From: Selenomonas ruminantium subsp. lactilytica TAM6421 | Lineage (GTDB): Bacteria > Bacillota > Negativicutes > Selenomonadales > Selenomonadaceae | Reading direction: 5' to 3' | Assembly (NCBI RefSeq): GCF_000284095.1 | Contig: NC_017068.1 | Location: forward strand, 2,790,001-2,854,000 | Length of the DNA: 64,000 bases | Part shown: piece after piece, positions 1 to 64,000 of the stretch | How positions within the stretch are numbered: position 1 is the first letter of the stretch | How the letters are laid out: the number at the start of each line of letters is the position of its first letter | Translations under genes and position numbers: made by a program | Notes under the pieces: generated by a model | Databases searched by the model: none | The model's input: only the letters and a program-made list of their open reading frames with translations | What the model was told of the DNA's origin: nothing

Positions 1-195
1 CATCAGCAGGCAGCCAATCACCGATGAGAAGATCGTGGCAAAAACAGACAACTCCACCGGAATACCCGCATCAGCCAAAATCAGGGGATTGACAATTATG
101 ATATAAGAGATTGCGAAAAATGCCGTAATCCCGGCCACAATCTCCCGCTGCCAGACCTTAGGATGACTCAGGGCATGACCAAACAAATTCCGCAT
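1..195 (-). CDS. NCS2-family purine/uracil permease (N-terminal part only)
   Basis: The reading frame starts with ATG at 193-195 and runs off the left edge, giving 65 residues. They contain GITAFFAISYIIIVNP, the first membrane segment typical of the AzgA/GuaP branch of NCS2 nucleobase permeases, preceded by a short cytoplasmic HPKVWQRE segment. Family members are inner membrane symporters importing adenine, guanine or hypoxanthine. A purine-rich AGGGAGAG ribosome site lies just upstream of the start. The gene is divergent from the Crp/Fnr regulator, so the two share the 196-358 intergenic region. The exact substrate cannot be read from this fragment. Confidence 0.8.
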   Translation of the reverse strand, partial: MRNLFGHALSHPKVWQREIVAGITAFFAISYIIIVNPLILADAGIPVELSVFATIFSSVIGCLLM

Positions 196-254
196 GCTTC
201 GCACTCTCCCTTCATTGTTTATCATTTCATAAACATTGTACCCATTTGCCCGCT

Positions 255-315
255 AAAAAAAAAGGACATTCGTCCAAAATATGTCCTTTTTTTCCGCAAA
301 GAAATGCTTTATAAT
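255..315 (+). promoter_or_regulatory. Candidate crp/fnr promoter with a large palindrome upstream
   Basis: AAAGGACAT (261-269) and ATGTCCTTT (281-289) form a perfect inverted repeat centred near 275. A TATAAT box lies at 310-315, so the palindrome is centred about 47 bases before the expected start site, where Crp/Fnr dimers commonly bind. On the minus strand the same hairpin is followed by nine T, so it could instead act as a terminator in the leader of the divergent permease gene. Operator function is inference. Confidence 0.4.
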
Positions 316-358
316 AAATGGATACATTTTCCCATTCACGACAGAAAGGATTTCGACT

Positions 359-1009
359 ATGGAATTAGACTTCATCCTGGCCCATATGCCAGAAGAAATA
401 CGGCGGCAGACCACCCACAAGACCTATATGAGCGGCGAAACCATCGTGCGCAAGGGCGAAGATGCCAAGCATGTCTACCTCATAACCAAGGGCAGCACCC
501 GCGTCAGCAACGAATTCGCCAGCGGCCAGCGCTACACCTTCGCCGCCTTAGGCGAAGCCGACATCATCGGCGATCTGGATGTATTGGCTGGCAAAAGCGT
601 CTACGCCGCCACCAATGAAGCAGACAGCACCTGCGAAGTCATCGCCATGCGGGCCGAAACCTTCATCCAATGGATGCATCTGGATAACGAATTTGCCGTG
701 GCCGTAGCCCGCATGCTGGCCGCAAAAATGTATCCCACCTCCAACGAAGCCGGCCGCATCAAATTCCTGCCCAGCCTCGAACGCCTCCATAGCTACCTCT
801 TGAAGCGTCTTGGTGATATCGAAACCGACCTCTTCATCCTGCACACCAGCCGCCAGCAGATTGCCGACGACATCGGCACCAGCGTAAAAACCGTCAACCG
901 CGGCGTGCTGAAACTGAAAGAAGCCGGCCTCATCACCCTGTTCCACGGCAAGATCACCATCAACAAAGAACAGCAACAGGCCCTGAAAGACGCCCAGGTC
1001 GAAGAATAA
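359..1009 (+). CDS. Crp/Fnr-family transcriptional regulator
   Basis: A 216-residue protein of usual family length. Residues 1 to about 115 form a cyclic-nucleotide-binding-type beta-roll (KHVYLITKGSTRV, GEADIIGDLDVLAGK). A helical linker follows, then a C-terminal winged helix with the recognition stretch QQIADDIGTSVKTVNR near residue 160-175. There is no N-terminal cysteine cluster of the Fnr iron-sulphur type, so the effector is unknown. The ATG at 359 was chosen because a GAAAGGA ribosome site sits about ten bases before it and because the frame upstream encodes no domain. The nearby palindrome may be its own operator. It is divergent from the NCS2 permease, which could be a target. Confidence 0.85.
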   Translation: MELDFILAHMPEEIRRQTTHKTYMSGETIVRKGEDAKHVYLITKGSTRVSNEFASGQRYTFAALGEADIIGDLDVLAGKSVYAATNEADSTCEVIAMRAETFIQWMHLDNEFAVAVARMLAAKMYPTSNEAGRIKFLPSLERLHSYLLKRLGDIETDLFILHTSRQQIADDIGTSVKTVNRGVLKLKEAGLITLFHGKITINKEQQQALKDAQVEE

Positions 1010-1013
1010 AGCA

Positions 1014-1050
1014 CACAAAAAACGGGAACCTTTCCGAAGAAAGGTTCCCG
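1014..1050 (-). terminator. Intrinsic terminator of the tRNA-Val pair
   Basis: GGGAACCTTTC / GAAAGGTTCCC forms an 11-bp stem with a CGAA-type loop (1023-1050). It is followed on the minus strand by a run of six T. It lies just downstream of the two leftward tRNA genes and between their 3' end and the convergent regulator gene. Confidence 0.8.
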
Positions 1051-1064
1051 TAAACTATGCAATC

Positions 1065-1141
1065 TGGTGCTCGCCGAGGGATTCGAACCCCCGACCCCCT
1101 CCATGTGACGGAGATGCTCTAGCCAACTGAGCTAGGCGAGC
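1065..1141 (-). tRNA. tRNA-Val (anticodon CAC)
   Basis: A 77-base cloverleaf. The acceptor arms GCTCGCC/GGCGAGC are followed by discriminator A and an encoded CCA. The D arm is GCTCAGTTGGCTAGAGC. The anticodon stem TCTCC/GGAGG encloses the loop GTCACAT, which places CAC at 34-36 after U33. The T arm contains GGTTCGAATCC. A35, C36 and discriminator A73 fit valine identity. Base 32 is G, which is unusual, but no other seven-base loop fits the stem. Confidence 0.9.
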
Positions 1142-1145
1142 AACA

Positions 1146-1222
1146 TGGTGGGGTTAACAGAATTCGAATCTGTGACCTCCTCGATGTCAACGAGACACTC
1201 TAACCAACTGAGCTATAACCCC
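1146..1222 (-). tRNA. tRNA-Val (anticodon GAC)
   Basis: A 77-base cloverleaf. The acceptor arms are GGGGTTA/TAACCCC, with discriminator A and an encoded CCA. The anticodon stem TCTCG/CGAGG holds the loop TTGACAT, giving GAC. It is transcribed ahead of the CAC tRNA with a four-base gap, so the pair is one transcript. Together they read GUC/GUU and GUG valine codons. Confidence 0.93.
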
Positions 1223-1248
1223 ATGTCATATATCTAACGACAGGACTT

Positions 1249-1277
1249 AGTATAACACAATGAGTGCCTCGTTGCAA
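1249..1277 (-). promoter_or_regulatory. Sigma-70-type promoter of the tRNA-Val operon
   Basis: On the minus strand TTGCAA (1272-1277) is separated by exactly 17 bases from TATACT (1249-1254). The -10 box lies about 27 bases before the first tRNA, as expected for a stable-RNA promoter. Confidence 0.75.
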
Positions 1278-1356
1278 TAGGGAAGGTCTTAATTTCTTAA
1301 AAATTATTGCCAGTCCCATCAGACATAGCGAATAAATGCCGCTGTCTATGCCATTC

Positions 1357-1529
1357 TCATTGCAATCCCGAAGCATTTTCCACCAACGTGGTCTTCCCCG
1401 TAGCGCTCTGTCCGCGAATAACGGTCACATCAAGCCGGATTTTAAACTGCAATCGTCGGCTGTTTATCACAAGATCATAGCTGCCACGCAAATCTCTCAC
1501 CCAATCTTGTACAGCGTAAGAATCTTCAT
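1357..1529 (-). pseudogene. Remnant of a P-loop ATPase gene
   Basis: Between the tRNA promoter and the HEPN gene the minus strand reads, without a start codon, about 57 residues. They include YAVQDWVRDLRGSYDLV and then VTVIRGQSATGKTTLV, a clear Walker A motif, and a TGA at 1357-1359 follows soon after. The fragment lacks Walker B and all later motifs. It abuts the stop codon of the HEPN gene, so the toxin-antitoxin pair or another rearrangement may have cut an older AAA-type gene. The parent family cannot be named with confidence. Confidence 0.6.
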
Positions 1530-1934
1530 TTACAAATCATTTATAGAACTGCCATATAATTTTTTTATACTCTTTTCCATTTTTTGAAACTCCGGTATAT
1601 ATCTATTCATGATAACATACACTAATTCATTTGCCTTTTTTCCATCATATATATGCGTTAAATCATTTCTTTGATCCAACATTTCCAACCATATATCTTC
1701 ATCAAAAAAATCATAGATTTTATAGGCCTCTTTTATAATAGTCCTGGGCGAACCAGATGCTGCAATAGGACGACCTTCATATTTGATCAATTCCTTAATC
1801 AACTTCCAGCCCAACTCAAACTGCACAAAAAACTTATCAATGATTCCACTAATTATAAATTCATTTTGCAAATCTTGCTCTGATGCTTTTGATAATATAT
1901 GCAAATTACTACAAAAATTATCATACTTTTTCAT
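1530..1934 (-). CDS. HEPN-domain protein of an MNT/HEPN toxin-antitoxin pair (HI0074-like)
   Basis: A 134-residue helical protein of the nucleotidyltransferase substrate-binding (HI0074) family. It carries the HEPN ribonuclease signature R-x4-H at R89-H94 (RNDLTH), plus conserved GWKLIKELI and SPRTIIKEA helices. In known MNT/HEPN systems the HEPN protein is an RNase toxin or substrate-binding partner, and the neighbouring nucleotidyltransferase neutralises it by AMPylation. It is translated after, and overlaps by 14 bases, the upstream nucleotidyltransferase gene, the arrangement of an obligate pair. The gene is AT-rich compared with the regulator upstream, consistent with transfer. Confidence 0.8.
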   Translation of the reverse strand: MKKYDNFCSNLHILSKASEQDLQNEFIISGIIDKFFVQFELGWKLIKELIKYEGRPIAASGSPRTIIKEAYKIYDFFDEDIWLEMLDQRNDLTHIYDGKKANELVYVIMNRYIPEFQKMEKSIKKLYGSSINDL

Positions 1935-2217
1935 ATATAATAACTCCGTCTCTTTTTATTTCGCTTTTTAATTCATCCGATACCTTTTCATCCATATCAA
2001 CAATATCAAAAGTCAAAAGTGTCCATACCTTCTCATCAACATCAAAAGCGAAATTGGTAAAATCACGGCATCCATATACAGCTATATCCACATCGCTTTT
2101 CTCAGCACTATCTTCTCTTGCACGAGAACCGAATAATAAAATTTTTTTCACATCATATTGTCGGGCCAATTTAATCAAATCTGTTTTAATTTTTTCAGGC
2201 AAATCCATATTTGGCAC
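1921..2217 (-). CDS. MNT-type nucleotidyltransferase antitoxin (HI0073-like)
   Basis: A 98-residue minimal nucleotidyltransferase. The catalytic loop GSRARED is at residues 30-36, followed by paired aspartates D42 and D44 (SDVDIAV), the metal-binding residues of the polymerase-beta fold. This is the first gene of the MNT/HEPN pair and overlaps its partner by 14 bases. Members of this group transfer AMP to the HEPN toxin and thereby silence it. All catalytic positions visible here are intact, so an active antitoxin is expected. Confidence 0.82.
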   Translation of the reverse strand: MPNMDLPEKIKTDLIKLARQYDVKKILLFGSRAREDSAEKSDVDIAVYGCRDFTNFAFDVDEKVWTLLTFDIVDMDEKVSDELKSEIKRDGVIIYEKV

Positions 2218-2544
2218 CTCACAACCAATTATCTTCGATATTCTTTTGCAGCTTCAGAAACATCGGCAAGAATCGTTCCTGCGCATCTTTGATTCCCCAC
2301 AATCGCCTTTAGATTAGCCAGTGATTTGAAAAATTCAAATCACATTTGTTATATTTTTCATTAATTCATCATAGAATTCCCTCACGTCATTTTCCTGTAT
2401 AGTCACTCTATCTTGCAGACGCTATAAAAATCGGATTCACTAATTAATTAGCAGTTTGAAAACTGCAATATTTGAATTATTCATCTACTGGTGAATAGTT
2501 TCCCATAATGCTATGTTTATAACCAAACTCAACAAATAATGTTA
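2218..2544. other. Intergenic AT-rich stretch with decayed coding fragments
   Basis: No intact gene. On the minus strand two short frames resemble coding remnants: one ending EFYDELMKNITNVI before a TGA near 2335, and one reading GIKDAQERFLPMFLKLQ that stops near 2230. Neither has a start or a recognisable domain. Small palindromes occur at 2324-2340 (ATTTGAAAAATTCAAAT) and 2451-2466 (GCAGTTTGAAAACTGC). The stretch separates the MNT/HEPN pair from the IS607 element. Confidence 0.4.
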
Positions 2545-2549
2545 AAGTT

Positions 2550-2680
2550 TTTTATAAACTTTGTTGCTCATTAACTGCTCTCGACAAGCCGAGTAAGGGC
2601 AAGCCCTCACCAAGCAAGCGGTCTACGCAGCAACTACCACAACTGGACGTAGCACTACGCCCTCTACCCCGTCTGCCGAA
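2550..2680 (-). ncRNA. Candidate omega (guide) RNA at the right end of the IS607 element
   Basis: Overlapping and following the 3' end of tnpB, the minus strand folds into two compact hairpins: AGGGC-TT-GCCCT and CTCG-GCTTGT-CGAG. Then comes AGCAGTTAATGAGC and an AAAGTTT/AAACTTT stem near 2545-2563. TnpB nucleases use an RNA from exactly this place, with the guide supplied by DNA just outside the transposon end. The limits are estimated and the guide boundary was not determined. Confidence 0.45.
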
Positions 2681-3891
2681 ACATTCGGGAATACTTTCCT
2701 CAGGATCTGAAACGCTCCATTGACATCAGCGTTTATCAACCTGCCAGTATTGGACTTAAAAAGCCCACGATGAACTCGTCTGTTCTTGTCATAGTTTTTC
2801 TTGCCTGGTTCTTCTCCATCCAGAAATGATGTACCGCTCGTATAACTCTCCTCGGTGAGGACGACTGCTATGCCTTTCTCCTTAGCTTTGTACTCTATCA
2901 TCCGGATCAGTCGTGCGAAAGGAAGCTGGACAAAATGCTGGTTCACCCGTTTGGACAGGCGGCTCTCCTGCTTCCATTCCTTGTTCTTGCCTATGACAAT
3001 AGTTGAGATGTCCTGCTGGACACATTCCTTGATTATCAGTTTACTCGCCTTGTGCATGTAATCGTCTATGCGGCGATTCCTCTTGGCGGTCAGCCTGTCG
3101 ATTCGTGCCGAGGAATATCTGCCGGAGGTCATCCTGCAGACGCTTTTCCAGTAGGCAAGTTCTTTATTGTAGAACTGATTTACAGATTTGGGGACTTTGC
3201 CATTCACGATCAGCGGCGCGGCTCCTGTATTGGCTGCCATCGTCAGCAGGTTGTCCACGCCTATGTCAATGCCCGCATACCTGCCGTTCTCATTCATCTG
3301 CGGCACGGGCTTTATGGTGTAGACAATCTCCATGATAATGTATGCGCCGCTAGGAACGAACCTTACCTGCTGGAATGTATCAAATTTCCTGCCAGTATCT
3401 TGGTGATTGACAAATTTTGGCACAACATGGAAGCCTCTGAATGTTTTCGGAAAACGAATCTCACCATTCACCAGCTTGCAGTTTTGGTTTGTCATGACGA
3501 GAATGAATTGGCCATTCTTTTCTTTGTATTTTGGTAGTTTAGGCCGTCCGAGATATTTTTCCTTATGTTGCTTCCAATCGTTGATGGCGGCAAAGAAAGA
3601 TTTCCAGTTCTTGTCGAGCAGGCGAAGCACCTGTTGAGCTGATTGGGCTGTGGGCATAGCTCTGTAATCGGGATATTCCAGGTCATGCTTTAGAATTTGA
3701 TCAAGCTCCTTATATCTAGTCCAATAGCCATCTTTGATGAACCTGCTGCGGACAATGTAATTGGCATGATTATAAAGATTCTTGGCCCTGTGGCAGAAAT
3801 CTCCAATCAGGGAAAAACAAGGGGAGGACGGACGAATAAGATGCTTCTCTACGCGAGTCAGCGATTCATTATCCTTCATCGACATCGTCAA
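2623..3891 (-). CDS. tnpB: TnpB RNA-guided endonuclease of IS607 type
   Basis: A 422-residue TnpB with an N-terminal OrfB-type helical domain and a split RuvC nuclease. The catalytic acids are visible at D209 (YAGIDIGVDNL), E348 (LTEESYTSGTSF) and D389 (LINADVNGAFQIL). The usual CxxC zinc ribbon between motifs II and III is absent; GTSFLDGEEPGKK is found instead, as in a zinc-less TnpB branch. TnpB proteins cut DNA next to a transposon-associated motif using an omega RNA, and favour retention of the element. The gene starts inside tnpA by a 23-base overlap. The first residues are uncertain because several in-frame ATG codons occur (MTMSMKD). Confidence 0.85.
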   Translation of the reverse strand: MTMSMKDNESLTRVEKHLIRPSSPCFSLIGDFCHRAKNLYNHANYIVRSRFIKDGYWTRYKELDQILKHDLEYPDYRAMPTAQSAQQVLRLLDKNWKSFFAAINDWKQHKEKYLGRPKLPKYKEKNGQFILVMTNQNCKLVNGEIRFPKTFRGFHVVPKFVNHQDTGRKFDTFQQVRFVPSGAYIIMEIVYTIKPVPQMNENGRYAGIDIGVDNLLTMAANTGAAPLIVNGKVPKSVNQFYNKELAYWKSVCRMTSGRYSSARIDRLTAKRNRRIDDYMHKASKLIIKECVQQDISTIVIGKNKEWKQESRLSKRVNQHFVQLPFARLIRMIEYKAKEKGIAVVLTEESYTSGTSFLDGEEPGKKNYDKNRRVHRGLFKSNTGRLINADVNGAFQILRKVFPNVSADGVEGVVLRPVVVVAA

Positions 3892-4471
3892 CCGCCTCCT
3901 TGATTTTCTTGAGCCTCCTGCGACTGGAATACAGTTTCATAGAATAGCAGTGCAGGAGATTCTCAATCTCCTCAAACACTTCCTGTGTGTCCAGCTTCAC
4001 GGAGCCAACCTCGCTCATGACCACTATTTCGCAGTTGTACTTCTGGAACAGGTGATGGAAAAGTTCAAATCCCACGCGGGAAAGTCTATCTTTATAGGTA
4101 ACCACCACTCTCTCAACATGGCCTTCAAGGACTTCATCCAGCATCTCGAAAAAATCTTTGCGCTTCTCAAAACTTATCCCGCTGGCAATATCGGAATATA
4201 TGCCTGAAATGGTGTAGCCATTGGAAAAACAGAACTGCTTCAATAAGGAAATCTGATTTTCAAGGTCTGGCTTCTGCTTGGCTGTCGATACACGAGCGTA
4301 AATAAATGTTTTCCGCTTCATGTCCTTATTCAAAAAGCCGTACACATCTTCTTCATTGTAGTCATAACGCTTGTTGGGCAGGACAGTCACTCGGATTATG
4401 CCAGTTTTGACATACTTGGTCAGTGTAGGGCGTGTTATTCCAAGGACACGGAGCACATCTTTGGCTAACAT
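3869..4471 (-). CDS. tnpA: IS607-family serine recombinase (transposase)
   Basis: 200 residues. Residues 1-50 are a MerR-like helix-turn-helix (MLAKDVLRVLGITRPTLTKY). Residues 55-200 are a resolvase-type catalytic domain with the nucleophile S62 in YARVSTAKQ and the conserved DRLSR arginine motif. IS607 recombinases place their DNA-binding domain at the N-terminus, the reverse of classical resolvases. The order matches that here. The protein catalyses excision and integration of the element. All catalytic residues seen are intact. Confidence 0.9.
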   Translation of the reverse strand: MLAKDVLRVLGITRPTLTKYVKTGIIRVTVLPNKRYDYNEEDVYGFLNKDMKRKTFIYARVSTAKQKPDLENQISLLKQFCFSNGYTISGIYSDIASGISFEKRKDFFEMLDEVLEGHVERVVVTYKDRLSRVGFELFHHLFQKYNCEIVVMSEVGSVKLDTQEVFEEIENLLHCYSMKLYSSRRRLKKIKEAVDDVDEG

Positions 4472-4567
4472 GATACAATCCTCCTTCCTTGGCTTGATTA
4501 TACCATATATTATATAAAATATGAATTTTAATTTAATATTTTTAATGAATCATTACACTATATAAAA

Positions 4568-5470
4568 TCACTTACATAAAAATCCTATATTATCTCTTAT
4601 TGCATTATCTATCTCATCCAGCAATGCATATCTTTTACGATAATTAGCTCGTTTTCTAGTAGGAACTTCTTCCATAGTTTTGCGATATTCTGTCAAAGGC
4701 AACTCATAGAAACGCTTATCTTTACAAGGAATCCCACCTGACTCTGCCCAAAAGTCACTAAAGCTGTTCTTCAACTTGCGATCGGTACGTATATGATTCA
4801 TAGCGTAATAACCGTAATTTGTCACAGCATAGATATGTTTTAAGCCAAGAGCTTTTGCAACCTCTTGTGTAGCATGCAAAATCAAATTTTTGGTACGATA
4901 AGCATGACACCGTTTCGTTAATTGCTTAATAACTTCGCGGGCATTTTCCATGTTAGGCCCTTGCATTGCCCCAATCCACAAAGACCACTCTCCACTCTTA
5001 TCTGGCGCTATCCAAAACATGATCTGATATAATATACCACTATCAGCAGCCACCAGTCTAATAGAAAGTAATCCTTCTTTGCGTTGTCCTGGATGATACA
5101 TCAACTCTAAATGAAGAGTCTCTCCGTCATCAGAAGATTCCCAAAGAATTTTTTCCTTTTTCGAATACAAGTCAATAATCTCGTTTTCTTTGAGATTATC
5201 AATCAAAAACATCATATGTTTCTCGACTAGATCTGCCCGCTCCTCAAAGGTTGATTTATTATAAAAAAAAGCTCTCGTAGGCTGCTCATATACAAACGGA
5301 TATATATCAGCAATTTTAGCCAGCAACTCACTGCTGACAAAAAATTTTTCCAACCGCTTCATGCGCAACGGATGAAGCATGCAGCGCCCCCGAAAAACTA
5401 TATAGCGCCGAAACTCACGAGGATTATCCAAATTATATATTTTTTTTCCTATTTTACCAAAATCTAACAT
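4568..5470 (-). CDS. DUF535 (VirK/YbjX-like) protein
   Basis: A 300-residue soluble protein of the DUF535/VirK family. Recognisable blocks are SLWIGAMQGPNMENAREVI, LTKRCHAYRTKNLILHA, VTNYGYYAMNHIR and the C-terminal RKRANYRKRYALLDEID. Family members in enterobacteria (VirK, YbjX) are linked to outer-membrane or virulence protein function and antimicrobial peptide resistance, but the biochemical activity is unknown. Here the gene closes a leftward AT-rich run that includes a membrane protein and two glycosyltransferases, which suggests a cell-surface role. The length matches the family norm. No signal peptide is seen. Confidence 0.8.
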   Translation of the reverse strand: MLDFGKIGKKIYNLDNPREFRRYIVFRGRCMLHPLRMKRLEKFFVSSELLAKIADIYPFVYEQPTRAFFYNKSTFEERADLVEKHMMFLIDNLKENEIIDLYSKKEKILWESSDDGETLHLELMYHPGQRKEGLLSIRLVAADSGILYQIMFWIAPDKSGEWSLWIGAMQGPNMENAREVIKQLTKRCHAYRTKNLILHATQEVAKALGLKHIYAVTNYGYYAMNHIRTDRKLKNSFSDFWAESGGIPCKDKRFYELPLTEYRKTMEEVPTRKRANYRKRYALLDEIDNAIRDNIGFLCK

Positions 5471-5506
5471 AACAACCTCTTATCAGTATGAAAATTCTTC
5501 TAAATT

Positions 5507-6163
5507 TCAATTTCTTAACGCATATATGTCACTAACTACACTTTTTCTAATTTGCAATCCCGAAAAATTAATTATCCATCCTAAAAACAATATTATAAAT
5601 ATCTCCAAAACCACGCCACATAGATATATTAATAATTCATCACCTATTGATAAACTATCAAAAATATGATTTAACAACGTATCATATCCCAAGCCAGTAG
5701 CAGTAAAAACCAAGGTTATAGCCCCCAAAAAGAGCTTCATAGCCCACTTAATTATTTCGTATAGCATTGGCAAAAAAGTATTATCGACTTCATATATCGA
5801 TAATTCACGTTTCAATTGATATGTACGCCATCTTTTAAAATGATTCTTCTCCCTTTCATAATATAATCTTCTATTTCTAGCAGTTCCCAGTCTATTATTA
5901 TACACATATATAATATATGCACAAAATATAAACAAGCCCACAAAGAGTGACTTTAAAATATGTATAACTCCATATGACTTCATCTCACTAATAGATACCA
6001 TTACTGTCAATCCAGCAAAAATTACACATAAAATCAACAGTATAATTATACATTTATAATTTCTTTTCATTGTTTTACAACTAATTTCATTTCTAAATTG
6101 TCTACTGTATTCATTTTTTGTTATAATGATCAGTAATTCTAAAAAAACTAACAGTGACAGCAT
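5507..6163 (-). CDS. Membrane protein of unknown function
   Basis: 218 residues with about five hydrophobic segments, near residues 1-14, 38-58, 66-90, 140-160 and 180-200. Between the third and fourth lies a basic, aromatic cytoplasmic stretch (RRLYYEREKNHFKRWRTYQ). No family was recognised. The gene abuts the GT4 glycosyltransferase with a one-base gap, so it is almost certainly cotranscribed and may act in glycan export or modification. Base composition is strongly AT-rich like its neighbours on either side, unlike the ugd genes further upstream. Confidence 0.6.
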   Translation of the reverse strand: MLSLLVFLELLIIITKNEYSRQFRNEISCKTMKRNYKCIIILLILCVIFAGLTVMVSISEMKSYGVIHILKSLFVGLFIFCAYIIYVYNNRLGTARNRRLYYEREKNHFKRWRTYQLKRELSIYEVDNTFLPMLYEIIKWAMKLFLGAITLVFTATGLGYDTLLNHIFDSLSIGDELLIYLCGVVLEIFIILFLGWIINFSGLQIRKSVVSDIYALRN

Positions 6164-6164
6164 C

Positions 6165-7238
6165 CTATACCCTTTCCACTATTCTTGTATAAATCATATT
6201 CATATTAGCCATCCACTTACTCATAGTAAAGTTATCATATATTTTTTTCTTAGCTTTCTTTCCCATCTCATTGCATAATATATTATCACTTCTTAGCAGT
6301 CGTAATTTTTCTGCTATTTCATCTGCGCTACCGGGCTTTACCAGAATTCCATCTACATTATCATCAATAATTTCTATCTGCGCACCATTATTAGAAGCAA
6401 TCACTGGTTTGCCATGATACATCGCCTCACAAATGGACAAGCCAAAGGCCTCTCTAACTATCGATGGACACACCATCACATCTACATCGTCATAAAACGA
6501 GTCCATATCGCTAACATATCCCAGCCATTCTATATTGTCACATTTTTTTCCGCTAAGATACCTTTTTATTTTTTGAGCGTATTCTGTATTATCATCACCA
6601 GCAATTTTTAACACACTTCCATGATCCGCCATCTGCATAAACGCATCGATCAGATATAGCAAGCCTTTATTTTCAACTATCCGCCCTGCATAACCAACAA
6701 CAAAGTCATTCGCATCTTTCTTGCGCTGAATAACGGCATGAGCATCAGTTTTTTCTACGCCATTATAAACCACATATGTTTTTTGCTTCATCCAGTCTGG
6801 CATATCCAGTTCCTGACACTTTTTTACCAGATTAGACACGCATATAAATGCATCTATCCTTTTGTAAATAATCTTATGAATAATATCTTTTTTATTTCTT
6901 ATCGCATTATGTCTATATGCAATAAGTTTTACAGGCATCCCTATTATAGCCAGTATTATTAATGGAATTACTCTTCCTGTATGTGTATGTACAACTTGTA
7001 TATCATTCTTTTGTATAAAACTTCTCAACCCCTTGATAAATCCCCATAGATTTATCCACTTTACCTTCAAAGAACATACAGTGCCAACCTGTTCAAACAT
7101 TGGCCGCAATACTTTTTCATTACCATCTATTACAACATAAACACCATATCCATTTTTTTTTAGTGTTTTGCACATTGACAAAGCGGCTGTTTCACCACCG
7201 CCCCATACTTTTGCTGATACTATGTGCAAAACATTCAT
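6165..7238 (-). CDS. Glycosyltransferase, family GT4
   Basis: 357 residues with the GT-B fold of GT4. The N-terminal domain has the donor-side loop AKVWGGGETAALSM, a central FICVSNLVKK serine motif, then YNGVEK, GYAGRIVENKGLLYLI and the C-terminal AFGLSICEAMYHGKPVIA with the catalytic glutamate pair. GT4 enzymes transfer a sugar from a nucleotide donor with retention of configuration, at the inner face of the membrane for surface glycans. The start overlaps the end of the upstream GT17 gene by four bases. Donor and acceptor are unknown. Confidence 0.88.
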   Translation of the reverse strand: MNVLHIVSAKVWGGGETAALSMCKTLKKNGYGVYVVIDGNEKVLRPMFEQVGTVCSLKVKWINLWGFIKGLRSFIQKNDIQVVHTHTGRVIPLIILAIIGMPVKLIAYRHNAIRNKKDIIHKIIYKRIDAFICVSNLVKKCQELDMPDWMKQKTYVVYNGVEKTDAHAVIQRKKDANDFVVGYAGRIVENKGLLYLIDAFMQMADHGSVLKIAGDDNTEYAQKIKRYLSGKKCDNIEWLGYVSDMDSFYDDVDVMVCPSIVREAFGLSICEAMYHGKPVIASNNGAQIEIIDDNVDGILVKPGSADEIAEKLRLLRSDNILCNEMGKKAKKKIYDNFTMSKWMANMNMIYTRIVERV

Positions 7239-8176
7239 TTACTTTCCTCCAATCTTTTTTCATATTCGCCTACCATAATCCCATATCGATCTGCCAGCCA
7301 TTGTATTTGTGGAACATTCATTGTATCAATCGAATGTCGATTAAGTTTTTCATTTCGCCACCAAATCAATCCTTCTGCCAACTGTTCTTTCACAAAATCT
7401 TCCTGCTCCTTCGGAGGTAATTTTAGTACAGGGTTGTTTACACCACCTGAGATTGATTTGATTTTGTTAAGTACAGCTTTAGCCCCACCCATAGATGAAA
7501 AATGCCAACCATTTTCTATCATCGGTAATTTATTGCGTAAATCTCGCAATCTCTGCGGTTCAAGCATATTTTTATATAATGTAATAATTGTCCCACACCA
7601 ATGAGATGCACATTCGTAATTCACATAGAATTCAAACATACGTTGCTCTGATACTACAGGACTCTTCTCTAAAAATTTCTGTATACTATCTTGTTCAGCT
7701 CCAATCATTAACGAACGAATAAAGCAACGTAAATTGCGGGATACCCCATTAATCCCACTACGCTCTGCAACATACCCAAACGTACGCCAAGTACGCACAT
7801 CCACTTTATCTTCTTGAATTTTCTTCAGCACTTCAGGATCTGGGAATTCATCAATATCCCCTATCATCACGATGTCATCTGGTTGGCAATCTGTCAAACC
7901 ACGGGAAATACAATTGCGCTGAAATATCTGAATTGACCAATTATCCTTACACTCTATTTTATCTGTTACTTGAATATACCTTATTTTATCCGCATACTGC
8001 GAAAATCGCTCCTTATTTTCTGCGAAATAAAAAGGCTTAGGTTTATTTTGAAAAGTGCGATCTGACTCTACTATTATAAAGTAATCGACAATATCATAGA
8101 GCATTTTAAGACGCCATTCCAACAACTCAAACTCTTTATAAAATGTAAAGCCATCATATATTTTTCTACGCACCAT
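7235..8176 (-). CDS. Glycosyltransferase, family GT17
   Basis: 313 residues resembling beta-1,4-N-acetylglucosaminyltransferase III-type proteins of family GT17. Conserved features are IYDGFTFYKEFELLEWRL at the N-terminus, DYFIIVESDRTFQNKPKP, and a DxD-like acidic cluster GDIDEFPD at residues 106-113. GT17 is best known from eukaryotic N-glycan bisecting enzymes. Bacterial members sit in capsule and LPS clusters and probably add GlcNAc or a related sugar. The gene lies between the epimerase and the GT4 gene on one leftward transcript. Confidence 0.85.
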   Translation of the reverse strand: MVRRKIYDGFTFYKEFELLEWRLKMLYDIVDYFIIVESDRTFQNKPKPFYFAENKERFSQYADKIRYIQVTDKIECKDNWSIQIFQRNCISRGLTDCQPDDIVMIGDIDEFPDPEVLKKIQEDKVDVRTWRTFGYVAERSGINGVSRNLRCFIRSLMIGAEQDSIQKFLEKSPVVSEQRMFEFYVNYECASHWCGTIITLYKNMLEPQRLRDLRNKLPMIENGWHFSSMGGAKAVLNKIKSISGGVNNPVLKLPPKEQEDFVKEQLAEGLIWWRNEKLNRHSIDTMNVPQIQWLADRYGIMVGEYEKRLEESK

Positions 8177-8205
8177 AATTTATACTCCTAACAACTACTA
8201 TAATT

Positions 8206-9210
8206 TTACACACCATAATAACCCCTATACCAAGCAGCAAATTTTTCCAGTCCATCTGCAATAGTAGTAGCAGGACGGAAGTCAAAATCACGTTCTAATT
8301 CACTTACATCAGCATATGTCTGGTAAACATCCCCGGGCTGCATAGGCAGGTATTCTTTTTCCGCAGTCTTTCCCAATGCCTTTTCCAAAGTATCTATGAA
8401 ATCCATGAGTTTTACCGGGCTATTGTTACCGATATTGTATACCTTGTATCGATCGCCTGCACCGTCGGCCTTTGGCGGATTACACAACATATGCTCAATG
8501 CCGGTAACAATATCATCCACATAGGTAAAATCACGAAGCATATCACCATTGTTATAAATCTTGATAGCCTTGCCATCCCGGATAAGATTGGCAAATTTGA
8601 AGTATGCCATATCCGGGCGCCCATAAGGGCCGTACACAGTAAAGAAACGCAATCCCGTAGCTGGAATATCATAAAGATGGCTATAAGTAAAGGCCATCAA
8701 TTCATTGGACTTTTTCGTTGCAGCATAGAGACTGATGGGATGATCTACATTATCCGTGGTGCTAAAAGGTGTTTTCTCCTGATTGCCATACACAGAAGAA
8801 CTGGATGCGAATAACAAATGCTCCACCGGGTTATGGCGGCAAGCCTCCAGAATATTAAAGAACCCAATTACATTGGAGTCGATATAGCTGCGGGGATGGT
8901 CAATACTATAACGTACGCCTGCCTGGGCACCTAAGTTTACTACAATATCCGGCTTTTCATCCGTGAACAGCGTCCTAACTGCGTCCTCATCAGCCAAATC
9001 ACCTTTGATGAATTTATAACGTGGAAAAGTGCGCAAAATTGCCAGACGACTTTTCTTTAGAGACACGTCATAATAATCATTGCAGTTATCAAAGCCAATG
9101 ATTTCTGCCCCGGCCTCCAAAAGCCTCTTAGACAAGTGAAAGCCAATAAAACCAGCACCTCCGGTAATCAAAACTTTTTTTCTTTTATCAAATTCTTTAT
9201 AGCTAGCCAA
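8206..9210 (-). CDS. UDP-glucuronate 4-epimerase, copy 1
   Basis: An NAD-dependent short-chain epimerase of 334 residues: the Rossmann motif GGAGFIG is near residue 17, followed by SSSSVYGNQ and the catalytic YAATK. The best match is the CapI/GAE group, which interconverts UDP-glucuronate and UDP-galacturonate, in line with the UDP-glucose dehydrogenase gene directly upstream. A TTG at 9208-9210 is chosen as start. An AAGGGAG site lies eight bases before it, and the second copy at 44.4 kb has the same TTG and gives the same 1005-base length. The frame is open further upstream into the ugd gene, but that part is not conserved. Confidence 0.85.
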   Translation of the reverse strand: MASYKEFDKRKKVLITGGAGFIGFHLSKRLLEAGAEIIGFDNCNDYYDVSLKKSRLAILRTFPRYKFIKGDLADEDAVRTLFTDEKPDIVVNLGAQAGVRYSIDHPRSYIDSNVIGFFNILEACRHNPVEHLLFASSSSVYGNQEKTPFSTTDNVDHPISLYAATKKSNELMAFTYSHLYDIPATGLRFFTVYGPYGRPDMAYFKFANLIRDGKAIKIYNNGDMLRDFTYVDDIVTGIEHMLCNPPKADGAGDRYKVYNIGNNSPVKLMDFIDTLEKALGKTAEKEYLPMQPGDVYQTYADVSELERDFDFRPATTIADGLEKFAAWYRGYYGV

Positions 9211-9223
9211 TTTACTTGCTCCC

Positions 9224-10390
9224 TTAATCCCTGCTGAAAATATCTCTGGTAAAAACTTTTTCTTTGACATCGGCCAACGAATCATGCCAACGATTGGCTA
9301 CAATTACATCACTACGTTCCTTGAACTCCGTCAGATCCCGCACTACTTCTGACCGGAAGAAATTATCCTCTTTCAAGGTCGGCTCATAAACAATACAGGG
9401 AATGCCCTTAGCCTTTATACGTTTCATGATGCCCTGGATGGCACTGGCACGGAAGTTATCCGAAGCTGTCTTCATCGTCAGGCGGTAAATTCCAACCACC
9501 TTCGGCTGTTTCGCGATAATCGCATCTGCGATAAAATCCTTACGGGTACGATTGGCCTCAACCACAGCCTCAATCAGATTCTGAGGCACATCCTGATAGT
9601 TTGCTAAAAGCTGCTTAGTGTCTTTGGGCAGGCAATAACCGCCATAGCCAAAGGATGGATTATTATAAAAATCACCAATCCGTGGATCAAGGCTGACTCC
9701 ACGGATAATCTCGCCTGTATCCAGCCCCCGAGCGGCTGCGTAGGAATCCAGCTCATTAAAATAAGCCACGCGCAAAGCCAGATAGGTATTGGCAAAGAGC
9801 TTGATTGCTTCTGCTTCAGTGGAGCCTGTAAACAAAATAGGGATATCGGTCTTCACTGCACCATCCGCCAAAAGCTGGGCAAAGGTGCGAGCCCGCTCTG
9901 AGGATTCCCCCACAATAATGCGGGATGGATGCAAATTATCATAAAGAGCCTTGCCCTCGCGCAAAAATTCCGGTGAAAAAATGATATTCTCTGTCTGATA
10001 CCGCTTTTTCATCCGTTCCGTATACCCAACCGGCACTGTAGACTTAATTACCATAACTGCCTGGGGATTTATGTCCAGAACTTCCTCAATCACCATTTCC
10101 ACGGAAGACGTATCAAAGAAATTTTTTTCCGGGTCATAATTCGTCGGTGTGGATATGATTACAAAATCCGCATCTGCAAACGCCTCATGCGCATCTATGG
10201 TAGCACGGAAATCCAACTGCTTATGTGTCAGAAAATCCGAAATATCTTCATCCACAATAGGAGAAACTCCACTATTCAGCATCTCCACCTTTGCCGGTAC
10301 AATATCCAAAGCCACAACCTCATTATGCTGTGCCAGCAAGATCCCGTTTGACAGGCCCACATAACCTGTACCTGCAATTGCGATTTTCAT
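9224..10390 (-). CDS. ugd: UDP-glucose 6-dehydrogenase, copy 1
   Basis: 388 residues, full length for the short Ugd class. The N-terminal NAD fold has [12 protein letters not shown]. The active-site cysteine is C253 in [13 protein letters not shown]. The central STVPVGYTE and FSPEFLREG blocks bind substrate. The enzyme oxidises UDP-glucose to UDP-glucuronate in the cytoplasm and supplies the epimerase encoded 13 bases downstream. It is the first gene of this leftward glycan operon. A second copy at 46.2-47.4 kb is about nine-tenths identical by eye. A TATAAT at 10555-10560 on the minus strand is a possible -10 box. Confidence 0.93.
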
Positions 10391-10570
10391 GCCAACTAAC
10401 CTCTTTTCCTAATATCAACTGCGCTTTATGGACTTTACGTGAAAATCAAGCAAATATAACACAACTGCCACGACTTATTCAGCCCCTACGCCTTGATTCG
10501 AAGCCAGTTGCTGATTATCGTACTCCCATCGCCATAAAAACTTACTAACATCTAATTATACTACATCCCA
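10391..10570. promoter_or_regulatory. Leader and probable promoter region of the first ugd operon
   Basis: A non-coding stretch of 180 bases upstream of ugd copy 1. On the minus strand TATAAT (10555-10560) is a good -10 box about 165 bases before the start codon. The -35 position holds only CGGATT, so the promoter is weak or activated. It begins right behind the terminator at 10571-10600. No riboswitch was recognised in the leader. Confidence 0.35.
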
Positions 10571-10600
10571 CAAAAAAAATCCGCACTTTCCGTGCGGATT
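10571..10600 (-). terminator. Intrinsic terminator, originally of the lactate permease gene
   Basis: AATCCGCAC / GTGCGGATT forms a 9-bp stem (10578-10600) followed on the minus strand by eight T. It now lies downstream of the type III toxin gene. Because the lldP 3'-end repeat sits directly in front of it, it was probably the lldP terminator before the module inserted. Confidence 0.8.
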
Positions 10601-10685
10601 AAGGTGTTTTATTCACTTATCAAGTTATAACAGGGCGCCGCCAAAGTATACCAACAGGCCCAGCGGGGTGATGAAAGGCAGGTAG
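10601..10685 (-). repeat. Direct repeat copy 1: displaced 3' end of the lactate permease gene
   Basis: 85 bases that match 11335-11419 with four mismatches by eye. The repeat covers the last 20 or so codons of lldP, its stop codon (10625-10627 here) and 24 bases of trailer. This copy has no upstream gene and is cut off from lldP by the toxin-antitoxin module, so it is a fossil 3' end. The two copies bracket the module exactly. Confidence 0.85.
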
Positions 10686-10702
10686 GCCCGCCAATGTAGC
10701 GG

Positions 10703-11134
10703 TCAAATATAGTCCTCAAAATATTGTAGCGTAGAAAAATTACAAAGATTTCTGTTTCTGTCAAGTGATAAGTCCTTTTTCGCCTCTTTGTATTTCTTAA
10801 TGTATTTACGCAACTTCGTCTCAATGATATATTCTTTACCTATCAGAGAGGCAAACTCATTATCAAGAATATACGGAGTTTTTGTATCATCTATGTCTTT
10901 TGAGCTTTCGATAACAACAGCCTTAGAAAAATCTAGCCCACAGCCATTCTTCTTATCTGTCCAAAGTACAAATTTGTGTTTTATATGTGAACGCATAGGA
11001 ATAGCGTACTGTACGCCATCGATCTCTACGCATACTTGGATATATGGTCTGTCCTGTTTTTGCTCTATTTCTGTATGTTGTTGTTCTTTATGTCTTGCGT
11101 AAAATTCTTTTGACAAAAATACAAACTTGTTCAT
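10703..11134 (-). CDS. Type III toxin, ToxN/AbiQ (CptN-like) endoribonuclease
   Basis: 143 residues. Characteristic features are the N-terminal FVFLSKEFYARH, the strand RPYIQVCVEIDGVQYAIPM that in ToxN relatives reads as the substrate-facing beta-sheet, and the C-terminal LCNFSTLQYFEDYI, which matches the conserved CNFS-L block of ToxN. Such toxins cut mRNA and their own repeat RNA at A-rich sites and are held inactive by binding that RNA. The start ATG at 11134 follows GGAAG, and the frame extends six codons further up. Directly upstream are two 45-base repeats and a terminator, the invariant type III layout. Confidence 0.88.
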   Translation of the reverse strand: MNKFVFLSKEFYARHKEQQHTEIEQKQDRPYIQVCVEIDGVQYAIPMRSHIKHKFVLWTDKKNGCGLDFSKAVVIESSKDIDDTKTPYILDNEFASLIGKEYIIETKLRKYIKKYKEAKKDLSLDRNRNLCNFSTLQYFEDYI

Positions 11135-11149
11135 TATTACTTCCAAAAA

Positions 11150-11172
11150 CAAGAAAAGCCCTCAAATGAGGG
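11150..11172 (-). terminator. Terminator between repeat antitoxin and toxin gene
   Basis: CCCTCAAATGAGGG (11159-11172) forms a short stem-loop, followed on the minus strand by CTTTTCTTG. A leaky terminator at this place is standard in type III toxin-antitoxin operons, where it sets the ratio of antitoxin RNA to toxin mRNA. Confidence 0.75.
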
Positions 11173-11262
11173 TTCTTCTCAGTGAGCTTTCTTTTGTGCC
11201 GGTCGTGGCTCTACGACCCATCTTCTCAGTGAGCTTTCTTTATAACGTCGTGGCTCTACGAC
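11173..11262 (-). ncRNA. Type III antitoxin RNA: two 45-base repeats (ToxI/CptI-like)
   Basis: Two adjacent units of exactly 45 bases, 11218-11262 and 11173-11217 in order of transcription. Each begins GTCGTAGAGCCACGAC, which itself can fold as GTCGT/ACGAC, and contains AAGAAAGCTCACTGAGAAG. Only the short linker between these blocks and the last bases differ. In type III systems each repeat is cut out by the toxin, folds as a pseudoknot and inhibits one toxin. Two repeats suggests a 2:2 assembly as reported for CptIN-type modules. Confidence 0.85.
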
Positions 11263-11286
11263 ATTTCTTGCCTTATCCTTGACTAT

Positions 11287-11315
11287 ATGATATCACATAG
11301 TTACAACCAAAGCAA
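11287..11315 (-). promoter_or_regulatory. Promoter of the type III toxin-antitoxin operon
   Basis: On the minus strand TTGCTT (11310-11315) and TATCAT (11287-11292) are separated by 17 bases. The predicted start near 11280 is about 18 bases before the first repeat. No repressor gene or palindrome is seen, consistent with constitutive type III promoters. Confidence 0.55.
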
Positions 11316-11334
11316 GCTTTTTAGAAAAAGGATC

Positions 11335-11419
11335 AAGGTGTTTTATTCACTTATCAAGTTATAACAGGGCGCCGCCAAAGTATACCAGCAGGCCCAGCAG
11401 AATGATGAAAGGCAGGTAG
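11335..11419 (-). repeat. Direct repeat copy 2: present 3' end of the lactate permease gene
   Basis: 85 bases matching 10601-10685 with four mismatches, including the functional lldP stop codon at 11359-11361. The trailer beyond it now runs into module sequence (GATCCTTTTTC) and has no strong terminator, because the original one was displaced behind the toxin. Confidence 0.85.
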
Positions 11420-12906
11420 ACTTTCATGGACAGGGCCAACAGGCGGCTTTCACTGCCACGGCCAGCCACGCCGATAGCGGCTACGCCGATGGCAATGCTC
11501 TGAGGGGCGATAAGCTTGCCTGCACAGGCACCAGTGGCATTAGCGGCGGCAATCCAAATTTGTGCATCCTGAGGTGCACCGATGGCCACAGCCGCATCCA
11601 TCTGGAGTTTGCCCAAGAGGATACATGTCGATGTAGCCGAACCGGTAATGAAACCGCCCACCGAGCCGATAAAGGCCGCAATGGCAGGATACATCAAACC
11701 AGTGGCGGCCACGGTGTTATCGGCAATGGTAGTGGTCATACCGCTATAGCCCATAACCTTGGCCGTGGCGATAATGGAAATAATCGTAATGAAGGTAGGC
11801 CTCAGGCTGAGCACCGTTTTCCCCAGTACCTGCACCATATCCGCCACAGAGGTTTTCTTGATCAGTCCGCTGACAAAGGTGGCAAAGAAAATCACCATGC
11901 CCGGCGTGGCAATCCAATGGAAGGTATAGGGACTGCCTCCTTCACCTTTGTAAATAAGCACCGAGGTACGAATCTGGGAAATAGAATCGTAAATCGTGGG
12001 CACCAGCTTGCTGGTCAGCAACAACAAAACAAAAATCAGTACAAAGGGCAGCCAGGCAAGAATGGCCTGCTTTTTAGTCACTGGCGGCATTTCCGCCCGC
12101 TGCAGCACATAAGCCTCATTCTCCACGGAAAAGAGACGCACCGCACCGATAATGGCCCCCATAGTACAAATGGCACCTGCCACCCCGGCAAGTTCCGGCC
12201 CAAGGAAATAGGATACCCCCAACTGGGCCAGCACATAGCTGACACCTGCAGCCGCGCATACCGACACCATGCCCTTGATGGCCTGCAAGCCGCCACCGGC
12301 GATGGCCACCATCAGAAAAGGACAGAACAGTCCCAGAATGCAGATTTGCAAAGCCACATAAGTGGCCAGCTGAGCCGAATCCGTGCCCATAATCCCCGAA
12401 AGGGTGACTAATGGAATACCTATAGAACCATAGGCCGAAGGCACGAAATTTGCCACCAGGCACACAGCTACAGCACTGACCGGATTGATGCCCATGCCAG
12501 CCAGCATACTGGCAGGAATGGCCACAGCGGTGCCAAAGCCCGCCATGCCCTCCAGAAAGCCGCCAAAACCGAAGGCAATCAGGAGGATCAGCACCCGATA
12601 GTCACTGCTGACGGAATTCAGCATGGCCTTGATGATCTCCATGCCGCCGGTATGGACAGACAGATGGTACGTGTAAATCGTAGCCGTAATAATCAGCAGA
12701 ATAGGCCAACAGGCCAAAGCCGTGCCTTCTAAAACCGCACTGGCCATATAATCAAAGGGCATCCCGAAGTAAATCACACTGGCAAACAACGACAACAACA
12801 GAGCCACGGGGCAGGCCTTCCAGGCCGCCATTTTCAAACCAGATAGTGCCACAATCAGCCACAGGATGGGCAGTATAGCGAAAAACAACAAGGTCACAGA
12901 ACTCAC
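11359..12906 (-). CDS. lldP: L-lactate permease
   Basis: A 515-residue polytopic membrane protein of the LctP/LldP family with about twelve to thirteen hydrophobic segments. Family blocks include GFGGFLEGMAGFGTAVAIPA, VPSAYGSIGIPLVTLSG and the C-terminal GSATSTCILLGKLQ and NATGACAGKLIAPQS. It imports (or exports) lactate with protons across the inner membrane. The length is as usual. It stands alone between the LPS operon and the type III module. Its last 20 codons are duplicated at 10601-10685. The GTG or ATG at 12904-12906 follows AGAGGTGAG. Confidence 0.93.
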   Translation of the reverse strand: MSSVTLLFFAILPILWLIVALSGLKMAAWKACPVALLLSLFASVIYFGMPFDYMASAVLEGTALACWPILLIITATIYTYHLSVHTGGMEIIKAMLNSVSSDYRVLILLIAFGFGGFLEGMAGFGTAVAIPASMLAGMGINPVSAVAVCLVANFVPSAYGSIGIPLVTLSGIMGTDSAQLATYVALQICILGLFCPFLMVAIAGGGLQAIKGMVSVCAAAGVSYVLAQLGVSYFLGPELAGVAGAICTMGAIIGAVRLFSVENEAYVLQRAEMPPVTKKQAILAWLPFVLIFVLLLLTSKLVPTIYDSISQIRTSVLIYKGEGGSPYTFHWIATPGMVIFFATFVSGLIKKTSVADMVQVLGKTVLSLRPTFITIISIIATAKVMGYSGMTTTIADNTVAATGLMYPAIAAFIGSVGGFITGSATSTCILLGKLQMDAAVAIGAPQDAQIWIAAANATGACAGKLIAPQSIAIGVAAIGVAGRGSESRLLALSMKVYLPFIILLGLLVYFGGALL

Positions 12907-12943
12907 CTCTTCACTTTGTATTGAAAATTTGCTCTATAATTGC

Positions 12944-14992
12944 TTAGTTCGTCAAGACAATGTTTTTTTCCTGTTTGTTAATCAGTAATTCTGGATGCTT
13001 GATAAAATAACCGCTGAATTCACTGTATGCATCCCGTTCGGCCACAAATAAAGCTTCATGTTCTATTGGCAGCATTTGCGACGAAACAGCTAAGGACTGA
13101 CTGGTATTGTTTCTATAGTCCCCAATACTATCCTCTGTCAGCCAGCAATACGGCGTTACTACATGGTCTATCTTTTCCGTCAACGAGGGAAACAAGGAAT
13201 AATATTCATGTCCAGCCGGTGCCAATAATTCCATAAGCGTGGGTAAAATGTTCAAATGCCCACCAATGGTATTGCCTGCCAACATATCAGGTGTCAGCTC
13301 TCTATGGTACATGGCAAAAGAGGTTAGCACCTTTTCCCTAAGAGAAGGTGCGTGCCTTTTTGTGACGCCATATTCATAAGGAATAAGTCCTGTAGTATGG
13401 TCACCGGTAACAATAAACAGGGCATCCGGATATTTTTCCTGCATACGCTCAACGAATTTGCATAAAGCCTGGTCAGCATACCAGATTCCCTGCATCTTGC
13501 GCCGCGTTTTCTTATCTTTTTTCATGTCATCCGATACATCAGGCATGATCTGATCCAAATCAGCCCCATATTCATCATAAGGCATATTATACGGCCCATG
13601 ATTGGATGTGGTATAAAGAAAATGGAATTCGTAGCGGTCTTTTTTTGCCTGCTCAATGTTTTCCGCAGCTGCTTTTAAAAATAAATGGTCATAAATTCCC
13701 AGCCATGTACGCGGTGCCCCGGGCTCACAGATATCCGGCCCCCCATGATATTCATCAAAGCCTGTAGTCGGAATAAAATGATCCAAACTGCCCCAATTAA
13801 GACTGCCACCATACCAAAAAGCCGTATGATAACCTAATTTCTTTAATTGAACTGCCATCGACAAAGGCGTTGTCCCCTGCCAAAAAGCCCTGCTTTCATT
13901 CAATTCCAAGTCAGCATCATAGATTCCTGACAATATACTTGCCAAAGAGGGTGCAGAAACCATCCCACCAGGAAGGAAATTATTGATGGCCAAGGTATGT
14001 GGATTCTGCCGAAACTTCTTGCTGGCCTCCATCAGATTCAGCTTATCATACAAAGAATCAAAAGGCGCCTGACCATGGCTCTCAGCAAAAAGCAGAAAAA
14101 TTTTGCGTGGTTTGGTGATCTTTGCCCCACCAGCCCGACGTACAAATTTTGACCATGGTCTTTGCCAGTCAAGCCCTGCCGGAAAAACCTTCGTCATAAT
14201 TTCTCTGGATTCTGCTTCTGTATGCCGCAGCGCATCGCTGAGTTTATTATGGAAGGCAATTTCCAAGGCAATTAATGCATCCATGGACATTTTGCCTAAA
14301 AATTCATCCTGCTTTACATAGACAGGAACCTCATCCCATTCCGGTTTCTTGCGATGGTCCAATGTACCACCATACCGAAGCCAATAGAACGTCATTACGG
14401 CCAAAACAAAGACGACAGAATTCACCCCATATTGCAGCCAGGAATCAGCAAACAAAACAGGATATGGAACTTTTGGCAACCAACATGCAGCCTGAGCACT
14501 ATAATACATCACCAGCCCATACGGAATGATCCCCGCCATAATCCAACCGCCATTATTCTGATTAAAGAAAATATCCGCTAAGTTGTTCTTATCCGCGTTA
14601 CGCCCCAAACGCACAGTAGCATTATAAACATCATGGAAATGATAATAAAATATCATATTCCCCCAGGAAGCAAGATATATTATCAGCAGATAAATGACAA
14701 GTCCTACCGCACGTATATCATTCGCTATTTCATAATACGCAGGAAAAAAACTGGCGGGAATAGATACCAATACCATCGAAATCAAAAAAACATAGGCATT
14801 GAAATCCAGGCCCCACCAAAATCCATAGTTGAAGCAGCCCCGAATACGCCGCCAATCATGACGAGATTCGTCCGGAGCAAACCTCCAGATAAACACTGCT
14901 CTGAACAATGCACAAACCAATGCCGCTAACATCACTAACAGCAGATCACATTGTATTCCCTCAAAAAATTTTGCAAACAATGGCATAACCAC
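12944..14992 (-). CDS. LTA-synthase-like membrane sulfatase-fold transferase, first of two
   Basis: 682 residues: five or so N-terminal membrane helices (to about residue 225) and a large extracytoplasmic alkaline-phosphatase-fold domain. Motifs are LFAESHGQAPFDS, GGMVSAPSLASILSG (where the nucleophile is expected), TTSNHGPYNMP and VTGDHTTG. Relatives transfer phosphoglycerol or phosphoethanolamine from phospholipids to surface polymers. Because the gene lies at the end of an LPS core operon in an outer-membrane organism, decoration of the LPS core is more likely than lipoteichoic acid synthesis. It is adjacent to gmhB. Substrate is inferred. Confidence 0.75.
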   Translation of the reverse strand: MVMPLFAKFFEGIQCDLLLVMLAALVCALFRAVFIWRFAPDESRHDWRRIRGCFNYGFWWGLDFNAYVFLISMVLVSIPASFFPAYYEIANDIRAVGLVIYLLIIYLASWGNMIFYYHFHDVYNATVRLGRNADKNNLADIFFNQNNGGWIMAGIIPYGLVMYYSAQAACWLPKVPYPVLFADSWLQYGVNSVVFVLAVMTFYWLRYGGTLDHRKKPEWDEVPVYVKQDEFLGKMSMDALIALEIAFHNKLSDALRHTEAESREIMTKVFPAGLDWQRPWSKFVRRAGGAKITKPRKIFLLFAESHGQAPFDSLYDKLNLMEASKKFRQNPHTLAINNFLPGGMVSAPSLASILSGIYDADLELNESRAFWQGTTPLSMAVQLKKLGYHTAFWYGGSLNWGSLDHFIPTTGFDEYHGGPDICEPGAPRTWLGIYDHLFLKAAAENIEQAKKDRYEFHFLYTTSNHGPYNMPYDEYGADLDQIMPDVSDDMKKDKKTRRKMQGIWYADQALCKFVERMQEKYPDALFIVTGDHTTGLIPYEYGVTKRHAPSLREKVLTSFAMYHRELTPDMLAGNTIGGHLNILPTLMELLAPAGHEYYSLFPSLTEKIDHVVTPYCWLTEDSIGDYRNNTSQSLAVSSQMLPIEHEALFVAERDAYSEFSGYFIKHPELLINKQEKNIVLTN

Positions 14993-15001
14993 CTCTTTAC
15001 A

Positions 15002-15508
15002 TCAACAAAAATCCTTTATACATTCCAGTAAATTTCCAGTCTGATAATGGATTCCTGTTATCCCCGCCCGCCGGGCACATTCCATATCCCTGTCACCATC
15101 ACCGATCAGAAAGGATTTCGACCGGTCAATATGGAACTTTGCGCAGGCTTCATCTACCATTCCTGCCGCAGGTTTGCGACAAGTACATTCTTTTGCATAT
15201 TGCAGAACCTTGCCTGTGGGATGATGAGGGCAGTAAAAGAGCGCATCCAGGTGCGCTCCGATTTTACTCAATTCCTCATTCATCCAGTTGTAGACGTTGA
15301 TGACATCATCTTCCGGATAATAGCCTCTGGCCACGCCGCTCTGGTTGGTGACGAGAATTGCCAGATAGCCTTTGTCATTGACATATTTGATGGCTTCTTT
15401 GGCCCCTTCAATCCAGATAAAATCCTCCGGACGATGCAGGTAGTCGATGTCCACATTCAATGTGCCATCCCGGTCAAAGAAGACTGCCTTATTACTCGTT
15501 GTAGTCAA
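15002..15508 (-). CDS. gmhB: D-glycero-beta-D-manno-heptose 1,7-bisphosphate 7-phosphatase
   Basis: A HAD-family phosphatase of about 168 residues with FFDRDGTLNVD (nucleophile and acid/base aspartates), VTNQSGVARGYY, a zinc-binding Cys/His loop (CPHH...CTC) and the final GDGDRDMECARRAGI. It removes the 7-phosphate of heptose bisphosphate in the cytoplasm. A TTG at 15506-15508 is chosen because AAAGGTGG precedes it and because it gives the normal N-terminus just before the HAD motif. The frame is open to 15538. The gene overlaps the end of hldD by 17 bases. Confidence 0.88.
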   Translation of the reverse strand: MTTTSNKAVFFDRDGTLNVDIDYLHRPEDFIWIEGAKEAIKYVNDKGYLAILVTNQSGVARGYYPEDDVINVYNWMNEELSKIGAHLDALFYCPHHPTGKVLQYAKECTCRKPAAGMVDEACAKFHIDRSKSFLIGDGDRDMECARRAGITGIHYQTGNLLECIKDFC

Positions 15509-16478
15509 AATAACCACCTTTGTTGAGGAATTCCACATATTCTTTGACCGCTGCCTTCATTTCATGGAAGCCCTCGTCATAACCGGCAGCCAGCAGATTG
15601 GTCGGATCAGCTTCGGTGTAATTCTGATATTTGCCCTTGAGGACTTCCGGGAAGTCACGATAGGCAATTTCACCCTTGCCCATGGCCTCGATGACTGCTT
15701 CCGCCACTTCATTATAGGTATGAGCCTGGCCCGTGCCGCAGTTGTAGATGCCGCTCTTGCCCTTGTTTTCCCAGAACCAGAGGTTCACATTGACCACGTC
15801 TTTGACATAGACGAAGTCACGACGCTGCTCACCGTCTTTGACCGGCGTGCCGTTAATATCGCCCCAGCCCTTGAACAGGCGAACCTTGCCCGTTTCGTTG
15901 ACCTGATTGTAAAGCTGATAGAAGATAGACGCCATCTTGCCCTTATGATGTTCCTGCGGGCCATAGACGTTGAAATACTTCAGCCCTACGATCTGGCTGC
16001 GGGCTTCCGGCATCACCTGACGCACATAGCGGTCAAAGGCCAGCTTGGAGAAGGCATAAGGATTCAATGCATCCTCACATTCATCACCCTCGCGGAAACC
16101 GTTCTTGCCGCTGCCATAGGTGGAAGCAGAGGAAGCATAGAGGAAGGGAATGCGGTGCTGCAGGCAGAAGTGCAACAGGGACTTGGAATACTCGTAGTTC
16201 ACGCGCATCATATAGTTCACATCGTATTCCATGGTATCAGAGCAAGCGCCCTCATGGAACACCGCATCGATATCCGTGCCATCGAAATCATCGTTTTCAA
16301 TGCTCTGCAGGAAATCATCCTTATGCTGGTAATCAATGAACTTAAGCCCGCGCAGATTTTTGTAATTCTGCCCGTCCTTCAGATCATCTACCACCAGAAT
16401 ATCCGTACGGCCGCGACGATTGAGTTCCTTGACAATATTACTGCCGATAAACCCGGCACCACCAGTAACAATAATCAT
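15492..16478 (-). CDS. hldD: ADP-L-glycero-D-manno-heptose 6-epimerase
   Basis: 328 residues of the RfaD/HldD family: GGAGFIGSNIVKELN at the N-terminus for NADP, ASSASTYGSG, catalytic YAFSKLAFD and the substrate loop KYFNVYGPQEHHKGKMAS. It inverts C6 of ADP-heptose, the last step before heptosyltransferases. It is translated between the heptose kinase upstream (14-base gap) and gmhB downstream (overlap). The length and motifs are complete. Confidence 0.94.
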   Translation of the reverse strand: MIIVTGGAGFIGSNIVKELNRRGRTDILVVDDLKDGQNYKNLRGLKFIDYQHKDDFLQSIENDDFDGTDIDAVFHEGACSDTMEYDVNYMMRVNYEYSKSLLHFCLQHRIPFLYASSASTYGSGKNGFREGDECEDALNPYAFSKLAFDRYVRQVMPEARSQIVGLKYFNVYGPQEHHKGKMASIFYQLYNQVNETGKVRLFKGWGDINGTPVKDGEQRRDFVYVKDVVNVNLWFWENKGKSGIYNCGTGQAHTYNEVAEAVIEAMGKGEIAYRDFPEVLKGKYQNYTEADPTNLLAAGYDEGFHEMKAAVKEYVEFLNKGGYFDYNE

Positions 16479-16491
16479 GAAAACATCCTCC

Positions 16492-17469
16492 TTATTTCAA
16501 AACTTCTAATAGTTCTTCTTTGCTTACAGCATAAGTGCCCAGCTTGGCCACCACTACACTGGCTGCCATATTGGACATATAGGCGCTGACCTCCGGTTCA
16601 AGTCCTCCGGCCAGCCCCAAGGCAAACACCCCAATAACCGTATCCCCGGCACCGGACACATCAAAGACTTCCTGTGCCTTGGTGGGTATATGGATAACAC
16701 CATCCTTCATAACCAGAGACATGCCATGTTCCGAGCGGGTAGCCAGCACCTGTTTGATGCCGAACTTGTCCATCACGAAGCGGGCCGCCTTTTCAATGTC
16801 CTCATCTTGATTTTTTATTTTAGTGGGCAAAACCGCACTTAATTCCTTGAAATTCGGGGTAATATAATCTGCTCCCCGATATTTTTCCCAATCCGTGCCC
16901 TTGGGGTCAACCAATACCGGCACCTTCTGGGCATTGGCGGCCTTGATGATCATCTGACAGGTTGCCTCTGTGCAGGCGCCTTTGCCATAATCCGAGATAA
17001 TGACCGCATCCACGCCTTCCTGGAGGCGGGCTGCCACAAAATTATGGAGCCGGTCTGCAAAGGCCCCCTCCACATCCTCTGCTTCCTCAAAGTCCAGACG
17101 AAGCATCTGCTGATGGCCGCCGATAACCCTGAGTTTCGTAGTGGTGGGCCGGTCCGTGGTAATCAGCCCCTTGTAATCGATGCCTCGGGCCGTAAACTTG
17201 TCCGTGAGGCTCTGGCAGTGATAATCATCCCCCACAAAGCCGGCAATGCCAATCTGGCATTCCAACCGAGCCAGATTATGGGCCACATTGGCAGCCCCGC
17301 CCAAGGTTTCCTTCTGACTGGTCACCCGCGTGACAGGCACCGGTGCTTCCGGGGAAATGCGGGTGACTTCACCGTAATAATATTTATCCAGCATGACATC
17401 CCCTACCACCAGCAGGCGGCATTTCGCCGCATTACCGGCGATAAAGTCATACATGATCTGCTTATCCAT
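16492..17469 (-). CDS. hldA: D-glycero-beta-D-manno-heptose-7-phosphate kinase (RfaE domain I), copy A
   Basis: 325 residues of the PfkB/ribokinase fold: VVGDVMLDKYYYG, RISPEAPVPV, the GGAANVAHNLA glycine-rich lid and the DVSGAGDTVIG active-site motif with its catalytic aspartate. It phosphorylates heptose 7-phosphate at C1. It is a stand-alone domain I; the nucleotidyltransferase domain II is encoded separately at 21.6 kb. A second PfkB kinase at 22.1 kb is clearly diverged from it. The start follows AAAGGAG and lies four bases from the GT9 stop. Confidence 0.88.
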   Translation of the reverse strand: MDKQIMYDFIAGNAAKCRLLVVGDVMLDKYYYGEVTRISPEAPVPVTRVTSQKETLGGAANVAHNLARLECQIGIAGFVGDDYHCQSLTDKFTARGIDYKGLITTDRPTTTKLRVIGGHQQMLRLDFEEAEDVEGAFADRLHNFVAARLQEGVDAVIISDYGKGACTEATCQMIIKAANAQKVPVLVDPKGTDWEKYRGADYITPNFKELSAVLPTKIKNQDEDIEKAARFVMDKFGIKQVLATRSEHGMSLVMKDGVIHIPTKAQEVFDVSGAGDTVIGVFALGLAGGLEPEVSAYMSNMAASVVVAKLGTYAVSKEELLEVLK

Positions 17470-17472
17470 CCG

Positions 17473-18624
17473 TTATAAATCTCCTTTGGTTAGTTCCACC
17501 ACCCGGCACTGATAGTCTCCCGGATGATCCGGCAGCTGGCAGGCAGGCAGCCCTTGGAATTCTTCCAGCAGCGCCCATACATAATGCATGACTGCCGCCA
17601 CGGGAATATTGACCATACAAGCTGGCCTGTCACCATGCCCCTTGGGGCATTCATGGATGCCGCAGGGATGGCAGGGCTCCGGTGTCTTGATGAGCACCGA
17701 ACGTCCATCATAGGGATAAAAGCCTGGCACCGGCGAAGCCCCAAACATGGTAACCACCGGCACATTCATGGCCACGCCAATATGCATAGGGCCGGAATCC
17801 GTCGTGAGCAACAGAGAGCACCTGCGCAAAAGACCGGCTAAGACAGCCAGACTGACCTGACCGGTAAATACATGCAAATTGGGACTGTCTTTCTGTTCCA
17901 TCTGTCCGCGGCATTTTTCCACAATAGCCAGATCCATGGGGCCGCCGAAAAAAGCGATTTTATAGCCCTTTTCCAGCAACTGATCGGCACATTGGGCAAA
18001 ATAACTGTCCAGCCAGCGCTTCGTCGTCCAGCTGGCACCGATATTAAAGGCAACGACCTTATCTTCCGGAGCAAAATGCTCCTGCCAAAGTTTATCCGCC
18101 AGTTGCACATTTTCCTCACTGAGCACCATTTCCAGACCGCCATCATAAGGTTCGATGCCCAGCCCCTGACGCAGCACATCCATATGCGAATGAACCTGAT
18201 GCTGGGTGCCGGGAATCCGCCGCTTCCCCGCCCGCCGGGCCAGGGAAGGATTTTTCATGACCTGGGTAAAGCCTGATGCAAACAATGGCTTGCTGTAACC
18301 GATAATCTTCTTGGCCCCGCTCAGCGCAGCAATGGCCGAGGAGCGTTCATTGCGATGCAGATTGATGACCAGATCATAACGGGCCGCCCGCACCCTGCGA
18401 ATAAAACGCAAGACCGCCAAAAGACTTTTATCCGTACCCTTTTTATCCATAAACAGACACGCATCCAGATGGGGGTTGCACTCCACCAGATCCTGCCAGC
18501 GGCTGTCAGCCAGCAGAGTAAGACGTGCCGTCGGATAGGCCCGGCGCAAAGCCTGCAGTACGGGCGTGGTCAGCATCAAGTCGCCAATCTGCATCATATT
18601 GATTATCAGGATATTATGATACAA
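17473..18624 (-). CDS. Heptosyltransferase-like glycosyltransferase, family GT9
   Basis: About 383 residues with the GT9 layout: NMMQIGDLMLTTPVLQALR at the N-terminus, KDKLVIN-like core strands (YDLVINLHRNERS), FNIGASWTTKRW in the donor site and TDSGPMHIGVAMNVPVV near residue 265. It adds heptose or another sugar to the LPS inner core. It has a cysteine-rich stretch (EPCHPCGIHECP) near the C-terminus, seen in several GT9 proteins. A TTG at 18622-18624 is used as start because AGAGGTG lies before it; the open frame continues into the upstream gene. Confidence 0.85.
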   Translation of the reverse strand: MYHNILIINMMQIGDLMLTTPVLQALRRAYPTARLTLLADSRWQDLVECNPHLDACLFMDKKGTDKSLLAVLRFIRRVRAARYDLVINLHRNERSSAIAALSGAKKIIGYSKPLFASGFTQVMKNPSLARRAGKRRIPGTQHQVHSHMDVLRQGLGIEPYDGGLEMVLSEENVQLADKLWQEHFAPEDKVVAFNIGASWTTKRWLDSYFAQCADQLLEKGYKIAFFGGPMDLAIVEKCRGQMEQKDSPNLHVFTGQVSLAVLAGLLRRCSLLLTTDSGPMHIGVAMNVPVVTMFGASPVPGFYPYDGRSVLIKTPEPCHPCGIHECPKGHGDRPACMVNIPVAAVMHYVWALLEEFQGLPACQLPDHPGDYQCRVVELTKGDL

Positions 18625-18626
18625 TA

Positions 18627-20570
18627 CTATTTCACCTCTTTCTGATCCACCATGATCTGCCACCAAGCCAACGTACGCATTTTTCTCAGAAAAGGTTGCA
18701 TCTTCTCCCGTTCAGCAGCAAAATCTGCCGGCCCTCCCCCAGGCAGCAGCTCTGTTTTTCCATCTTCGATACGCCCTATTACCTTATCCGTCAAAAATGT
18801 ATTGCGATTAAAAGCTGCCGGCCACTCTCCCAAAGGAGGTGCCACCGACTTATAAACAAATCCCTGTGGTGCAATCAGCTCGAGTATCGTCGGGACAATG
18901 CCCGTACACCCACCCACGGCATCTGCAGGCAGGATATCTTTATTTATCCCCCGACCATACAGCACCAGCGGCACAGACTGATATTCAAACAACGAGGGTT
19001 GCGGCCCTGGATTAGAACGCACAGCATGGTCGCCTGTTATGACAAAGAGACTGTCAGGATAACGCTCCTGCACCTTTTGGACAAAATTCGTGACCACCTT
19101 GTCCATATACCAGTAATGGCCCAACTCCCGCGCCAGATCAGCTGGTTTGGCTTCCTCAGGAATAAGTTCTCTAACCAGCTTTTCCATCGCCTCCACATCG
19201 AAGCCTTCCTTATGCAAATCGAGATTATAAGGCGGATGATTGGTCGTAGTCATAACTACATGTACTGTGGGCTCCTCATCGTCCAGATGGCGAAACAGCG
19301 ACGCAAACAAATACTCATCGTCCGTTCCCCAAGGCGTTGTCTTAGGAGCGCCTAACTGCGGATAACCATAAAATTGATCAAAACCTTGAGCTAATGCCAA
19401 ACGGCTTATATCATCCCAGGAGGGAGCCCCCCCATACCAAAAGTCCACTTGATAGCCAAGCTCATGAAACGGCTTAGCCATAGCCGTGGCATAAAGACCA
19501 TGATAGGTGCGCGGCTGATAATTCACGCGGATATTCACATCCGGCAAACCAGTAATCAGACCGGTTATGGCCACAGAAGTAAATTCACCATTAGGCATGA
19601 AATTGCGGGTATAGTAACCTTGTTCAGAATTTATCAGGCTCTTAAGGCCATCGGCCAGATGCATTTTTTCATACTTGGGCAAAAGCGGCCATTGCATGCC
19701 GGTCTCTTCCAACACGATGAAAATATGTCTGGGCTTGAAAATTTGGGCTCCCGCAGCCTTATGTGTCAACAGTCTGTCCGCCTCATCTGCCGTCAGACTG
19801 TAAGCAAAATCCTTATCTACACCATATATATCGCCGGCTTGCATGCGTCTCTCCATCTGCACAGCCCGATACAATCCCTGTATATCATCCAAAATACATT
19901 CATTGAGGAAATCATCCCGCGTTATCGCGCAATGTTCCCAGTTTACTCCGGTAGCATAGGAAAATCCACCGCCCCATCGACAAAAAAACATAACGATGAA
20001 TGTCAGCAGGAAAGCAATGATGCCAGATTGCACTTTATGCTCAGGCCGGATACTTCCCACAACTGGAATAGACAGTATATAGCGTAAGGCCAACGTCAGG
20101 ACGCCTGCCACCAGAACAGCCACTGCCAGCCATTGAATCAGACCATATTGGCTGACCATTGTCCCCAGCAGAGCAATCTTATCATCATGAAGGCCCTGAA
20201 AGACCTGCATGCTATAGGTCGTACGAAACTCTTCATAGTACGGAAACCGGGCAATAAACAGAACCGTCAACAGGAAATTCGCCAGAGCCCCTACCACCAG
20301 CCTTGCCCGCCCCCAATTCAGACGCGGATTTAACAGAGCTGGCAATGTAGCCAGCAGGAACCCCAGCAAGGCAATCCCACCAGCACCTTTCATCGAAAGG
20401 CGCAGGCCTGTGAAATTGGCCTGCAAAATATCCGACATGTCAGCAGCCGGCCCCATGGACTCCGCCATTCCGAACATAAAAAGCAACCGGTAAACAGCCA
20501 ATAAAACGAGGAAAAACAGCAACATCCGCAAATCCAGCTGGATATTTTGCCAGTAGGTAGTTAAGCGCAT
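18627..20570 (-). CDS. LTA-synthase-like membrane sulfatase-fold transferase, second of two
   Basis: 647 residues with five membrane helices in the first 210 residues, followed by an extracytoplasmic phosphatase-fold domain. Motifs are IFIVLEETGMQWPLLPKY, SVAITGLITGLPD, TTTNHPPYNLD and ITGDHAVRS. It is diverged from the homologue at 12.9 kb but has the same build. It lies between two GT9 heptosyltransferase genes, directly touching both, so a role in modifying the LPS core with phosphoglycerol or phosphoethanolamine is inferred. Confidence 0.72.
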   Translation of the reverse strand: MRLTTYWQNIQLDLRMLLFFLVLLAVYRLLFMFGMAESMGPAADMSDILQANFTGLRLSMKGAGGIALLGFLLATLPALLNPRLNWGRARLVVGALANFLLTVLFIARFPYYEEFRTTYSMQVFQGLHDDKIALLGTMVSQYGLIQWLAVAVLVAGVLTLALRYILSIPVVGSIRPEHKVQSGIIAFLLTFIVMFFCRWGGGFSYATGVNWEHCAITRDDFLNECILDDIQGLYRAVQMERRMQAGDIYGVDKDFAYSLTADEADRLLTHKAAGAQIFKPRHIFIVLEETGMQWPLLPKYEKMHLADGLKSLINSEQGYYTRNFMPNGEFTSVAITGLITGLPDVNIRVNYQPRTYHGLYATAMAKPFHELGYQVDFWYGGAPSWDDISRLALAQGFDQFYGYPQLGAPKTTPWGTDDEYLFASLFRHLDDEEPTVHVVMTTTNHPPYNLDLHKEGFDVEAMEKLVRELIPEEAKPADLARELGHYWYMDKVVTNFVQKVQERYPDSLFVITGDHAVRSNPGPQPSLFEYQSVPLVLYGRGINKDILPADAVGGCTGIVPTILELIAPQGFVYKSVAPPLGEWPAAFNRNTFLTDKVIGRIEDGKTELLPGGGPADFAAEREKMQPFLRKMRTLAWWQIMVDQKEVK

Positions 20571-21593
20571 TTATAAAATCTCCTTGATTTTTGTCGTAAC
20601 CATCTCCGTGGTAATATCTTCCATACACTCCTTGTCAAGGCCCTTGGGGCAGACGCGTTTCCAGCAGTAACGACAATCCCTGCTGATGGTCACGGCATTC
20701 TCCATCTGTGTATAGGGTCCTGTCCGCTGGATATTGGTGGGGCCAAGCAGCATAACGGTCTTCGTGCCCAAAGCCAGGGACAAATGACCGGGGCCAGTAT
20801 CGCCGCAGACCGTAAGTTCCGCCCCCTGCAGCACTGCTGCCAGTTGAGGCAGGGTGGTTCGGCCCACCACATTGACCGGCGGCACTTCGGTCAGGGATTC
20901 GATTTCCCTTGCCCATTGTTCCTCCACCGGGCCGCCGCCCACCATCACGGGAATCAGTTTCTGCTCATAGAGCCAATCGGAAAGTTTCGCATAGCCCTCC
21001 GAGGTCCAGCGCTTATTGGGGGCACTGGCACCAATAACCAGCGCCACATAGGGATTGGCCGCATTCATACCGCACTGGGCCAGCAGCCTGCGGGCAATAT
21101 CCTGTTCCCGTTCCGGCACCTCGATGGGAAAGACAATTTTTTCCGGACGGCAGCCTAAGAAACGTGCCACATCCAGATACTGCTCGATTACATGATTATG
21201 GGCATTGGCCCCTACGATCGGCCGGCTGATCTTTTCACTGCCTTCCCGCATAAAGCAGGTGCCAATCTTCTCTTTTGCGCCCGCCACCCAGGTAATGGCA
21301 GCGGATTTGAACAGCCCCTGCAAGTCCAGGGATACATCGTAGCGGCGACGCTTCAACTGCCGCTTCAGACTGGGGAAGTTTCGCAAGAAGCCCCGCAGGG
21401 AACGGAATTCCTTTTTGTGGAAAATAATCAGTTCATCGATCAGCGGCACCATCTTAAGAATCTCTGCTGCGGCCGGTTCAGCCACCCAGGTGATATGGCA
21501 ATCAGGATATTTCTCCTTTAGTGCATAAGCTGTCGGCAATGCATGGATCACATCCCCGATGGCACTTAATTTAACAATCAAAAAGTTTTTCAT
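20571..21593 (-). CDS. waaC: Lipopolysaccharide heptosyltransferase I
   Basis: 340 residues, GT9. The N-terminus IVKLSAIGDVIHALPTAYAL, the LQGLFKSAAITW block, VALVIGASAPNKRW and CGDTGPGHLSLALGTKTVMLLGPT match WaaC-type enzymes. These transfer the first L-glycero-D-manno-heptose from ADP-heptose to Kdo at the cytoplasmic face. A C-terminal cysteine cluster (DCRYCWKRVCPKG) is present. The gene lies between hldC and the second LTA-synthase-like gene on the same transcript. Assignment as I rather than II rests on motif similarity. Confidence 0.82.
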   Translation of the reverse strand: MKNFLIVKLSAIGDVIHALPTAYALKEKYPDCHITWVAEPAAAEILKMVPLIDELIIFHKKEFRSLRGFLRNFPSLKRQLKRRRYDVSLDLQGLFKSAAITWVAGAKEKIGTCFMREGSEKISRPIVGANAHNHVIEQYLDVARFLGCRPEKIVFPIEVPEREQDIARRLLAQCGMNAANPYVALVIGASAPNKRWTSEGYAKLSDWLYEQKLIPVMVGGGPVEEQWAREIESLTEVPPVNVVGRTTLPQLAAVLQGAELTVCGDTGPGHLSLALGTKTVMLLGPTNIQRTGPYTQMENAVTISRDCRYCWKRVCPKGLDKECMEDITTEMVTTKIKEIL

Positions 21594-21597
21594 ATGC

Positions 21598-22059
21598 TTA
21601 ACTCTTTATCTTATTGATGATATTCGTCGTGGAACGGCCCTCTACCATATCGATAAAGGCCACCTTACCACCATAACTCTGCACTATCTTCGCCTCTGGC
21701 AGAGTGTCCAGCGTATAATCGCCGCCCTTGACGTAGACATCGGGCCTGACTTCGGCGATAACCGCCTCAGCCGTCTGTTCCCCGAAGAACACCACATAAT
21801 CCACCGCTTTCAGGGCTCCTACCACCTTAGCACGATCCATTTCTCCATTGATGGGACGCTCAGGCCCTTTAAGCCGGCGTACGGATTCATCAGTATTCAG
21901 CCCCAAAACCAGCACATCTCCCTGAGCCTTGGCTGCTTCCAAATAAGTTACATGCCCGGCATGGAGGATATCAAAACAGCCGTTGGTAAAGACAACTTTT
22001 TGGCCGCCCTTGCGCAGGATTTCACAGAATTTGGCTATATCTTTGCGTTCAACTAACAT
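21598..22059 (-). CDS. hldC: D-glycero-beta-D-manno-heptose 1-phosphate adenylyltransferase (RfaE domain II)
   Basis: 153 residues of the cytidylyltransferase-like fold: FTNGCFDILHAGHVTYLEAAK with the HxGH nucleotide site, NTDESVRRLKGPERP, and the C-terminal GRSTTNIINKI. It forms ADP-heptose from heptose 1-phosphate. It is separated by 11 bases from a PfkB kinase gene upstream, so together they replace a fused HldE. Confidence 0.92.
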   Translation of the reverse strand: MLVERKDIAKFCEILRKGGQKVVFTNGCFDILHAGHVTYLEAAKAQGDVLVLGLNTDESVRRLKGPERPINGEMDRAKVVGALKAVDYVVFFGEQTAEAVIAEVRPDVYVKGGDYTLDTLPEAKIVQSYGGKVAFIDMVEGRSTTNIINKIKS

Positions 22060-22070
22060 TATATACTCCT

Positions 22071-23057
22071 TTAATGCAATGCCCGACGCAGTTCCTCAGC
22101 GGAAACCGTTGCCGTTCCCAGCTTGCGCACGGCAATGCCGCTGGCAATATTGCTGAGTTCTGCAGCCCGCACCGGCTCCACACCGGCCGCCAAAGCCAAA
22201 ATCACCGTGGCGACGCAGGTATCACCGGCACCGGATACATCGAAGACTTCGCTTTTATCCGCCACAGGAATATCATGGATGGCGCCATCCTGTTCCAACA
22301 GCACCATGCCCCTTTCGCCCCGGGTTACCAATACGCCATCAGCATTCAATGCTTCCAGCAGTTCCTGTCCGGCAGAAAAGATACTCTCATCATCAGGCAG
22401 TTCCCGGCCCACAGCGGCAGCCAACTCAGCATCATTCTGCTTTACATAGCCAATATCCTTGAATCGACGAATATCATAGCGGCTGTCCACGATACTGGGA
22501 ATATCATGGGCACGGCAATAGGCGATAATCTGCTGCTGCAGTTTTTCCGTGACCGTACCGGAACCATAGTCACTGATAACCACACCGTCCATCTTGGGCA
22601 AAAGTCCCTTGATATACTGGCTGATCTGGCTTTCATGGGCTTTCTGCATAGGCTGATCGCTTTCCCTGTCGATGCGCACAATCTGCTGGCTTACCGTCGC
22701 CCGCCCCCCGGCGATCACGCGGGTTTTGGAAATGGTGGGCCGCTTTTCGTCACAGAACAGCCCCTCCGTATGGGCACCATTTTTTTCTAGCGCTTCTTTG
22801 AGCCCCTTGGCCGCGCTATCCAACCCAAGCAGGCCCACAGCAAAGACATTGCCGCCCAATGTAGCCACATTGTTGACCACATTGGCAGCCCCGCCAGCCA
22901 CAACTTTCTCCCCGGCCTGCTGCAGCACCAGCACCGGCGCTTCCCGGGAAATGCGGGAAATGCGGCCATCCAGATAGATGTCCGCCACCATATCCCCAAT
23001 GACAAGAATTTTTTTGCCCTGTATTTCCTCAATGATATTTTCTAATTCCTGTTTCAT
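22071..23057 (-). CDS. PfkB-family heptose kinase (RfaE domain I-like), copy B
   Basis: 328 residues: VIGDMVADIYLDGRISRISREAPV, GGAANVVNNVATLGG, DYGSGTV and the catalytic DVSGAGDTCVA. The EAPV motif places it with RfaE-type kinases. It differs from copy A in the substrate region (TISKTRVIAGGRATVSQQ) and has a longer N-terminus. It sits directly upstream of hldC, as the kinase half of HldE would. Either both kinases act in heptose synthesis or one has a different sugar phosphate; the sequence alone does not decide. Confidence 0.78.
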   Translation of the reverse strand: MKQELENIIEEIQGKKILVIGDMVADIYLDGRISRISREAPVLVLQQAGEKVVAGGAANVVNNVATLGGNVFAVGLLGLDSAAKGLKEALEKNGAHTEGLFCDEKRPTISKTRVIAGGRATVSQQIVRIDRESDQPMQKAHESQISQYIKGLLPKMDGVVISDYGSGTVTEKLQQQIIAYCRAHDIPSIVDSRYDIRRFKDIGYVKQNDAELAAAVGRELPDDESIFSAGQELLEALNADGVLVTRGERGMVLLEQDGAIHDIPVADKSEVFDVSGAGDTCVATVILALAAGVEPVRAAELSNIASGIAVRKLGTATVSAEELRRALH

Positions 23058-23063
23058 GCTCTA

Positions 23064-24593
23064 TCACCACGGTGTAAACTGCCAGCGGATGTTCCACTTG
23101 TTATCCCGGGACTTGTAGCGCAGGATAATCTGGGAACAATGGAGGTCATGATACCAATAATAGTCGATATTACGCCAACGCTTGTGATCCAGATCATAAC
23201 GGGTGCCCACAGCCAGACGGTTGATATCATCAATACGATAGCTGAAACCACCCTCCAGCTTCTTGGAGTAATTGTCATTATCGAAATCAAAGAGGCTATT
23301 GGCCTGATTTTTCTTATTGTAATGATAGCCGGCATAGGCTGCCCAGCGATCGTTGAAGTCTTTGGTCAACACCGCATCCCCACGCATGCCAGATACCCGT
23401 GAATTATCATAAGATTCCCGGGTGATGCCGTAGCCTGTTTGCAAATACAGGGTATAGCGATGGAACTTGATAGGATCATAGCCCAGGGAAACACTGTATT
23501 CACCATGATTACTATGCACACCATTGCCGTACCAACGGCCATACTCTGCACTAAGGCCATAAGTGAAATGTGTTCCATCGATATGGTCGTTATACTTCCA
23601 GAAGGCCGACGGTTCTTTCTTGATCCAATTATCATTACTATCTTCGAAATGACCATAAGTCACGCCGGTTTTCATGCCGCCATGCCGCCAAGTCAGGTCG
23701 TAATTGCTGCGCCAGCTATCCTTTGTATTGACAAAGATATTGGCATTGGCTGCCAGATTCTTCCGCAAGGGAAAACTCAGATCCCATTTGAGATACGCTC
23801 CATCATCACTAGTGTAGCCTACTCGAGGGAAAACATGCTTTTGGCCAGCTCCCTCTCCCACACCAGCTTCATAATGCTTGCGGGAAAAGAGCACCTGACC
23901 GCGGATATAGAACTTCACATGATCCATCACAATCTTCTGATTGGGATAATAGACGATTTTGTCAGCCGCCAGATGATAGTCCGGCTTCTTGGCTCCGCAT
24001 TTTGTCTCCGTGCCATTATAAACCACAATCCGGTCCGGATAGAATTCAAAGCGTTTGCCGATAATATAATGAGAACCCGCCTTGCCCTTTACATCTTCCA
24101 GCGAACCGGTTTTGGTGCCATAGTTATAGTGGGCCTTGTAACCATCCAAAGTTACACGCACCTGTCCCGGTGTCATCTGCAGGATATGGGACTTATCCGG
24201 GATATTCACGTCCTGGCTCTTGGTATTGCCCGTGACTTCCTCCCCCTGGAAACGATGGGCATCCATCTGCAGGATATCCACTTTTCCCTTGGCAATAAAG
24301 CTGCCATCCCGCTCATCATAGGTGAGCTCCTCGCCTTCAAAGGCCACTGGCGCAGCCTTCTTTGGATCTACAGGATGACGCAGATTCTTTTCCATGGCCT
24401 TGGCATCCGCCAGCAGCTTCTTCTGCTCCTCCGTCAGTCGATTTTCTCGCTCGCTGCGGTGCTGATTTTCAATGTAATCCAATGCGTTAATGCCTGTATC
24501 GGAATCTGCGTGATATTCTGCGCTGGCTGTCCCGCCCAACAGGGGCAGGAAAAGCGCCGCCGTCACCAGCCCCGCAAGCCTTTGTTTATTCAT
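23064..24593 (-). CDS. LptD/OstA-like outer membrane protein
   Basis: 509 residues. A signal peptide (residues 1-25, ending GGTASA) is followed by a charged linker and an OstA/LptA-like beta-jellyroll (FEGEELTYDERDGSFIAKGKV, residues about 85-180). The remainder is a run of amphipathic strands rich in Tyr/Trp/Gly ending in the outer-membrane-type C-terminus WQFTPW. LptD inserts LPS into the outer leaflet. The protein is shorter than proteobacterial LptD, as usual in Negativicutes. It is the first gene of the leftward LPS operon, starting after CTAACGATAGGAG-like sequence. Confidence 0.8.
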   Translation of the reverse strand: MNKQRLAGLVTAALFLPLLGGTASAEYHADSDTGINALDYIENQHRSERENRLTEEQKKLLADAKAMEKNLRHPVDPKKAAPVAFEGEELTYDERDGSFIAKGKVDILQMDAHRFQGEEVTGNTKSQDVNIPDKSHILQMTPGQVRVTLDGYKAHYNYGTKTGSLEDVKGKAGSHYIIGKRFEFYPDRIVVYNGTETKCGAKKPDYHLAADKIVYYPNQKIVMDHVKFYIRGQVLFSRKHYEAGVGEGAGQKHVFPRVGYTSDDGAYLKWDLSFPLRKNLAANANIFVNTKDSWRSNYDLTWRHGGMKTGVTYGHFEDSNDNWIKKEPSAFWKYNDHIDGTHFTYGLSAEYGRWYGNGVHSNHGEYSVSLGYDPIKFHRYTLYLQTGYGITRESYDNSRVSGMRGDAVLTKDFNDRWAAYAGYHYNKKNQANSLFDFDNDNYSKKLEGGFSYRIDDINRLAVGTRYDLDHKRWRNIDYYWYHDLHCSQIILRYKSRDNKWNIRWQFTPW

Positions 24594-24660
24594 TAAAATT
24601 CTCCTATCGTCAGGAATTCTGCTTCCAAATCAATACCTTATATTTTAACACCGATATCCA

Positions 24661-24700
24661 TAAAATAAAAGTGCCCGCCCCGGAAGGCAGGCACTTTATT
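24661..24700 (-). terminator. Terminator of the aspartase gene
   Basis: AAAGTGCC-C-GCC / GGC-A-GGCACTTT forms an 11-bp stem with one mismatch (24668-24697), followed on the minus strand by TTTTATTTTA. It separates aspA from the LPS operon. Confidence 0.75.
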
Positions 24701-24726
24701 TATGGAAATGTTATTGGTCTGGCAGA

Positions 24727-26118
24727 TTATTGGCCGGCAATACCCGGAGTCGTCATTTCTCTCGGCTGCAGGATCTTCTCCATCTTCTCCTTGGAAATCA
24801 GGCCTTTCTCAAGGATGACTTCGCGCACCGGACGGCCCGTGTTATAGGCTTCCTTGGCAATCATCGCGGAATTCTCATAGCCGATATGCGGCAGCATAGC
24901 CGTGACGATGCCTACGCTCTTGTCGAGCCATTCCTGGCACTGTTTCTCATTTGGCTGCAGGTCAAGGAGCAGCTTGTCCACAAAGGTATTCACAGCATTG
25001 GTCAGGAACTTCATGGAATTGAAGAGGTTGAAGCTGATGACCGGCTCCATGACGTTGAGTTCGAACTGACCGTTCTCCACGCCCAGGGACACGGCAATAT
25101 CATTGGCCACTACCTGATAGCAGGCCTGGTCGAGGACTTCGGCGATAACCGGATTGACCTTGCCCGGCATGATGGAGGAACCCGGCTGACGCATGGGCAG
25201 CTTCAGTTCGTTGAGGCCGCAGCGGGGACCGGAAGCCATGAGGCGGAAGTCGTTGGCCATCTTGATGAGCACGAGGGCCGTGGTCTTCATGGCGCTGGAC
25301 ACATCGGAGAAACCATCCGTGTTGTTGGTGGCATCGATGATGTTGTCAGCGGTCACATATTTCTCGCCGGTAACTTCCGACAGAGTTTCGGCAATCTTCT
25401 TGATGTATTCCGGTTCCGCATTGAGGCCTGTACCTACAGCCGTACCGCCCATGTTCACCACATGGATGGAATCGATGGCGTGGTTGATGCGGTCAGCACC
25501 GCGGCGCACTGCGGAAGCATAGGACTGCATTTCCTGCCCCAGGGTGATGGGTACAGCATCCTGCAGATGGGTACGGCCCATCTTGAGGATATCCTTGAAT
25601 TCCTCCCCCTTGTTGTCCAGCTCTTTGGCCAGTCTTTCGAGGGCAGCAATCAGCTTCTTGCCCTTATAGGACAGGCAGACCTTGATGCTGGTGGGGAAGG
25701 TATCGTTCGTGGACTGAGCCATATTGGCATGGTTGTTGGGGCTGATGATATCATAGCTGCCTTTCGGCTTGCCAATGATCTCCAAAGCACGGTTGCAGAG
25801 AACTTCGTTGACATTCATGTTCATGGAAGTACCGGCGCCGCCCTGAATGGGATCAACGGGGAACTGATCCAGCATCTTGCCCGCAATGATTTCGTCAGCA
25901 GCCTGAATCAGCGGCTCGCCAACTTCCTTCGGCATGCGGCCAGTGGACATATTCGCCATGATCGTGGCCTTCTTTACCTTGGCATAAGCCTGGACAAAAT
26001 CGGAGTCAACCTTCTGTCCCGTAATCTTGAAATTCTCCATTGCACGGGTGGTCTGTACACCATAATATACATCATCCGGTACCTGCAGTTCACCAAGGAA
26101 ATCATGCTCTGTTCTCAT
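24727..26118 (-). CDS. aspA: Aspartate ammonia-lyase (aspartase)
   Basis: 463 residues from the ATG at 26116-26118 (MRTEHDFLGE), the usual N-terminus; the frame is open for 14 further codons without family similarity. The fumarase/aspartase signature GSSIMPGKVNP and the conserved GGAGTSMNMNVNEV and MGRTHLQDAVP blocks are intact. It deaminates aspartate to fumarate and ammonium, feeding fumarate respiration or succinate formation. It has its own promoter at 26230-26258 and lies downstream of a dicarboxylate transporter. A class II fumarase is the alternative, but the N-terminus favours aspartase. Confidence 0.88.
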   Translation of the reverse strand: MRTEHDFLGELQVPDDVYYGVQTTRAMENFKITGQKVDSDFVQAYAKVKKATIMANMSTGRMPKEVGEPLIQAADEIIAGKMLDQFPVDPIQGGAGTSMNMNVNEVLCNRALEIIGKPKGSYDIISPNNHANMAQSTNDTFPTSIKVCLSYKGKKLIAALERLAKELDNKGEEFKDILKMGRTHLQDAVPITLGQEMQSYASAVRRGADRINHAIDSIHVVNMGGTAVGTGLNAEPEYIKKIAETLSEVTGEKYVTADNIIDATNNTDGFSDVSSAMKTTALVLIKMANDFRLMASGPRCGLNELKLPMRQPGSSIMPGKVNPVIAEVLDQACYQVVANDIAVSLGVENGQFELNVMEPVISFNLFNSMKFLTNAVNTFVDKLLLDLQPNEKQCQEWLDKSVGIVTAMLPHIGYENSAMIAKEAYNTGRPVREVILEKGLISKEKMEKILQPREMTTPGIAGQ

Positions 26119-26229
26119 TTTTATCCACGTTCCTTTCCAACCTACGTCGAAATAACACACATCACATTTTAACCGCCAAAGATTGTCGCATTATTTATTG
26201 TTTATCGCCAATCCCTTAACTTGTTTCCC

Positions 26230-26258
26230 ATTGTATCATGTATACAGAATACATTCAA
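26230..26258 (-). promoter_or_regulatory. Promoter of aspA with a palindrome in the spacer
   Basis: On the minus strand TTGAAT (26253-26258) and TACAAT (26230-26235) are 17 bases apart. The spacer holds an imperfect 22-base palindrome (26232-26253) with the core TGTATACA and outer arms TGTAT/ATACA. A repressor bound here would block polymerase, so it is a plausible operator. Confidence 0.6.
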
Positions 26259-26288
26259 GTACATTTTTAAAATTTTGTCCACGAAATT

Positions 26289-27713
26289 TTACAGCATTCC
26301 AATGATCTTCATGATCGGCAGGCCAACGCCCATCCAAACCACGATATGCAGCACGGTGATGATGAACCCGATCTTCCACCATTCGCCCTGCCCCATAAAG
26401 CCGGCACCGAAGAAAATCGGGGTTACGCCGCAGCCATAATGCGTCAGGAAGGAAGCACTGTTGCAGAGTGCGCCGAACAGGATCAGCACGCCCAATACCG
26501 GAGCACCGGCAGCCACGAGGATCGTGGCAAAAGCCGCGAACAGGGCCATGATATGGGCCGAGTTGCTGGCCAGCAGATAATGGGCCAGCGTATAGATGAT
26601 GCTCAGCACCACCAGCATGGTCAGCCATTCCATGCCCGCAAACTGTGCGGCCATCACATCAGCGAACCATTTCATCAGGCCGAACTTGGACAGGAAGGCC
26701 GCCATATTGACCAGCACGCCCATCCAGACCAATACATCCCAGGCGGCATGCTGATGTGCCACATCAGACCAGTCGAGGATTCTCGTCAGAAGCATTGCCG
26801 AAAGGCCCATCAAGGCCACAAAGGCAGAGTCAATGCCATGGTAGGAACCTGTAGCCCAGAGAATCAAGGCAATCACGAAGATGAAGCTCAACATGATTTC
26901 TTTCGTGCTCATGGGGCCCATTTCCGAAAGTTCCCGTTTAGCCAGTTCCATGGTTTCCGGTGTGTTCTTGAGTTCCGGATTGATGAGTTTATAGAGGATA
27001 TACGGCGTAGCTATGGTCAGGATCAGACCGGGGATGATGCAGGCCATAAACCATTCACCCCAGCCAATGGAGGTGCCGAAGATCTGCTGGGCCAGCGTGT
27101 TGCAGAGCACGTTGTTGGAAGCGCCCGTCAGGAAGATACAAGCAGAGGTGATGACTGCGGCATAGGCGCTGAACATCAGGAAGGCACCCGTGCGCACATT
27201 GGTTTTCTTATCGGCATCAGAACCAACCGCCGCCGTGATACTGCGGACAATCGGGAAGATGATACCACCGCCACGGGCCGTATTGGACGGCGTAAACGGG
27301 GCGATGACAAAGTCGGCAGCGCTCATGACATAAGCAACCCGCAAGGTGCTGCTGCCGAACTTGGACAGCAGCATATAGGAAATACGCTTGCCCAGGCCAG
27401 TCTTGATAAAGCCTTCCGCGAACATGAAGGCCGATACGATCAGCCAGATCATGGTATTGGAAAAACCTGCCAAGGCCTCACCGGTTTTCATTATCCCAAG
27501 AATCGGCAGCAGCGTCAGCGCAATCAGGGCAATGGCACCGATAGGCATCGGCTGGAGAATGAAACCGGCGATCGTGGCAATGAAGATAGCCAGCAGGCCC
27601 CAGGCCTGAGCCGTAACTCCGGCAGGTGCCGGAATGAACCAGATGATAGCTCCGATGGCCACACACATCAGGCCACGAATCAGCGGACTCAACCCGCCTT
27701 TAGAATCAGACAT
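26289..27713 (-). CDS. DASS-family dicarboxylate/sodium symporter or antiporter
   Basis: 474 residues with about twelve membrane segments. The family blocks include LPILGIMKTGEALAGFSNTM, APFTPSNTARGGGI (the SNT substrate/sodium clamp), SAYAAVITSACIFLTGAS and the second clamp ASNSAHIMALFAAFAT. DASS/SLC13 proteins such as CitT or TtdT move citrate, malate, fumarate, succinate or oxoglutarate. Located upstream of aspartase and divergent from a two-component system, it most likely handles C4-dicarboxylates. A TTCTGT-N4-TTCTGT box overlaps its promoter region. Confidence 0.85.
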   Translation of the reverse strand: MSDSKGGLSPLIRGLMCVAIGAIIWFIPAPAGVTAQAWGLLAIFIATIAGFILQPMPIGAIALIALTLLPILGIMKTGEALAGFSNTMIWLIVSAFMFAEGFIKTGLGKRISYMLLSKFGSSTLRVAYVMSAADFVIAPFTPSNTARGGGIIFPIVRSITAAVGSDADKKTNVRTGAFLMFSAYAAVITSACIFLTGASNNVLCNTLAQQIFGTSIGWGEWFMACIIPGLILTIATPYILYKLINPELKNTPETMELAKRELSEMGPMSTKEIMLSFIFVIALILWATGSYHGIDSAFVALMGLSAMLLTRILDWSDVAHQHAAWDVLVWMGVLVNMAAFLSKFGLMKWFADVMAAQFAGMEWLTMLVVLSIIYTLAHYLLASNSAHIMALFAAFATILVAAGAPVLGVLILFGALCNSASFLTHYGCGVTPIFFGAGFMGQGEWWKIGFIITVLHIVVWMGVGLPIMKIIGML

Positions 27714-27797
27714 CTCTAATCCCTCCTAAAAAATATAAATCCTTTATCCAAGCCAATCTTATCCACAGAATTGACTTATGATATAATTGATGATAAT

Positions 27798-27830
27798 AAT
27801 ATAAAGGAAAGACTACAGAAAACTACAGAA
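27798..27830 (-). promoter_or_regulatory. Putative response-regulator box in front of the DASS gene
   Basis: On the minus strand TTCTGT occurs twice with four bases between (27815-27830). A TATATT -10 candidate lies at 27798-27803. The reported binding site of Bacillus GlnL, a relative of the regulator encoded at 31.0 kb, is TTTTGT-N4-TTTTGT, so spacing and sequence fit. The box covers the -35 region, as for an activator. Confidence 0.5.
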
Positions 27831-28850
27831 TCCGATTAAACTATTCGAATTATTTTTTCATTTATTTTGCCAAGCTTAGGAGCAGCCTATGAACACGGAC
27901 AAACCCACCCGCCAGGACTGGCTGGTACTCTTATTCATGATCATCCTCGTGCCCCTAGCCGGGGAACCCAAGATGCACCCTTTCAGCGGCGACTTCGCCA
28001 ATTTTCGGGTAAGTTTCGGCTCCCCGGTATTCCTGCTGTTCCTGATCTGGCTCAGCACCTTTCCCCGCCTTTTTACCGGGGCATTGGCGGGGATTGCGGT
28101 CATGCTGTTCCGCACAGGACTGGATATGTTCTACGGAGCCACCTTCCCCGACGCGCTGATTGAGCATATCCCGAATTTTTTCTATTATTTCATCTACTCC
28201 CTGTTCTTCGCCCTGCCCCAGCTCTCCCGCAAGTCCATCTATGAACAGGCCCTGGGTATCGCCTTTTGGGCCATCATCGCTGAGGTTTTCGCCAGCGTCG
28301 GGGAACTGGCCGCCATGAACGCCATTGCCTATCAACAGGCGGAAAGCTTCACGTTAGGCATGCTGGGCAGGCTGATACTCATTGCCATCCTGCGCTGCTT
28401 CTTCATCCTGTCATTCTTCTTCTTGTTCCAGCTCTACAATACGGAAATGCGGCTGACGCGCAAGACAAAAGAAAAAGACCGACTCACCACATTGATTGCC
28501 AGTCTTTACGAAGAAGTCTTCGAGTTGAAAAACTCCATGCAAAACGGTGAAGCTATCACCCATGACTGCTATAAGGTATACGAACAGCTCAAAAGCCGTG
28601 CCAAAACGCCTGACGATGAAGCCCTTGCCAATGAAATCCTGCGCATTGCCGGCCAATGCCACGATATCAAAAAAAATCAGCAGCGCATCTACGCCGGCCT
28701 GCAGGAACTCACCCAGAACCGCCGGGTGGATGACTATCTGCCCCCGGACAAGATCGTAAAACTCCTGATCCACACCCAGAAAAAATACGCCCGCTCCTTG
28801 GACGAGGCCACTGAAAAACTATCCATTTCATACGACTGGCAAATTATCCA

Positions 28851-30474
28851 CAAAAAAAATCGTCGCAGAATGATATTTTTATCATCATTCTGCGACGATT
28901 TTGTATATCTCCCCCGTTATTAGGGCTTTATTTCTCCATCATTTTCACAATTCGTTTCATATTTGTTACAAAAAGCGTTAGGGCTCCTTGTAATTCCATA
29001 CCAATCAGGCCTGCGGATGACGCTATGTCATACCCATGCCTGTGTTTAATCTCACTATTTTTAGCTTCTATCATATAACGCTTTCTAGCCTGTTCCTTAA
29101 AATATTCTGTTTCCTGAAACTCCTGTTGTTTCTTGTGTAAATCGCATTTTATCGTAACGGAATAAATCTTGCTTTTGGCACCTTCTTTATAACAGGTTCC
29201 ACAATGTGGGCATTGCTTACATTTCTCAATGTCAAAATAATAGCTCATTCTTTGATTTGTTCTATTGTTTTTGCGTCCAGTTCTTGCTTTGCGGATGGCC
29301 ATATGCCCTTCAGGGCATACGAACATTCCCGCATCCTTGTTGAAAGAAAAACCATTGCTGCCTTCAACACGGGAGCCGTTGGATATAACAGGATTCAATT
29401 TGGCAATCAGTTCAAAGGATTTTTCTGGCGCATCTTTCGATTCAGCAAATTTAAGATTTTCTTTGCCGGAGTATGCGGTATCACCGATGACACTCTGCAC
29501 TTCCAGTCCGGCTGCTCTGGTTTTTTCAACTAATGTTCTTAATTGTTCCCCGTCACTGCGCTCGCCACTGGTTACTACTGCAGCTGTAATCAGCCGTTCA
29601 TCGGTCATGGCAATATGTGTCTTATAGCCAAAGAAGGATGTATCTGCTGTTTTATGCCCGATTCGGGCGTCCTCATCTTTGGAAGTGGCCAAATGTTCTG
29701 CATGGTCTTCGACCGTTTCTTTGAGCAAGTTCAGCCTCTCCTGTATGGCAGGCATTTCTGCCATCTGGCTGTCATTTTCTATTGTATTGATTAACTGTCG
29801 GCAATATTCCAGCGCATCCACCAGTGAGCCATTTTCTACTTTCTTGGGAAACCTTTCTTTCTTTTGGGGAGAATCTGTCTGGTAAACCGTCTTGCGCAAT
29901 AGCTTGGCTTGTTCCAACAACCGCTCATAGGCAGATTTCTGGTTATAGCGAGCCTTAGTATGCGTAGCATCTACAATAATTCGTTTGCTCTTGATTACTT
30001 TGTTCTCCAAAGCAATTTGGATACTTTTCTTGAGTAACAAATCCAGAATATTCTCATCTTGTAAGCGGAGTTTACGAAATTTGGTTAAGGTAGAAGGGTG
30101 GATTACTTCATCTTCAGGGCGGAGTCCCAGAAAATATTTAAATGACATATCATATCGGCTACGTTCAACTAAATCGGAATCCGACATATTGTAGATAACC
30201 TTTAACAGCAGATATTTGAACAGCATTATGGGAGAAAGAGCATTACGGCCATTATCCAGGCAATATTTATGCTCCAGTTCATCTTGAATGAAAGAAAAAT
30301 CTACAAGCGTATTAAATTTTCGCAGAAAATGATTTTTGGGAATGAGACGATCATAGATGGCTGTAAATTCACTAAGCTTGAGTTGCTGGCTATTCCGTAA
30401 CATGTTGAACCTCCAAGTGTTGATGGCTCCATTATACTAGAAACCGTGGATGAATGCGAATTTCATCACATCCA
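28851..30474 (-). mobile_element. IS1182-family insertion sequence
   Basis: About 1.6 kb containing one intact transposase. A perfect 17-bp hairpin (arms AATCGTCGCAGAATGAT) lies at the left end, with eight T on the minus strand, and an 11-bp hairpin (arms AACCGTGGATG) lies near the right end. The proposed 5-bp target repeat ATCCA restores the kinase frame, but the right hairpin extends ten bases past it, so the exact right boundary is open. The terminal inverted repeats are weak. Confidence 0.65.
28928..30403 (-). CDS. IS1182-family DDE transposase
   Basis: 491 residues. The N-terminal DUF772 domain (KNHFLRKFNTLVDFSFI, HPSTLTKFRKLRLQ) leads into a DDE core with RIIVDATHTKARY, VIGDTAYSGKENL and the late KNSEIKHRHGYD. 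A CPHCGTCYKEG metal-binding stretch lies near residue 395. The gene has its own -10 TATAAT near 30430 on the minus strand and a TTGGAGG ribosome site before ATG. No frameshift is visible, so the element could still move. Confidence 0.9.
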   Translation of the reverse strand: MLRNSQQLKLSEFTAIYDRLIPKNHFLRKFNTLVDFSFIQDELEHKYCLDNGRNALSPIMLFKYLLLKVIYNMSDSDLVERSRYDMSFKYFLGLRPEDEVIHPSTLTKFRKLRLQDENILDLLLKKSIQIALENKVIKSKRIIVDATHTKARYNQKSAYERLLEQAKLLRKTVYQTDSPQKKERFPKKVENGSLVDALEYCRQLINTIENDSQMAEMPAIQERLNLLKETVEDHAEHLATSKDEDARIGHKTADTSFFGYKTHIAMTDERLITAAVVTSGERSDGEQLRTLVEKTRAAGLEVQSVIGDTAYSGKENLKFAESKDAPEKSFELIAKLNPVISNGSRVEGSNGFSFNKDAGMFVCPEGHMAIRKARTGRKNNRTNQRMSYYFDIEKCKQCPHCGTCYKEGAKSKIYSVTIKCDLHKKQQEFQETEYFKEQARKRYMIEAKNSEIKHRHGYDIASSAGLIGMELQGALTLFVTNMKRIVKMMEK

Positions 30475-31020
30475 TCCACGGTTATCGTTATATATAGACT
30501 TTTTCAGTGGCCTCTCCTTGGACAAGGAAATATTTTTCCGCACCCACGTACCTGCAGGTCTCCCGCCGCTCCACTCCTTCATGCTGCTGTCCATCCTCAA
30601 CAACCTGACAGCCAACGCCGTGGAGGCCATTGAAAAGCACGGTACCATAACCCTGACCATCGTCGGCGGCACCGGCGACGGCAGGTTGAAGATAACCCTG
30701 GAGAACACCGGCAGCTTCATCCCCCCCCGACGCCTGGAGCGCGTCTTCGCCCCCGGTTATACCACGAAATTCGACTCCACCGGCAAAGCCTCCAGCGGCG
30801 TAGGCCTTACCTATGTCAAACACCAGACCGAAACCCTGGGCGGGACGATCGAACTGACCTCTGACGGCAAAGACAATGTAACCTGTCATTTAGACTTACC
30901 ATGTCAAAAACTGCATAAGCCCGCCACCTCATCCGTCACGCTGCGCGTGCCACCTTCTACCCCAAAGGGCACATGCCCTCCAGAGGAAGGCTTAACAAAA
31001 AGCAAAGGAGAAAACCCTTC

Positions 31021-31899
31021 ATGAATATTATGCTGATAGACGATGACGATGCCGTCCGCATGATGCTGCAGGACATCATCGAAGACTACAACCTCGGCGA
31101 CGTAACCGCTTCCCTGCCCACCGCATTGGAACTAAGCACGGAAATGCTGCTGAGCCAGCATATCGACATCCTGATCATCGACATGCTGATGCCCGGCCTC
31201 GACGGCATCCAGGCCGTCAGCCGCATCAAAGACACGTTCCCCGGCAAGATTATCATGCTCTCCCAGGTTGAAAGCAAAGACCTCGTCGGCAAGGCCTACG
31301 AGAAAGGCATTGACTACTACATCATGAAACCCCTGAACCGCAACGAGATTGTCAGCGTCCTCAAAAACGTCAGCGAACACCTGCGGCTCGAGTCCTTTGC
31401 CCACAACCTGCAAAACTCCCTGCTGAGCCTCAATCCGCAAAATCCCGCTGCGCCTGCCCAGCCCAAAGAAAATACCCGCACCCGCGCAGAAAACCAGCTC
31501 AAGGAACTCGGCATCCGCAGCGCCCCCGGTGCGCAGGATCTGTTGAATATTGTCAGCTATATCGAAAAAAACGGCGGTGAAATTACCGCCTTAAAAGGCC
31601 TGTTCACCGCCGTCGCCGAAAGACACGGCGCCGAAGAGCCAGCCAAAGAAGCCAAAGCCATGGAACAGCGCCTGCGCCGCACCATTTATCAGGCCCATAT
31701 CAACGTGGCCAGCATGGGCGTCCTCGACTATACCAACCCCAAGTTCGAAGACTATGCTCCGCTGTATTTCGACTACAACGATATCCGGAATACCATGCGC
31801 CTGCTGGAAAACGACGAGAAACCCAGTCCATCCCAAGTACATATTAACATGAAGAAATTCCTGCATGCGCTCTATGACAACGCCCAAAAAGGGAAATAA
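31021..31899 (+). CDS. Response regulator with YcbB-type output domain (GlnL-like)
   Basis: 292 residues. The receiver domain (1-120) has the acidic pocket DDDD at 7-10, phospho-acceptor D54 (IDMLMPG) and K103-type lysine in YYIMKPLNR. A linker follows, then the YcbB DNA-binding domain (TRAENQLKELGIRSAPGAQD onward). GlnK/GlnL in Bacillus responds to glutamine. Here the divergent DASS transporter and aspartase point to dicarboxylate or amino-acid control. The start ATG overlaps the kinase stop. With the kinase gene broken, the regulator is either unphosphorylated or depends on cross-talk or acetyl phosphate. Confidence 0.85.
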   Translation: MNIMLIDDDDAVRMMLQDIIEDYNLGDVTASLPTALELSTEMLLSQHIDILIIDMLMPGLDGIQAVSRIKDTFPGKIIMLSQVESKDLVGKAYEKGIDYYIMKPLNRNEIVSVLKNVSEHLRLESFAHNLQNSLLSLNPQNPAAPAQPKENTRTRAENQLKELGIRSAPGAQDLLNIVSYIEKNGGEITALKGLFTAVAERHGAEEPAKEAKAMEQRLRRTIYQAHINVASMGVLDYTNPKFEDYAPLYFDYNDIRNTMRLLENDEKPSPSQVHINMKKFLHALYDNAQKGK

Positions 31900-32002
31900 T
31901 CCCCAGCGCCATGAAGTTATCCACAGTTTTATCCACATTATCCCTATTTTTGTGGATAACCTGTGCATTTTATGCCTATTTATCCACAAAATACTGTTCA
32001 TA

Positions 32003-32037
32003 AAAAAGACGCATTCAAATGAATGCGTCTTTTTGTT
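32003..32037. terminator. Bidirectional terminator between the response regulator and ptsI
   Basis: AAAAAGACGCATTC / GAATGCGTCTTTTT is a 14-bp perfect stem with an AAAT loop and T runs on both strands, serving the converging regulator and ptsI transcripts. Confidence 0.85.
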
Positions 32038-32049
32038 TACGGTATAATC

Positions 32050-33762
32050 TTACAGTACCTTGCTCAGGTAAGCTTTGATTTCGTCGCCATCTTCCATCTT
32101 CATCACGTCAGCGAGGATTTCCTTAGCCTTCGTGGAGCTGATGTTGCGGATCTTTTCCTTAACACGCGGAATGGACGGAGCGGACATGGAGAGTTCGCTG
32201 ATGCCCATAGCCATCAGGATAACAGCAGCGTTCGGATCGCTGGCCATTTCACCACACATGCCGGCCCAGATGCCGTTTTCACGGGCGCTGGTGATGGTGC
32301 GCTGAATCAGCTGCAGTACAGCCGGGTTGAAGTGGTTGTAGAGTTCAGCGATGTTGGCATTGCCGCGGTCGCAAGCCAGCGTGTACTGAACCAGGTCGTT
32401 GGTGCCGATGGAGAAGAAGTCCACGTATTTGGCCAGAACCGGCGTCATAACAGCAGCAGCCGGCGTCTCAACCATGATACCAACCTGAACATCTTCAGCA
32501 TAAGCCTTGCCCTCATGGGTCAGTTCCAGCTTAGCTTCTTCGATGAATTCTTTAACCTTCTTGAATTCAGCTACGTTGATGACCATCGGTACCATGATAC
32601 CAACCTTGCCATATACGCCAGCACGCAGGATTGCCTTCAGCTGCGGCAGGAAGAGGTCGCGGCGCTGCAGGCTGATGCGGACTGCACGGTAGCCCAGGAA
32701 CGGGTTTTCTTCTTCCGGAATGTTCAGGTACGGCAGGGGTTTGTCACCACCGATATCCATGGTGCGGATAACGCAGAGGTTGCCCTGGCACTTTTCCACA
32801 GCTTCTTTGTAAGCCTTGAACTGGTCTTCTTCGTTCGGAATGTCCTGACGGCCCATGAACACGAACTCAGAACGGAACAGGCCTACGCCTTTAGCACCAT
32901 ACTTGAGGGCGTTGTCCACATCCATATGCGTACCGATGTTGGCCATCAGGTCAACTTTCACGCCGTCCGTGGTAACAGCCGGCAGGTCTTTGAGCTGTGC
33001 ATAATGAGCAGCCAGTTCCTGCTGCTTCTTGATCTTTTCGTTGTAGCCAGCCAGTTCTTCTTCGCTGGGGTTCACGATGATCTTCCCTTCTTCACCGTCC
33101 ATGATGACATGGTCGCCGTCAGCGATCTTGTCGATGCGGTCTTCCTTGTTGAGGCCAACAATGGTCGGAATAGCACGAGCCTTAGCGATGATAACAGCAT
33201 GAGCCGTCGTGGAGCCGGAACCCAGGATTACACCGGCAATCTTGTCCGTCGGCATACCAGCGATAACGGAAGGCTCGATTTCACGGCCGCAGAGGATAAC
33301 TTTTTCATCGCCCAGTTCCGGTTCTTTTACGCCCAGGATGTACTTGGCAACGCGCTTACCAACGTCACGGAGGTCAACTGCGCGGGCTGCGAAGTATTCA
33401 TCTTCCATGGACTCGAACATCTGAGCCTGTTCTTCGGCAGCTTTGAGCACAGCCTGCGGAGCATTGGCTTCTTCATCCAGCTTTTCTTCGATCTTCTGGG
33501 CCATCATGGGATCCTGCACCATCATGCGATGAGCTTCCATGATTGCAGCCTGCTCCACCATTTCCTGCTTCTGCAGGCGTTCGATGTTTTCACGCAGAGT
33601 TTCAGCAACGGCGGTCAGGGCATCCTGAGCCTTCTTTGCTTCTACTTCCTTGCTTTCCGGCTGGTAGTTCACCAGATAGCCGTCCAGGTTCTGACCTGCC
33701 AGCATGATCTTACCGATGGCGATACCGGAAATAACACCTTTACCTCTGATTGCGTCTGCCAT
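32050..33762 (-). CDS. ptsI: PTS enzyme I (phosphoenolpyruvate-protein phosphotransferase)
   Basis: 570 residues from the ATG at 33760-33762, preceded by AGGGGGA. The phospho-histidine motif is GSGSTTAHAVIIAKARAIP, followed by the PEP-binding barrel with GVGLFRSEFVFM and WAGMCGEMASDP. It moves phosphate from PEP to HPr in the cytoplasm. It is cotranscribed behind ptsH with a hairpin in the gap. No sugar permease (EII) gene is visible in the window, so the PTS here could serve distant permeases, regulation, or both. Confidence 0.95.
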   Translation of the reverse strand: MADAIRGKGVISGIAIGKIMLAGQNLDGYLVNYQPESKEVEAKKAQDALTAVAETLRENIERLQKQEMVEQAAIMEAHRMMVQDPMMAQKIEEKLDEEANAPQAVLKAAEEQAQMFESMEDEYFAARAVDLRDVGKRVAKYILGVKEPELGDEKVILCGREIEPSVIAGMPTDKIAGVILGSGSTTAHAVIIAKARAIPTIVGLNKEDRIDKIADGDHVIMDGEEGKIIVNPSEEELAGYNEKIKKQQELAAHYAQLKDLPAVTTDGVKVDLMANIGTHMDVDNALKYGAKGVGLFRSEFVFMGRQDIPNEEDQFKAYKEAVEKCQGNLCVIRTMDIGGDKPLPYLNIPEEENPFLGYRAVRISLQRRDLFLPQLKAILRAGVYGKVGIMVPMVINVAEFKKVKEFIEEAKLELTHEGKAYAEDVQVGIMVETPAAAVMTPVLAKYVDFFSIGTNDLVQYTLACDRGNANIAELYNHFNPAVLQLIQRTITSARENGIWAGMCGEMASDPNAAVILMAMGISELSMSAPSIPRVKEKIRNISSTKAKEILADVMKMEDGDEIKAYLSKVL

Positions 33763-33805
33763 TTTAATTTTCCCCCTGAATAGATAATTCGATACATACA
33801 AGAAA

Positions 33806-33843
33806 CGCCTTCCTCCAAAGTTCCAATCCTTGGAAAGAAGGCG
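33806..33843 (-). terminator. Hairpin between ptsH and ptsI (possible attenuator)
   Basis: CGCCTTC / GAAGGCG closes an interrupted stem with an inner TCCAA(A)G/CTTGGA pairing, followed on the minus strand by TTTCTTG. The short T run suggests partial termination or mRNA stabilisation, which would make HPr exceed enzyme I. Confidence 0.5.
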
Positions 33844-33866
33844 ATTCCTAAAATTCCAATTAGTTC

Positions 33867-34133
33867 TTATTCTTCGCCGAACTTGGAATCAACGAGCTCT
33901 TTCAGAGCCTTTACTGCATCTGCTTCATCCGGGCCATCAGCAACGATCGTGATTTCCGTGCCCTGAACGAGGCCCATGCTCATGATCATGAGAATGGACT
34001 TAGCATCAACCGTCTTGCCCTTGGCCTGGATCTGAACCTTGGACTTGAACTTCGTAGCCGTCTGTACGAAGATGGATGCCGGGCGGGCATGGATACCAGT
34101 TTTGTTTTCGATAGTTACTACTTCCTGAGTCAT
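33867..34133 (-). CDS. ptsH: HPr phosphocarrier protein
   Basis: 88 residues from the ATG at 34131-34133 (ribosome site GAGGAGAGG). The phospho-histidine H15 lies in NKTGIHARPAS, and S46 in AKSILMIMSMG is the site used by HPr kinase in Firmicutes. The length and all motifs are canonical. It receives phosphate from enzyme I and donates it to permeases or regulators. It lies directly downstream of a perfect sigma-54 promoter and next to a sigma-54 activator that carries its own HPr-like domain. Confidence 0.95.
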   Translation of the reverse strand: MTQEVVTIENKTGIHARPASIFVQTATKFKSKVQIQAKGKTVDAKSILMIMSMGLVQGTEITIVADGPDEADAVKALKELVDSKFGEE

Positions 34134-34218
34134 TTGAATACCTCTCCTCTTCACATAACATATCCTGAATCGCCAATGCGATTTACGAACATGAATTATT
34201 TTAACTGCCCTATATAAA

Positions 34219-34235
34219 TGCAAGCAGCGTGCCAA
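34219..34235 (-). promoter_or_regulatory. Sigma-54 (-24/-12) promoter of ptsH-ptsI
   Basis: On the minus strand the 17 bases read TTGGCACG, four bases, TTGCA, matching the RpoN consensus TTGGCACG-N4-TTGCW at every fixed position. The -12 element is about 85 bases before the ptsH start codon. No sigma-70 box of similar quality was seen in the leader. Confidence 0.88.
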
Positions 34236-34352
34236 CTTTTAAATCTCGGGTAAAAATTCCCCAAAATCAGTTGCAACTCCTGCATTTACAGGGTTCAGCA
34301 AAATGAAAAATAAGATTTAATTCCCGCACTCTGTATTGGAACAATTATTATT

Positions 34353-34419
34353 TTGGTAAAAATTACCAATTTTATTGGTTTTATTGGTAAAAATTACCAG
34401 ATATGGTATTTTTTACCAA
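34353..34419 (-). promoter_or_regulatory. Enhancer array: three GGTA-N5-TACC palindromes upstream of ptsH
   Basis: Palindromes lie at 34355-34367 (GGTAAAAATTACC), 34386-34398 (the same) and 34405-34417 (GGTATTTTTTACC), with centres 31 and 19 bases apart. An additional CCAAT-TTT-ATTGG overlaps the gap. They lie 120-185 bases upstream of the sigma-54 -24 box and just behind the activator stop codon. This is the usual place for activator binding, and they are the strongest candidate site for the HPr-domain regulator. Confidence 0.75.
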
Positions 34420-34421
34420 AA

Positions 34422-36098
34422 TCAAGAAAGTCCGTATTTTCTTGCTTTCGCTGCCACAGTCTTATGGGTGATCCGGAGTTCCTTGGCCGCCGCGTTGAAA
34501 CTGCCGCACTGCTTGAGGGCCTTGGCAATGATGCGCTTCTCGTATTCCTCCCAGGGAAGCACGGCGCTTTCCTCATCCAGGCGCTGCACCTCCCGGTCAG
34601 CCGCCTCCCCTTTTATATAGGAAGGCAACGAAGCCACCGTGATGGTATCGCTGTCCATCAGCGTGATCACCCGCTCGATGACATTTTCCAGTTCCCGCAC
34701 GTTGCCCAGCCACTTGTAGCGCATCAGGATATCCATGGCCTCCGGCGTGATGCTGCGCACCGTCTTGCCGGTGACCGCACTGATCTTTTCAATGAAATGC
34801 TCCACCAGCAGCGGGATATCGTCAATCCGCTCCCGCAACGGCGGCAGGATAATGGGAATGACATTGAGACGGTAATAGAGGTCATCCCGGAAGGTGCCCT
34901 CCTTCACCATATCTTCCAAATGACGGTTCGTGGCCGCAATGATACGCACATCCACATGGACGGTTTCCTCGCCGCCCACCCGGTCGAATTCCTTCTGCTG
35001 CAGCACCCGCAGCAGCTTGACCTGCATCTTCTTGTCCATTTCGCCGATTTCATCCAGGAAAATCGTGCCATGGTCAGCCAGTTCAAACTTGCCCAGTTTC
35101 CGTTTGACGGCCCCCGTGAACGCGCCCTTTTCATGACCAAAAAGCTCCGATTCCAAAAGCGTGCCGGGAATGGCCCCACAGTTCACACGGATGAAAGGCC
35201 CCCGCCGCCGCTCGCTGGCATAGTGGATGCCCTCGGCAATGACTTCCTTACCTGTGCCGCTCTCGCCGCGGATCAGCACCGTGGCCCCGGAATTTGCCGC
35301 CTTGGAAGCCAGGGCCAGCACATCGATGACCTTGCCGCTCTTGCCGATATAGTTGGCAAAGGCATTGGCGGTCTTCTTCGTGCGCAGAAGTTCCTGTTCC
35401 AGATATTCCGCCTTGGCCGATACCTGCGACAACCGCGCCATCAGGTTCTGCAGTTCCGTGATATCCTTGATGACCGATACCACACCGGCAATCTCACCGT
35501 TGACGAAGATCGGATTTACATTGGCCACCACAGTGGTACCATCCTTCTTGCGGCTGATGCTGCCAATCCGGGCCACGCCCGTGCGCAGAACAGCGCAGCG
35601 GTTGCCATCCGGCGCCGTCTTGAAGACATTCTGCCCCATGACCATTTCCGGAGTCTTATGGACGATGCGCAGATAGGAGGGATTCACATAAGTTATCTCT
35701 CCCGTCCTGTCCACCACGCAGATGCCATCCTGCACCGCTTCCAAGATCATCTGCAGGCGTTCCTGCATCAGGGCATTTTCATGCAGGAGCTTATCCATCT
35801 CATGGATCTTGCCCGGCTCCCGCATCTCAAAATCTCCCTCGAGAAACCGCACCATCTCATAGACAGCCTGCCGCCCGGCATCCCCCTCCGCCGATACGAA
35901 CAGGGAATCTCCCTTGCGTATCTTCAGGGCCACCAGCTTCATCAGGCTGCGCATTTCCAGCCTTTCACTGCGCCGGCTGCGCAGGAAAAGGGGCGTCGCA
36001 TATTTCTCGCTTAGTTCTTGAGCCCGTTGAACGATCATCGCTGCAATACGTGCATGTATGCCGCTTTCATGATGAACCACGGCCTCCTGTTCATACAT
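34422..36098 (-). CDS. Sigma-54 activator with N-terminal HPr-like domain
   Basis: 558 residues from ATG 36098. Residues 1-85 are an HPr-like domain with [15 protein letters not shown], placing a histidine at position 15 as in HPr, though Pro18 is Ile. S51 (MRSLM) aligns with the regulatory serine. Residues about 110-220 are a PAS domain. The AAA+ domain has [18 protein letters not shown] (the sigma-54 contact loop) and [12 protein letters not shown]. The C-terminus [18 protein letters not shown] is a TyrR-like helix-turn-helix. It is encoded just upstream of the ptsH enhancer and promoter. The inference is that enzyme I phosphorylates or binds the HPr-like domain and so sets PTS expression. 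Confidence 0.88.
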
Positions 36099-36128
36099 CA
36101 CTTCGCATCGTTCCTTTCTCTTTCCTAC

Positions 36129-36158
36129 ATTATACATCAAAGAGCAGGCGGAATACAA
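36129..36158 (-). promoter_or_regulatory. Promoter of the HPr-domain activator gene
   Basis: On the minus strand TTGTAT (36153-36158) and TATAAT (36129-36134) are separated by 18 bases. The predicted start lies about 25 bases before the ATG. A sigma-70 type promoter means the activator itself is not sigma-54 dependent. Confidence 0.55.
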
Positions 36159-36328
36159 AGTAAATTTATCTGCACAAAAGCCCTATAATATGGTATACTG
36201 TGGGGGGAAAGGTTTGTCTTTTTTGCACAAATGTGTGAAATACGACAGGAATTTTTCTATTATTGTCGAAAAGTTTATAAGATGGTGAGTATACTCTTAA
36301 CGCTCACTTTCAGGAAGAGGTGGGAACG

Positions 36329-37552
36329 ATGACATTCATCCTGATAACAGGCTCCATCATGACCATCAGCATCTTCCTCATTTATCGACTATGTCACTTT
36401 TTTGGGATCGAGATGAAATGGACTTCCTTAGCGCTCTGCGCCGTGATGGCCCTGCTGGTCAATGGTTTGGCAATCACCATGAGTCCCTTCCTCGACAAAG
36501 GACACTATCTGCGATTGGGGATATTAGTCGTAACAGCGGCTGCAGTAGTTACCTTTTTCAATGAACGGATGCTGCGCCGGGAGGAAGCCATTGCTGGCGG
36601 TTGTACGGTTCTGCATACAGAAGCCTTGCCGCCCGAGGATCAGCCCGCGCCGCCACCGGAAGACACAATTCTGGAGGCCAGACGCAAGACAGCGCCTGCG
36701 GACCTCGCGGAAAAACCTGCGGCAGAATCTCCGGAAAAGGCAGCTCCAACAGAAGCAACCCCCGCGGCTCCTGCTAAGCAAGCAGCCCAAAAGGCCATTG
36801 CCGAAGCCGAAGAAGCAGCCAGGATCATAGCCCAGAAGGCTGAAGCCAAAGCTAAGGCGGAAGAAGAAGCCAAGGCTAAGGCCAAAGCAGAAAAAGCAGC
36901 CAAACTGGAAGCCAAACGCAAAGCCCAGGAAGAAGCGGCTCGCAAAAAAGCAGAAGAACAGGCAAAAGCAGCTGCCGCGGCTAAGGCTAAAGCCGAGGCA
37001 GAAGAAAAGGCAAAAGCCGAAGCTGCCGCGAAAGCCAAGGCCCAGGCAGAAGAAAAGGCCCGCAAAAAAGCGGAAGCTGCTGCCAGAAAAGAGGCTCAGG
37101 AGCGCAAATTGGCCGAAAAACGCCGCGCCCACGAGCAGGAACTCAAAGCCGAACTTTCCGCTATGGACAGCCTGGACGCACTGCTGGACTTCGCCTACGA
37201 AGCAAAAGATGCGCAGCCCAAAGATGCCATCTTTGCTTATCACGAGGCCATCGACCGCTATAGCGACGACGATTACACGCCGTTCCTCGTCATTGAATTG
37301 GGGAATCTCTACAAGGAACAGGCCAACTACAGCGGTGCTATTGCCACCTACAAAAAGGCGCTCGATATACCCATCATTGCCCAAAACGATGCCATGTGTC
37401 AGGAATTCACCAAGAACATTCACTACCTTGGCACCGTTCAGGATATACTTGCCAAACATGCTGCGCTATCTACGCCTTTCCCGCAGATACCGGGGAATAT
37501 TATGCAGGAAATCGAAGACGAATTTCAGGCTCACAAGGGCAGCGCAAAATAA
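36329..37552 (+). CDS. Membrane protein with TolA-like Ala/Lys/Glu coiled coil and TPR-like C-terminus
   Basis: 407 residues from ATG 36329 (GAGGTGGG before it). Three hydrophobic segments lie in the first 80 residues. Residues about 95-280 form a low-complexity helix of repeated AKAKAE/AARKKAEE units typical of TolA-like coiled coils. Residues 300-380 resemble tetratricopeptide repeats (YTPFLVIELGNLYKEQANYSGAIATYKKALDI). No enzymatic motif. It may be an envelope scaffold. It is followed after 15 bases by a PRC-barrel gene, so the two are an operon. Confidence 0.65.
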   Translation: MTFILITGSIMTISIFLIYRLCHFFGIEMKWTSLALCAVMALLVNGLAITMSPFLDKGHYLRLGILVVTAAAVVTFFNERMLRREEAIAGGCTVLHTEALPPEDQPAPPPEDTILEARRKTAPADLAEKPAAESPEKAAPTEATPAAPAKQAAQKAIAEAEEAARIIAQKAEAKAKAEEEAKAKAKAEKAAKLEAKRKAQEEAARKKAEEQAKAAAAAKAKAEAEEKAKAEAAAKAKAQAEEKARKKAEAAARKEAQERKLAEKRRAHEQELKAELSAMDSLDALLDFAYEAKDAQPKDAIFAYHEAIDRYSDDDYTPFLVIELGNLYKEQANYSGAIATYKKALDIPIIAQNDAMCQEFTKNIHYLGTVQDILAKHAALSTPFPQIPGNIMQEIEDEFQAHKGSAK

Positions 37553-37567
37553 TTGGAGGAATTATTA

Positions 37568-38473
37568 ATGAAGAAAAGTGTAGAAATCCTTGGTCTGCCG
37601 ATCATCAGCATCACGGAAGGCCGCGAGCTGGGCGTCAGCAAAACGCTCCTCATCGATGCCAAAAACGGCACGGTAGCAGCCATCACCATTGAGGACGCTG
37701 ACTGGTACCGTGGGGTAAAACTCATCCCCTACGAATCCGTTATCGCCATCGGTGACGATGCTGTCACCATCACCAACAGCGAAAACATCCTGACGCTGGA
37801 CGCTGCCGGTGATTACGAAGCCCTGCTCGATGAAAACATCCGCATCATCGACACCAAGGCCATCACCAAATCCGGTACGATCCAGGGTAAAGTCACGGAA
37901 CTCTACATCGGCGACGATGGCAAAATTGAAAAATGCGAAATCACTGCACCCGATGGCACGACGTCCGATGTCGCTACCGATCAGATTTCCATCTTCGGTA
38001 AGCAGGTAACGGTAATCGATCCCACCGGGGAAAAAAAAAATAGCGTAGCAGCCAAGGCTCCTGAAGCCCCCAAAGCTGCTCCCGCTGCGCCGGAAGCACC
38101 AAAGGCTGAAGAAGCACCAGTCGAAACTCCGAAAGCTGCTGAACCTGTCAAAGCAGAAGAAGCACCGAAAGCTGAGGAAAAAGCTGAAGAAGTAAAGCCA
38201 GAACCCAAGAAGGAAGCTCCGAAGGCTGCTCCCGCCCCCAAGGCTGAGCCCAAGAAAGAGGCTCCGAAAGCAGATGCTGCCAAACAGGCCGCTGCCGACA
38301 AAGCGTCCGAAGAACGCCATCGTCGATTTCTCCTGGGTAAAAAGGCCGCTCGCGACATTAAGATGGATAACGGCATCGTTATCGTAGAAGCCGGCCAGGA
38401 CATCACCGAGGAAGTCCTCCAGAAGGCAAAACTGGCTAACAAGTTCATCGAACTTTCCATGAACGTACAGTAA
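37568..38473 (+). CDS. PRC-barrel domain protein with proline/alanine-rich linker
   Basis: 301 residues from ATG 37568, preceded by TTGGAGG. Two PRC-barrel-like beta domains occupy residues 1-80 (VEILGLPIISITEGRELG) and 85-160. A PKAEEAPK-type linker of about 90 residues follows, then a conserved C-terminal segment (GKKAARDIKMDNGIVIVEAG, then QDITEEVLQKAK). PRC barrels bind RNA or protein partners, as in RimM. The function here is unknown. It is cotranscribed with the TolA-like protein and ends at a strong terminator. Confidence 0.75.
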   Translation: MKKSVEILGLPIISITEGRELGVSKTLLIDAKNGTVAAITIEDADWYRGVKLIPYESVIAIGDDAVTITNSENILTLDAAGDYEALLDENIRIIDTKAITKSGTIQGKVTELYIGDDGKIEKCEITAPDGTTSDVATDQISIFGKQVTVIDPTGEKKNSVAAKAPEAPKAAPAAPEAPKAEEAPVETPKAAEPVKAEEAPKAEEKAEEVKPEPKKEAPKAAPAPKAEPKKEAPKADAAKQAAADKASEERHRRFLLGKKAARDIKMDNGIVIVEAGQDITEEVLQKAKLANKFIELSMNVQ

Positions 38474-38482
38474 AACAAATAC

Positions 38483-38528
38483 AAAAAAGTCCGCTGAAAC
38501 TTAGGAACAAGTTTCAGCGGACTTTTTT
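38483..38528. terminator. Bidirectional terminator between PRC-barrel and Wza-like genes
   Basis: A 20-bp perfect stem (arms beginning AAAAAAGTCCGCTGAAACTT) with T runs on both strands ends the rightward pair and the leftward polysaccharide locus. Confidence 0.9.
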
Positions 38529-38540
38529 CAAACGCGCCTG

Positions 38541-39335
38541 TCAGTCTACAATAGCTTTGTAGTAAGTATAAGCCTGGAAGAAGGGCAGGATATCCTCTTT
38601 CCACTTGATGCCATTGGATTTTGGAACATAGACGATATCGCCGTCCTGCAAAGCCACATTCTGGGTAAGGTCATGGTGTCTGATAAAAGCCTTCATATTC
38701 AGCTGACGGTAATACATGGTGTTATCAATGACACGGATCACCTGTACACGAGTACTGCGGCCGCGACTAGTAAAACCACCGGCCGAAGTGATGGCGGCAT
38801 AGGCACTGAGATTATCGATATTCATGTTCTTGATGCCCGGGCTGCCCACTTCCCCCATCACATAAACCTTGCGGGGGCCATAGCTTTTCATGGAAACCAC
38901 AATGCTGGGAATCTTAATGTAACGGGACAGTTTTTCCTTGATGACTTCGCCGGCTTCCTCCAATGTCAGACCGGCCAGTTTTACCCCGCCCACATAGGGA
39001 AGGGTTGCATATCCATCCGGGCCGATGGCCACCACATCGCCACTGCTGTCCGTAGAACCGGTGCTATAGCCGATGCCATTGGGAAAGCCCAAAATGCTCA
39101 GCTGAATCACATCATACTTGGTCAGACGATATTCACTGGTCAGCTGGTCACGATGCAGGCTAGCCGTCTTAAAAATATTATGAGCTTTCACATAGCCATT
39201 GACCACCGGCTGAACCGATTCTGTGGCGGGCACTTCCACCATGTTGGCGCCGGCATTACCCGGAGCTGCATCAGCAGGTACATGTGCCAAAAGGGCCGCT
39301 GCAGCCAGCAGGCTGCAGATTATATGTTTCTTCAT
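38541..39335 (-). CDS. Wza-like polysaccharide export protein
   Basis: 264 residues from the ATG at 39333-39335 (AAGGAAG before it). A signal peptide (residues 1-23, ADA cleavage) without lipobox is followed by a Poly_export domain (LTKYDVIQLSILGF, IGPDGYATLPYVGG, LAGLTLEEAGEVI) and an SLBB domain (RKVYVMGEVGSPG, AAITSAGGFTSRG). It forms or joins the outer-membrane/periplasmic channel for exopolysaccharide. It is the last gene of the leftward locus. Confidence 0.88.
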   Translation of the reverse strand: MKKHIICSLLAAAALLAHVPADAAPGNAGANMVEVPATESVQPVVNGYVKAHNIFKTASLHRDQLTSEYRLTKYDVIQLSILGFPNGIGYSTGSTDSSGDVVAIGPDGYATLPYVGGVKLAGLTLEEAGEVIKEKLSRYIKIPSIVVSMKSYGPRKVYVMGEVGSPGIKNMNIDNLSAYAAITSAGGFTSRGRSTRVQVIRVIDNTMYYRQLNMKAFIRHHDLTQNVALQDGDIVYVPKSNGIKWKEDILPFFQAYTYYKAIVD

Positions 39336-39376
39336 AATAAACACTTCCTTCTTATTTATTCGCAATCATCTTTTGC

Positions 39377-39556
39377 TTATTCAGCCTTCTGGGGCACGTC
39401 CGGCATTTCTCCCAGCGCATACTCACAGCACTGCTTCACCAGGCTGTTGACGGAAACATTCTGTTCTTTGGCGACTCGTTCCAACCGATCCACCAGATCC
39501 TGCGGAAACCGGAATGTCTTATTCACCATATCCTGACTCTGTTTTACGACAAACAT
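39377..39556 (-). CDS. Small ribbon-helix-helix protein
   Basis: 59 residues. NKTFRFPQDLVDRLERVAKE and NVSVNSLVKQCCEYAL form the strand-helix-helix of an Arc/MetJ-type DNA-binding dimer. It overlaps by 13 bases the end of the dead-resolvase gene, so the two are translationally coupled. No toxin partner was found, so a regulatory role is more likely than a toxin-antitoxin role. The ATG at 39554-39556 lies in the end of the upstream gene after GAAGGAGGG-like sequence. Confidence 0.72.
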   Translation of the reverse strand: MFVVKQSQDMVNKTFRFPQDLVDRLERVAKEQNVSVNSLVKQCCEYALGEMPDVPQKAE

Positions 39557-40140
39557 TCTTCAGGCCCTCCTTTCTCCCCTTGCTGATAACGCTTTGCCAT
39601 TCGATAAAAAGTCGAGCGGGACATTTTCAATTTGCGGCAGGCCTCCATCACACTGATTTCCCGAGCCTGCCACTCCTTCCATATATGCTTCCAGCCCTGC
39701 GGATACGCAATAGCTGGCCGTCCGAAACGGCGGCCAGCTTTTCTTGCTGCCTGAATCCCTTCCTGCTGACGCACGCTCCGCAACGCCTGCCTATCATCAT
39801 CCCGCTGCTGATAAACCTGCAAAACATCCTTCAGTGTCTGGTAAACAACAACAGCTGACACCTCATCCAAATCCTGTAATGTGACTGGCAGCTCCAAAAC
39901 CTGCAGACGAATCTGATGCTGCACCAAATAGTCCACTTCTTCGCGGACAGCCCTATCGCTATCCCCCAGTGCCGACAAATGCGCCACCATCAGCGTATCG
40001 CCTTCCCGCAGGAATCGCCTGAGCATCCGATACTGCCCACGCTCCGCCATATCCTCCAAGATGACATCTACACCAGCAAAGGAACGCAACTCCGCGACAT
40101 CTGCCTCATTTTCTGCATATCCGTAAACCTTAGCTGCCAT
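39544..40140 (-). CDS. Resolvase-like protein lacking the catalytic serine
   Basis: 198 residues with the resolvase fold: the N-terminal strand AKVYGYAENEADVAEL replaces the usual Y-x-R-V-S-T-x-x-Q, so the nucleophilic serine and first arginine are missing. Later parts GDTLMVAHLSALGDSDRAV and the C-terminal Hin-like helix-turn-helix (ISVMEACRKLKMSRSTFYRM) are kept. Recombination is not expected; DNA binding is. The start at 40138-40140 follows GGAGGTG. It is encoded with a ribbon-helix-helix protein inside a capsule locus, so a regulatory job is inferred. Confidence 0.75.
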   Translation of the reverse strand: MAAKVYGYAENEADVAELRSFAGVDVILEDMAERGQYRMLRRFLREGDTLMVAHLSALGDSDRAVREEVDYLVQHQIRLQVLELPVTLQDLDEVSAVVVYQTLKDVLQVYQQRDDDRQALRSVRQQEGIQAARKAGRRFGRPAIAYPQGWKHIWKEWQAREISVMEACRKLKMSRSTFYRMAKRYQQGEKGGPEECLS

Positions 40141-40166
40141 AAACATCACCTCCAAAGGATTTACTG

Positions 40167-40179
40167 TAACTAGTAGTTA
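40167..40179. promoter_or_regulatory. 13-bp palindrome before the dead-resolvase gene
   Basis: TAACTA-G-TAGTTA is a perfect palindrome 27 bases upstream of the start codon, in the 53-base gap behind galE. It may be the autoregulatory site of the resolvase-like or ribbon-helix-helix protein; this is inference. Confidence 0.35.
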
Positions 40180-40193
40180 TCCTATGAATAATT

Positions 40194-41213
40194 TTAATCG
40201 GACACATACCCATTAGGATTTCTTTTCTGCCAATTCCATGAGTCACGACACATATCTTCGATGTCGAACTCGGCTTTCCAGCCCAGTTCTGCCAGAGCTT
40301 TTCCTGGTGCAGAATAACACGTCCCAATATCACCTGGTCGCCGCGGATCAATAACATAAGGAATTTCAATTCCCGTAGCATTCTCAAAGGCCTTAACGAT
40401 TTCTAAAACGCTATACCCTTTCCCCGTACCAATATTGTAAATCTCAACACCGACATTCTTTTCCACAGCCTGCAAGGCAGCAACATGGCCACGGGCCAGA
40501 TCCACCACATGAATATAATCCCGCACCCCGGTTCCATCCGGCGTGTCATAATCATTGCCAAAAACATGCAGGCATTCCAGTTTCCCTGCAGCCACCTGCG
40601 TAATATAAGGCATCAGATTGTTCGGTACACCATTGGGATTTTCACCAATCAGCCCGGAAGGATGCGCACCAATTGGATTGAAATACCGCAACAGCACCAC
40701 ATTCCAGGACGGGTCAGCTGTATGCAGATCCGTCAGGATCTGTTCAATCATCCATTTCGTCCAGCCGTAAGGATTCGTACACTTTCCCTTAGAAACATCC
40801 TCCGTAATGGGAATCACCGCAGGATCTCCATACACAGTGGCAGAAGACGAAAAAATGATATTTCTGCAGCCATGCTTCCGCAACACATCCACCAGCACCA
40901 AAGTCCCGCTAATATTGTTCTCGTAATACTCCAAAGGCAAGGAGACAGACTCGCCAACAGCCTTCAAACCGGCAAAATGAATGCAACAGTCAACGGGATG
41001 CTGATCGAGAACCGCAGACAGAGCATCATGATCCCTGATATCCACCTGATAAAAAGGAATGGAAACGCCCGTGATTTTTTCCACCCGCCGCATCGCTTCG
41101 GCAGAAGAATTAACAAAATTATCCACCACACATACGCTATGGCCCGCATACAGCAGTTCAATGATTGTGTGGGAACCAATAAAACCGGCTCCGCCTGTAA
41201 GTAAAATTTTCAC
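40194..41213 (-). CDS. galE: UDP-glucose 4-epimerase
   Basis: 339 residues: GGAGFIGSHTIIELL for NAD, FSSSATVYGDP, catalytic YGWTKWMIEQ, LRYFNPIGAHPSGLIGE and the C-terminal RRPGDIGTCYS. It interconverts UDP-glucose and UDP-galactose, and possibly the N-acetyl forms. It supplies galactose to the exopolysaccharide. It lies behind the flippase gene on the leftward transcript. Confidence 0.93.
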   Translation of the reverse strand: MKILLTGGAGFIGSHTIIELLYAGHSVCVVDNFVNSSAEAMRRVEKITGVSIPFYQVDIRDHDALSAVLDQHPVDCCIHFAGLKAVGESVSLPLEYYENNISGTLVLVDVLRKHGCRNIIFSSSATVYGDPAVIPITEDVSKGKCTNPYGWTKWMIEQILTDLHTADPSWNVVLLRYFNPIGAHPSGLIGENPNGVPNNLMPYITQVAAGKLECLHVFGNDYDTPDGTGVRDYIHVVDLARGHVAALQAVEKNVGVEIYNIGTGKGYSVLEIVKAFENATGIEIPYVIDPRRPGDIGTCYSAPGKALAELGWKAEFDIEDMCRDSWNWQKRNPNGYVSD

Positions 41214-41248
41214 TGTTAATCACCTCATAACTGTAAGAAACTACCCAT

Positions 41249-42739
41249 TCAATGAACTCTGCGAGCTACGATCAAACGAACTTTTTCCCATCCTGCCAAC
41301 ACCATCACTCTGTTTTCACTTCTTATCATAATGAGCAACAGATAACACAGGCAGAACGCCCCCATAGACACTATTGCAGACACCATATCATAAAAAGGAA
41401 GCATCAAACGTATTTGCCAGGCCAAAACTCCAGCTATCCCGGCGGGCAGCGCAGCATTGGTTATACTCGCCAGCATCTTACGCAACGAAAAGCCCAAAAT
41501 TTGCCGCATCATTATCATTTTGACCAAATTTATCCATACTGTACTGATGCAAACACCTACTGCGACAGCATTAAAACTAATCGTAGATGCATACCACAAG
41601 GCTATCCACAGGACAGGGAAATGCAATACTTGGGAAAAAGCAGATAAACGCGGCATTCCTTTAGCCCGCAAAGCCTCCGAAGCAAAACTGTTTACTAAGA
41701 TTGACACTGCCTCTGTAAGACTCCTCAAGCCAAAGAAAAAATCCCCTTCCTGCCATTGTCCTCCTAACAGAATTCCCACCGCTACATCAGAAAACACAAA
41801 CAACGACACTCCCAAAGGCAAAAGTACCAAAGCTACCTTAGTTTGCATATTGTACATCATTTGCCGAAACTCTGGCATATCATTTTGCAAACGCGACAAC
41901 GCCACAAAAAGCACAGGCACAATTGCACCCGTTATCATACCAAAAGCTGCACCTGTAAGGCTTAATACACCACGATATAGCCCTAGATAATAACTACTAA
42001 GCAAAGTTCCTATCAAAAACATGCCGCCATATGTACTAAGCCAGATAGTCAGGGACTCAAAAAGCGTCCACAAGGAAAAGGACAGCATACGCCGCAGACA
42101 ATCCATATCAAGACCTTTCGGCAGTGGCATATTGGTATAGTGACCTTGAATCAAACAGGTAGATATCTGCTGGGCCAGCATTCCCCAAACCAGCGCCCAA
42201 TATCCCCATCCCATTATGGCCAGCGGAATTGTTACCACCACGGGAATTGTCAGCGTCAACAGTCGTAGTTTAAATAACAGTTTAAACTGGAAGCTACGCT
42301 TGAAAATTGCTGCCTGCATACCATTAAACGAAGTCAGCACGATCCCAAAGCCCGCTACCTTTATTCCCTCTGCCACTTCCGGTGTTCCCATCAGGGTGGC
42401 AATTTCTGTAGAAAACACCGCTAGCAAGCCCCAAATAATAAGTGCCAACAGGCAGGATGTCAGCAGTGCCGTACCAAAGCTTCTACGCTTTTCTTCTTCA
42501 TCATAAAACTCATGCTGAATGAAATACTTTTGAAAACCGGCATCCGCAAACATTTCCGCAAAAGATGTGACCACCATAATGGCCGCCATGACACCATATG
42601 CCTCCGGCGTAAGCAATCGTGCCAATATCATCCCCGTTACCGGGGTGATTAGTTTTGCTATTAATTCCGTCAAAAATGACCATTTTGTCGCATTATTGAC
42701 CTTACGATTTAAATCGCCTGTTTTATCCGCAATCTCCAC
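41249..42739 (-). CDS. Oligosaccharide flippase (Wzx/WzxC, PST family)
   Basis: 496 residues with twelve to fourteen membrane helices of the MOP fold. The N-terminus KWSFLTELIAKLITPVTGMILARLLTPEAYG is the classical Wzx opening. The loop around FQKYFIQHEFYDEEEKRRSF and the SLWTLFESLTIWLS helix match WzxC-like flippases. It turns lipid-linked repeat units to the periplasmic side for polymerisation. It lies between galE and the TupA-like gene. Confidence 0.88.
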   Translation of the reverse strand: MEIADKTGDLNRKVNNATKWSFLTELIAKLITPVTGMILARLLTPEAYGVMAAIMVVTSFAEMFADAGFQKYFIQHEFYDEEEKRRSFGTALLTSCLLALIIWGLLAVFSTEIATLMGTPEVAEGIKVAGFGIVLTSFNGMQAAIFKRSFQFKLLFKLRLLTLTIPVVVTIPLAIMGWGYWALVWGMLAQQISTCLIQGHYTNMPLPKGLDMDCLRRMLSFSLWTLFESLTIWLSTYGGMFLIGTLLSSYYLGLYRGVLSLTGAAFGMITGAIVPVLFVALSRLQNDMPEFRQMMYNMQTKVALVLLPLGVSLFVFSDVAVGILLGGQWQEGDFFFGLRSLTEAVSILVNSFASEALRAKGMPRLSAFSQVLHFPVLWIALWYASTISFNAVAVGVCISTVWINLVKMIMMRQILGFSLRKMLASITNAALPAGIAGVLAWQIRLMLPFYDMVSAIVSMGAFCLCYLLLIMIRSENRVMVLAGWEKVRLIVARRVH

Positions 42740-42760
42740 GCTCCTACCAGAATCATCATT

Positions 42761-43684
42761 TCAGCTTAGTGTCAACCACTCGCCAAATTTATTATCCCAT
42801 TCAAATGGTTCAAAAGGAACCATCCCAGACCAATGAAAAAACGTCAATTCGCCCCAGTATATTTTTCCATTAATTTCGTAAAAATCAACTCTTAAATGCG
42901 CAGTATCTCCTGCTAATTTTGATGCCAATACCTTCATACGTTCAAATTGTTTCGGTTTCTCATTAAAACATTTTGCATTTGGATGACCAGATTTTAAATC
43001 CAAATGATGAAACTGCATATCATAAAAATCAAATTTTGTTTCTTCACCATCTTTAAATCTTTCACTTGCAATAAAAAGAGCTTTAGGCTCTCCATGAAAA
43101 GTAAAAAACTTATAATCTCTTAATTCTTTTGTCAACTCATCCACCATATACTTTTCCGCAATAATTCGCGGCTTTACATTTTTATATGGCCATTCAAAAC
43201 CGCCAGCATAATAATAGTTGTGTCTCAACCCTCGCTCCAACTTCTTTTTGGCCGCTTGTCTATCAAAGTTGTTTTTATCCTTGCAGATAACAATACTGCC
43301 ACTGTCATGAGTACATTTCAATACAAACTGATTGGGCAATTCATCAAAATCAATTTCATCAAAATGATCCCATACTCCCAAAGTGGGAATAATATATTCC
43401 TCCCCAATCAACTCTGCCACATATTTTTTAGCTTCATATTTGTCCACCATTTTCGTATACAGCGGATTGCGATCATGCAGCTTCAGCCATTGCAGCTTTT
43501 CATTGAACGTACGGGGATTATCCAAATTCAAAGGATACCCCACCCGCTTCTTAAAACGCCGCTTCAAATACCATTCCTCCGGCACCACATGCATAGCGGC
43601 ATAGTGCATATCACTGTATGCCCTTTTCAGCGGCACCAGCATAACCGACGGCAGATTTTCCTTAAGAATTTTCTTTATCCCCAA
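42761..43684 (-). CDS. TupA-like ATP-grasp glycan-modifying protein
   Basis: 307 residues of the TupA-like ATP-grasp family found in capsule loci. It has NLDNPRTFNEKLQWLKLHDRNPLYTKMVDKY, FVLKCTHDSGSIVICKD (ATP-binding) and the late VDFYEINGKIYWGELTFF metal-binding strand. Relatives (TupA in teichuronopeptide synthesis) are thought to link amino acids or glycans to uronic acid polymers, which fits the two UDP-uronate gene pairs of this window. It starts with TTG at 43682-43684 after AAGGAGAGG. Confidence 0.82.
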   Translation of the reverse strand: MGIKKILKENLPSVMLVPLKRAYSDMHYAAMHVVPEEWYLKRRFKKRVGYPLNLDNPRTFNEKLQWLKLHDRNPLYTKMVDKYEAKKYVAELIGEEYIIPTLGVWDHFDEIDFDELPNQFVLKCTHDSGSIVICKDKNNFDRQAAKKKLERGLRHNYYYAGGFEWPYKNVKPRIIAEKYMVDELTKELRDYKFFTFHGEPKALFIASERFKDGEETKFDFYDMQFHHLDLKSGHPNAKCFNEKPKQFERMKVLASKLAGDTAHLRVDFYEINGKIYWGELTFFHWSGMVPFEPFEWDNKFGEWLTLS

Positions 43685-43828
43685 AATAGCCTCTCCTTTT
43701 CAAAATGCAGTTTCTGTCAATGTCCACTTTATATGTACACATATTATAAAAAGTGATATAATCCCTTATGAAACAAATATTTACCCTTCATTTATTTCTT
43801 TGGTATAATATATGAAGGGAGCGGTTTT

Positions 43829-44372
43829 ATGAGCATGATAGACGATAGCCCCAATCAAGAATACTTAGATGCCATCAAGCGGTTGCGACTTATTGACGAT
43901 GCCTTCTTCAATGTCTGTATGGATGATAACATCGAATGTATGCAACTAATATTGCAGATAATCCTTCGGCCTGCCGCTGTACCATGTAGAGCGCTATATT
44001 GTTGAGCTTAAACATAGCTTCAATGACAATGCGCACATTCTTTATGTCAACTCCGCTTATCATGACGACACCGCCTTGGGCCGCTTAATGCACGATTTCC
44101 ACTGCACCGACCCAAAAGGAATGCACTACGCAATGTTAGCCAGCATAACCGATTACTTTAAAAACAAAGACGAGGGGGTTAAAACCATGTGCAAAATAAT
44201 GGAAGAAATTCAGGACAAGGGCCACAAAAAAGGTTTTGAAGAAGGACGCTCCCAAATGGCTGTAGATACTGCCATGGATATGCTCCGTGATAACGAGCCC
44301 TTAGAAAAAATCGTCAAATATTCCCACCTGCCGCTGGAACGCGTGCAGGAACTCGCCGCAACACTACACTAA
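43829..44372 (+). pseudogene. Rpn/PD-(D/E)XK transposase-family gene with internal deletion
   Basis: A start (MSMIDDSPNQEYLDAIKRLR) and first 48 residues match the family N-terminus. Then the frame jumps at about 43973 to the late part PLYHVERYIVELKH...GRLMHDFHCTD, which is in another frame and continues to the normal end at 44372. The central nuclease motifs are missing, so about half the gene is lost. It has a TATAAT at about 43803 and an AGGGAG ribosome site. Confidence 0.75.
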
Positions 44373-44387
44373 CTCAATAAGTATTAC

Positions 44388-44413
44388 ACACCGCCGCTTA
44401 CCTTCGGCGGTGT
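44388..44413. terminator. Terminator between the Rpn remnant and epimerase copy 2
   Basis: ACACCGCCG / CGGCGGTGT forms a 9-bp stem followed on the plus strand by ATTTTTA, ending the rightward remnant gene. Confidence 0.7.
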
Positions 44414-44417
44414 ATTT

Positions 44418-45422
44418 TTATGCCCCGTAATACTCCCGATACCACTTGGCAAAATGACCTAAGCCTTCAGCAATAGTAGTCTTGGGCCGGAAATCAAAAT
44501 CCCGTTCCAACTCACTGACATCGGCATAGGTCTGGTACACATCCCCGGGCTGCATGGGCAGGTATTCTTTTTCTGCCTTCTTGCCCAGGGCTTTTTCCAA
44601 TGTCTCGATAAAGTCCATCAGTCTTACTGGACTGTTATTGCCGATATTGTAGACCTTGTACTTATCGCCGACATTGTTTTCCTTAGGCGGGTTGCAAAGC
44701 ATATGCTCAATCCCGGCAACAATATCATCCACATAGGTGAAATCCCTGAGCATATCACCGTTGTTGTAAATCTTGATGGGCTTGCCCTCACGAATCAGAT
44801 TGGCAAATTTGAAATAAGCCATGTCCGGACGGCCATAGGGGCCGTATACAGTGAAGAACCGCAAACCCGTAGCAGGAATGCCATACAAATGACTATACGT
44901 ATAGGCCATCAGCTCATTGGATTTCTTCGTTGCCGCATAAAGGCTGATGGGATGATCCACATTATCCGTGGTGCTGAAGGGCGTCTTCTCCTGGTTACCA
45001 TACACGGAAGAACTGGAGGCAAAAAGTAAATGCTCCACAGGATTATGTCGGCAGGCCTCTAATATATTGAAGAAACCAATCATATTAGAATCAATATAGC
45101 AACGTGGATGGTCAATGCTGTAGCGTACACCGGCCTGAGCACCGAGATTCACCACAATATCCGGCTTGGAATGCTCAAACAGCGCATTCACCGCTGACTC
45201 ATCAGCCAAATCTCCTTTTATAAACTCATATTGGGGAAAATCCCGCAAAATCGCCAGTCGGCTTTCTTTCAGTGACACATCATAGTAATCATTGCAATTG
45301 TCAAAACCCACCACCGTAGCTCCCAACTCCAGCAACCGTTTGCTCAAATGAAAGCCAATAAAACCAGCCCCACCAGTAATCAGCACCTTTTTACTTACAT
45401 CAAACTCTCTATAGTTTGCCAA
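44418..45422 (-). CDS. UDP-glucuronate 4-epimerase, copy 2
   Basis: 334 residues, the same length as copy 1 at 8.2 kb and nearly identical through most of the chain (GGAGFIG, SSSSVYGNQ, YAATKKSNEL, MQPGDVYQTYADVSELERDFDF as two segments). A TTG at 45420-45422 is the start, 11 bases after AAGGAG and aligned with the TTG of copy 1; a GTG four codons up is too close to the ribosome site. In contrast to copy 1, a toxin-antitoxin module separates it from its ugd gene. Confidence 0.86.
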   Translation of the reverse strand: MANYREFDVSKKVLITGGAGFIGFHLSKRLLELGATVVGFDNCNDYYDVSLKESRLAILRDFPQYEFIKGDLADESAVNALFEHSKPDIVVNLGAQAGVRYSIDHPRCYIDSNMIGFFNILEACRHNPVEHLLFASSSSVYGNQEKTPFSTTDNVDHPISLYAATKKSNELMAYTYSHLYGIPATGLRFFTVYGPYGRPDMAYFKFANLIREGKPIKIYNNGDMLRDFTYVDDIVAGIEHMLCNPPKENNVGDKYKVYNIGNNSPVRLMDFIETLEKALGKKAEKEYLPMQPGDVYQTYADVSELERDFDFRPKTTIAEGLGHFAKWYREYYGA

Positions 45423-45510
45423 CTTTATACACACTCCTTCTAAGTAAAATATTGATTTTTCGTTACATAAGCGTTACAATTGAAGAAAAAACATCGAGGA
45501 GGTTTTCGTC

Positions 45511-45822
45511 ATGGAAAAAACTGCCACTCTGAATCTACGGATAAATCAAGACGTGAAACACAATGCCGAAACGGTGCTGTCAGCCTTAGGTCTATCTATG
45601 ACAGCGGCCATCACCATTTATCTGAAACAGATTGCCCTCAAGGGCGCTATTCCCTTTGAATTGTCGCTCCCCAAAGGCCCGAACCACCTGAATACCAATT
45701 TAATGAACGCCGATGAGATCCGCGCCTTCCTTGATAAAGGAATCGAGGATATTGAGAACGGCAAGTCAATGCCTGCTAAGGATTTCTTTGCCAACTTCAG
45801 GAGAATGCATGCCAATGATTGA
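45511..45822 (+). CDS. RelB/DinJ-family antitoxin
   Basis: 103 residues. The N-terminal ribbon-helix-helix (TATLNLRINQDVKHNAETVLSALGLSMTAA, in two blocks) is the RelB/DinJ DNA-binding dimer. The C-terminal tail is charged and should wrap the toxin. It follows AGGAGG. It ends inside the start of the toxin gene. The pair is transcribed against the capsule operon and sits exactly between epimerase copy 2 and ugd copy 2. Confidence 0.85.
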   Translation: MEKTATLNLRINQDVKHNAETVLSALGLSMTAAITIYLKQIALKGAIPFELSLPKGPNHLNTNLMNADEIRAFLDKGIEDIENGKSMPAKDFFANFRRMHAND

Positions 45823-46132
45823 ATACCATGTCATAATCTCCGAACAAGCTGCCAAAGATATGTCCGACATATATGATTACATCTGCACCACGATTGGCAT
45901 GCCTCAAATTGCAATGGGCCAATTTAATCGTATCGCCGATGCAATTGAGACATTACACCTTTTTCCAGAGCGTATAAAAGTCATGACAGATTCCCAACGC
46001 CCGGAAAAACAATTTCGACAACTATTAGTTGACAATTACTCCGTAATCTTTACCATCACAGAACATACTGTAAACATTTCACGTGTTGCCTACTCACCAT
46101 CCAACATTGCAAACAAGTTGGAAAATCTTTAA
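45809..46132 (+). CDS. RelE/ParE-family toxin
   Basis: 107 residues: YHVIISEQAAKDMSDIYDYI, AIETLHLFPERIKV and the C-terminal FRQLLVDNYSVIFTI, the compact RelE/ParE fold. Toxins of this group cleave mRNA on the ribosome or poison gyrase; the ParE-like helix pair leaves that open. The ATG at 45809 follows AGGAG at five bases; ATG at 45815 is an alternative. It overlaps the antitoxin end by 14 bases. A terminator follows at 46139. Confidence 0.82.
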   Translation: MPMIEYHVIISEQAAKDMSDIYDYICTTIGMPQIAMGQFNRIADAIETLHLFPERIKVMTDSQRPEKQFRQLLVDNYSVIFTITEHTVNISRVAYSPSNIANKLENL

Positions 46133-46138
46133 CTTCAG

Positions 46139-46170
46139 TGCCGTCATGTCCATACATGACGGCATTTTTA
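46139..46170 (+). terminator. Terminator of the RelBE-like operon
   Basis: GCCGTCATG / CATGACGGC forms a 9-bp stem with a six-base loop, followed by ATTTTTATA on the plus strand. Confidence 0.8.
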
Positions 46171-46187
46171 TATGCTAACTTGACTTA

Positions 46188-47354
46188 TCAATCTCTGCTG
46201 AAAATATCCCTTGTGAATACCTTGTCCCGCACATCCGTCAGCACATCATTCCAACGATTAGCCACAATCACATCACTGCGATCCTTGAACTCTGTCAGGT
46301 CGCTGACAACTTCGGAACGGAAGAAATTATTCTCTTTCAATGTCGGCTCATAGACAATACAGGGAATTCCCTTGGCCTTGATGCGTTTCATTATTCCTTG
46401 AATGGCACTGGCCCGGAAATTGTCCGAAGCCGTCTTCATGGTCAAACGGTAAATCCCCACCACCTTAGGTTGCTTGGCAATAATGGCATCAGCAATAAAA
46501 TCCTTACGGGTTCGGTTAGCCTCCACCACTGCGCCAATCAGATTCTGGGGCACATCCCGGTAATTGGCCAACAGCTGCTTGGTGTCCTTCGGCAGACAGT
46601 AACCACCATAGCCAAAGGAAGGGTTGTTGTAAAAATCACCGATGCGCGGATCAAGGCTGACACCACGAATAATTTCTCCCGTATCCAGGCCACGAGACTC
46701 TGCGTACGAATCAAGTTCATTGAAGTAAGCCACCCGCAAGGCAAGACATGTATTGGCAAAAAGTTTAATTGCCTCCGCCTCAGTGGAACCAGTGAACAAT
46801 GTAGGAATATCTTTCTTCACGGCACCTTCTGCCAATAGTCCAGCAAAAACCTTTGCCCGTTCAGAACGTTCCCCCACGATAATCCGTGAAGGATAGAGAT
46901 TATCATGCAACGCCTTGCCTTCCCGCAGGAACTCCGGAGAAAAGATGATATTCTCCGTCTGATACCGCTTTTTCATCTGCTCCGTGTAACCAACGGGCAC
47001 AGTGCTCTTAATCACCATCACCGCCTGCGGATTGATGGCCAAAACTTCCTCAATCACAGCTTCCACAGAAGATGTGTCAAAGAAATTCTTATCCGGATCA
47101 TAGTTGGTGGGCGTGGAGATAATTACGAAATCCGCGCCACCAATTGCTTCCTGCGCCGCCAATGTTGCCCTGAAATTCAAATCTTTACTCGCCAGGAACT
47201 CCGAAATATCCCCATCCACAATGGGCGAAATTCCCTTATTGAGCATTTCCACTTTCTCTGGCACGATATCCAGTGCCACCACTTCATTATGCTGCGCCAG
47301 TAAAATACCATTGGACAGGCCTACATAGCCTGTACCTGCGATTGCGATTTTCAA
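46188..47354 (-). CDS. ugd: UDP-glucose 6-dehydrogenase, copy 2
   Basis: 388 residues, with the same ends as copy 1 ([16 protein letters not shown] to [11 protein letters not shown]) and the same active-site [10 protein letters not shown] at C253. Differences cluster between residues 33 and 105 and in a few surface positions; the C-terminal third is almost unchanged. It makes UDP-glucuronate for the capsule locus. Both copies have intact catalytic residues, so the genome holds two working enzymes. Confidence 0.92.
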
Positions 47355-47858
47355 TACAAAAACCTCTTTTCATTGAATCATTATAAATAATCTATATAAA
47401 AATCCATCTTTGATGTACTTAGTTCTATAGAATGCTATAATATCCAGTAGGCAGAATATTTACTATTCTATAATTTATTTGTTATAATGTAAGAAAAAAG
47501 CATTCTCCATGTCAGAAAAAAGATTTTTCTGACATGGAGCACTTAACGATGTTTCTGCTGATATCAAAGCCTTTCTTGACTATATAAAATGAATGCCTGT
47601 AAATGATGAATTTGTAACGGGAATAGACAGCTTTATCAAAGAAATAAAAATCAAAGAAGAAGAAAGAGTGCGTTATATGACATACGCCATGAAACAAATG
47701 CGCCTTTATGACTATTTGAAAATTCATGTTAAGGATGTTTTTGAATACCCATTGTGATTTTCACTATGCCGACGATTATTTGACGGCTTTATTTTTTTCA
47801 AATCAACAGCTATCTTATTGGACATCACTTTTAACGATTCCTTTATATAATAAATTTT
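47355..47858. other. AT-rich gap with an Rpn-like remnant and a long hairpin
   Basis: A 504-base stretch between the polymerase gene and ugd copy 2. It holds a perfect hairpin at 47507-47541 (arms CTCCATGTCAGAAAAA) and, on the plus strand, a broken reading frame described separately. The base composition is close to that of the polymerase gene. It marks the junction between the AT-rich glycosyltransferase block and the ugd block. Confidence 0.5.
47542..47756 (+). pseudogene. Fragment resembling the C-terminal part of an Rpn-family protein
   Basis: The plus strand reads LNDVSADIKAFLDYIK, a TGA, then MPVNDEFVTGIDSFIKEIK and ERVRYMTYAMKQMRLYDYLK before a final stop. The pattern (short loop, FLDY, long helical tail) resembles the tail of PD-(D/E)XK transposase-family proteins, of which a second broken copy lies at 43.8 kb. 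There is no start and one internal stop. Confidence 0.45.
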
Positions 47859-48920
47859 CTAAATAGCTGACAAAAAGTGATTTTTGAGAAAAAATGTTAT
47901 TCCAACACCAATTATAATCAGTACAAAAATCATTTTTCTTGACAAACATTTTGCATCCCTATATATTTCAGGCAAAGCAAAGCAAAAACTACTTGAAAAA
48001 ACTGCCGATAATCTTGACGAGAATATACTTAATTCCGAAAATATTAACATTGTAAAGAACGACATCAACAACATAGATATATGAAGATTATTATATTTTA
48101 TATTATTCCATTTAAGTAAATATAAAACCAAAGACAAAACCAGTATACTTCTATATATTAGATACGAAGCAGATTCACTTGCCATATGTTCCAAACTGCC
48201 ACTGTACTGATCCATCTTTGCCACACCTATGCCTAAATAATCTGTCATGAATACAATCATATATTGATAAATATTCAATATATAAAGAACCACACATAAA
48301 CCAATAAATAGCGCTATCTTCTTTATGTCCCATTTAACATCCCCCAGTGGATAAATCAAGAATGTTATGATCATCGTTTTATGAATAAGCGATGCTATTA
48401 TTACAATTATAGTAAATTGTAGTAGTTTTCTCTCAATAACATATCTCAATGCAAAAAGAAAAATACAAATTGCTAACCCTTGACGAATTTGATTAACATT
48501 ATTTTCATAAAAAGTTCTTGCGAACCATAAGAACCATGCAGAAAAAACATACGGTGTATACTTCAACAAACAACTGTAACAACAAAATAATGCTATAGCA
48601 CATACAACTAGATAAAAGGCTTCAAATGAACCTCCCATACTTTTTACTAGCTCACATATCCATAAAAAGCCGTAATCCAGTATACCATCCTGGACATCTT
48701 CAAAATCAAACGTTCCAGATGTATAATCATAATAAGTGCTTTTATATCCCCAGAAATCTGGTGTTATAGGGAAATATATATATCCGACATATAATGAATA
48801 CATCATTATAAAAAGTAATATTATCTTCTTATTTATCTTTCCTATGTCGCTTACATCCAACCACATAGCACTAAATGATAATACCAATACACTCAGCAAC
48901 AGTATATCTTCTATCCGCAT
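47859..48920 (-). CDS. EpsG-family polysaccharide polymerase (Wzy-like)
   Basis: 353 residues with ten to eleven hydrophobic helices. The conserved EpsG-type region GYKSTYYDYTSG, DYGFLWICELVKSMGG and FYENNVNQIRQGLAICIFLFA with the essential-looking RQG is present, followed by the SLIHKTMIITFL helix. It would polymerise lipid-linked repeat units at the outer face of the inner membrane. ATG 48920 is preferred because AGGGAG lies nine bases before it; the open frame begins 14 codons earlier. Confidence 0.82.
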   Translation of the reverse strand: MRIEDILLLSVLVLSFSAMWLDVSDIGKINKKIILLFIMMYSLYVGYIYFPITPDFWGYKSTYYDYTSGTFDFEDVQDGILDYGFLWICELVKSMGGSFEAFYLVVCAIALFCCYSCLLKYTPYVFSAWFLWFARTFYENNVNQIRQGLAICIFLFALRYVIERKLLQFTIIVIIASLIHKTMIITFLIYPLGDVKWDIKKIALFIGLCVVLYILNIYQYMIVFMTDYLGIGVAKMDQYSGSLEHMASESASYLIYRSILVLSLVLYLLKWNNIKYNNLHISMLLMSFFTMLIFSELSIFSSRLSAVFSSSFCFALPEIYRDAKCLSRKMIFVLIIIGVGITFFLKNHFLSAI

Positions 48921-48969
48921 TAAGTTTATCTCCCTAAAAGACTTCGATATAATCTCCAACATGCGTTAT

Positions 48970-50070
48970 TTACTCAAAAATCAATTTTACAAATTTATTT
49001 TTCACGTTCTCAATTCCATAGCCAGATTTGTCCACCATATCACTATATACTTCCCTATCATGACATTTATCAATCATTTGAGTTATTTTGTCTCTCCATG
49101 TAGTTTCACTGTCCGTTAACTGAAGAAACTCCACTAAGTCTGTTATTTTACATTCGCTAGTTATTCTATCTGACAATAAACATGGCAAGCCTGTTGCCTG
49201 CGCTTCTATAATAACATTAGGCATCCCTTCATATAGCGATGGAAAAATCATCCCATCCATCCCCATTAGTAATTGTGGCACATCATTTCTAATCCCTAAA
49301 AATAATACATCATTTTCCAAGTGCATATTCATAACCATATCTTTTATATCATCTTCTCTGCTCCCCTTTCCAATAAGAACAAGTTTGGCGTTATGTATCT
49401 TTCTTATTTCATTGAATATTCGTATTAGAAAATCATGATTTTTTTGCTCTTCGAATCTTCCAATATGCCCTATCAACAACACATTCTTCTCTATACCTAG
49501 ATCTTTACGAATCTTTTCCCGCTCTTGTGAACTAAACAGAAATTTTGAACTTGGTATTCCATTGTTTAATATATTGAAATTATGTTTAACACCAGCCTTT
49601 CCAAACATGAATTCTCCAGCTAGTTTTGATGGTGCTATCTTTACATCTACTACATATTTAGGAAGTAGATAAAAAATTTTATGAAGTAATCTTAGTAATT
49701 TTGCTTCCTGCGGTAAGTTTGAATTTGTAGATCGCAAAGCAGTTTTACAGCATCCTGCTATCTTTGCAATCAATAACAATACAGCATATACAGAGGATGA
49801 CGTAGATATCATGACCGTTTCATAACCATTTCTCTTTACAACGTCATACAACAAATACATGGATTGAACTGGATGACATTTCAGACTTGGCATGTTATAG
49901 ATTTTTCCTCCTAATCTCTTGATTTCGTCATCATAATATCCAGTTTTTTTAACAGTGGTCATAAAGTCCATACTATATAAGTTTCTATCTAAGGAACGCA
50001 ATATTTTCATTAGAAATGTTTCTGCGCCACCAGGTTCCATCAAATTCACAATGCATAGTACTTTTTTCAT
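48970..50070 (-). CDS. Glycosyltransferase, family GT4 (first of two in the capsule locus)
   Basis: 366 residues. The N-terminus VLCIVNLMEPGGAETFLMKIL, the central IAPSKLAGEFMFGKAGV, ILNNGIPSSKF, GHIGRFEEQKNHDFLIRIF and SLYEGMPNVIIEAQATGLP with the catalytic glutamates define GT4. It adds one sugar to the repeat unit on the cytoplasmic side. It overlaps the following GT2 gene by four bases. Donor and linkage cannot be read from the sequence. Confidence 0.88.
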   Translation of the reverse strand: MKKVLCIVNLMEPGGAETFLMKILRSLDRNLYSMDFMTTVKKTGYYDDEIKRLGGKIYNMPSLKCHPVQSMYLLYDVVKRNGYETVMISTSSSVYAVLLLIAKIAGCCKTALRSTNSNLPQEAKLLRLLHKIFYLLPKYVVDVKIAPSKLAGEFMFGKAGVKHNFNILNNGIPSSKFLFSSQEREKIRKDLGIEKNVLLIGHIGRFEEQKNHDFLIRIFNEIRKIHNAKLVLIGKGSREDDIKDMVMNMHLENDVLFLGIRNDVPQLLMGMDGMIFPSLYEGMPNVIIEAQATGLPCLLSDRITSECKITDLVEFLQLTDSETTWRDKITQMIDKCHDREVYSDMVDKSGYGIENVKNKFVKLIFE

Positions 50071-50927
50071 TTTATCCCTCTTATATTGTTTTCATTGCTA
50101 TTTTTAATGCTAGACAAAATGATTTCATGAATCAATCTTATGATTTTATTAGGGATTATTCCAGCCAGTAACGGTTTTATGACAAAAAGCAAGCCTCTAG
50201 GGTGTAGTCCTAATTTTTTAAAACCTTTGTAGCGTATTTTAGCCTCCTCTATACGATAAATAAATTTACGTTTTTTATATGCTTCCTTATCCCATCTATA
50301 CTGAAGTAATTTCTCTGCTATGTTAGCCCCTTTATATCCAGCAGCATATAAGCGCATCCACAACTCATAATCCTGCCCTCGGCGCGTACTATTATTGTAT
50401 CCCCCTAAAATATCTATCGCATTTTTTCGCATCATAACAGATGGATGTATGAAGCAAGGTCCCCAAAGCAAATCTTTCTTTTGAGGATATCTTATTTCAT
50501 TACTCTCCCCCCATACTCCGGTCTCATCGATGTATTCTGCATTTGAACCCACAATGGATATTTCTTGATTATCATCTAAAAATTCGACTTCTTTTTTTAA
50601 TCTATCTGGATAAGACACATCATCATCATCCATCCTAGCTATATACTCCCCCCTAGCCACACCTAAGCACCGATTTAGCGTAAATGCCAGTCTCATATTT
50701 CTCTCATTTTGTAGCAAAACAATTCTGTCATCATATTCAGCTATCTTTTTAATAAACGCACATGTGTCATCTTCCGAACAATCGTCACAAATAATAAACT
50801 CGAAATTTTTATAATTCTGGTTTAATATAGAGTGTATCGATTGGAGTAGTTGTTCCTTCCGTCCCATGGCATTATATACGCCCATAATAACAGAAACCCG
50901 TGGAGATAATTCACTATTCCCCATCAC
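50067..50927 (-). CDS. Glycosyltransferase, family GT2
   Basis: 286 residues with the GT-A fold: VSVIMGVYNAMGRKEQLLQSI, FEFIICDDCSEDDT, the metal-binding YIARMDDDDVSYPDRL and HPSVMMRKNAIDILGGY. GT2 enzymes invert the anomeric centre and often make beta linkages in surface polymers. The C-terminal 60 residues are basic and hydrophobic, suggesting membrane attachment. It is translationally coupled to the GT4 gene downstream. Confidence 0.88.
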   Translation of the reverse strand: MMGNSELSPRVSVIMGVYNAMGRKEQLLQSIHSILNQNYKNFEFIICDDCSEDDTCAFIKKIAEYDDRIVLLQNERNMRLAFTLNRCLGVARGEYIARMDDDDVSYPDRLKKEVEFLDDNQEISIVGSNAEYIDETGVWGESNEIRYPQKKDLLWGPCFIHPSVMMRKNAIDILGGYNNSTRRGQDYELWMRLYAAGYKGANIAEKLLQYRWDKEAYKKRKFIYRIEEAKIRYKGFKKLGLHPRGLLFVIKPLLAGIIPNKIIRLIHEIILSSIKNSNENNIRGIK

Positions 50928-51010
50928 AAAATCCTTTCATTATACCATTCACTAAAATGCATACAGTTTGCATATACCATTCTTCCCTGTCTATAATATG
51001 CAAAAATCTT

Positions 51011-52096
51011 TCATATCGTACTATAAACATCATTGAGCATTTTATTTATCTTCTCAAATCTAAACCCATTAATTTTTTCAACATTATCCTTGATTAAATC
51101 ATCTCTATTATCTAATGCATTACGAATTGCATATTTCACATCATTCATGCTAGATGGTCTAAACAACGGTTTATCTATTAAATCTTCATTACCTCTAATC
51201 TTACTAGCGCAACATGCCACCCCACTCGCCATAGCTTCCATAAGACTGACATTTAGCCCCTCCCTTATGCTTGGAAGAATATATACATCTGCTGCACTAT
51301 AAAACTCCTCAACATCCGTTCTATATCCCACCAATTTAAGGTCAACATTATATTCATTAGCAACATTCAATAACCTAGCGCCCAATTCACCTCTACCAAC
51401 AATCACATAGGTGATGTTTGGAATATCCTTTATAGCCCTTATCACGATTTCATGATTTTTATTTTTATTAAGCTCGCCTACTGAAAGAAGCATTGTTCGT
51501 TTGTTATTTATTCTTAATTCCGCTCTAATCTTTTCTCCATTTTCTTTTTTATACTTAAACTTTTCTAGATTGATACCCACTCCAGGAATATACTCTATTC
51601 TACTGCTATAAAAATTTTTTTTTGCTCGATTATAGTCTTCCTTATTGATAGTTATGAGAACATCTGTATATTTACTAAGCCATTTCTCAATTGGATAATA
51701 TATCAACCAACTCATCAAGGGAGCACCAGTATAAAAATGAAATCCATGTACTGTGTAAATGACTTTAAGTCCATTTTTTCTCAGTTTTTTACATGCAATT
51801 CTTGTTGCCATAGCAGCCAAAGGCGTATGACAATGTACTATATTGTAACGCCTATTACTCACTATATCTCTTATTTGCTTTATTGCTCTGATATTACCAA
51901 AACTTATTGGTGAACGGGAAGTATCTATATGAAAAACTTGGCATCCCCACTCACGGTAGCATGTCGCCACCTTAGTTCTACCATCATTTTCATTAGTTGC
52001 AATATCTATGTGATTTCCAATATCCAATTGATTTTTTATAAACGATTTGAAAAAATCCATTGTACTACCAATTGTGGTTATATATAATATTTTCAT
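51011..52096 (-). CDS. Glycosyltransferase, family GT4 (second of two in the capsule locus)
   Basis: 361 residues: ITTIGSTMDFFKSFIKNQ at the N-terminus, CHTPLAAMATRIACKKL, HGFHFYTGAPLMSW, LSVGELNKNKNHEIVIRAI and PSIREGLNVSLMEAMASGV with the conserved glutamates. The HGFHFYTGAP block is characteristic of the EpsD/CapM-type transferases that add the second sugar to undecaprenyl-linked intermediates. The gene lies downstream of a decayed ATP-grasp fragment. Strongly AT-rich. Confidence 0.88.
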   Translation of the reverse strand: MKILYITTIGSTMDFFKSFIKNQLDIGNHIDIATNENDGRTKVATCYREWGCQVFHIDTSRSPISFGNIRAIKQIRDIVSNRRYNIVHCHTPLAAMATRIACKKLRKNGLKVIYTVHGFHFYTGAPLMSWLIYYPIEKWLSKYTDVLITINKEDYNRAKKNFYSSRIEYIPGVGINLEKFKYKKENGEKIRAELRINNKRTMLLSVGELNKNKNHEIVIRAIKDIPNITYVIVGRGELGARLLNVANEYNVDLKLVGYRTDVEEFYSAADVYILPSIREGLNVSLMEAMASGVACCASKIRGNEDLIDKPLFRPSSMNDVKYAIRNALDNRDDLIKDNVEKINGFRFEKINKMLNDVYSTI

Positions 52097-52125
52097 TACT
52101 CTAGTATTTCCTTATACAAACTTCA

Positions 52126-52440
52126 TTATATTTCATCATATAAATCTCCCTCATAATCACCGATATGATTATCCTTTTCATTTCCTTTAAAATTTTCATG
52201 GATTAGCTTTATATGATTAACGCCACATTCATAATCATGCGGATATCCCCCACCAAATTGATGCTTAACTTCAATGATATAATACTTACCACTAACACTA
52301 GTCATTTTTCTAAGCATCGGTATATCGTTGTGTAAAAAATCTTTCACTATTCCCCCGTGGAAACCTGTGATGACAGGGCTAAATAATAGTGTGACACCTG
52401 TGAATAGTATCTTGTTATAGAGATTATTTGGCAATAACAT
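52126..52440 (-). pseudogene. Decayed C-terminal fragment of an ATP-grasp gene
   Basis: An open frame of 104 codons whose last 60 residues (SGKYYIIEVKHQFGGGYPHDYECGV, read in two pieces, and HIGDYEGDLYDE) align with the C-terminus of the intact ATP-grasp gene just upstream (GKYYLSEVNPRFGGAYLHAYG, GNYEEGV). The metal-binding Asn of EVNPR is changed to Lys-His. It lacks the N-terminal two thirds. It is a tandem remnant, not a likely functional protein. Confidence 0.65.
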
Positions 52441-53428
52441 CTAGGTTTTGTCCACTTGTTTCCCTACAAATCACAACGCTATCATACATCATCATGACAA
52501 CGCCCTCTTCATAATTTCCTATTTGTTCTTCGTTTTCCAAACCATGCAAATTTCGTTCTATCATTTTTATAAAATCTACACCAGCACCGTATGCATGAAG
52601 ATAAGCTCCACCGAAACGTGGATTTACTTCTGACAGATAATACTTGCCGTTCTTATAGAAAAAGTCTGCATCGATAGGACCATTAAACTTAAATTTACTC
52701 AAAGCTTCCTGCGCAAAATCGAACAACTTTTGATCCTTAAACGAGATCGTCTTATTCGCACCACCAATAGTTGTGCTGATCTTCCTCTTTGAAAAAATTG
52801 CTATTGGCTTGTGACTTATAGTATCCACATAGACATCGGCATCAAGGTCGAAACATCCTTCTCCAGTCATCAGTTCCTGGGCTATCAAACCAGAATCCTG
52901 CTTAAATGCATCCTTCAATTCAGCGATTGTCTGAACTTTTCTCGCGCCAACACTTCCGCTACCTGTCCTGGGCTTTACGAACACAGGTAGAGAAACCTCA
53001 CCAGCATCAAGAGCTAATTTAACTTCCTCATAAGTTCCCCAAGTCATTACTGCTCTAATCCCCTGTGCTTTCAGATATTTGTACATCTCATACTTATTGA
53101 AGCAGAGTTTTGCAGTCTCTGTGTATGGAGCCAGAACCTCAACGCCTATTTCAGCGAATCTCTCCCTATTCTCCGAAAGAATCATTATCTCTGGATCAAT
53201 GAATGTGGTTACAGCATTGATATCTTCTTTCTTGCAAATATCCAAAATCACATTTATATATTCCGGAGCATCAATTCTCGGTACCAAGTACTGTTTATCT
53301 GCAAAATACAAAGCAGGTGCATAAGGACTATTATCAGTAGCTATAATCCTCGCCCCCTCTTCTATTGAAGACTTGAAGTTTTTCATCAACTCTCCACGAC
53401 GACCAACACTACACATCAAGTAATTCAT
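52424..53428 (-). CDS. ATP-grasp ligase (carbamoyl-phosphate-synthase-like)
   Basis: 334 residues from ATG 53428 (GGAGACTG before it). The N-terminal pre-ATP-grasp fold has CSVGRRGELMKNF and ATDNSPYAPALYFAD. The ATP-grasp core has PVFVKPRTGSGSVGARKV, GLIAQELMTGEGCFDLDADVY and YLSEVNPRFGGAYLHAYGAG with metal-binding E and N. Such enzymes join a carboxylate to an amine through an acyl phosphate. Placed between the aminotransferase/initiating-transferase genes and glycosyltransferases, it may attach an amino acid to an amino sugar; the substrate is unproven. Confidence 0.82.
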   Translation of the reverse strand: MNYLMCSVGRRGELMKNFKSSIEEGARIIATDNSPYAPALYFADKQYLVPRIDAPEYINVILDICKKEDINAVTTFIDPEIMILSENRERFAEIGVEVLAPYTETAKLCFNKYEMYKYLKAQGIRAVMTWGTYEEVKLALDAGEVSLPVFVKPRTGSGSVGARKVQTIAELKDAFKQDSGLIAQELMTGEGCFDLDADVYVDTISHKPIAIFSKRKISTTIGGANKTISFKDQKLFDFAQEALSKFKFNGPIDADFFYKNGKYYLSEVNPRFGGAYLHAYGAGVDFIKMIERNLHGLENEEQIGNYEEGVVMMMYDSVVICRETSGQNLDVIAK

Positions 53429-53444
53429 CTTAAACAGTCTCCAT

Positions 53445-54080
53445 TTAACTATTTCTTGGTTTCCGCCCAAGTTCAACACAGTAATCAACAAAGCTTTCCA
53501 TAGTTACAGAGGTATCCGAATTAATTCCCTCACGTTTAACCACAGCCTTTACGGTGTCAACAATAATCCTTAGATCACCGATAAACGTAATACGTTCAAC
53601 ATATTTCAAATCCATCGCAAATTTATCATCCCAATTGACTGCATTACGCCCGTGTGCCTGTGCATAACCAGTCAGTCCAGGCCTGACATCATGACGATGA
53701 GATTGTTCTTCTGTATACCAAGGAAGGTATCTGACCAGAAGAGGCCTAGGGCCTACTATTGACATATGGCCTGCAAGGATATTAAACAACTCAGGAAGTT
53801 CATCCAGTGAGGTTGAACGTAAAAATTTTCCGTAGGCATTCAGCCTAAATTCATCAGGTAACAAGGTTCCATCTTTGTCCTTATCATTCGTCATTGTCCT
53901 GAACTTTATGAGTTTGAACACTTTCTCATGGCAGCCGGGTCTTTCCTGGGTAAAAAATGGATTCCCTTTCATCTTGATTGCGCCAATTAATGTTAATAAT
54001 AAAAGCAATGGTGAAAGAATAACTATTGCGCTCAATGAGAGTATAAAATCCATTATTCGTTTTAAATATTTTGCGTACAC
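53445..54080 (-). CDS. Initiating sugar-phosphate transferase (PglC-like)
   Basis: 211 residues of the small bacterial sugar transferase type: one re-entrant N-terminal helix (RIMDFILSLSAIVILSPLLL), then NPFFTQERPGCHEKVFKLIKFRTM split over the conserved Pro/Arg region, LRSTSLDELPELFNILAGHMS (catalytic D-E pair) and VGPRPLL, VRPGLTGYAQ. It moves a sugar phosphate from UDP to undecaprenyl phosphate, the first membrane step. With the dehydratase and aminotransferase beside it, a diacetamido-type or 4-amino sugar is the likely first residue. Confidence 0.9.
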   Translation of the reverse strand: MYAKYLKRIMDFILSLSAIVILSPLLLLLTLIGAIKMKGNPFFTQERPGCHEKVFKLIKFRTMTNDKDKDGTLLPDEFRLNAYGKFLRSTSLDELPELFNILAGHMSIVGPRPLLVRYLPWYTEEQSHRHDVRPGLTGYAQAHGRNAVNWDDKFAMDLKYVERITFIGDLRIIVDTVKAVVKREGINSDTSVTMESFVDYCVELGRKPRNS

Positions 54081-54089
54081 AATCTACTC

Positions 54090-55358
54090 CTACTCAAAGC
54101 ACTTATGAATAATTTCTATAATCTTATCCTGCTGTTCAGCATTCATCTTATTGTCACTGGGCAGGCATAAACCTCTCTGAAAGATATCTGCTCCCACATC
54201 AATGCCATTTCCTTCAATATAGGCATTGCTTTTACCACGGCCATTGCCTTCTACTGTTACAAATGGACTTGCTCGGTAAATCGGCTGCATATGCATGGGC
54301 TTCCAAATTGGTCTGCCCTCTGCATTGATTGATGTTATGGCATCCAATATTTCCTGTGGTGAACTTTTGCCACTTTCATGTTTGTAAAGGTAATCCTGCT
54401 CTCCTCTGACCTGCGGAGCCATAGCTTCTTTATCGATAATCATGCAGGATAGCCAAAAGTTTGGCTGGCTGTTTTCCTTATCCCAGGGATTCATCTTTAC
54501 GGGCAAGTCAGCTAAGCCTTTTTCATAGCGCTCATAAATAGCTTTTTTCTGAGCAATGTGTTCGTCCAGATATGGAATCTGGCCACGGACAATACCGGCA
54601 ATGATATTGCTCATGCGATAGTTGTAGCCGATTTCCTCATGCTGATACCAAGGTGCTGCTTCACGGCTCTGGGTGGACCATTTTCTGACCTTATCTGCGT
54701 CTTCTTTGCTGTCTGTCAGGAACATACCACCGGAACTGCCGGTGATGATCTTGTTGCCGTTGAAGGATATGCAGTTGTAGTTGCCAAGGGTTCCAGTTTC
54801 CACCCATTTCCCATTCAGCTTGTATTTTGCGCCCAGAGATTCGGCGGCATCCTCTACAATAAGGGCACCATGTTTGTCACAGATATCTTTTATCTGCTGT
54901 ATTTTGCCGGGGGTACCATAAAGATGGGCCACAATCACAAGCTTTACTTCCGGATATATCTCGAAGGCTTTTGCCAGTGCTTCTGGGCACATATTCCAGG
55001 TATCGTATTCCGTGTCAATAAATACGGCTTCGCCATCTTCATAGGCCACCGGATTGATGCTGGCATCAAAGGTGACATCTGAGCAGAAAACCTTGTGTCC
55101 CTGCAGTGTGCCGGCGTTGGGCTTTGCCTGGCCGTAGAGTTTTTCGCCTGCAAGTTTGGTTGCCAAATGAAGTGCTGCTGTGCCAGCAGATAACGCTACG
55201 GCATATTTGCAGCCAACGTATTCGGCGATTTGTTCCTCGATTGCATTTATATTGGCACCAACGGTGGATACCCAGTTGGTGCGAATGGCTTCATTCACCC
55301 ATTTTTGCTCTTCTCCGTGCATGGTGGGGGAGGAAAGCCATATTTTAGTATTTGACAT
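54090..55358 (-). CDS. DegT/DnrJ/EryC1/StrS aminotransferase (PglE-like)
   Basis: 422 residues, PLP-dependent. The conserved GCKYAVALSAGTAALHLATK phosphate-binding strand, IVEDAAESLGAKY, and the PLP lysine in NCISFNGNKIITGSSGG are present. It aminates the 4-keto group of UDP-4-keto-6-deoxy-GlcNAc made by the neighbouring dehydratase, giving the 4-amino sugar. The stop overlaps the dehydratase start by one base. An N-terminal MSNTKIWLSSPTMHGEEQKWV is typical of the family. Confidence 0.9.
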   Translation of the reverse strand: MSNTKIWLSSPTMHGEEQKWVNEAIRTNWVSTVGANINAIEEQIAEYVGCKYAVALSAGTAALHLATKLAGEKLYGQAKPNAGTLQGHKVFCSDVTFDASINPVAYEDGEAVFIDTEYDTWNMCPEALAKAFEIYPEVKLVIVAHLYGTPGKIQQIKDICDKHGALIVEDAAESLGAKYKLNGKWVETGTLGNYNCISFNGNKIITGSSGGMFLTDSKEDADKVRKWSTQSREAAPWYQHEEIGYNYRMSNIIAGIVRGQIPYLDEHIAQKKAIYERYEKGLADLPVKMNPWDKENSQPNFWLSCMIIDKEAMAPQVRGEQDYLYKHESGKSSPQEILDAITSINAEGRPIWKPMHMQPIYRASPFVTVEGNGRGKSNAYIEGNGIDVGADIFQRGLCLPSDNKMNAEQQDKIIEIIHKCFE

Positions 55359-57196
55359 TAATCAATACCTTCTTCCAATTGTTTGCTTTTGTAGGTTGGT
55401 ATCATATGCTTCAAGGTTTGTAGGATTATTTGCCTGTCTGTAGTTTCCTGCAAGGTTTGCAGGCTTTGTTTCAGATCTGCTTCATCCAATGGCTGAATAT
55501 GCGCCTTGAAGATTTTCTTGTGTTTTGTGCTGGTGGTGCCTTCTTCACTGGTGAGAAGTTCTTCGTAAAGCTTTTCACCGGGACGCAAGCCCGTGTAAAC
55601 GATCTTTATATCCTTGTCCGGTGTAAGCCCGTGAAGCCTGATGAGATCCTCAGCCATATCTTTGATTTTTACAGGCTTGCCCATATCGAAGAGGAAGACT
55701 TCCCCGCCTTCCGCCTGACTGCCGGCCTGCAGTACAAGCTGCACTGCTTCCGGAATCAGCATAAAGAATCTGGTCATATCCTTGTGCGTGACCGTTATGG
55801 GCCCGCCATTGGCGATCTGCCGCTCAAAGAGAGGCACAACACTTCCCCGGCTGCCAAGGACATTACCGAATCTTACCGTGACAAACTTGGTCTGGCTATG
55901 CTGGTTGATTTCCTGCAGCACAAGTTCGGCGGCGCGTTTGGTTGCTCCCATCACGCTGGTGGGGTTTACTGCCTTGTCAGTGGAAATCAGGACAAAGATT
56001 TCGGCCTGATTCTGATCGGATAGCTCGGCCACATTTTTGGTGCCAAAGACATTATTGCGAATCGCTTCCTCCGGCTGGATTTCCATCAGGGGCACATGCT
56101 TGTGGGCTGCGGCATGGAATACCACCTGGGGCTGAAACCGCTTGAAGATGCGTGCCATACGTTCCCGATCTGTGATATTGGCAATTACCGTATGATAGGT
56201 CTGCTCCGGGAATTTGCGCTTCAGCTCCTGATGGATTTCATAGATGCTGTTTTCCCCTCGGCCTAAAAGAATGATTTCCTTTGCCCCTACCCGGCTGATC
56301 TGTCTTGAGATTTCCGAGCCTATGGAACCGCCGGCGCCGGTGATCAGCACGGTCTTGCCTGCGATGTAGTTGGTAATCTTGCCAAAGTCCAGATGGATGG
56401 GGTCGCGCCGCAGCAGGTCTTCCAGGCGGATTTCCCGCATTTCCCCTGCGTTCATCTCGTCACTGACCATTTCATAAATGCCCGGCATAATACGAACCTT
56501 GGAACCGGTTTTGCGGCACAGATTGTCAATATGACGAATGGTATCGCCATCCGCCGAAGGTATGGCAATCACAATTTCATCAATATTATTAGCTTTTACC
56601 ACCTGGGGCAGTTCGTTGATATTCCCCAGAACGGGAAAACCAGCCAATCTGCCCTTACGTTTTTTTTCATCATCATCCACAAAGCCAATAATATTGGTGG
56701 TGGCATTGGCATTCTGTTCCAACTCCCGCACCAGCATGGCTCCTGCATCACCAGCACCAACAATCAAGAGGTTTTCTTTGTCTCCCTTGGATTCCGTCAC
56801 CAGATCGAGATTGACCTTGAACATCAAACGGCTGGCGCCGATTGTGCAAATACTCAGCAACCAGGTGAGAATGATTACGCTGCGGGGGACGGGAATATCC
56901 GCCACCGTGGTGATGATGAACACTGCCGTCTGGGACAATGTCACCGCCCCCACAATGGCTACCAGATCCCGCATGCGGGCATAATGCCAAATACGGTGAT
57001 ACATGCCATAAAAATAGAAAATCGCCAGACTGATAATCACCATCCATGGTAAGCAGTTGCGAAAAGTAACATACTCTGTGGCAGGTATGCTGCCCTCAAA
57101 ACGCAGCAACAGGGCAAAAATCGGAACCACAGACAGAATAATGGCGTCTATTAAAATGAGTTTTAGTTTATCCCTTATTTTCTCCAAATAATTCAA
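55358..57196 (-). CDS. Membrane-bound UDP-GlcNAc 4,6-dehydratase (PglF/CapD-like)
   Basis: 612 residues. Four membrane helices (residues 12-110) are followed by a CoA-binding-like Rossmann domain (LLIVGAGDAGAMLVREL) and the SDR domain with VLITGAGGSIGSEISRQ and STDKAVNPTSVMGATKR, where Met replaces the usual catalytic Tyr as in PglF/FlaA1-type dehydratases. It converts UDP-GlcNAc to the 4-keto-6-deoxy sugar. It is the second gene of the operon, three bases from wzz. Confidence 0.9.
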   Translation of the reverse strand: MNYLEKIRDKLKLILIDAIILSVVPIFALLLRFEGSIPATEYVTFRNCLPWMVIISLAIFYFYGMYHRIWHYARMRDLVAIVGAVTLSQTAVFIITTVADIPVPRSVIILTWLLSICTIGASRLMFKVNLDLVTESKGDKENLLIVGAGDAGAMLVRELEQNANATTNIIGFVDDDEKKRKGRLAGFPVLGNINELPQVVKANNIDEIVIAIPSADGDTIRHIDNLCRKTGSKVRIMPGIYEMVSDEMNAGEMREIRLEDLLRRDPIHLDFGKITNYIAGKTVLITGAGGSIGSEISRQISRVGAKEIILLGRGENSIYEIHQELKRKFPEQTYHTVIANITDRERMARIFKRFQPQVVFHAAAHKHVPLMEIQPEEAIRNNVFGTKNVAELSDQNQAEIFVLISTDKAVNPTSVMGATKRAAELVLQEINQHSQTKFVTVRFGNVLGSRGSVVPLFERQIANGGPITVTHKDMTRFFMLIPEAVQLVLQAGSQAEGGEVFLFDMGKPVKIKDMAEDLIRLHGLTPDKDIKIVYTGLRPGEKLYEELLTSEEGTTSTKHKKIFKAHIQPLDEADLKQSLQTLQETTDRQIILQTLKHMIPTYKSKQLEEGID

Positions 57197-57198
57197 TG

Positions 57199-58545
57199 TT
57201 AAGCCTCTTCTCGTTTATACTGGATCAGGCCATATCCAAAGCTGATCAGGCAGCCGATTATAAAACCGATGCCTGTGATTAACACCTTCCTTGGCCCTGC
57301 TGGTCTGTTTACATCAGGCAAATTAGCTGAATCCACCACCTGTACATCCATGGAATCCATGGCCTGCTGGATGCGGTTTTGCTCGAACCGCGTTTGCAGA
57401 TTGCTATAAATCTCTTCTTTTATTTTGGTATCCCGCTGCAGGTCCATGTAGTCCTGCACTTTTTGCGGGAACGCATCCAGTTTCTTTTGTTTTTCATCCC
57501 GGCGCTTTTCGATGGCCTCTTCACTGGCTTTGGATACGTCGATGGCTACCTGGGCGTTTATCTGTTCCTGTATCAATGCTGCCTGGGCAGGGGTAGATGT
57601 TGCATATTTAGAACCCACTACCGTATTCACCTCATTGGTCAGGCTTTGCTGCAGCTGGCTCAGCTGTTCCTGGGCACGGATAACTGCCGGATTTTCATCG
57701 GTGTATTTCTGCCGCAGACTGACAACTTCCAACTGTTTGGCCACAATCTTATCCCGCAGGCCCTGTACCGTGGGGTTGTCGCTAATCTGGAAGTTAATGC
57801 TTTTTGCCTTTACTTCGCCCAATTTCGCTGTTACGCTGTCTATCTTAACCTGATTGGCAGTCTGGCTTACTTTCATCTGGCCGATGGCTTCGTCAAAGGC
57901 GTTCATTTTATTCACCGCCGCCTTGGCCTGTTCATCCGGACTGTAAATGCCATGCTCCTGCTGGTAGCTGGCAAATTTATTGCGGGCTTCTTCCGCTTCT
58001 TTTTTGGCATTCTCGATACGCTCAGCCAGGAACTGCATCAGGATACTCTGAGTTTCCTTATTCATATCCGTCATCATCTGCAGGAAGTTATCCACCACAT
58101 GCTGAGAGATCATCTGTGCTTCTTCCGGCGACTTACCCGTAGCCGTAACCGTGATAATATTGGTCTGCTTGACGTTCTCTATCTTCAGATTTTTCTTGGC
58201 AAAATCTTTGGGCAGCAGATTTTTTTTCTTGTCTTCATCCCAATCCAATTCGTCGATAATAGGTTGCAGAACGGTGTTGGACTTCATTAATTCCATATAA
58301 TTCATGACAGGAGAAGTAGACGCTGCGCCCATCCCCATAGCCGCCATAGCCTGTGATGCTTCCGTAACACCAACACCTCTTACACGGGCTTGTACGGTAG
58401 TTGTAGATTCATAAGTCTTCGGCAGGGCAAAAGACACGATAAGGGCCAGTGCTGTACAGCCACCAACAATCTTGCCCACTGTCTTCTTGCGGTCAGCAAG
58501 AATGTGCATCAATCTGCCCAGATCAAGGCTCTCTTCATTTTCCAT
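57199..58545 (-). CDS. Wzz-family chain-length determinant / polysaccharide co-polymerase
   Basis: 448 residues. The Wzz domain starts with DLGRLMHILADRKKTVGKIVGG and the first membrane helix, has a long periplasmic coiled coil (residues 150-340), and ends in a proline-flanked second helix (DVNRPAGPRKVLITGIGFIIG). No tyrosine-kinase domain is fused and none is seen nearby. It sets polymer length. It is the first gene of the capsule operon, behind a consensus promoter. Confidence 0.88.
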   Translation of the reverse strand: MENEESLDLGRLMHILADRKKTVGKIVGGCTALALIVSFALPKTYESTTTVQARVRGVGVTEASQAMAAMGMGAASTSPVMNYMELMKSNTVLQPIIDELDWDEDKKKNLLPKDFAKKNLKIENVKQTNIITVTATGKSPEEAQMISQHVVDNFLQMMTDMNKETQSILMQFLAERIENAKKEAEEARNKFASYQQEHGIYSPDEQAKAAVNKMNAFDEAIGQMKVSQTANQVKIDSVTAKLGEVKAKSINFQISDNPTVQGLRDKIVAKQLEVVSLRQKYTDENPAVIRAQEQLSQLQQSLTNEVNTVVGSKYATSTPAQAALIQEQINAQVAIDVSKASEEAIEKRRDEKQKKLDAFPQKVQDYMDLQRDTKIKEEIYSNLQTRFEQNRIQQAMDSMDVQVVDSANLPDVNRPAGPRKVLITGIGFIIGCLISFGYGLIQYKREEA

Positions 58546-58614
58546 GCTTAAATTTCGCTCCTCATTGTGTCATTTTGTATTATGTTGCTTTTTTTGTCGC
58601 ATTACGCAACTCCT

Positions 58615-58643
58615 ATTATATGTTTCATATTGCCATAAGTCAA
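58615..58643 (-). promoter_or_regulatory. Main promoter of the capsule operon
   Basis: On the minus strand TTGACT (58638-58643), 17 bases, TATAAT (58615-58620). The expected start near 58608 gives a leader of about 60 bases before wzz. Confidence 0.82.
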
Positions 58644-58644
58644 T

Positions 58645-58661
58645 ATAATGCGTTTCATTAT
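58645..58661. promoter_or_regulatory. Palindrome between the capsule operon and the XRE gene
   Basis: ATAATG-CGTTT-CATTAT, a 6-bp perfect inverted repeat, lies directly upstream of the wzz -35 box. It also lies upstream of the TATAAT (58696-58701) of the divergent XRE gene. It is a candidate operator for that regulator; this is inference. Confidence 0.45.
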
Positions 58662-58724
58662 GACACTATTTCTGCCCATAACGGAAATTCTTTCATATAA
58701 TGAAGTAAGTTTTACACGCAAGGA

Positions 58725-59108
58725 GTGATTCGCATCGAAAACAAACTGCAAAACTTACGGGAACTGCATGATATGAAGCAGCAGGATGTAGCCAAAGCCT
58801 TAGGTGTCAGCCGTTCTACTTATGCCAATTACGAATCAGGCCGCCGTGCACCTGATATTGACACGCTGATGCGCTTAGCTGATATATACGGCATTACGCT
58901 GGACGAGCTGACCGGCCATCAAGTGAAGCCGGCCAATGGCATCAAGTTGACCAATCAGGCCATGCGCCTGCTCAAAAGTTTCAACCAACTGCCGGCCCCT
59001 GCCCAGGAATGGTATATTTCCCATATGGCCTTTGATGTTAAAGCCGTAAAATATTCACCAGAGCTGCAGCCCGCTGTTGTGGCAGAAAAATTAAACGCAA
59101 AAAAATAG
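58725..59108 (+). CDS. XRE-family transcriptional regulator
   Basis: About 125 residues. The N-terminal helix-turn-helix is LRELHDMKQQDVAKALGVSR with STYANYESGRRAPD, a classical Cro/CI HTH_3. The C-terminal half (NGIKLTNQAMRLLKSFNQLP) is helical and not assigned. The start is unsettled: GTG at 58725 overlaps the AAGGAG ribosome site, while the spacing favours ATC at 58734, a very rare start codon. Divergent from the capsule operon with a shared palindrome, it probably controls that operon. Confidence 0.85.
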   Translation: MIRIENKLQNLRELHDMKQQDVAKALGVSRSTYANYESGRRAPDIDTLMRLADIYGITLDELTGHQVKPANGIKLTNQAMRLLKSFNQLPAPAQEWYISHMAFDVKAVKYSPELQPAVVAEKLNAKK

Positions 59109-59146
59109 GCATTCCGATCGCTATTGATCGAAATGCCTATTTTTTA
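59107..59146. terminator. Bidirectional terminator between the XRE and MFS genes
   Basis: AGGCATT-C-CGATC / GATCG-A-AATGCCT forms a 12-bp stem with one mismatch and T runs on both strands, serving the two converging genes. Confidence 0.82.
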
Positions 59147-59152
59147 TATTTC

Positions 59153-60493
59153 TTATTCTACTGCCAATGCAGCTTCTTTTTCCTCCGCATTGAGCTGTGC
59201 CATATCCTTACGCACAGCACCGTTCCAATGATATTTCACCGTCAATACCAACAGGGCTGCGGCGGCCATGAAGGCGGCCATGATGTAGTAACCCCAGTCA
59301 AAGGCACCAGTTAGGCCATGTACCCAGGCCATCATATTGGGACCTACCCAGCCGCCGATATTGCCGCAGGAGTTAATGAGGGCCACGGATGCTGCGGCAG
59401 CGGGGCCGGTCAGGAAGGTGGTCGGTATCGTCCACCATACACCCATGGCGGCGTAGATGCCGATAGCAGACAGGCAGACCAGGAACAGGGCCATGCCCAT
59501 GCTGCCGGCATGGGGAGACATGCCCAAGCCGATAGCACCTACGAGCAGAGCACCGGCCACATGCCAAACCTTGTCACCGGTTCTCGTGGAAGTATGGCCG
59601 ATGATGACCTGTACCACCAGTGCTGCCAGCATAGGAATGGCGATGGCGCCGCCCAGCAGGGACGTAGACCAGCCGGACAGGCCTTTGAGGACGGTGGGCA
59701 TCCAGAAGTTGAAGCCCCAGAAACCAACTACCCAGAGGAAATAAATCAGGCAGAGTTTCAATACCTTCGGTTCACAGAAAGCCTGCCAAACCGTATATTT
59801 CTTGACGCGGTGCATCGCGGCCTGTTCTTCTTCATATACCTTGTTCAGATAAGCCTTTTCCTCAGCATTGAGCCAATGTGCCTGATCCGGACGATCCTTC
59901 ACGGCAAAGAAGAAATAGACGGCAAAGGCCAGTGCAGGAAGTGCTTCGAGAATGAAGAGTTCCTGCCAGCCATGCAGGCCGAACAGGGAAGTTTCCAACA
60001 GGACGCCGGCCAGGGGCGCGCCGATAATCGTAGAAATCAACAGGGACGTGAGCATCAGGGACGTTGCTCTGGCCCGCTCCCCGGCAGCAAACCAGCGCGG
60101 GAACAGGACCGAATAGATGACCGGATAGAGGCTGGCTTCAGAGGCACCCAGCAGGAACCGGCACAAGTAGAATTCCGACGGCGTTTTTACAAAGGCCATA
60201 TACACGCACACCAATCCCCAGGTGAACATGATGCGGGCAATCCATTTCGTGGCGGAGAATTTCGCCGCCACTAGGGAACCGGGCACTTCAAAGATCAGAT
60301 AACCCACGAAGAAAATACCGGCGCCCATACCGAAGATTTCCGGCGTGAGCCAGGGCATATCTGCTGTCATGGTCAGTTTCGCATAGGCCACATTGACGCG
60401 GTCAATGCAGGCGATAATGGATACCAGGAATACCGGCAGGATGATGCGCCAGTCCCGTTTCCGTTTGAGTTGTTGCAAGTCTACAGCTTCCAT
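59153..60493 (-). CDS. MFS transporter, anion:cation symporter (ACS) type
   Basis: 446 residues, twelve membrane helices. The ACS signature ACIDRVNVAYAKL lies in helix 1, with RFLLGASEASLYPVI in helix 4 and a central loop of charged residues. ACS members usually import organic anions such as hexuronates, galactonate or tartrate. Here the gene is preceded by a T-box leader that senses an uncharged tRNA, so the substrate may instead be linked to amino-acid supply. The start follows AGGGAGGA. It stands alone. Confidence 0.87.
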   Translation of the reverse strand: MEAVDLQQLKRKRDWRIILPVFLVSIIACIDRVNVAYAKLTMTADMPWLTPEIFGMGAGIFFVGYLIFEVPGSLVAAKFSATKWIARIMFTWGLVCVYMAFVKTPSEFYLCRFLLGASEASLYPVIYSVLFPRWFAAGERARATSLMLTSLLISTIIGAPLAGVLLETSLFGLHGWQELFILEALPALAFAVYFFFAVKDRPDQAHWLNAEEKAYLNKVYEEEQAAMHRVKKYTVWQAFCEPKVLKLCLIYFLWVVGFWGFNFWMPTVLKGLSGWSTSLLGGAIAIPMLAALVVQVIIGHTSTRTGDKVWHVAGALLVGAIGLGMSPHAGSMGMALFLVCLSAIGIYAAMGVWWTIPTTFLTGPAAAASVALINSCGNIGGWVGPNMMAWVHGLTGAFDWGYYIMAAFMAAAALLVLTVKYHWNGAVRKDMAQLNAEEKEAALAVE

Positions 60494-60537
60494 AATGATT
60501 CCTCCCTAAAATAATCATAATTCCATAATAAATAAAA

Positions 60538-60834
60538 AAAGTCCGTCCCTCGAAAGGGACGGACTCGTTTATCCGTGTTACCACCCAAATTCCCTGCCAA
60601 AACAGGGCACTCTGCTACGTACCATCATACGCGGCTCCTATAACGGGAAGCCCCCGTGACCACTTACTGGTTCCATCAGTAAAACCGTTCAGCGCCATGC
60701 CTCAAGGATGATTTTCCATTTCTGCTGGACTATCGGCTTACACCATACCCGATTCGCTAGGAGTCTGCCCGGAAATGTACTCTTTCCTCTCATAGACTGT
60801 ATCTATCATGTGGATTGTTGTTTTCTTGAATACA
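60538..60834 (-). promoter_or_regulatory. T-box riboswitch leader, probably isoleucine-specific
   Basis: Read on the minus strand: the Stem I loop-E half AGAGTA, the distal loop GGTGTAAGCC, the return strand GAAATG and the specifier loop GAAAATCATCC. There AUC followed by A is the likely codon (isoleucine). A conserved TTTGGGTGGTAACACGG T-box follows, whose TGGT pairs with the tRNA ACCA end. It ends with a terminator AGTCCGTCCCT/AGGGACGGACT plus seven T (60534-60572). Uncharged tRNA would favour the antiterminator and switch on the MFS gene. Confidence 0.85.
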
Positions 60835-60840
60835 AGTATT

Positions 60841-60869
60841 ATCTTAGCACCGGAGTGTAAAGTTGTCAA
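60841..60869 (-). promoter_or_regulatory. Promoter of the T-box/MFS transcript
   Basis: On the minus strand TTGACA (60864-60869), 17 bases, TAAGAT (60841-60846). It lies five bases behind the YoeB-type toxin stop codon. Confidence 0.78.
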
Positions 60870-60873
60870 CCCA

Positions 60874-61149
60874 TTATTTGTCCTGATAATGTCCCTTGCA
60901 AGAAAATAATATCAAATTCCCAGCTTCATCCGCATTATAAACCAGCCTATTTTTCTCGTCTATGCGACGGCTCCATGCAGGGTAATAGCGCAAGGGCTCC
61001 GGCTTGCCTTTGCCCTTGCGCAGACCATTGCGTTCAATATCCTTTATCAGCTCATTGATTCGCTTCAATGTTTTTTTATCCTCGACCTGCCATGACACAT
61101 ACTCGGACCAGGCTGTCGGAGTCCAAATGAGATTAATCTCAGACATCAT
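60874..61149 (-). CDS. YoeB/Txe-family toxin
   Basis: 91 residues: LIWTPTAWSEYVSWQVEDKK, INELIKDIERNGLRKGKGKPEPL and the C-terminal SRRIDEKNRLVYNADE followed by FSCKGHYQDK. The Arg/His/Tyr set of YoeB (R-R, ...GHY) is kept, so ribosome-dependent mRNA cleavage is expected. It overlaps the antitoxin gene by 11 bases and ends just before the T-box promoter. Confidence 0.9.
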   Translation of the reverse strand: MMSEINLIWTPTAWSEYVSWQVEDKKTLKRINELIKDIERNGLRKGKGKPEPLRYYPAWSRRIDEKNRLVYNADEAGNLILFSCKGHYQDK

Positions 61150-61414
61150 CCACCTCTAACAATCTATGCTGCTGCCCCAAGCCTGCTTTATATTCAGCAA
61201 AACTACGATCGAGTTTTGCCATATATTCTGCATTATTGCGGGCCTGTTCTCGAATGGTGAATAAGTCTGATGGAACTGCATGATTGCGAACGATCGTCTT
61301 CAATAGCATAGAAACTACTGCAGAAGTCGTCAGTCCCAAATCTGCCAGGACCTTATCAGACTGGATTTTCAAATCCTCATCGATACGGATATTTATGGAT
61401 TTTGTCGTTGCCAT
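61139..61414 (-). CDS. RelB/DinJ-type antitoxin of the YoeB-like toxin
   Basis: 91 residues. SINIRIDEDLKIQSDKVLADL and GLTTSAVVSMLLKTIV form the ribbon-helix-helix of the RelB/DinJ group, with an acidic, toxin-binding C-terminus. YoeB toxins often pair with YefM/Phd-fold antitoxins, so the RelB/DinJ partner is a hybrid pairing. It is the first gene of the pair, after AGGAGGGGAG. Confidence 0.85.
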   Translation of the reverse strand: MATTKSINIRIDEDLKIQSDKVLADLGLTTSAVVSMLLKTIVRNHAVPSDLFTIREQARNNAEYMAKLDRSFAEYKAGLGQQHRLLEVDDV

Positions 61415-61472
61415 TTTACTCCCCTCCTTGACTTAATCTTAGCACATTGTACAGAAAAAGTATATACTATGC

Positions 61473-63161
61473 CTATATAATTTCTTTCTCCACTAAATCG
61501 CCCACCTTTTGCGCTAATGAAGACAGGTCTTGCAGGCAGATATAATCTTCTCCATAAATTCTGCTGGCGGCATCAGTCACTAATTTCGCGTCCATGACAC
61601 TGTTGACCAGCGCCATAACCTGAAAGCCCTGCCGTTTAAGCTCCTTGACGCCCTGTGCTGCATCTGTAACCGCAGCTTCTCCTCCATAAAGGCTGGCTGG
61701 TTTTATCCCCTGTCTGGGTATATCATGGTCATCGCTGGGACTGGCATCGGTCAGGATAAAGATGATCTTTTTCCGAGGTTCCGCAGCCTTGCCCCAAAGT
61801 TCCGGAACCGCCCGCAAGGCCAGGCCATCGCGATTCCAGCCCTGCGTCTTGTAAGCCAGCAGCCCTTCTGCCGAACTTTCGCCAAAGTCCTTCAATCTTT
61901 GCAATACTGTGCAGCCGCCCTGACTGAAAAAGGCCACGGCCATCAAGGGAATCCCCGCCCGTCTTAAGGCCTCCGCAATCAGATAGGCCTGATTGGCGAT
62001 AACCGCCTGCCTGCCCTGCCGGGAAGCGGAGGCATCCAACAGCAGCAACACGGAAAAATCGCTGTAATGGGCAGGCTCCAAGACGGAAAACACGCGGTTT
62101 TCCCCCATGACTGCGCCCCGCCAGATTCGTCCGGCAGCCAGCCGCCCGCTGCGAGCCGGCAGTTCCATGGGCTGACGATGTACCTGCAGTGCATTTTGCA
62201 ATCGCCGGCTGAACTCGTTCAGCTCCGTACGGAATTGTACCTGATGCTGGGCAAAATATTCCTGATTCTCTGGCTGCACTTCGCCCTTTTCCGCTGTAAA
62301 CCACAGGCGAACCTGCCCATGAACGCCCCGGCAAAGCACGCCTTCAAGACTTGCCCGACGCTCTGCGGTAAATAAGGCAGGTCCATAGCGGCGTGTCAGT
62401 TCCCCATCATCCGGCAAAGGATTTCCCTGCGCCGGCCAAAAGCTTTTGCTGTTTCCCTCCGCAATATTACCATTCAGCACCCAGCTTCCATTCCCCTCAT
62501 CCCTATAGCGGCTATGTATAGGCAGCACCTTGAGCAGCAGTGCCTTAAGCGCTGGAGGCATTGCAAAGTGCATTACATTACGCGGATAGGTTTGCCAATG
62601 CCAACGGAAGAACTTGCAGATAATCCCTTCCATAGCGGCAATGATTTCCTCCGTGCTCATGTTGCCGGAAAAGGCAAGGGCTTTATATAATTTTCTATCC
62701 CAAGGATTGAGAAGATTTACTTTTTCTCCCAAGACTTCCCGGCAGCGGGCGCATTTGAGGCTATGGGCCAGTTCCTGCCGCATCATGAGTTGTTGAAAAG
62801 ACAGGTCCACATCCTCCCGCAAAAACCGCTCAGCATGCTGGCGCCGCAAATCTTCCAATACCGGGCGCGCTGGCAGTTCCCGCGCATAGGCCGCCGACTC
62901 AAGTCCCAGCCAGAATAGTTCCGTATAAAGTTCCCCGAGCAGGGATTTATCCAACGTCCCCCGCAGATAGGCCGCAAGTTTTTCTGCATCATAATGACGG
63001 TGAACCAGCCCTACAATGGAATTGAGGTATAGATCCGGTTCACCGTCCTGATAGAACGCCAAAAACTCCGGCCGGAAGCCATAGGCTCCCGCCGCTGTCC
63101 AGACAATATTGAGAGCCCGCTTCTGCCGCAGGGCTCTGAGGGATTCATAAGCCATCGCCAT
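61473..63161 (-). CDS. VWA-domain protein partnered with a MoxR ATPase
   Basis: 562 residues from ATG 63161, which overlaps the MoxR stop (TGATG). A helical N-terminal region contains a CARC-type motif (LKCARCREVLG). The C-terminal von Willebrand A domain has the MIDAS motif LLLDASASRQGRQ, later ILTDASPSDDHD and a conserved GWNRDG. MoxR/VWA pairs act as chaperone-like systems that load metals or assemble complexes. The client is unknown; no CO-dehydrogenase or nitric-oxide-reductase gene is in view. Confidence 0.82.
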   Translation of the reverse strand: MAMAYESLRALRQKRALNIVWTAAGAYGFRPEFLAFYQDGEPDLYLNSIVGLVHRHYDAEKLAAYLRGTLDKSLLGELYTELFWLGLESAAYARELPARPVLEDLRRQHAERFLREDVDLSFQQLMMRQELAHSLKCARCREVLGEKVNLLNPWDRKLYKALAFSGNMSTEEIIAAMEGIICKFFRWHWQTYPRNVMHFAMPPALKALLLKVLPIHSRYRDEGNGSWVLNGNIAEGNSKSFWPAQGNPLPDDGELTRRYGPALFTAERRASLEGVLCRGVHGQVRLWFTAEKGEVQPENQEYFAQHQVQFRTELNEFSRRLQNALQVHRQPMELPARSGRLAAGRIWRGAVMGENRVFSVLEPAHYSDFSVLLLLDASASRQGRQAVIANQAYLIAEALRRAGIPLMAVAFFSQGGCTVLQRLKDFGESSAEGLLAYKTQGWNRDGLALRAVPELWGKAAEPRKKIIFILTDASPSDDHDIPRQGIKPASLYGGEAAVTDAAQGVKELKRQGFQVMALVNSVMDAKLVTDAASRIYGEDYICLQDLSSLAQKVGDLVEKEII

Positions 63162-64000
63162 CACCCCACGAAGAAATGTTCCCTGCCCCAATCCGCTGGC
63201 AGGCGCAGGGCGATGATATCCTCCACCAAGGCCCGTTCCTGACTGTCGAAGCATTTGCCGGTCAGTCCCATGGCGAGCGCCTGTCCCGCTGTAAGTCCCA
63301 GCCGGATAAGCCGCAGGGCTTTCAACAGGCCGCGCAGGTCCAACGCCCGGCCGGAGATTTCTTTGGCCTCGTACTTCTGCCGCAGGTCGAGGAACAGGGC
63401 GGCCAAAGTGCGGGCCATATCCGCCCGCAAAGCCGGGAATTCATACTGCAGCAGGGAAATCAGTTCAGCCTCCCCGGGTACGGGCATATGCAGCACCACG
63501 AAACGGGAGAGCAGGGCTTCGTTGAGTTCCCGGGTGCCGCCATAGCCATAGTTCATAGTGGCGATAAAGCGGGTGGCCGGATGCAGCTGCAAGCGTTCAT
63601 AGCCTGGCACCTCCAACTGCCGCCGATGGTCCAGCAGGGAATGGAGCACTGCCAGCGCTTCGTTGCGGGCCATATTGATCTCGTCGAGAACGCAGATGCC
63701 GCCCGCCGTGACACATTCATGGACCGGGCCGGGACGGAAACAGACTTCTCCCCCCTTGAAGGTATCCATGCCAATCAGGTACGAAGCATCCACATCGATA
63801 TGGAAAGACACATTCCAAATAGGTCTGCCCAGCAGCAACGCCAGATTCTCTGCCAGGATATTCTTGCCTGTGGCTTTAGGCCCTGTCAGCAGGAGATTTG
63901 CCCCCGCCAACAGAGCCGCTAAAGCTTCTTCTAATATTTCCTTGCCAAAATAGGGATAGCGGGGAACATTTACCGCCCGCTTCCCCTGCCAGGAATTTTC
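63161..64000 (-). CDS. MoxR-family AAA+ ATPase (5' end beyond the window)
   Basis: 280 residues are visible, entering from the right edge in frame. The Walker A motif is TGPKATGKN, with unusual Ala after Pro-Lys. The Walker B is GGICVLDEINMARNEALAVL, followed by sensor 1 RFIATMNYGYGGTRELNEALLSRF, read in two pieces, and an all-helical lid. It works with the VWA protein encoded next, overlapping it by one base. The N-terminus is outside the window. The function is chaperone-like by family; the client is unknown. Confidence 0.88.
   Translation of the reverse strand, partial: ENSWQGKRAVNVPRYPYFGKEILEEALAALLAGANLLLTGPKATGKNILAENLALLLGRPIWNVSFHIDVDASYLIGMDTFKGGEVCFRPGPVHECVTAGGICVLDEINMARNEALAVLHSLLDHRRQLEVPGYERLQLHPATRFIATMNYGYGGTRELNEALLSRFVVLHMPVPGEAELISLLQYEFPALRADMARTLAALFLDLRQKYEAKEISGRALDLRGLLKALRLIRLGLTAGQALAMGLTGKCFDSQERALVEDIIALRLPADWGREHFFVG

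Follow-up and report, generated by a model that had tools for sequence, protein, structure and literature searches.

T-box control of transporter genes is well documented, and the carriers concerned include members of the LIVCS/BrnQ, ABC, APC, NSS and NhaC types as well as a Lys-type MFS carrier (PMC2494555). In that survey, isoleucine T-boxes were present on ABC and LIVCS carriers, the only MFS case was under the control of a lysine T-box, and the ACS type of MFS carrier was not listed (PMC2494555). No description of an isoleucine T-box on an ACS carrier emerged from a search of the literature; an earlier survey table may still list one. ACS-type MFS carriers are commonly annotated as sugar-acid carriers.

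In the window (the whole stretch of 64,000 nucleotides that was analysed), a complete T-box leader of 296 bases was found on the minus strand at positions 60539-60834, upstream of a gene that encodes an MFS transporter of the ACS/SLC17 type (59153-60493 on the minus strand, 446 amino acids) and lies directly behind the leader. The segment from stem I to the antiterminator (60552-60802, minus strand) matched the Rfam T-box family RF00230 over the full model (positions 1-219) with 112.1 bits (E 5.8e-24), exceeding the gathering score of 93, and the full T-box layout claimed in the original prediction was thereby borne out by a covariance-model search. All of the other elements are on the same strand. 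A promoter-like site (TTGACA-17-TAAGAT with a TG preceding the -10, sigma-70-like, as judged by consensus match only) is located at 60841-60869. The specifier loop GAA-A-AUC-A spans 60709-60716, with the isoleucine codon AUC at 60710-60712. The T-box sequence GGGUGGUAACACGG at 60573-60586 has a UGGU bulge complementary to the 3′ ACCA of tRNA-Ile. An intrinsic terminator followed by a U tract (60539-60566) overlaps the antiterminator, and the two structures are mutually exclusive; the terminator fold was calculated at -19.9 kcal/mol (z -5.0) versus -8.3 for the antiterminator helix. A ribosome-binding site, AGGGAGGAA, was read directly from the sequence at 60499-60507. The leader thus belongs to RF00230 by its full-model score above gathering, by a specifier in register with a genomic tRNA, and by the bulge and competing terminator. 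The extent of 60538-60869 proposed originally is correct.

The amino acid specificity of the leader was evaluated against the other T-boxes of the same genome. Nine were found, and the genes behind them, named from the sequences of the open frames that follow the leaders, are aroG (DAHP synthase), the MFS gene, pheS, valS, thrS, trpS, the trp operon, glyQS and ileS. The specifier was read by a register rule, namely 3 bases and then a 9-base stretch with GAG at its end. Under this rule the other eight leaders gave UAC for aroG, UUC for pheS, GUC for valS, ACC for thrS, UGG for both trpS and the trp operon, GGC for glyQS and AUC for ileS, which in 8/8 cases is the codon expected from the gene (Tyr, Phe, Val, Thr, Trp, Trp, Gly and Ile, respectively); the MFS leader reads AUC. 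Because all eight of the other leaders read the expected codon, the register is calibrated and the isoleucine specifier is independent of any single alignment, and the alternative registers AAU and UCA are ruled out. The genome's own tRNA-Ile, with anticodon GAU, discriminator A and 3′ end A-CCA, fits the UGGU bulge of the leader. The calibrated register and tRNA-Ile(GAU) together confirm the isoleucine codon that had been proposed in the specifier loop, and the specificity of the leader is for isoleucine. Isoleucine T-boxes in this genome are on ileS and the MFS gene only; ilvC and brnQ are without a T-box.

The leader and the transporter occur together in dozens of species belonging to several genera. 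In a scan that drew on 60 relatives, every orthologue of at least 73% identity, full or partial, for which upstream DNA was scanned (loci L011-L035 and L037) had a T-box directly upstream, as did the orthologue in 19 of 20 further genomes of the family, so that the joint conservation of leader and gene, suggested earlier as a check, was indeed found. The exception among the 20 is G129, the genome of which contains no T-box anywhere. Named loci of at least 68% identity all hold the T-box motif with AUC, with the exceptions of S. artemidis (L073), the orthologue of which lacks a T-box, and L074, which has a T-box with extra A residues in the specifier loop that the specifier pattern did not score; of the 39 named loci that were scored, 38 have the AUC specifier. 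A maximum-likelihood tree was built from 51 transporters; those with a T-box form exactly one clade on it (29 rows, support 100/99), requiring one change, and none of 500 shuffles reached so few. The leader therefore has a single origin on the tree, having been gained once and then kept. An alignment of 17 leaders showed no variation in the AUC columns, whereas the bases on both sides of them vary, and 31 of 48 consensus pairs show a kept double change. The neighbours of the boxed gene differ from genus to genus. A conserved pair with an invariant AUC, covarying stems and changing neighbours is not as would be expected of a relic or a recent capture.

The orthologue in G129 is 72% identical, and from its matching identity and extent we read G129 as S. 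artemidis; it belongs to the same genus group as G029. Because G129 is devoid of T-boxes genome-wide, the favoured view is that S. artemidis lost this T-box along with all the others, as opposed to never having had it. No T-box match was obtained genome-wide in three Selenomonadaceae (G129, G029 and G033, the searches of G029 and G033 having used stricter filters), versus 5 to 19 in most relatives, which looks like a lineage-wide loss of T-box control.

As to the source of the leader, the MFS and ileS leaders of this genome share an identical 16-base hairpin, GCGTATGATGGTACGT, which is missing from the other seven. Since it is common to these two leaders only, the simplest origin of the MFS leader is probably a copy of an ileS-type leader.

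The sole Pfam match of the transporter is MFS_1 (PF07690, E 5.4e-37); the LIVCS/BrnQ domain PF05525 was not found in the Pfam scan, BrnQ being encoded by a separate gene. The D-galactonate transporter subfamily model TIGR00893 was matched with E 1.2e-73 but at 248 bits, compared to a curated cut-off of 395, and so the protein has kinship with this model but falls short of classification as a D-galactonate carrier. These two matches, together with 40% identity to TtuB, place the protein in ACS/SLC17, in agreement with the ACS-type identity originally assigned. The H+/carboxylate site of this family (D-R in TM1 and E in TM4) is present as D31, R32 and E119, which are invariant in an alignment of 37 sequences. 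More broadly, the proton/carboxylate residues D46, R47, Y79, R126, E133, N393 and W373 of DgoT (residue roles taken from PMC6532931) are retained as D31, R32, Y65, R112, E119, N374 and W354, whereas the DgoT hydroxyl binders Q164, Q264 and S370 are replaced by L151, Y251 and G351. The lysines of the dicarboxylate carriers GarP, GudP and TtuB are replaced as well, by Y/H347 and M350. Retention of the proton/carboxylate residues and loss of the hydroxyl binders and lysines, combined with the gene context of the sister transporters described below, suggests that the substrate is a fairly hydrophobic monocarboxylate.

Sister transporters with about 50-63% identity are unboxed, as no T-box at the gathering score was found on any of 15, and at 9 of these 15 loci they adjoin genes for the E1, E2 or E3 components of a 2-oxoacid dehydrogenase, accompanied by lipoate genes. 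In Megasphaera, Colibacter and Anaeroglobus, the sister gene is flanked by those for E1 beta and E2. The E1 alpha of the sisters is nearer to pyruvate than to branched-chain dehydrogenases and the complex is of the PDH/acetoin kind; because it is not of the branched-chain kind, the substrate of the sisters may be pyruvate. At three loci (L084, L088 and L091, about 200-9250), the operon consists of a 3-hydroxyisobutyrate-dehydrogenase-like gene, a metallo-beta-lactamase-fold gene, E1a, E1b, MFS, E2 and E3 with a lipoyl domain, followed by a lipA-like gene in L088 and L091 and a tdh-like gene in L084.

The genome containing the window has brnQ, ilvA and ilvC, and thus neither the uptake nor the synthesis of isoleucine seems to be missing. 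A motif search of 18 regions upstream of brnQ in 11 genomes yielded no T-box (0/18), and the idea that in relatives brnQ might be under T-box control instead was ruled out. At L076, which is apparently the same genome as G101, ilvC, ilvB and ilvD come next after the boxed MFS gene and share its strand, and ilvC has a consensus promoter-like site of its own. This adjacency was found in 1 of 44 genomes; as a hint to the substrate it is only suggestive, and adjacency to ilvC as a general rule is ruled out. In G024, ilvC is 12 kb away, behind the his operon. Genes resembling leuC and leuD adjoin ilvC in Selenomonas. At G028:C1:1076897 and G039:C1:31272, unlike in Selenomonas, ilvC is under its own isoleucine T-box.

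Several other features were seen around the transporter and elsewhere in the window. A toxin-antitoxin pair (60874-61414, minus strand) is directly upstream of the leader, with a Txe/YoeB-type toxin at 60874-61149 and a RelB/DinJ-type antitoxin at 61139-61414, and tandem genes at 61473-63910 on the minus strand encode a MoxR-like AAA_5 ATPase and a protein with a VWA domain. An XRE/RstR-like repressor gene (58725-59108, plus strand) is convergent with the transporter gene, and two tandem tRNA-Val genes with anticodons CAC and GAC are at 1065-1222 on the minus strand. In relatives, genes for methyl-accepting chemotaxis proteins are often near the transporter (L042, L057, L073 and others; 17 loci in one cluster), which could be due to chance in genomes rich in such genes or could indicate a linked chemosensor.

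The interpretation that we favour, with a probability of roughly 0.6, is that a T-box reading tRNA-Ile(GAU), gained once, controls an H+-coupled importer of isoleucine or, more likely, of a monocarboxylate that contains the isoleucine skeleton or feeds isoleucine. The anatomy and specificity of the leader are seen at the locus, and the attenuation response is carried over from the known T-box mechanism. Under isoleucine shortage, the AUC of the specifier loop and the UGGU of the antiterminator would both pair with uncharged tRNA-Ile; in the tRNA-bound leader the terminator at 60539-60566 would not form, and the MFS gene would be transcribed. The product would be an H+-coupled carrier of organic anions working in the import direction, and our best guess for the cargo is a 2-oxo acid, such as 3-methyl-2-oxovalerate or 2-oxobutyrate, that would then be converted to isoleucine. 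With the isoleucine switch added to the pocket residues and the context of the sisters, a 2-oxo acid of this kind would be the first choice and isoleucine itself the second. Several points stand against this explanation: TtuB, the closest relative to which a substrate has been assigned, carries tartrate; the ilvCBD adjacency is confined to 1 of 44 genomes, and ilvC has its own promoter-like site there; the complex beside the sisters is of the PDH/acetoin kind; and neither uptake nor synthesis of isoleucine seems to be missing from the genome. We offer more tentatively the extension of this interpretation to the ACS clade found in Selenomonadaceae and Megasphaera, the members of which would then serve specifically to import isoleucine-skeleton 2-oxo acids under the control of tRNA-Ile.

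Import of isoleucine itself would accord with the finding that a transporter under T-box control as a rule carries the amino acid for which its specifier codes (PMC2494555), with the hydrophobic nature of the pocket changes, and with the presence in ACS/SLC17 of the VGLUT glutamate carriers, which match the MFS protein. However, BrnQ is already present in this genome and in many of the genomes with a boxed MFS gene, and an acidic residue for the alpha-amino group was not identified in the MFS protein. We also know of no ACS member that is a branched-chain amino acid carrier, and we regard isoleucine as the less likely cargo. Less probable still is a hydroxylated or dicarboxylic precursor of isoleucine, such as citramalate or 2,3-dihydroxy-3-methylvalerate: TtuB points toward such a substrate, as does the occurrence in Selenomonas of the leuC/leuD-like genes beside ilvC but of no citramalate synthase, whereas the replacement of the TtuB/GarP/GudP lysines and the DgoT hydroxyl binders argues against it, and citramalate is weakened in particular by loss of the TM10 lysine.

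The original prediction had left two possibilities, an unrecognised carrier of branched-chain amino acids or 2-keto acids and the capture of the leader by an unrelated gene, with a leftover of a deleted ilv or ileS gene as a further concern. The carrier is favoured by the invariant specifier, by the one ilvCBD adjacency, by the residues of the pocket and by the 2-oxoacid dehydrogenase genes near the sisters. T-boxes do move between genes (PMC2494555), and the hairpin in common with the ileS leader would suit a capture or a remnant. However, the pair is kept in many species across genera with an invariant specifier in varying surroundings, and a remnant is ruled out because ileS, with its own T-box, and ilvC are intact elsewhere in the genome; capture or remnant is accordingly very improbable. 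MFS carriers are able to run in either direction, so the protein could in principle export an organic anion, such as a 2-oxo acid by-product, during isoleucine starvation. We give this equally little credence, as D31, R32 and E119 coincide with the site for H+ symport in DgoT and there would be little point in an exporter that is induced when its own product family runs short.

If the substrate is a branched-chain 2-oxo acid, the transporter would provide a route of isoleucine-carbon salvage in rumen and gut anaerobes, and if the proposal for the clade is true, isoleucine-skeleton 2-oxo acids would be a new substrate class in the ACS/SLC17-like family. The fixed isoleucine T-box gives one ACS clade a physiological assignment that is beyond the reach of homology alone.

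In comparison with known systems, the locus resembles the transporters surveyed in PMC2494555 in having a T-box right before a transporter gene, and differs from them in the ACS type of the carrier. The ileS leader of the same genome (L009) has the same specifier loop, hairpin and class of mechanism but controls isoleucyl-tRNA synthetase, whereas the MFS leader controls a transporter. TtuB of Agrobacterium vitis, an ACS carrier of tartrate, has the DRVN/DRVNI and GxxEA motifs in common with the MFS protein, which differs in having Met350 in place of the TM10 lysine, in the absence of tartrate genes nearby, and in its T-box control. DgoT, the D-galactonate:H+ symporter of E. coli (SLC17/ACS), is 18% identical, and its proton/carboxylate residues are conserved in the MFS protein whereas its sugar-hydroxyl binders are not. 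The leader is ordinary in mechanism, and its target is unusual and conserved.
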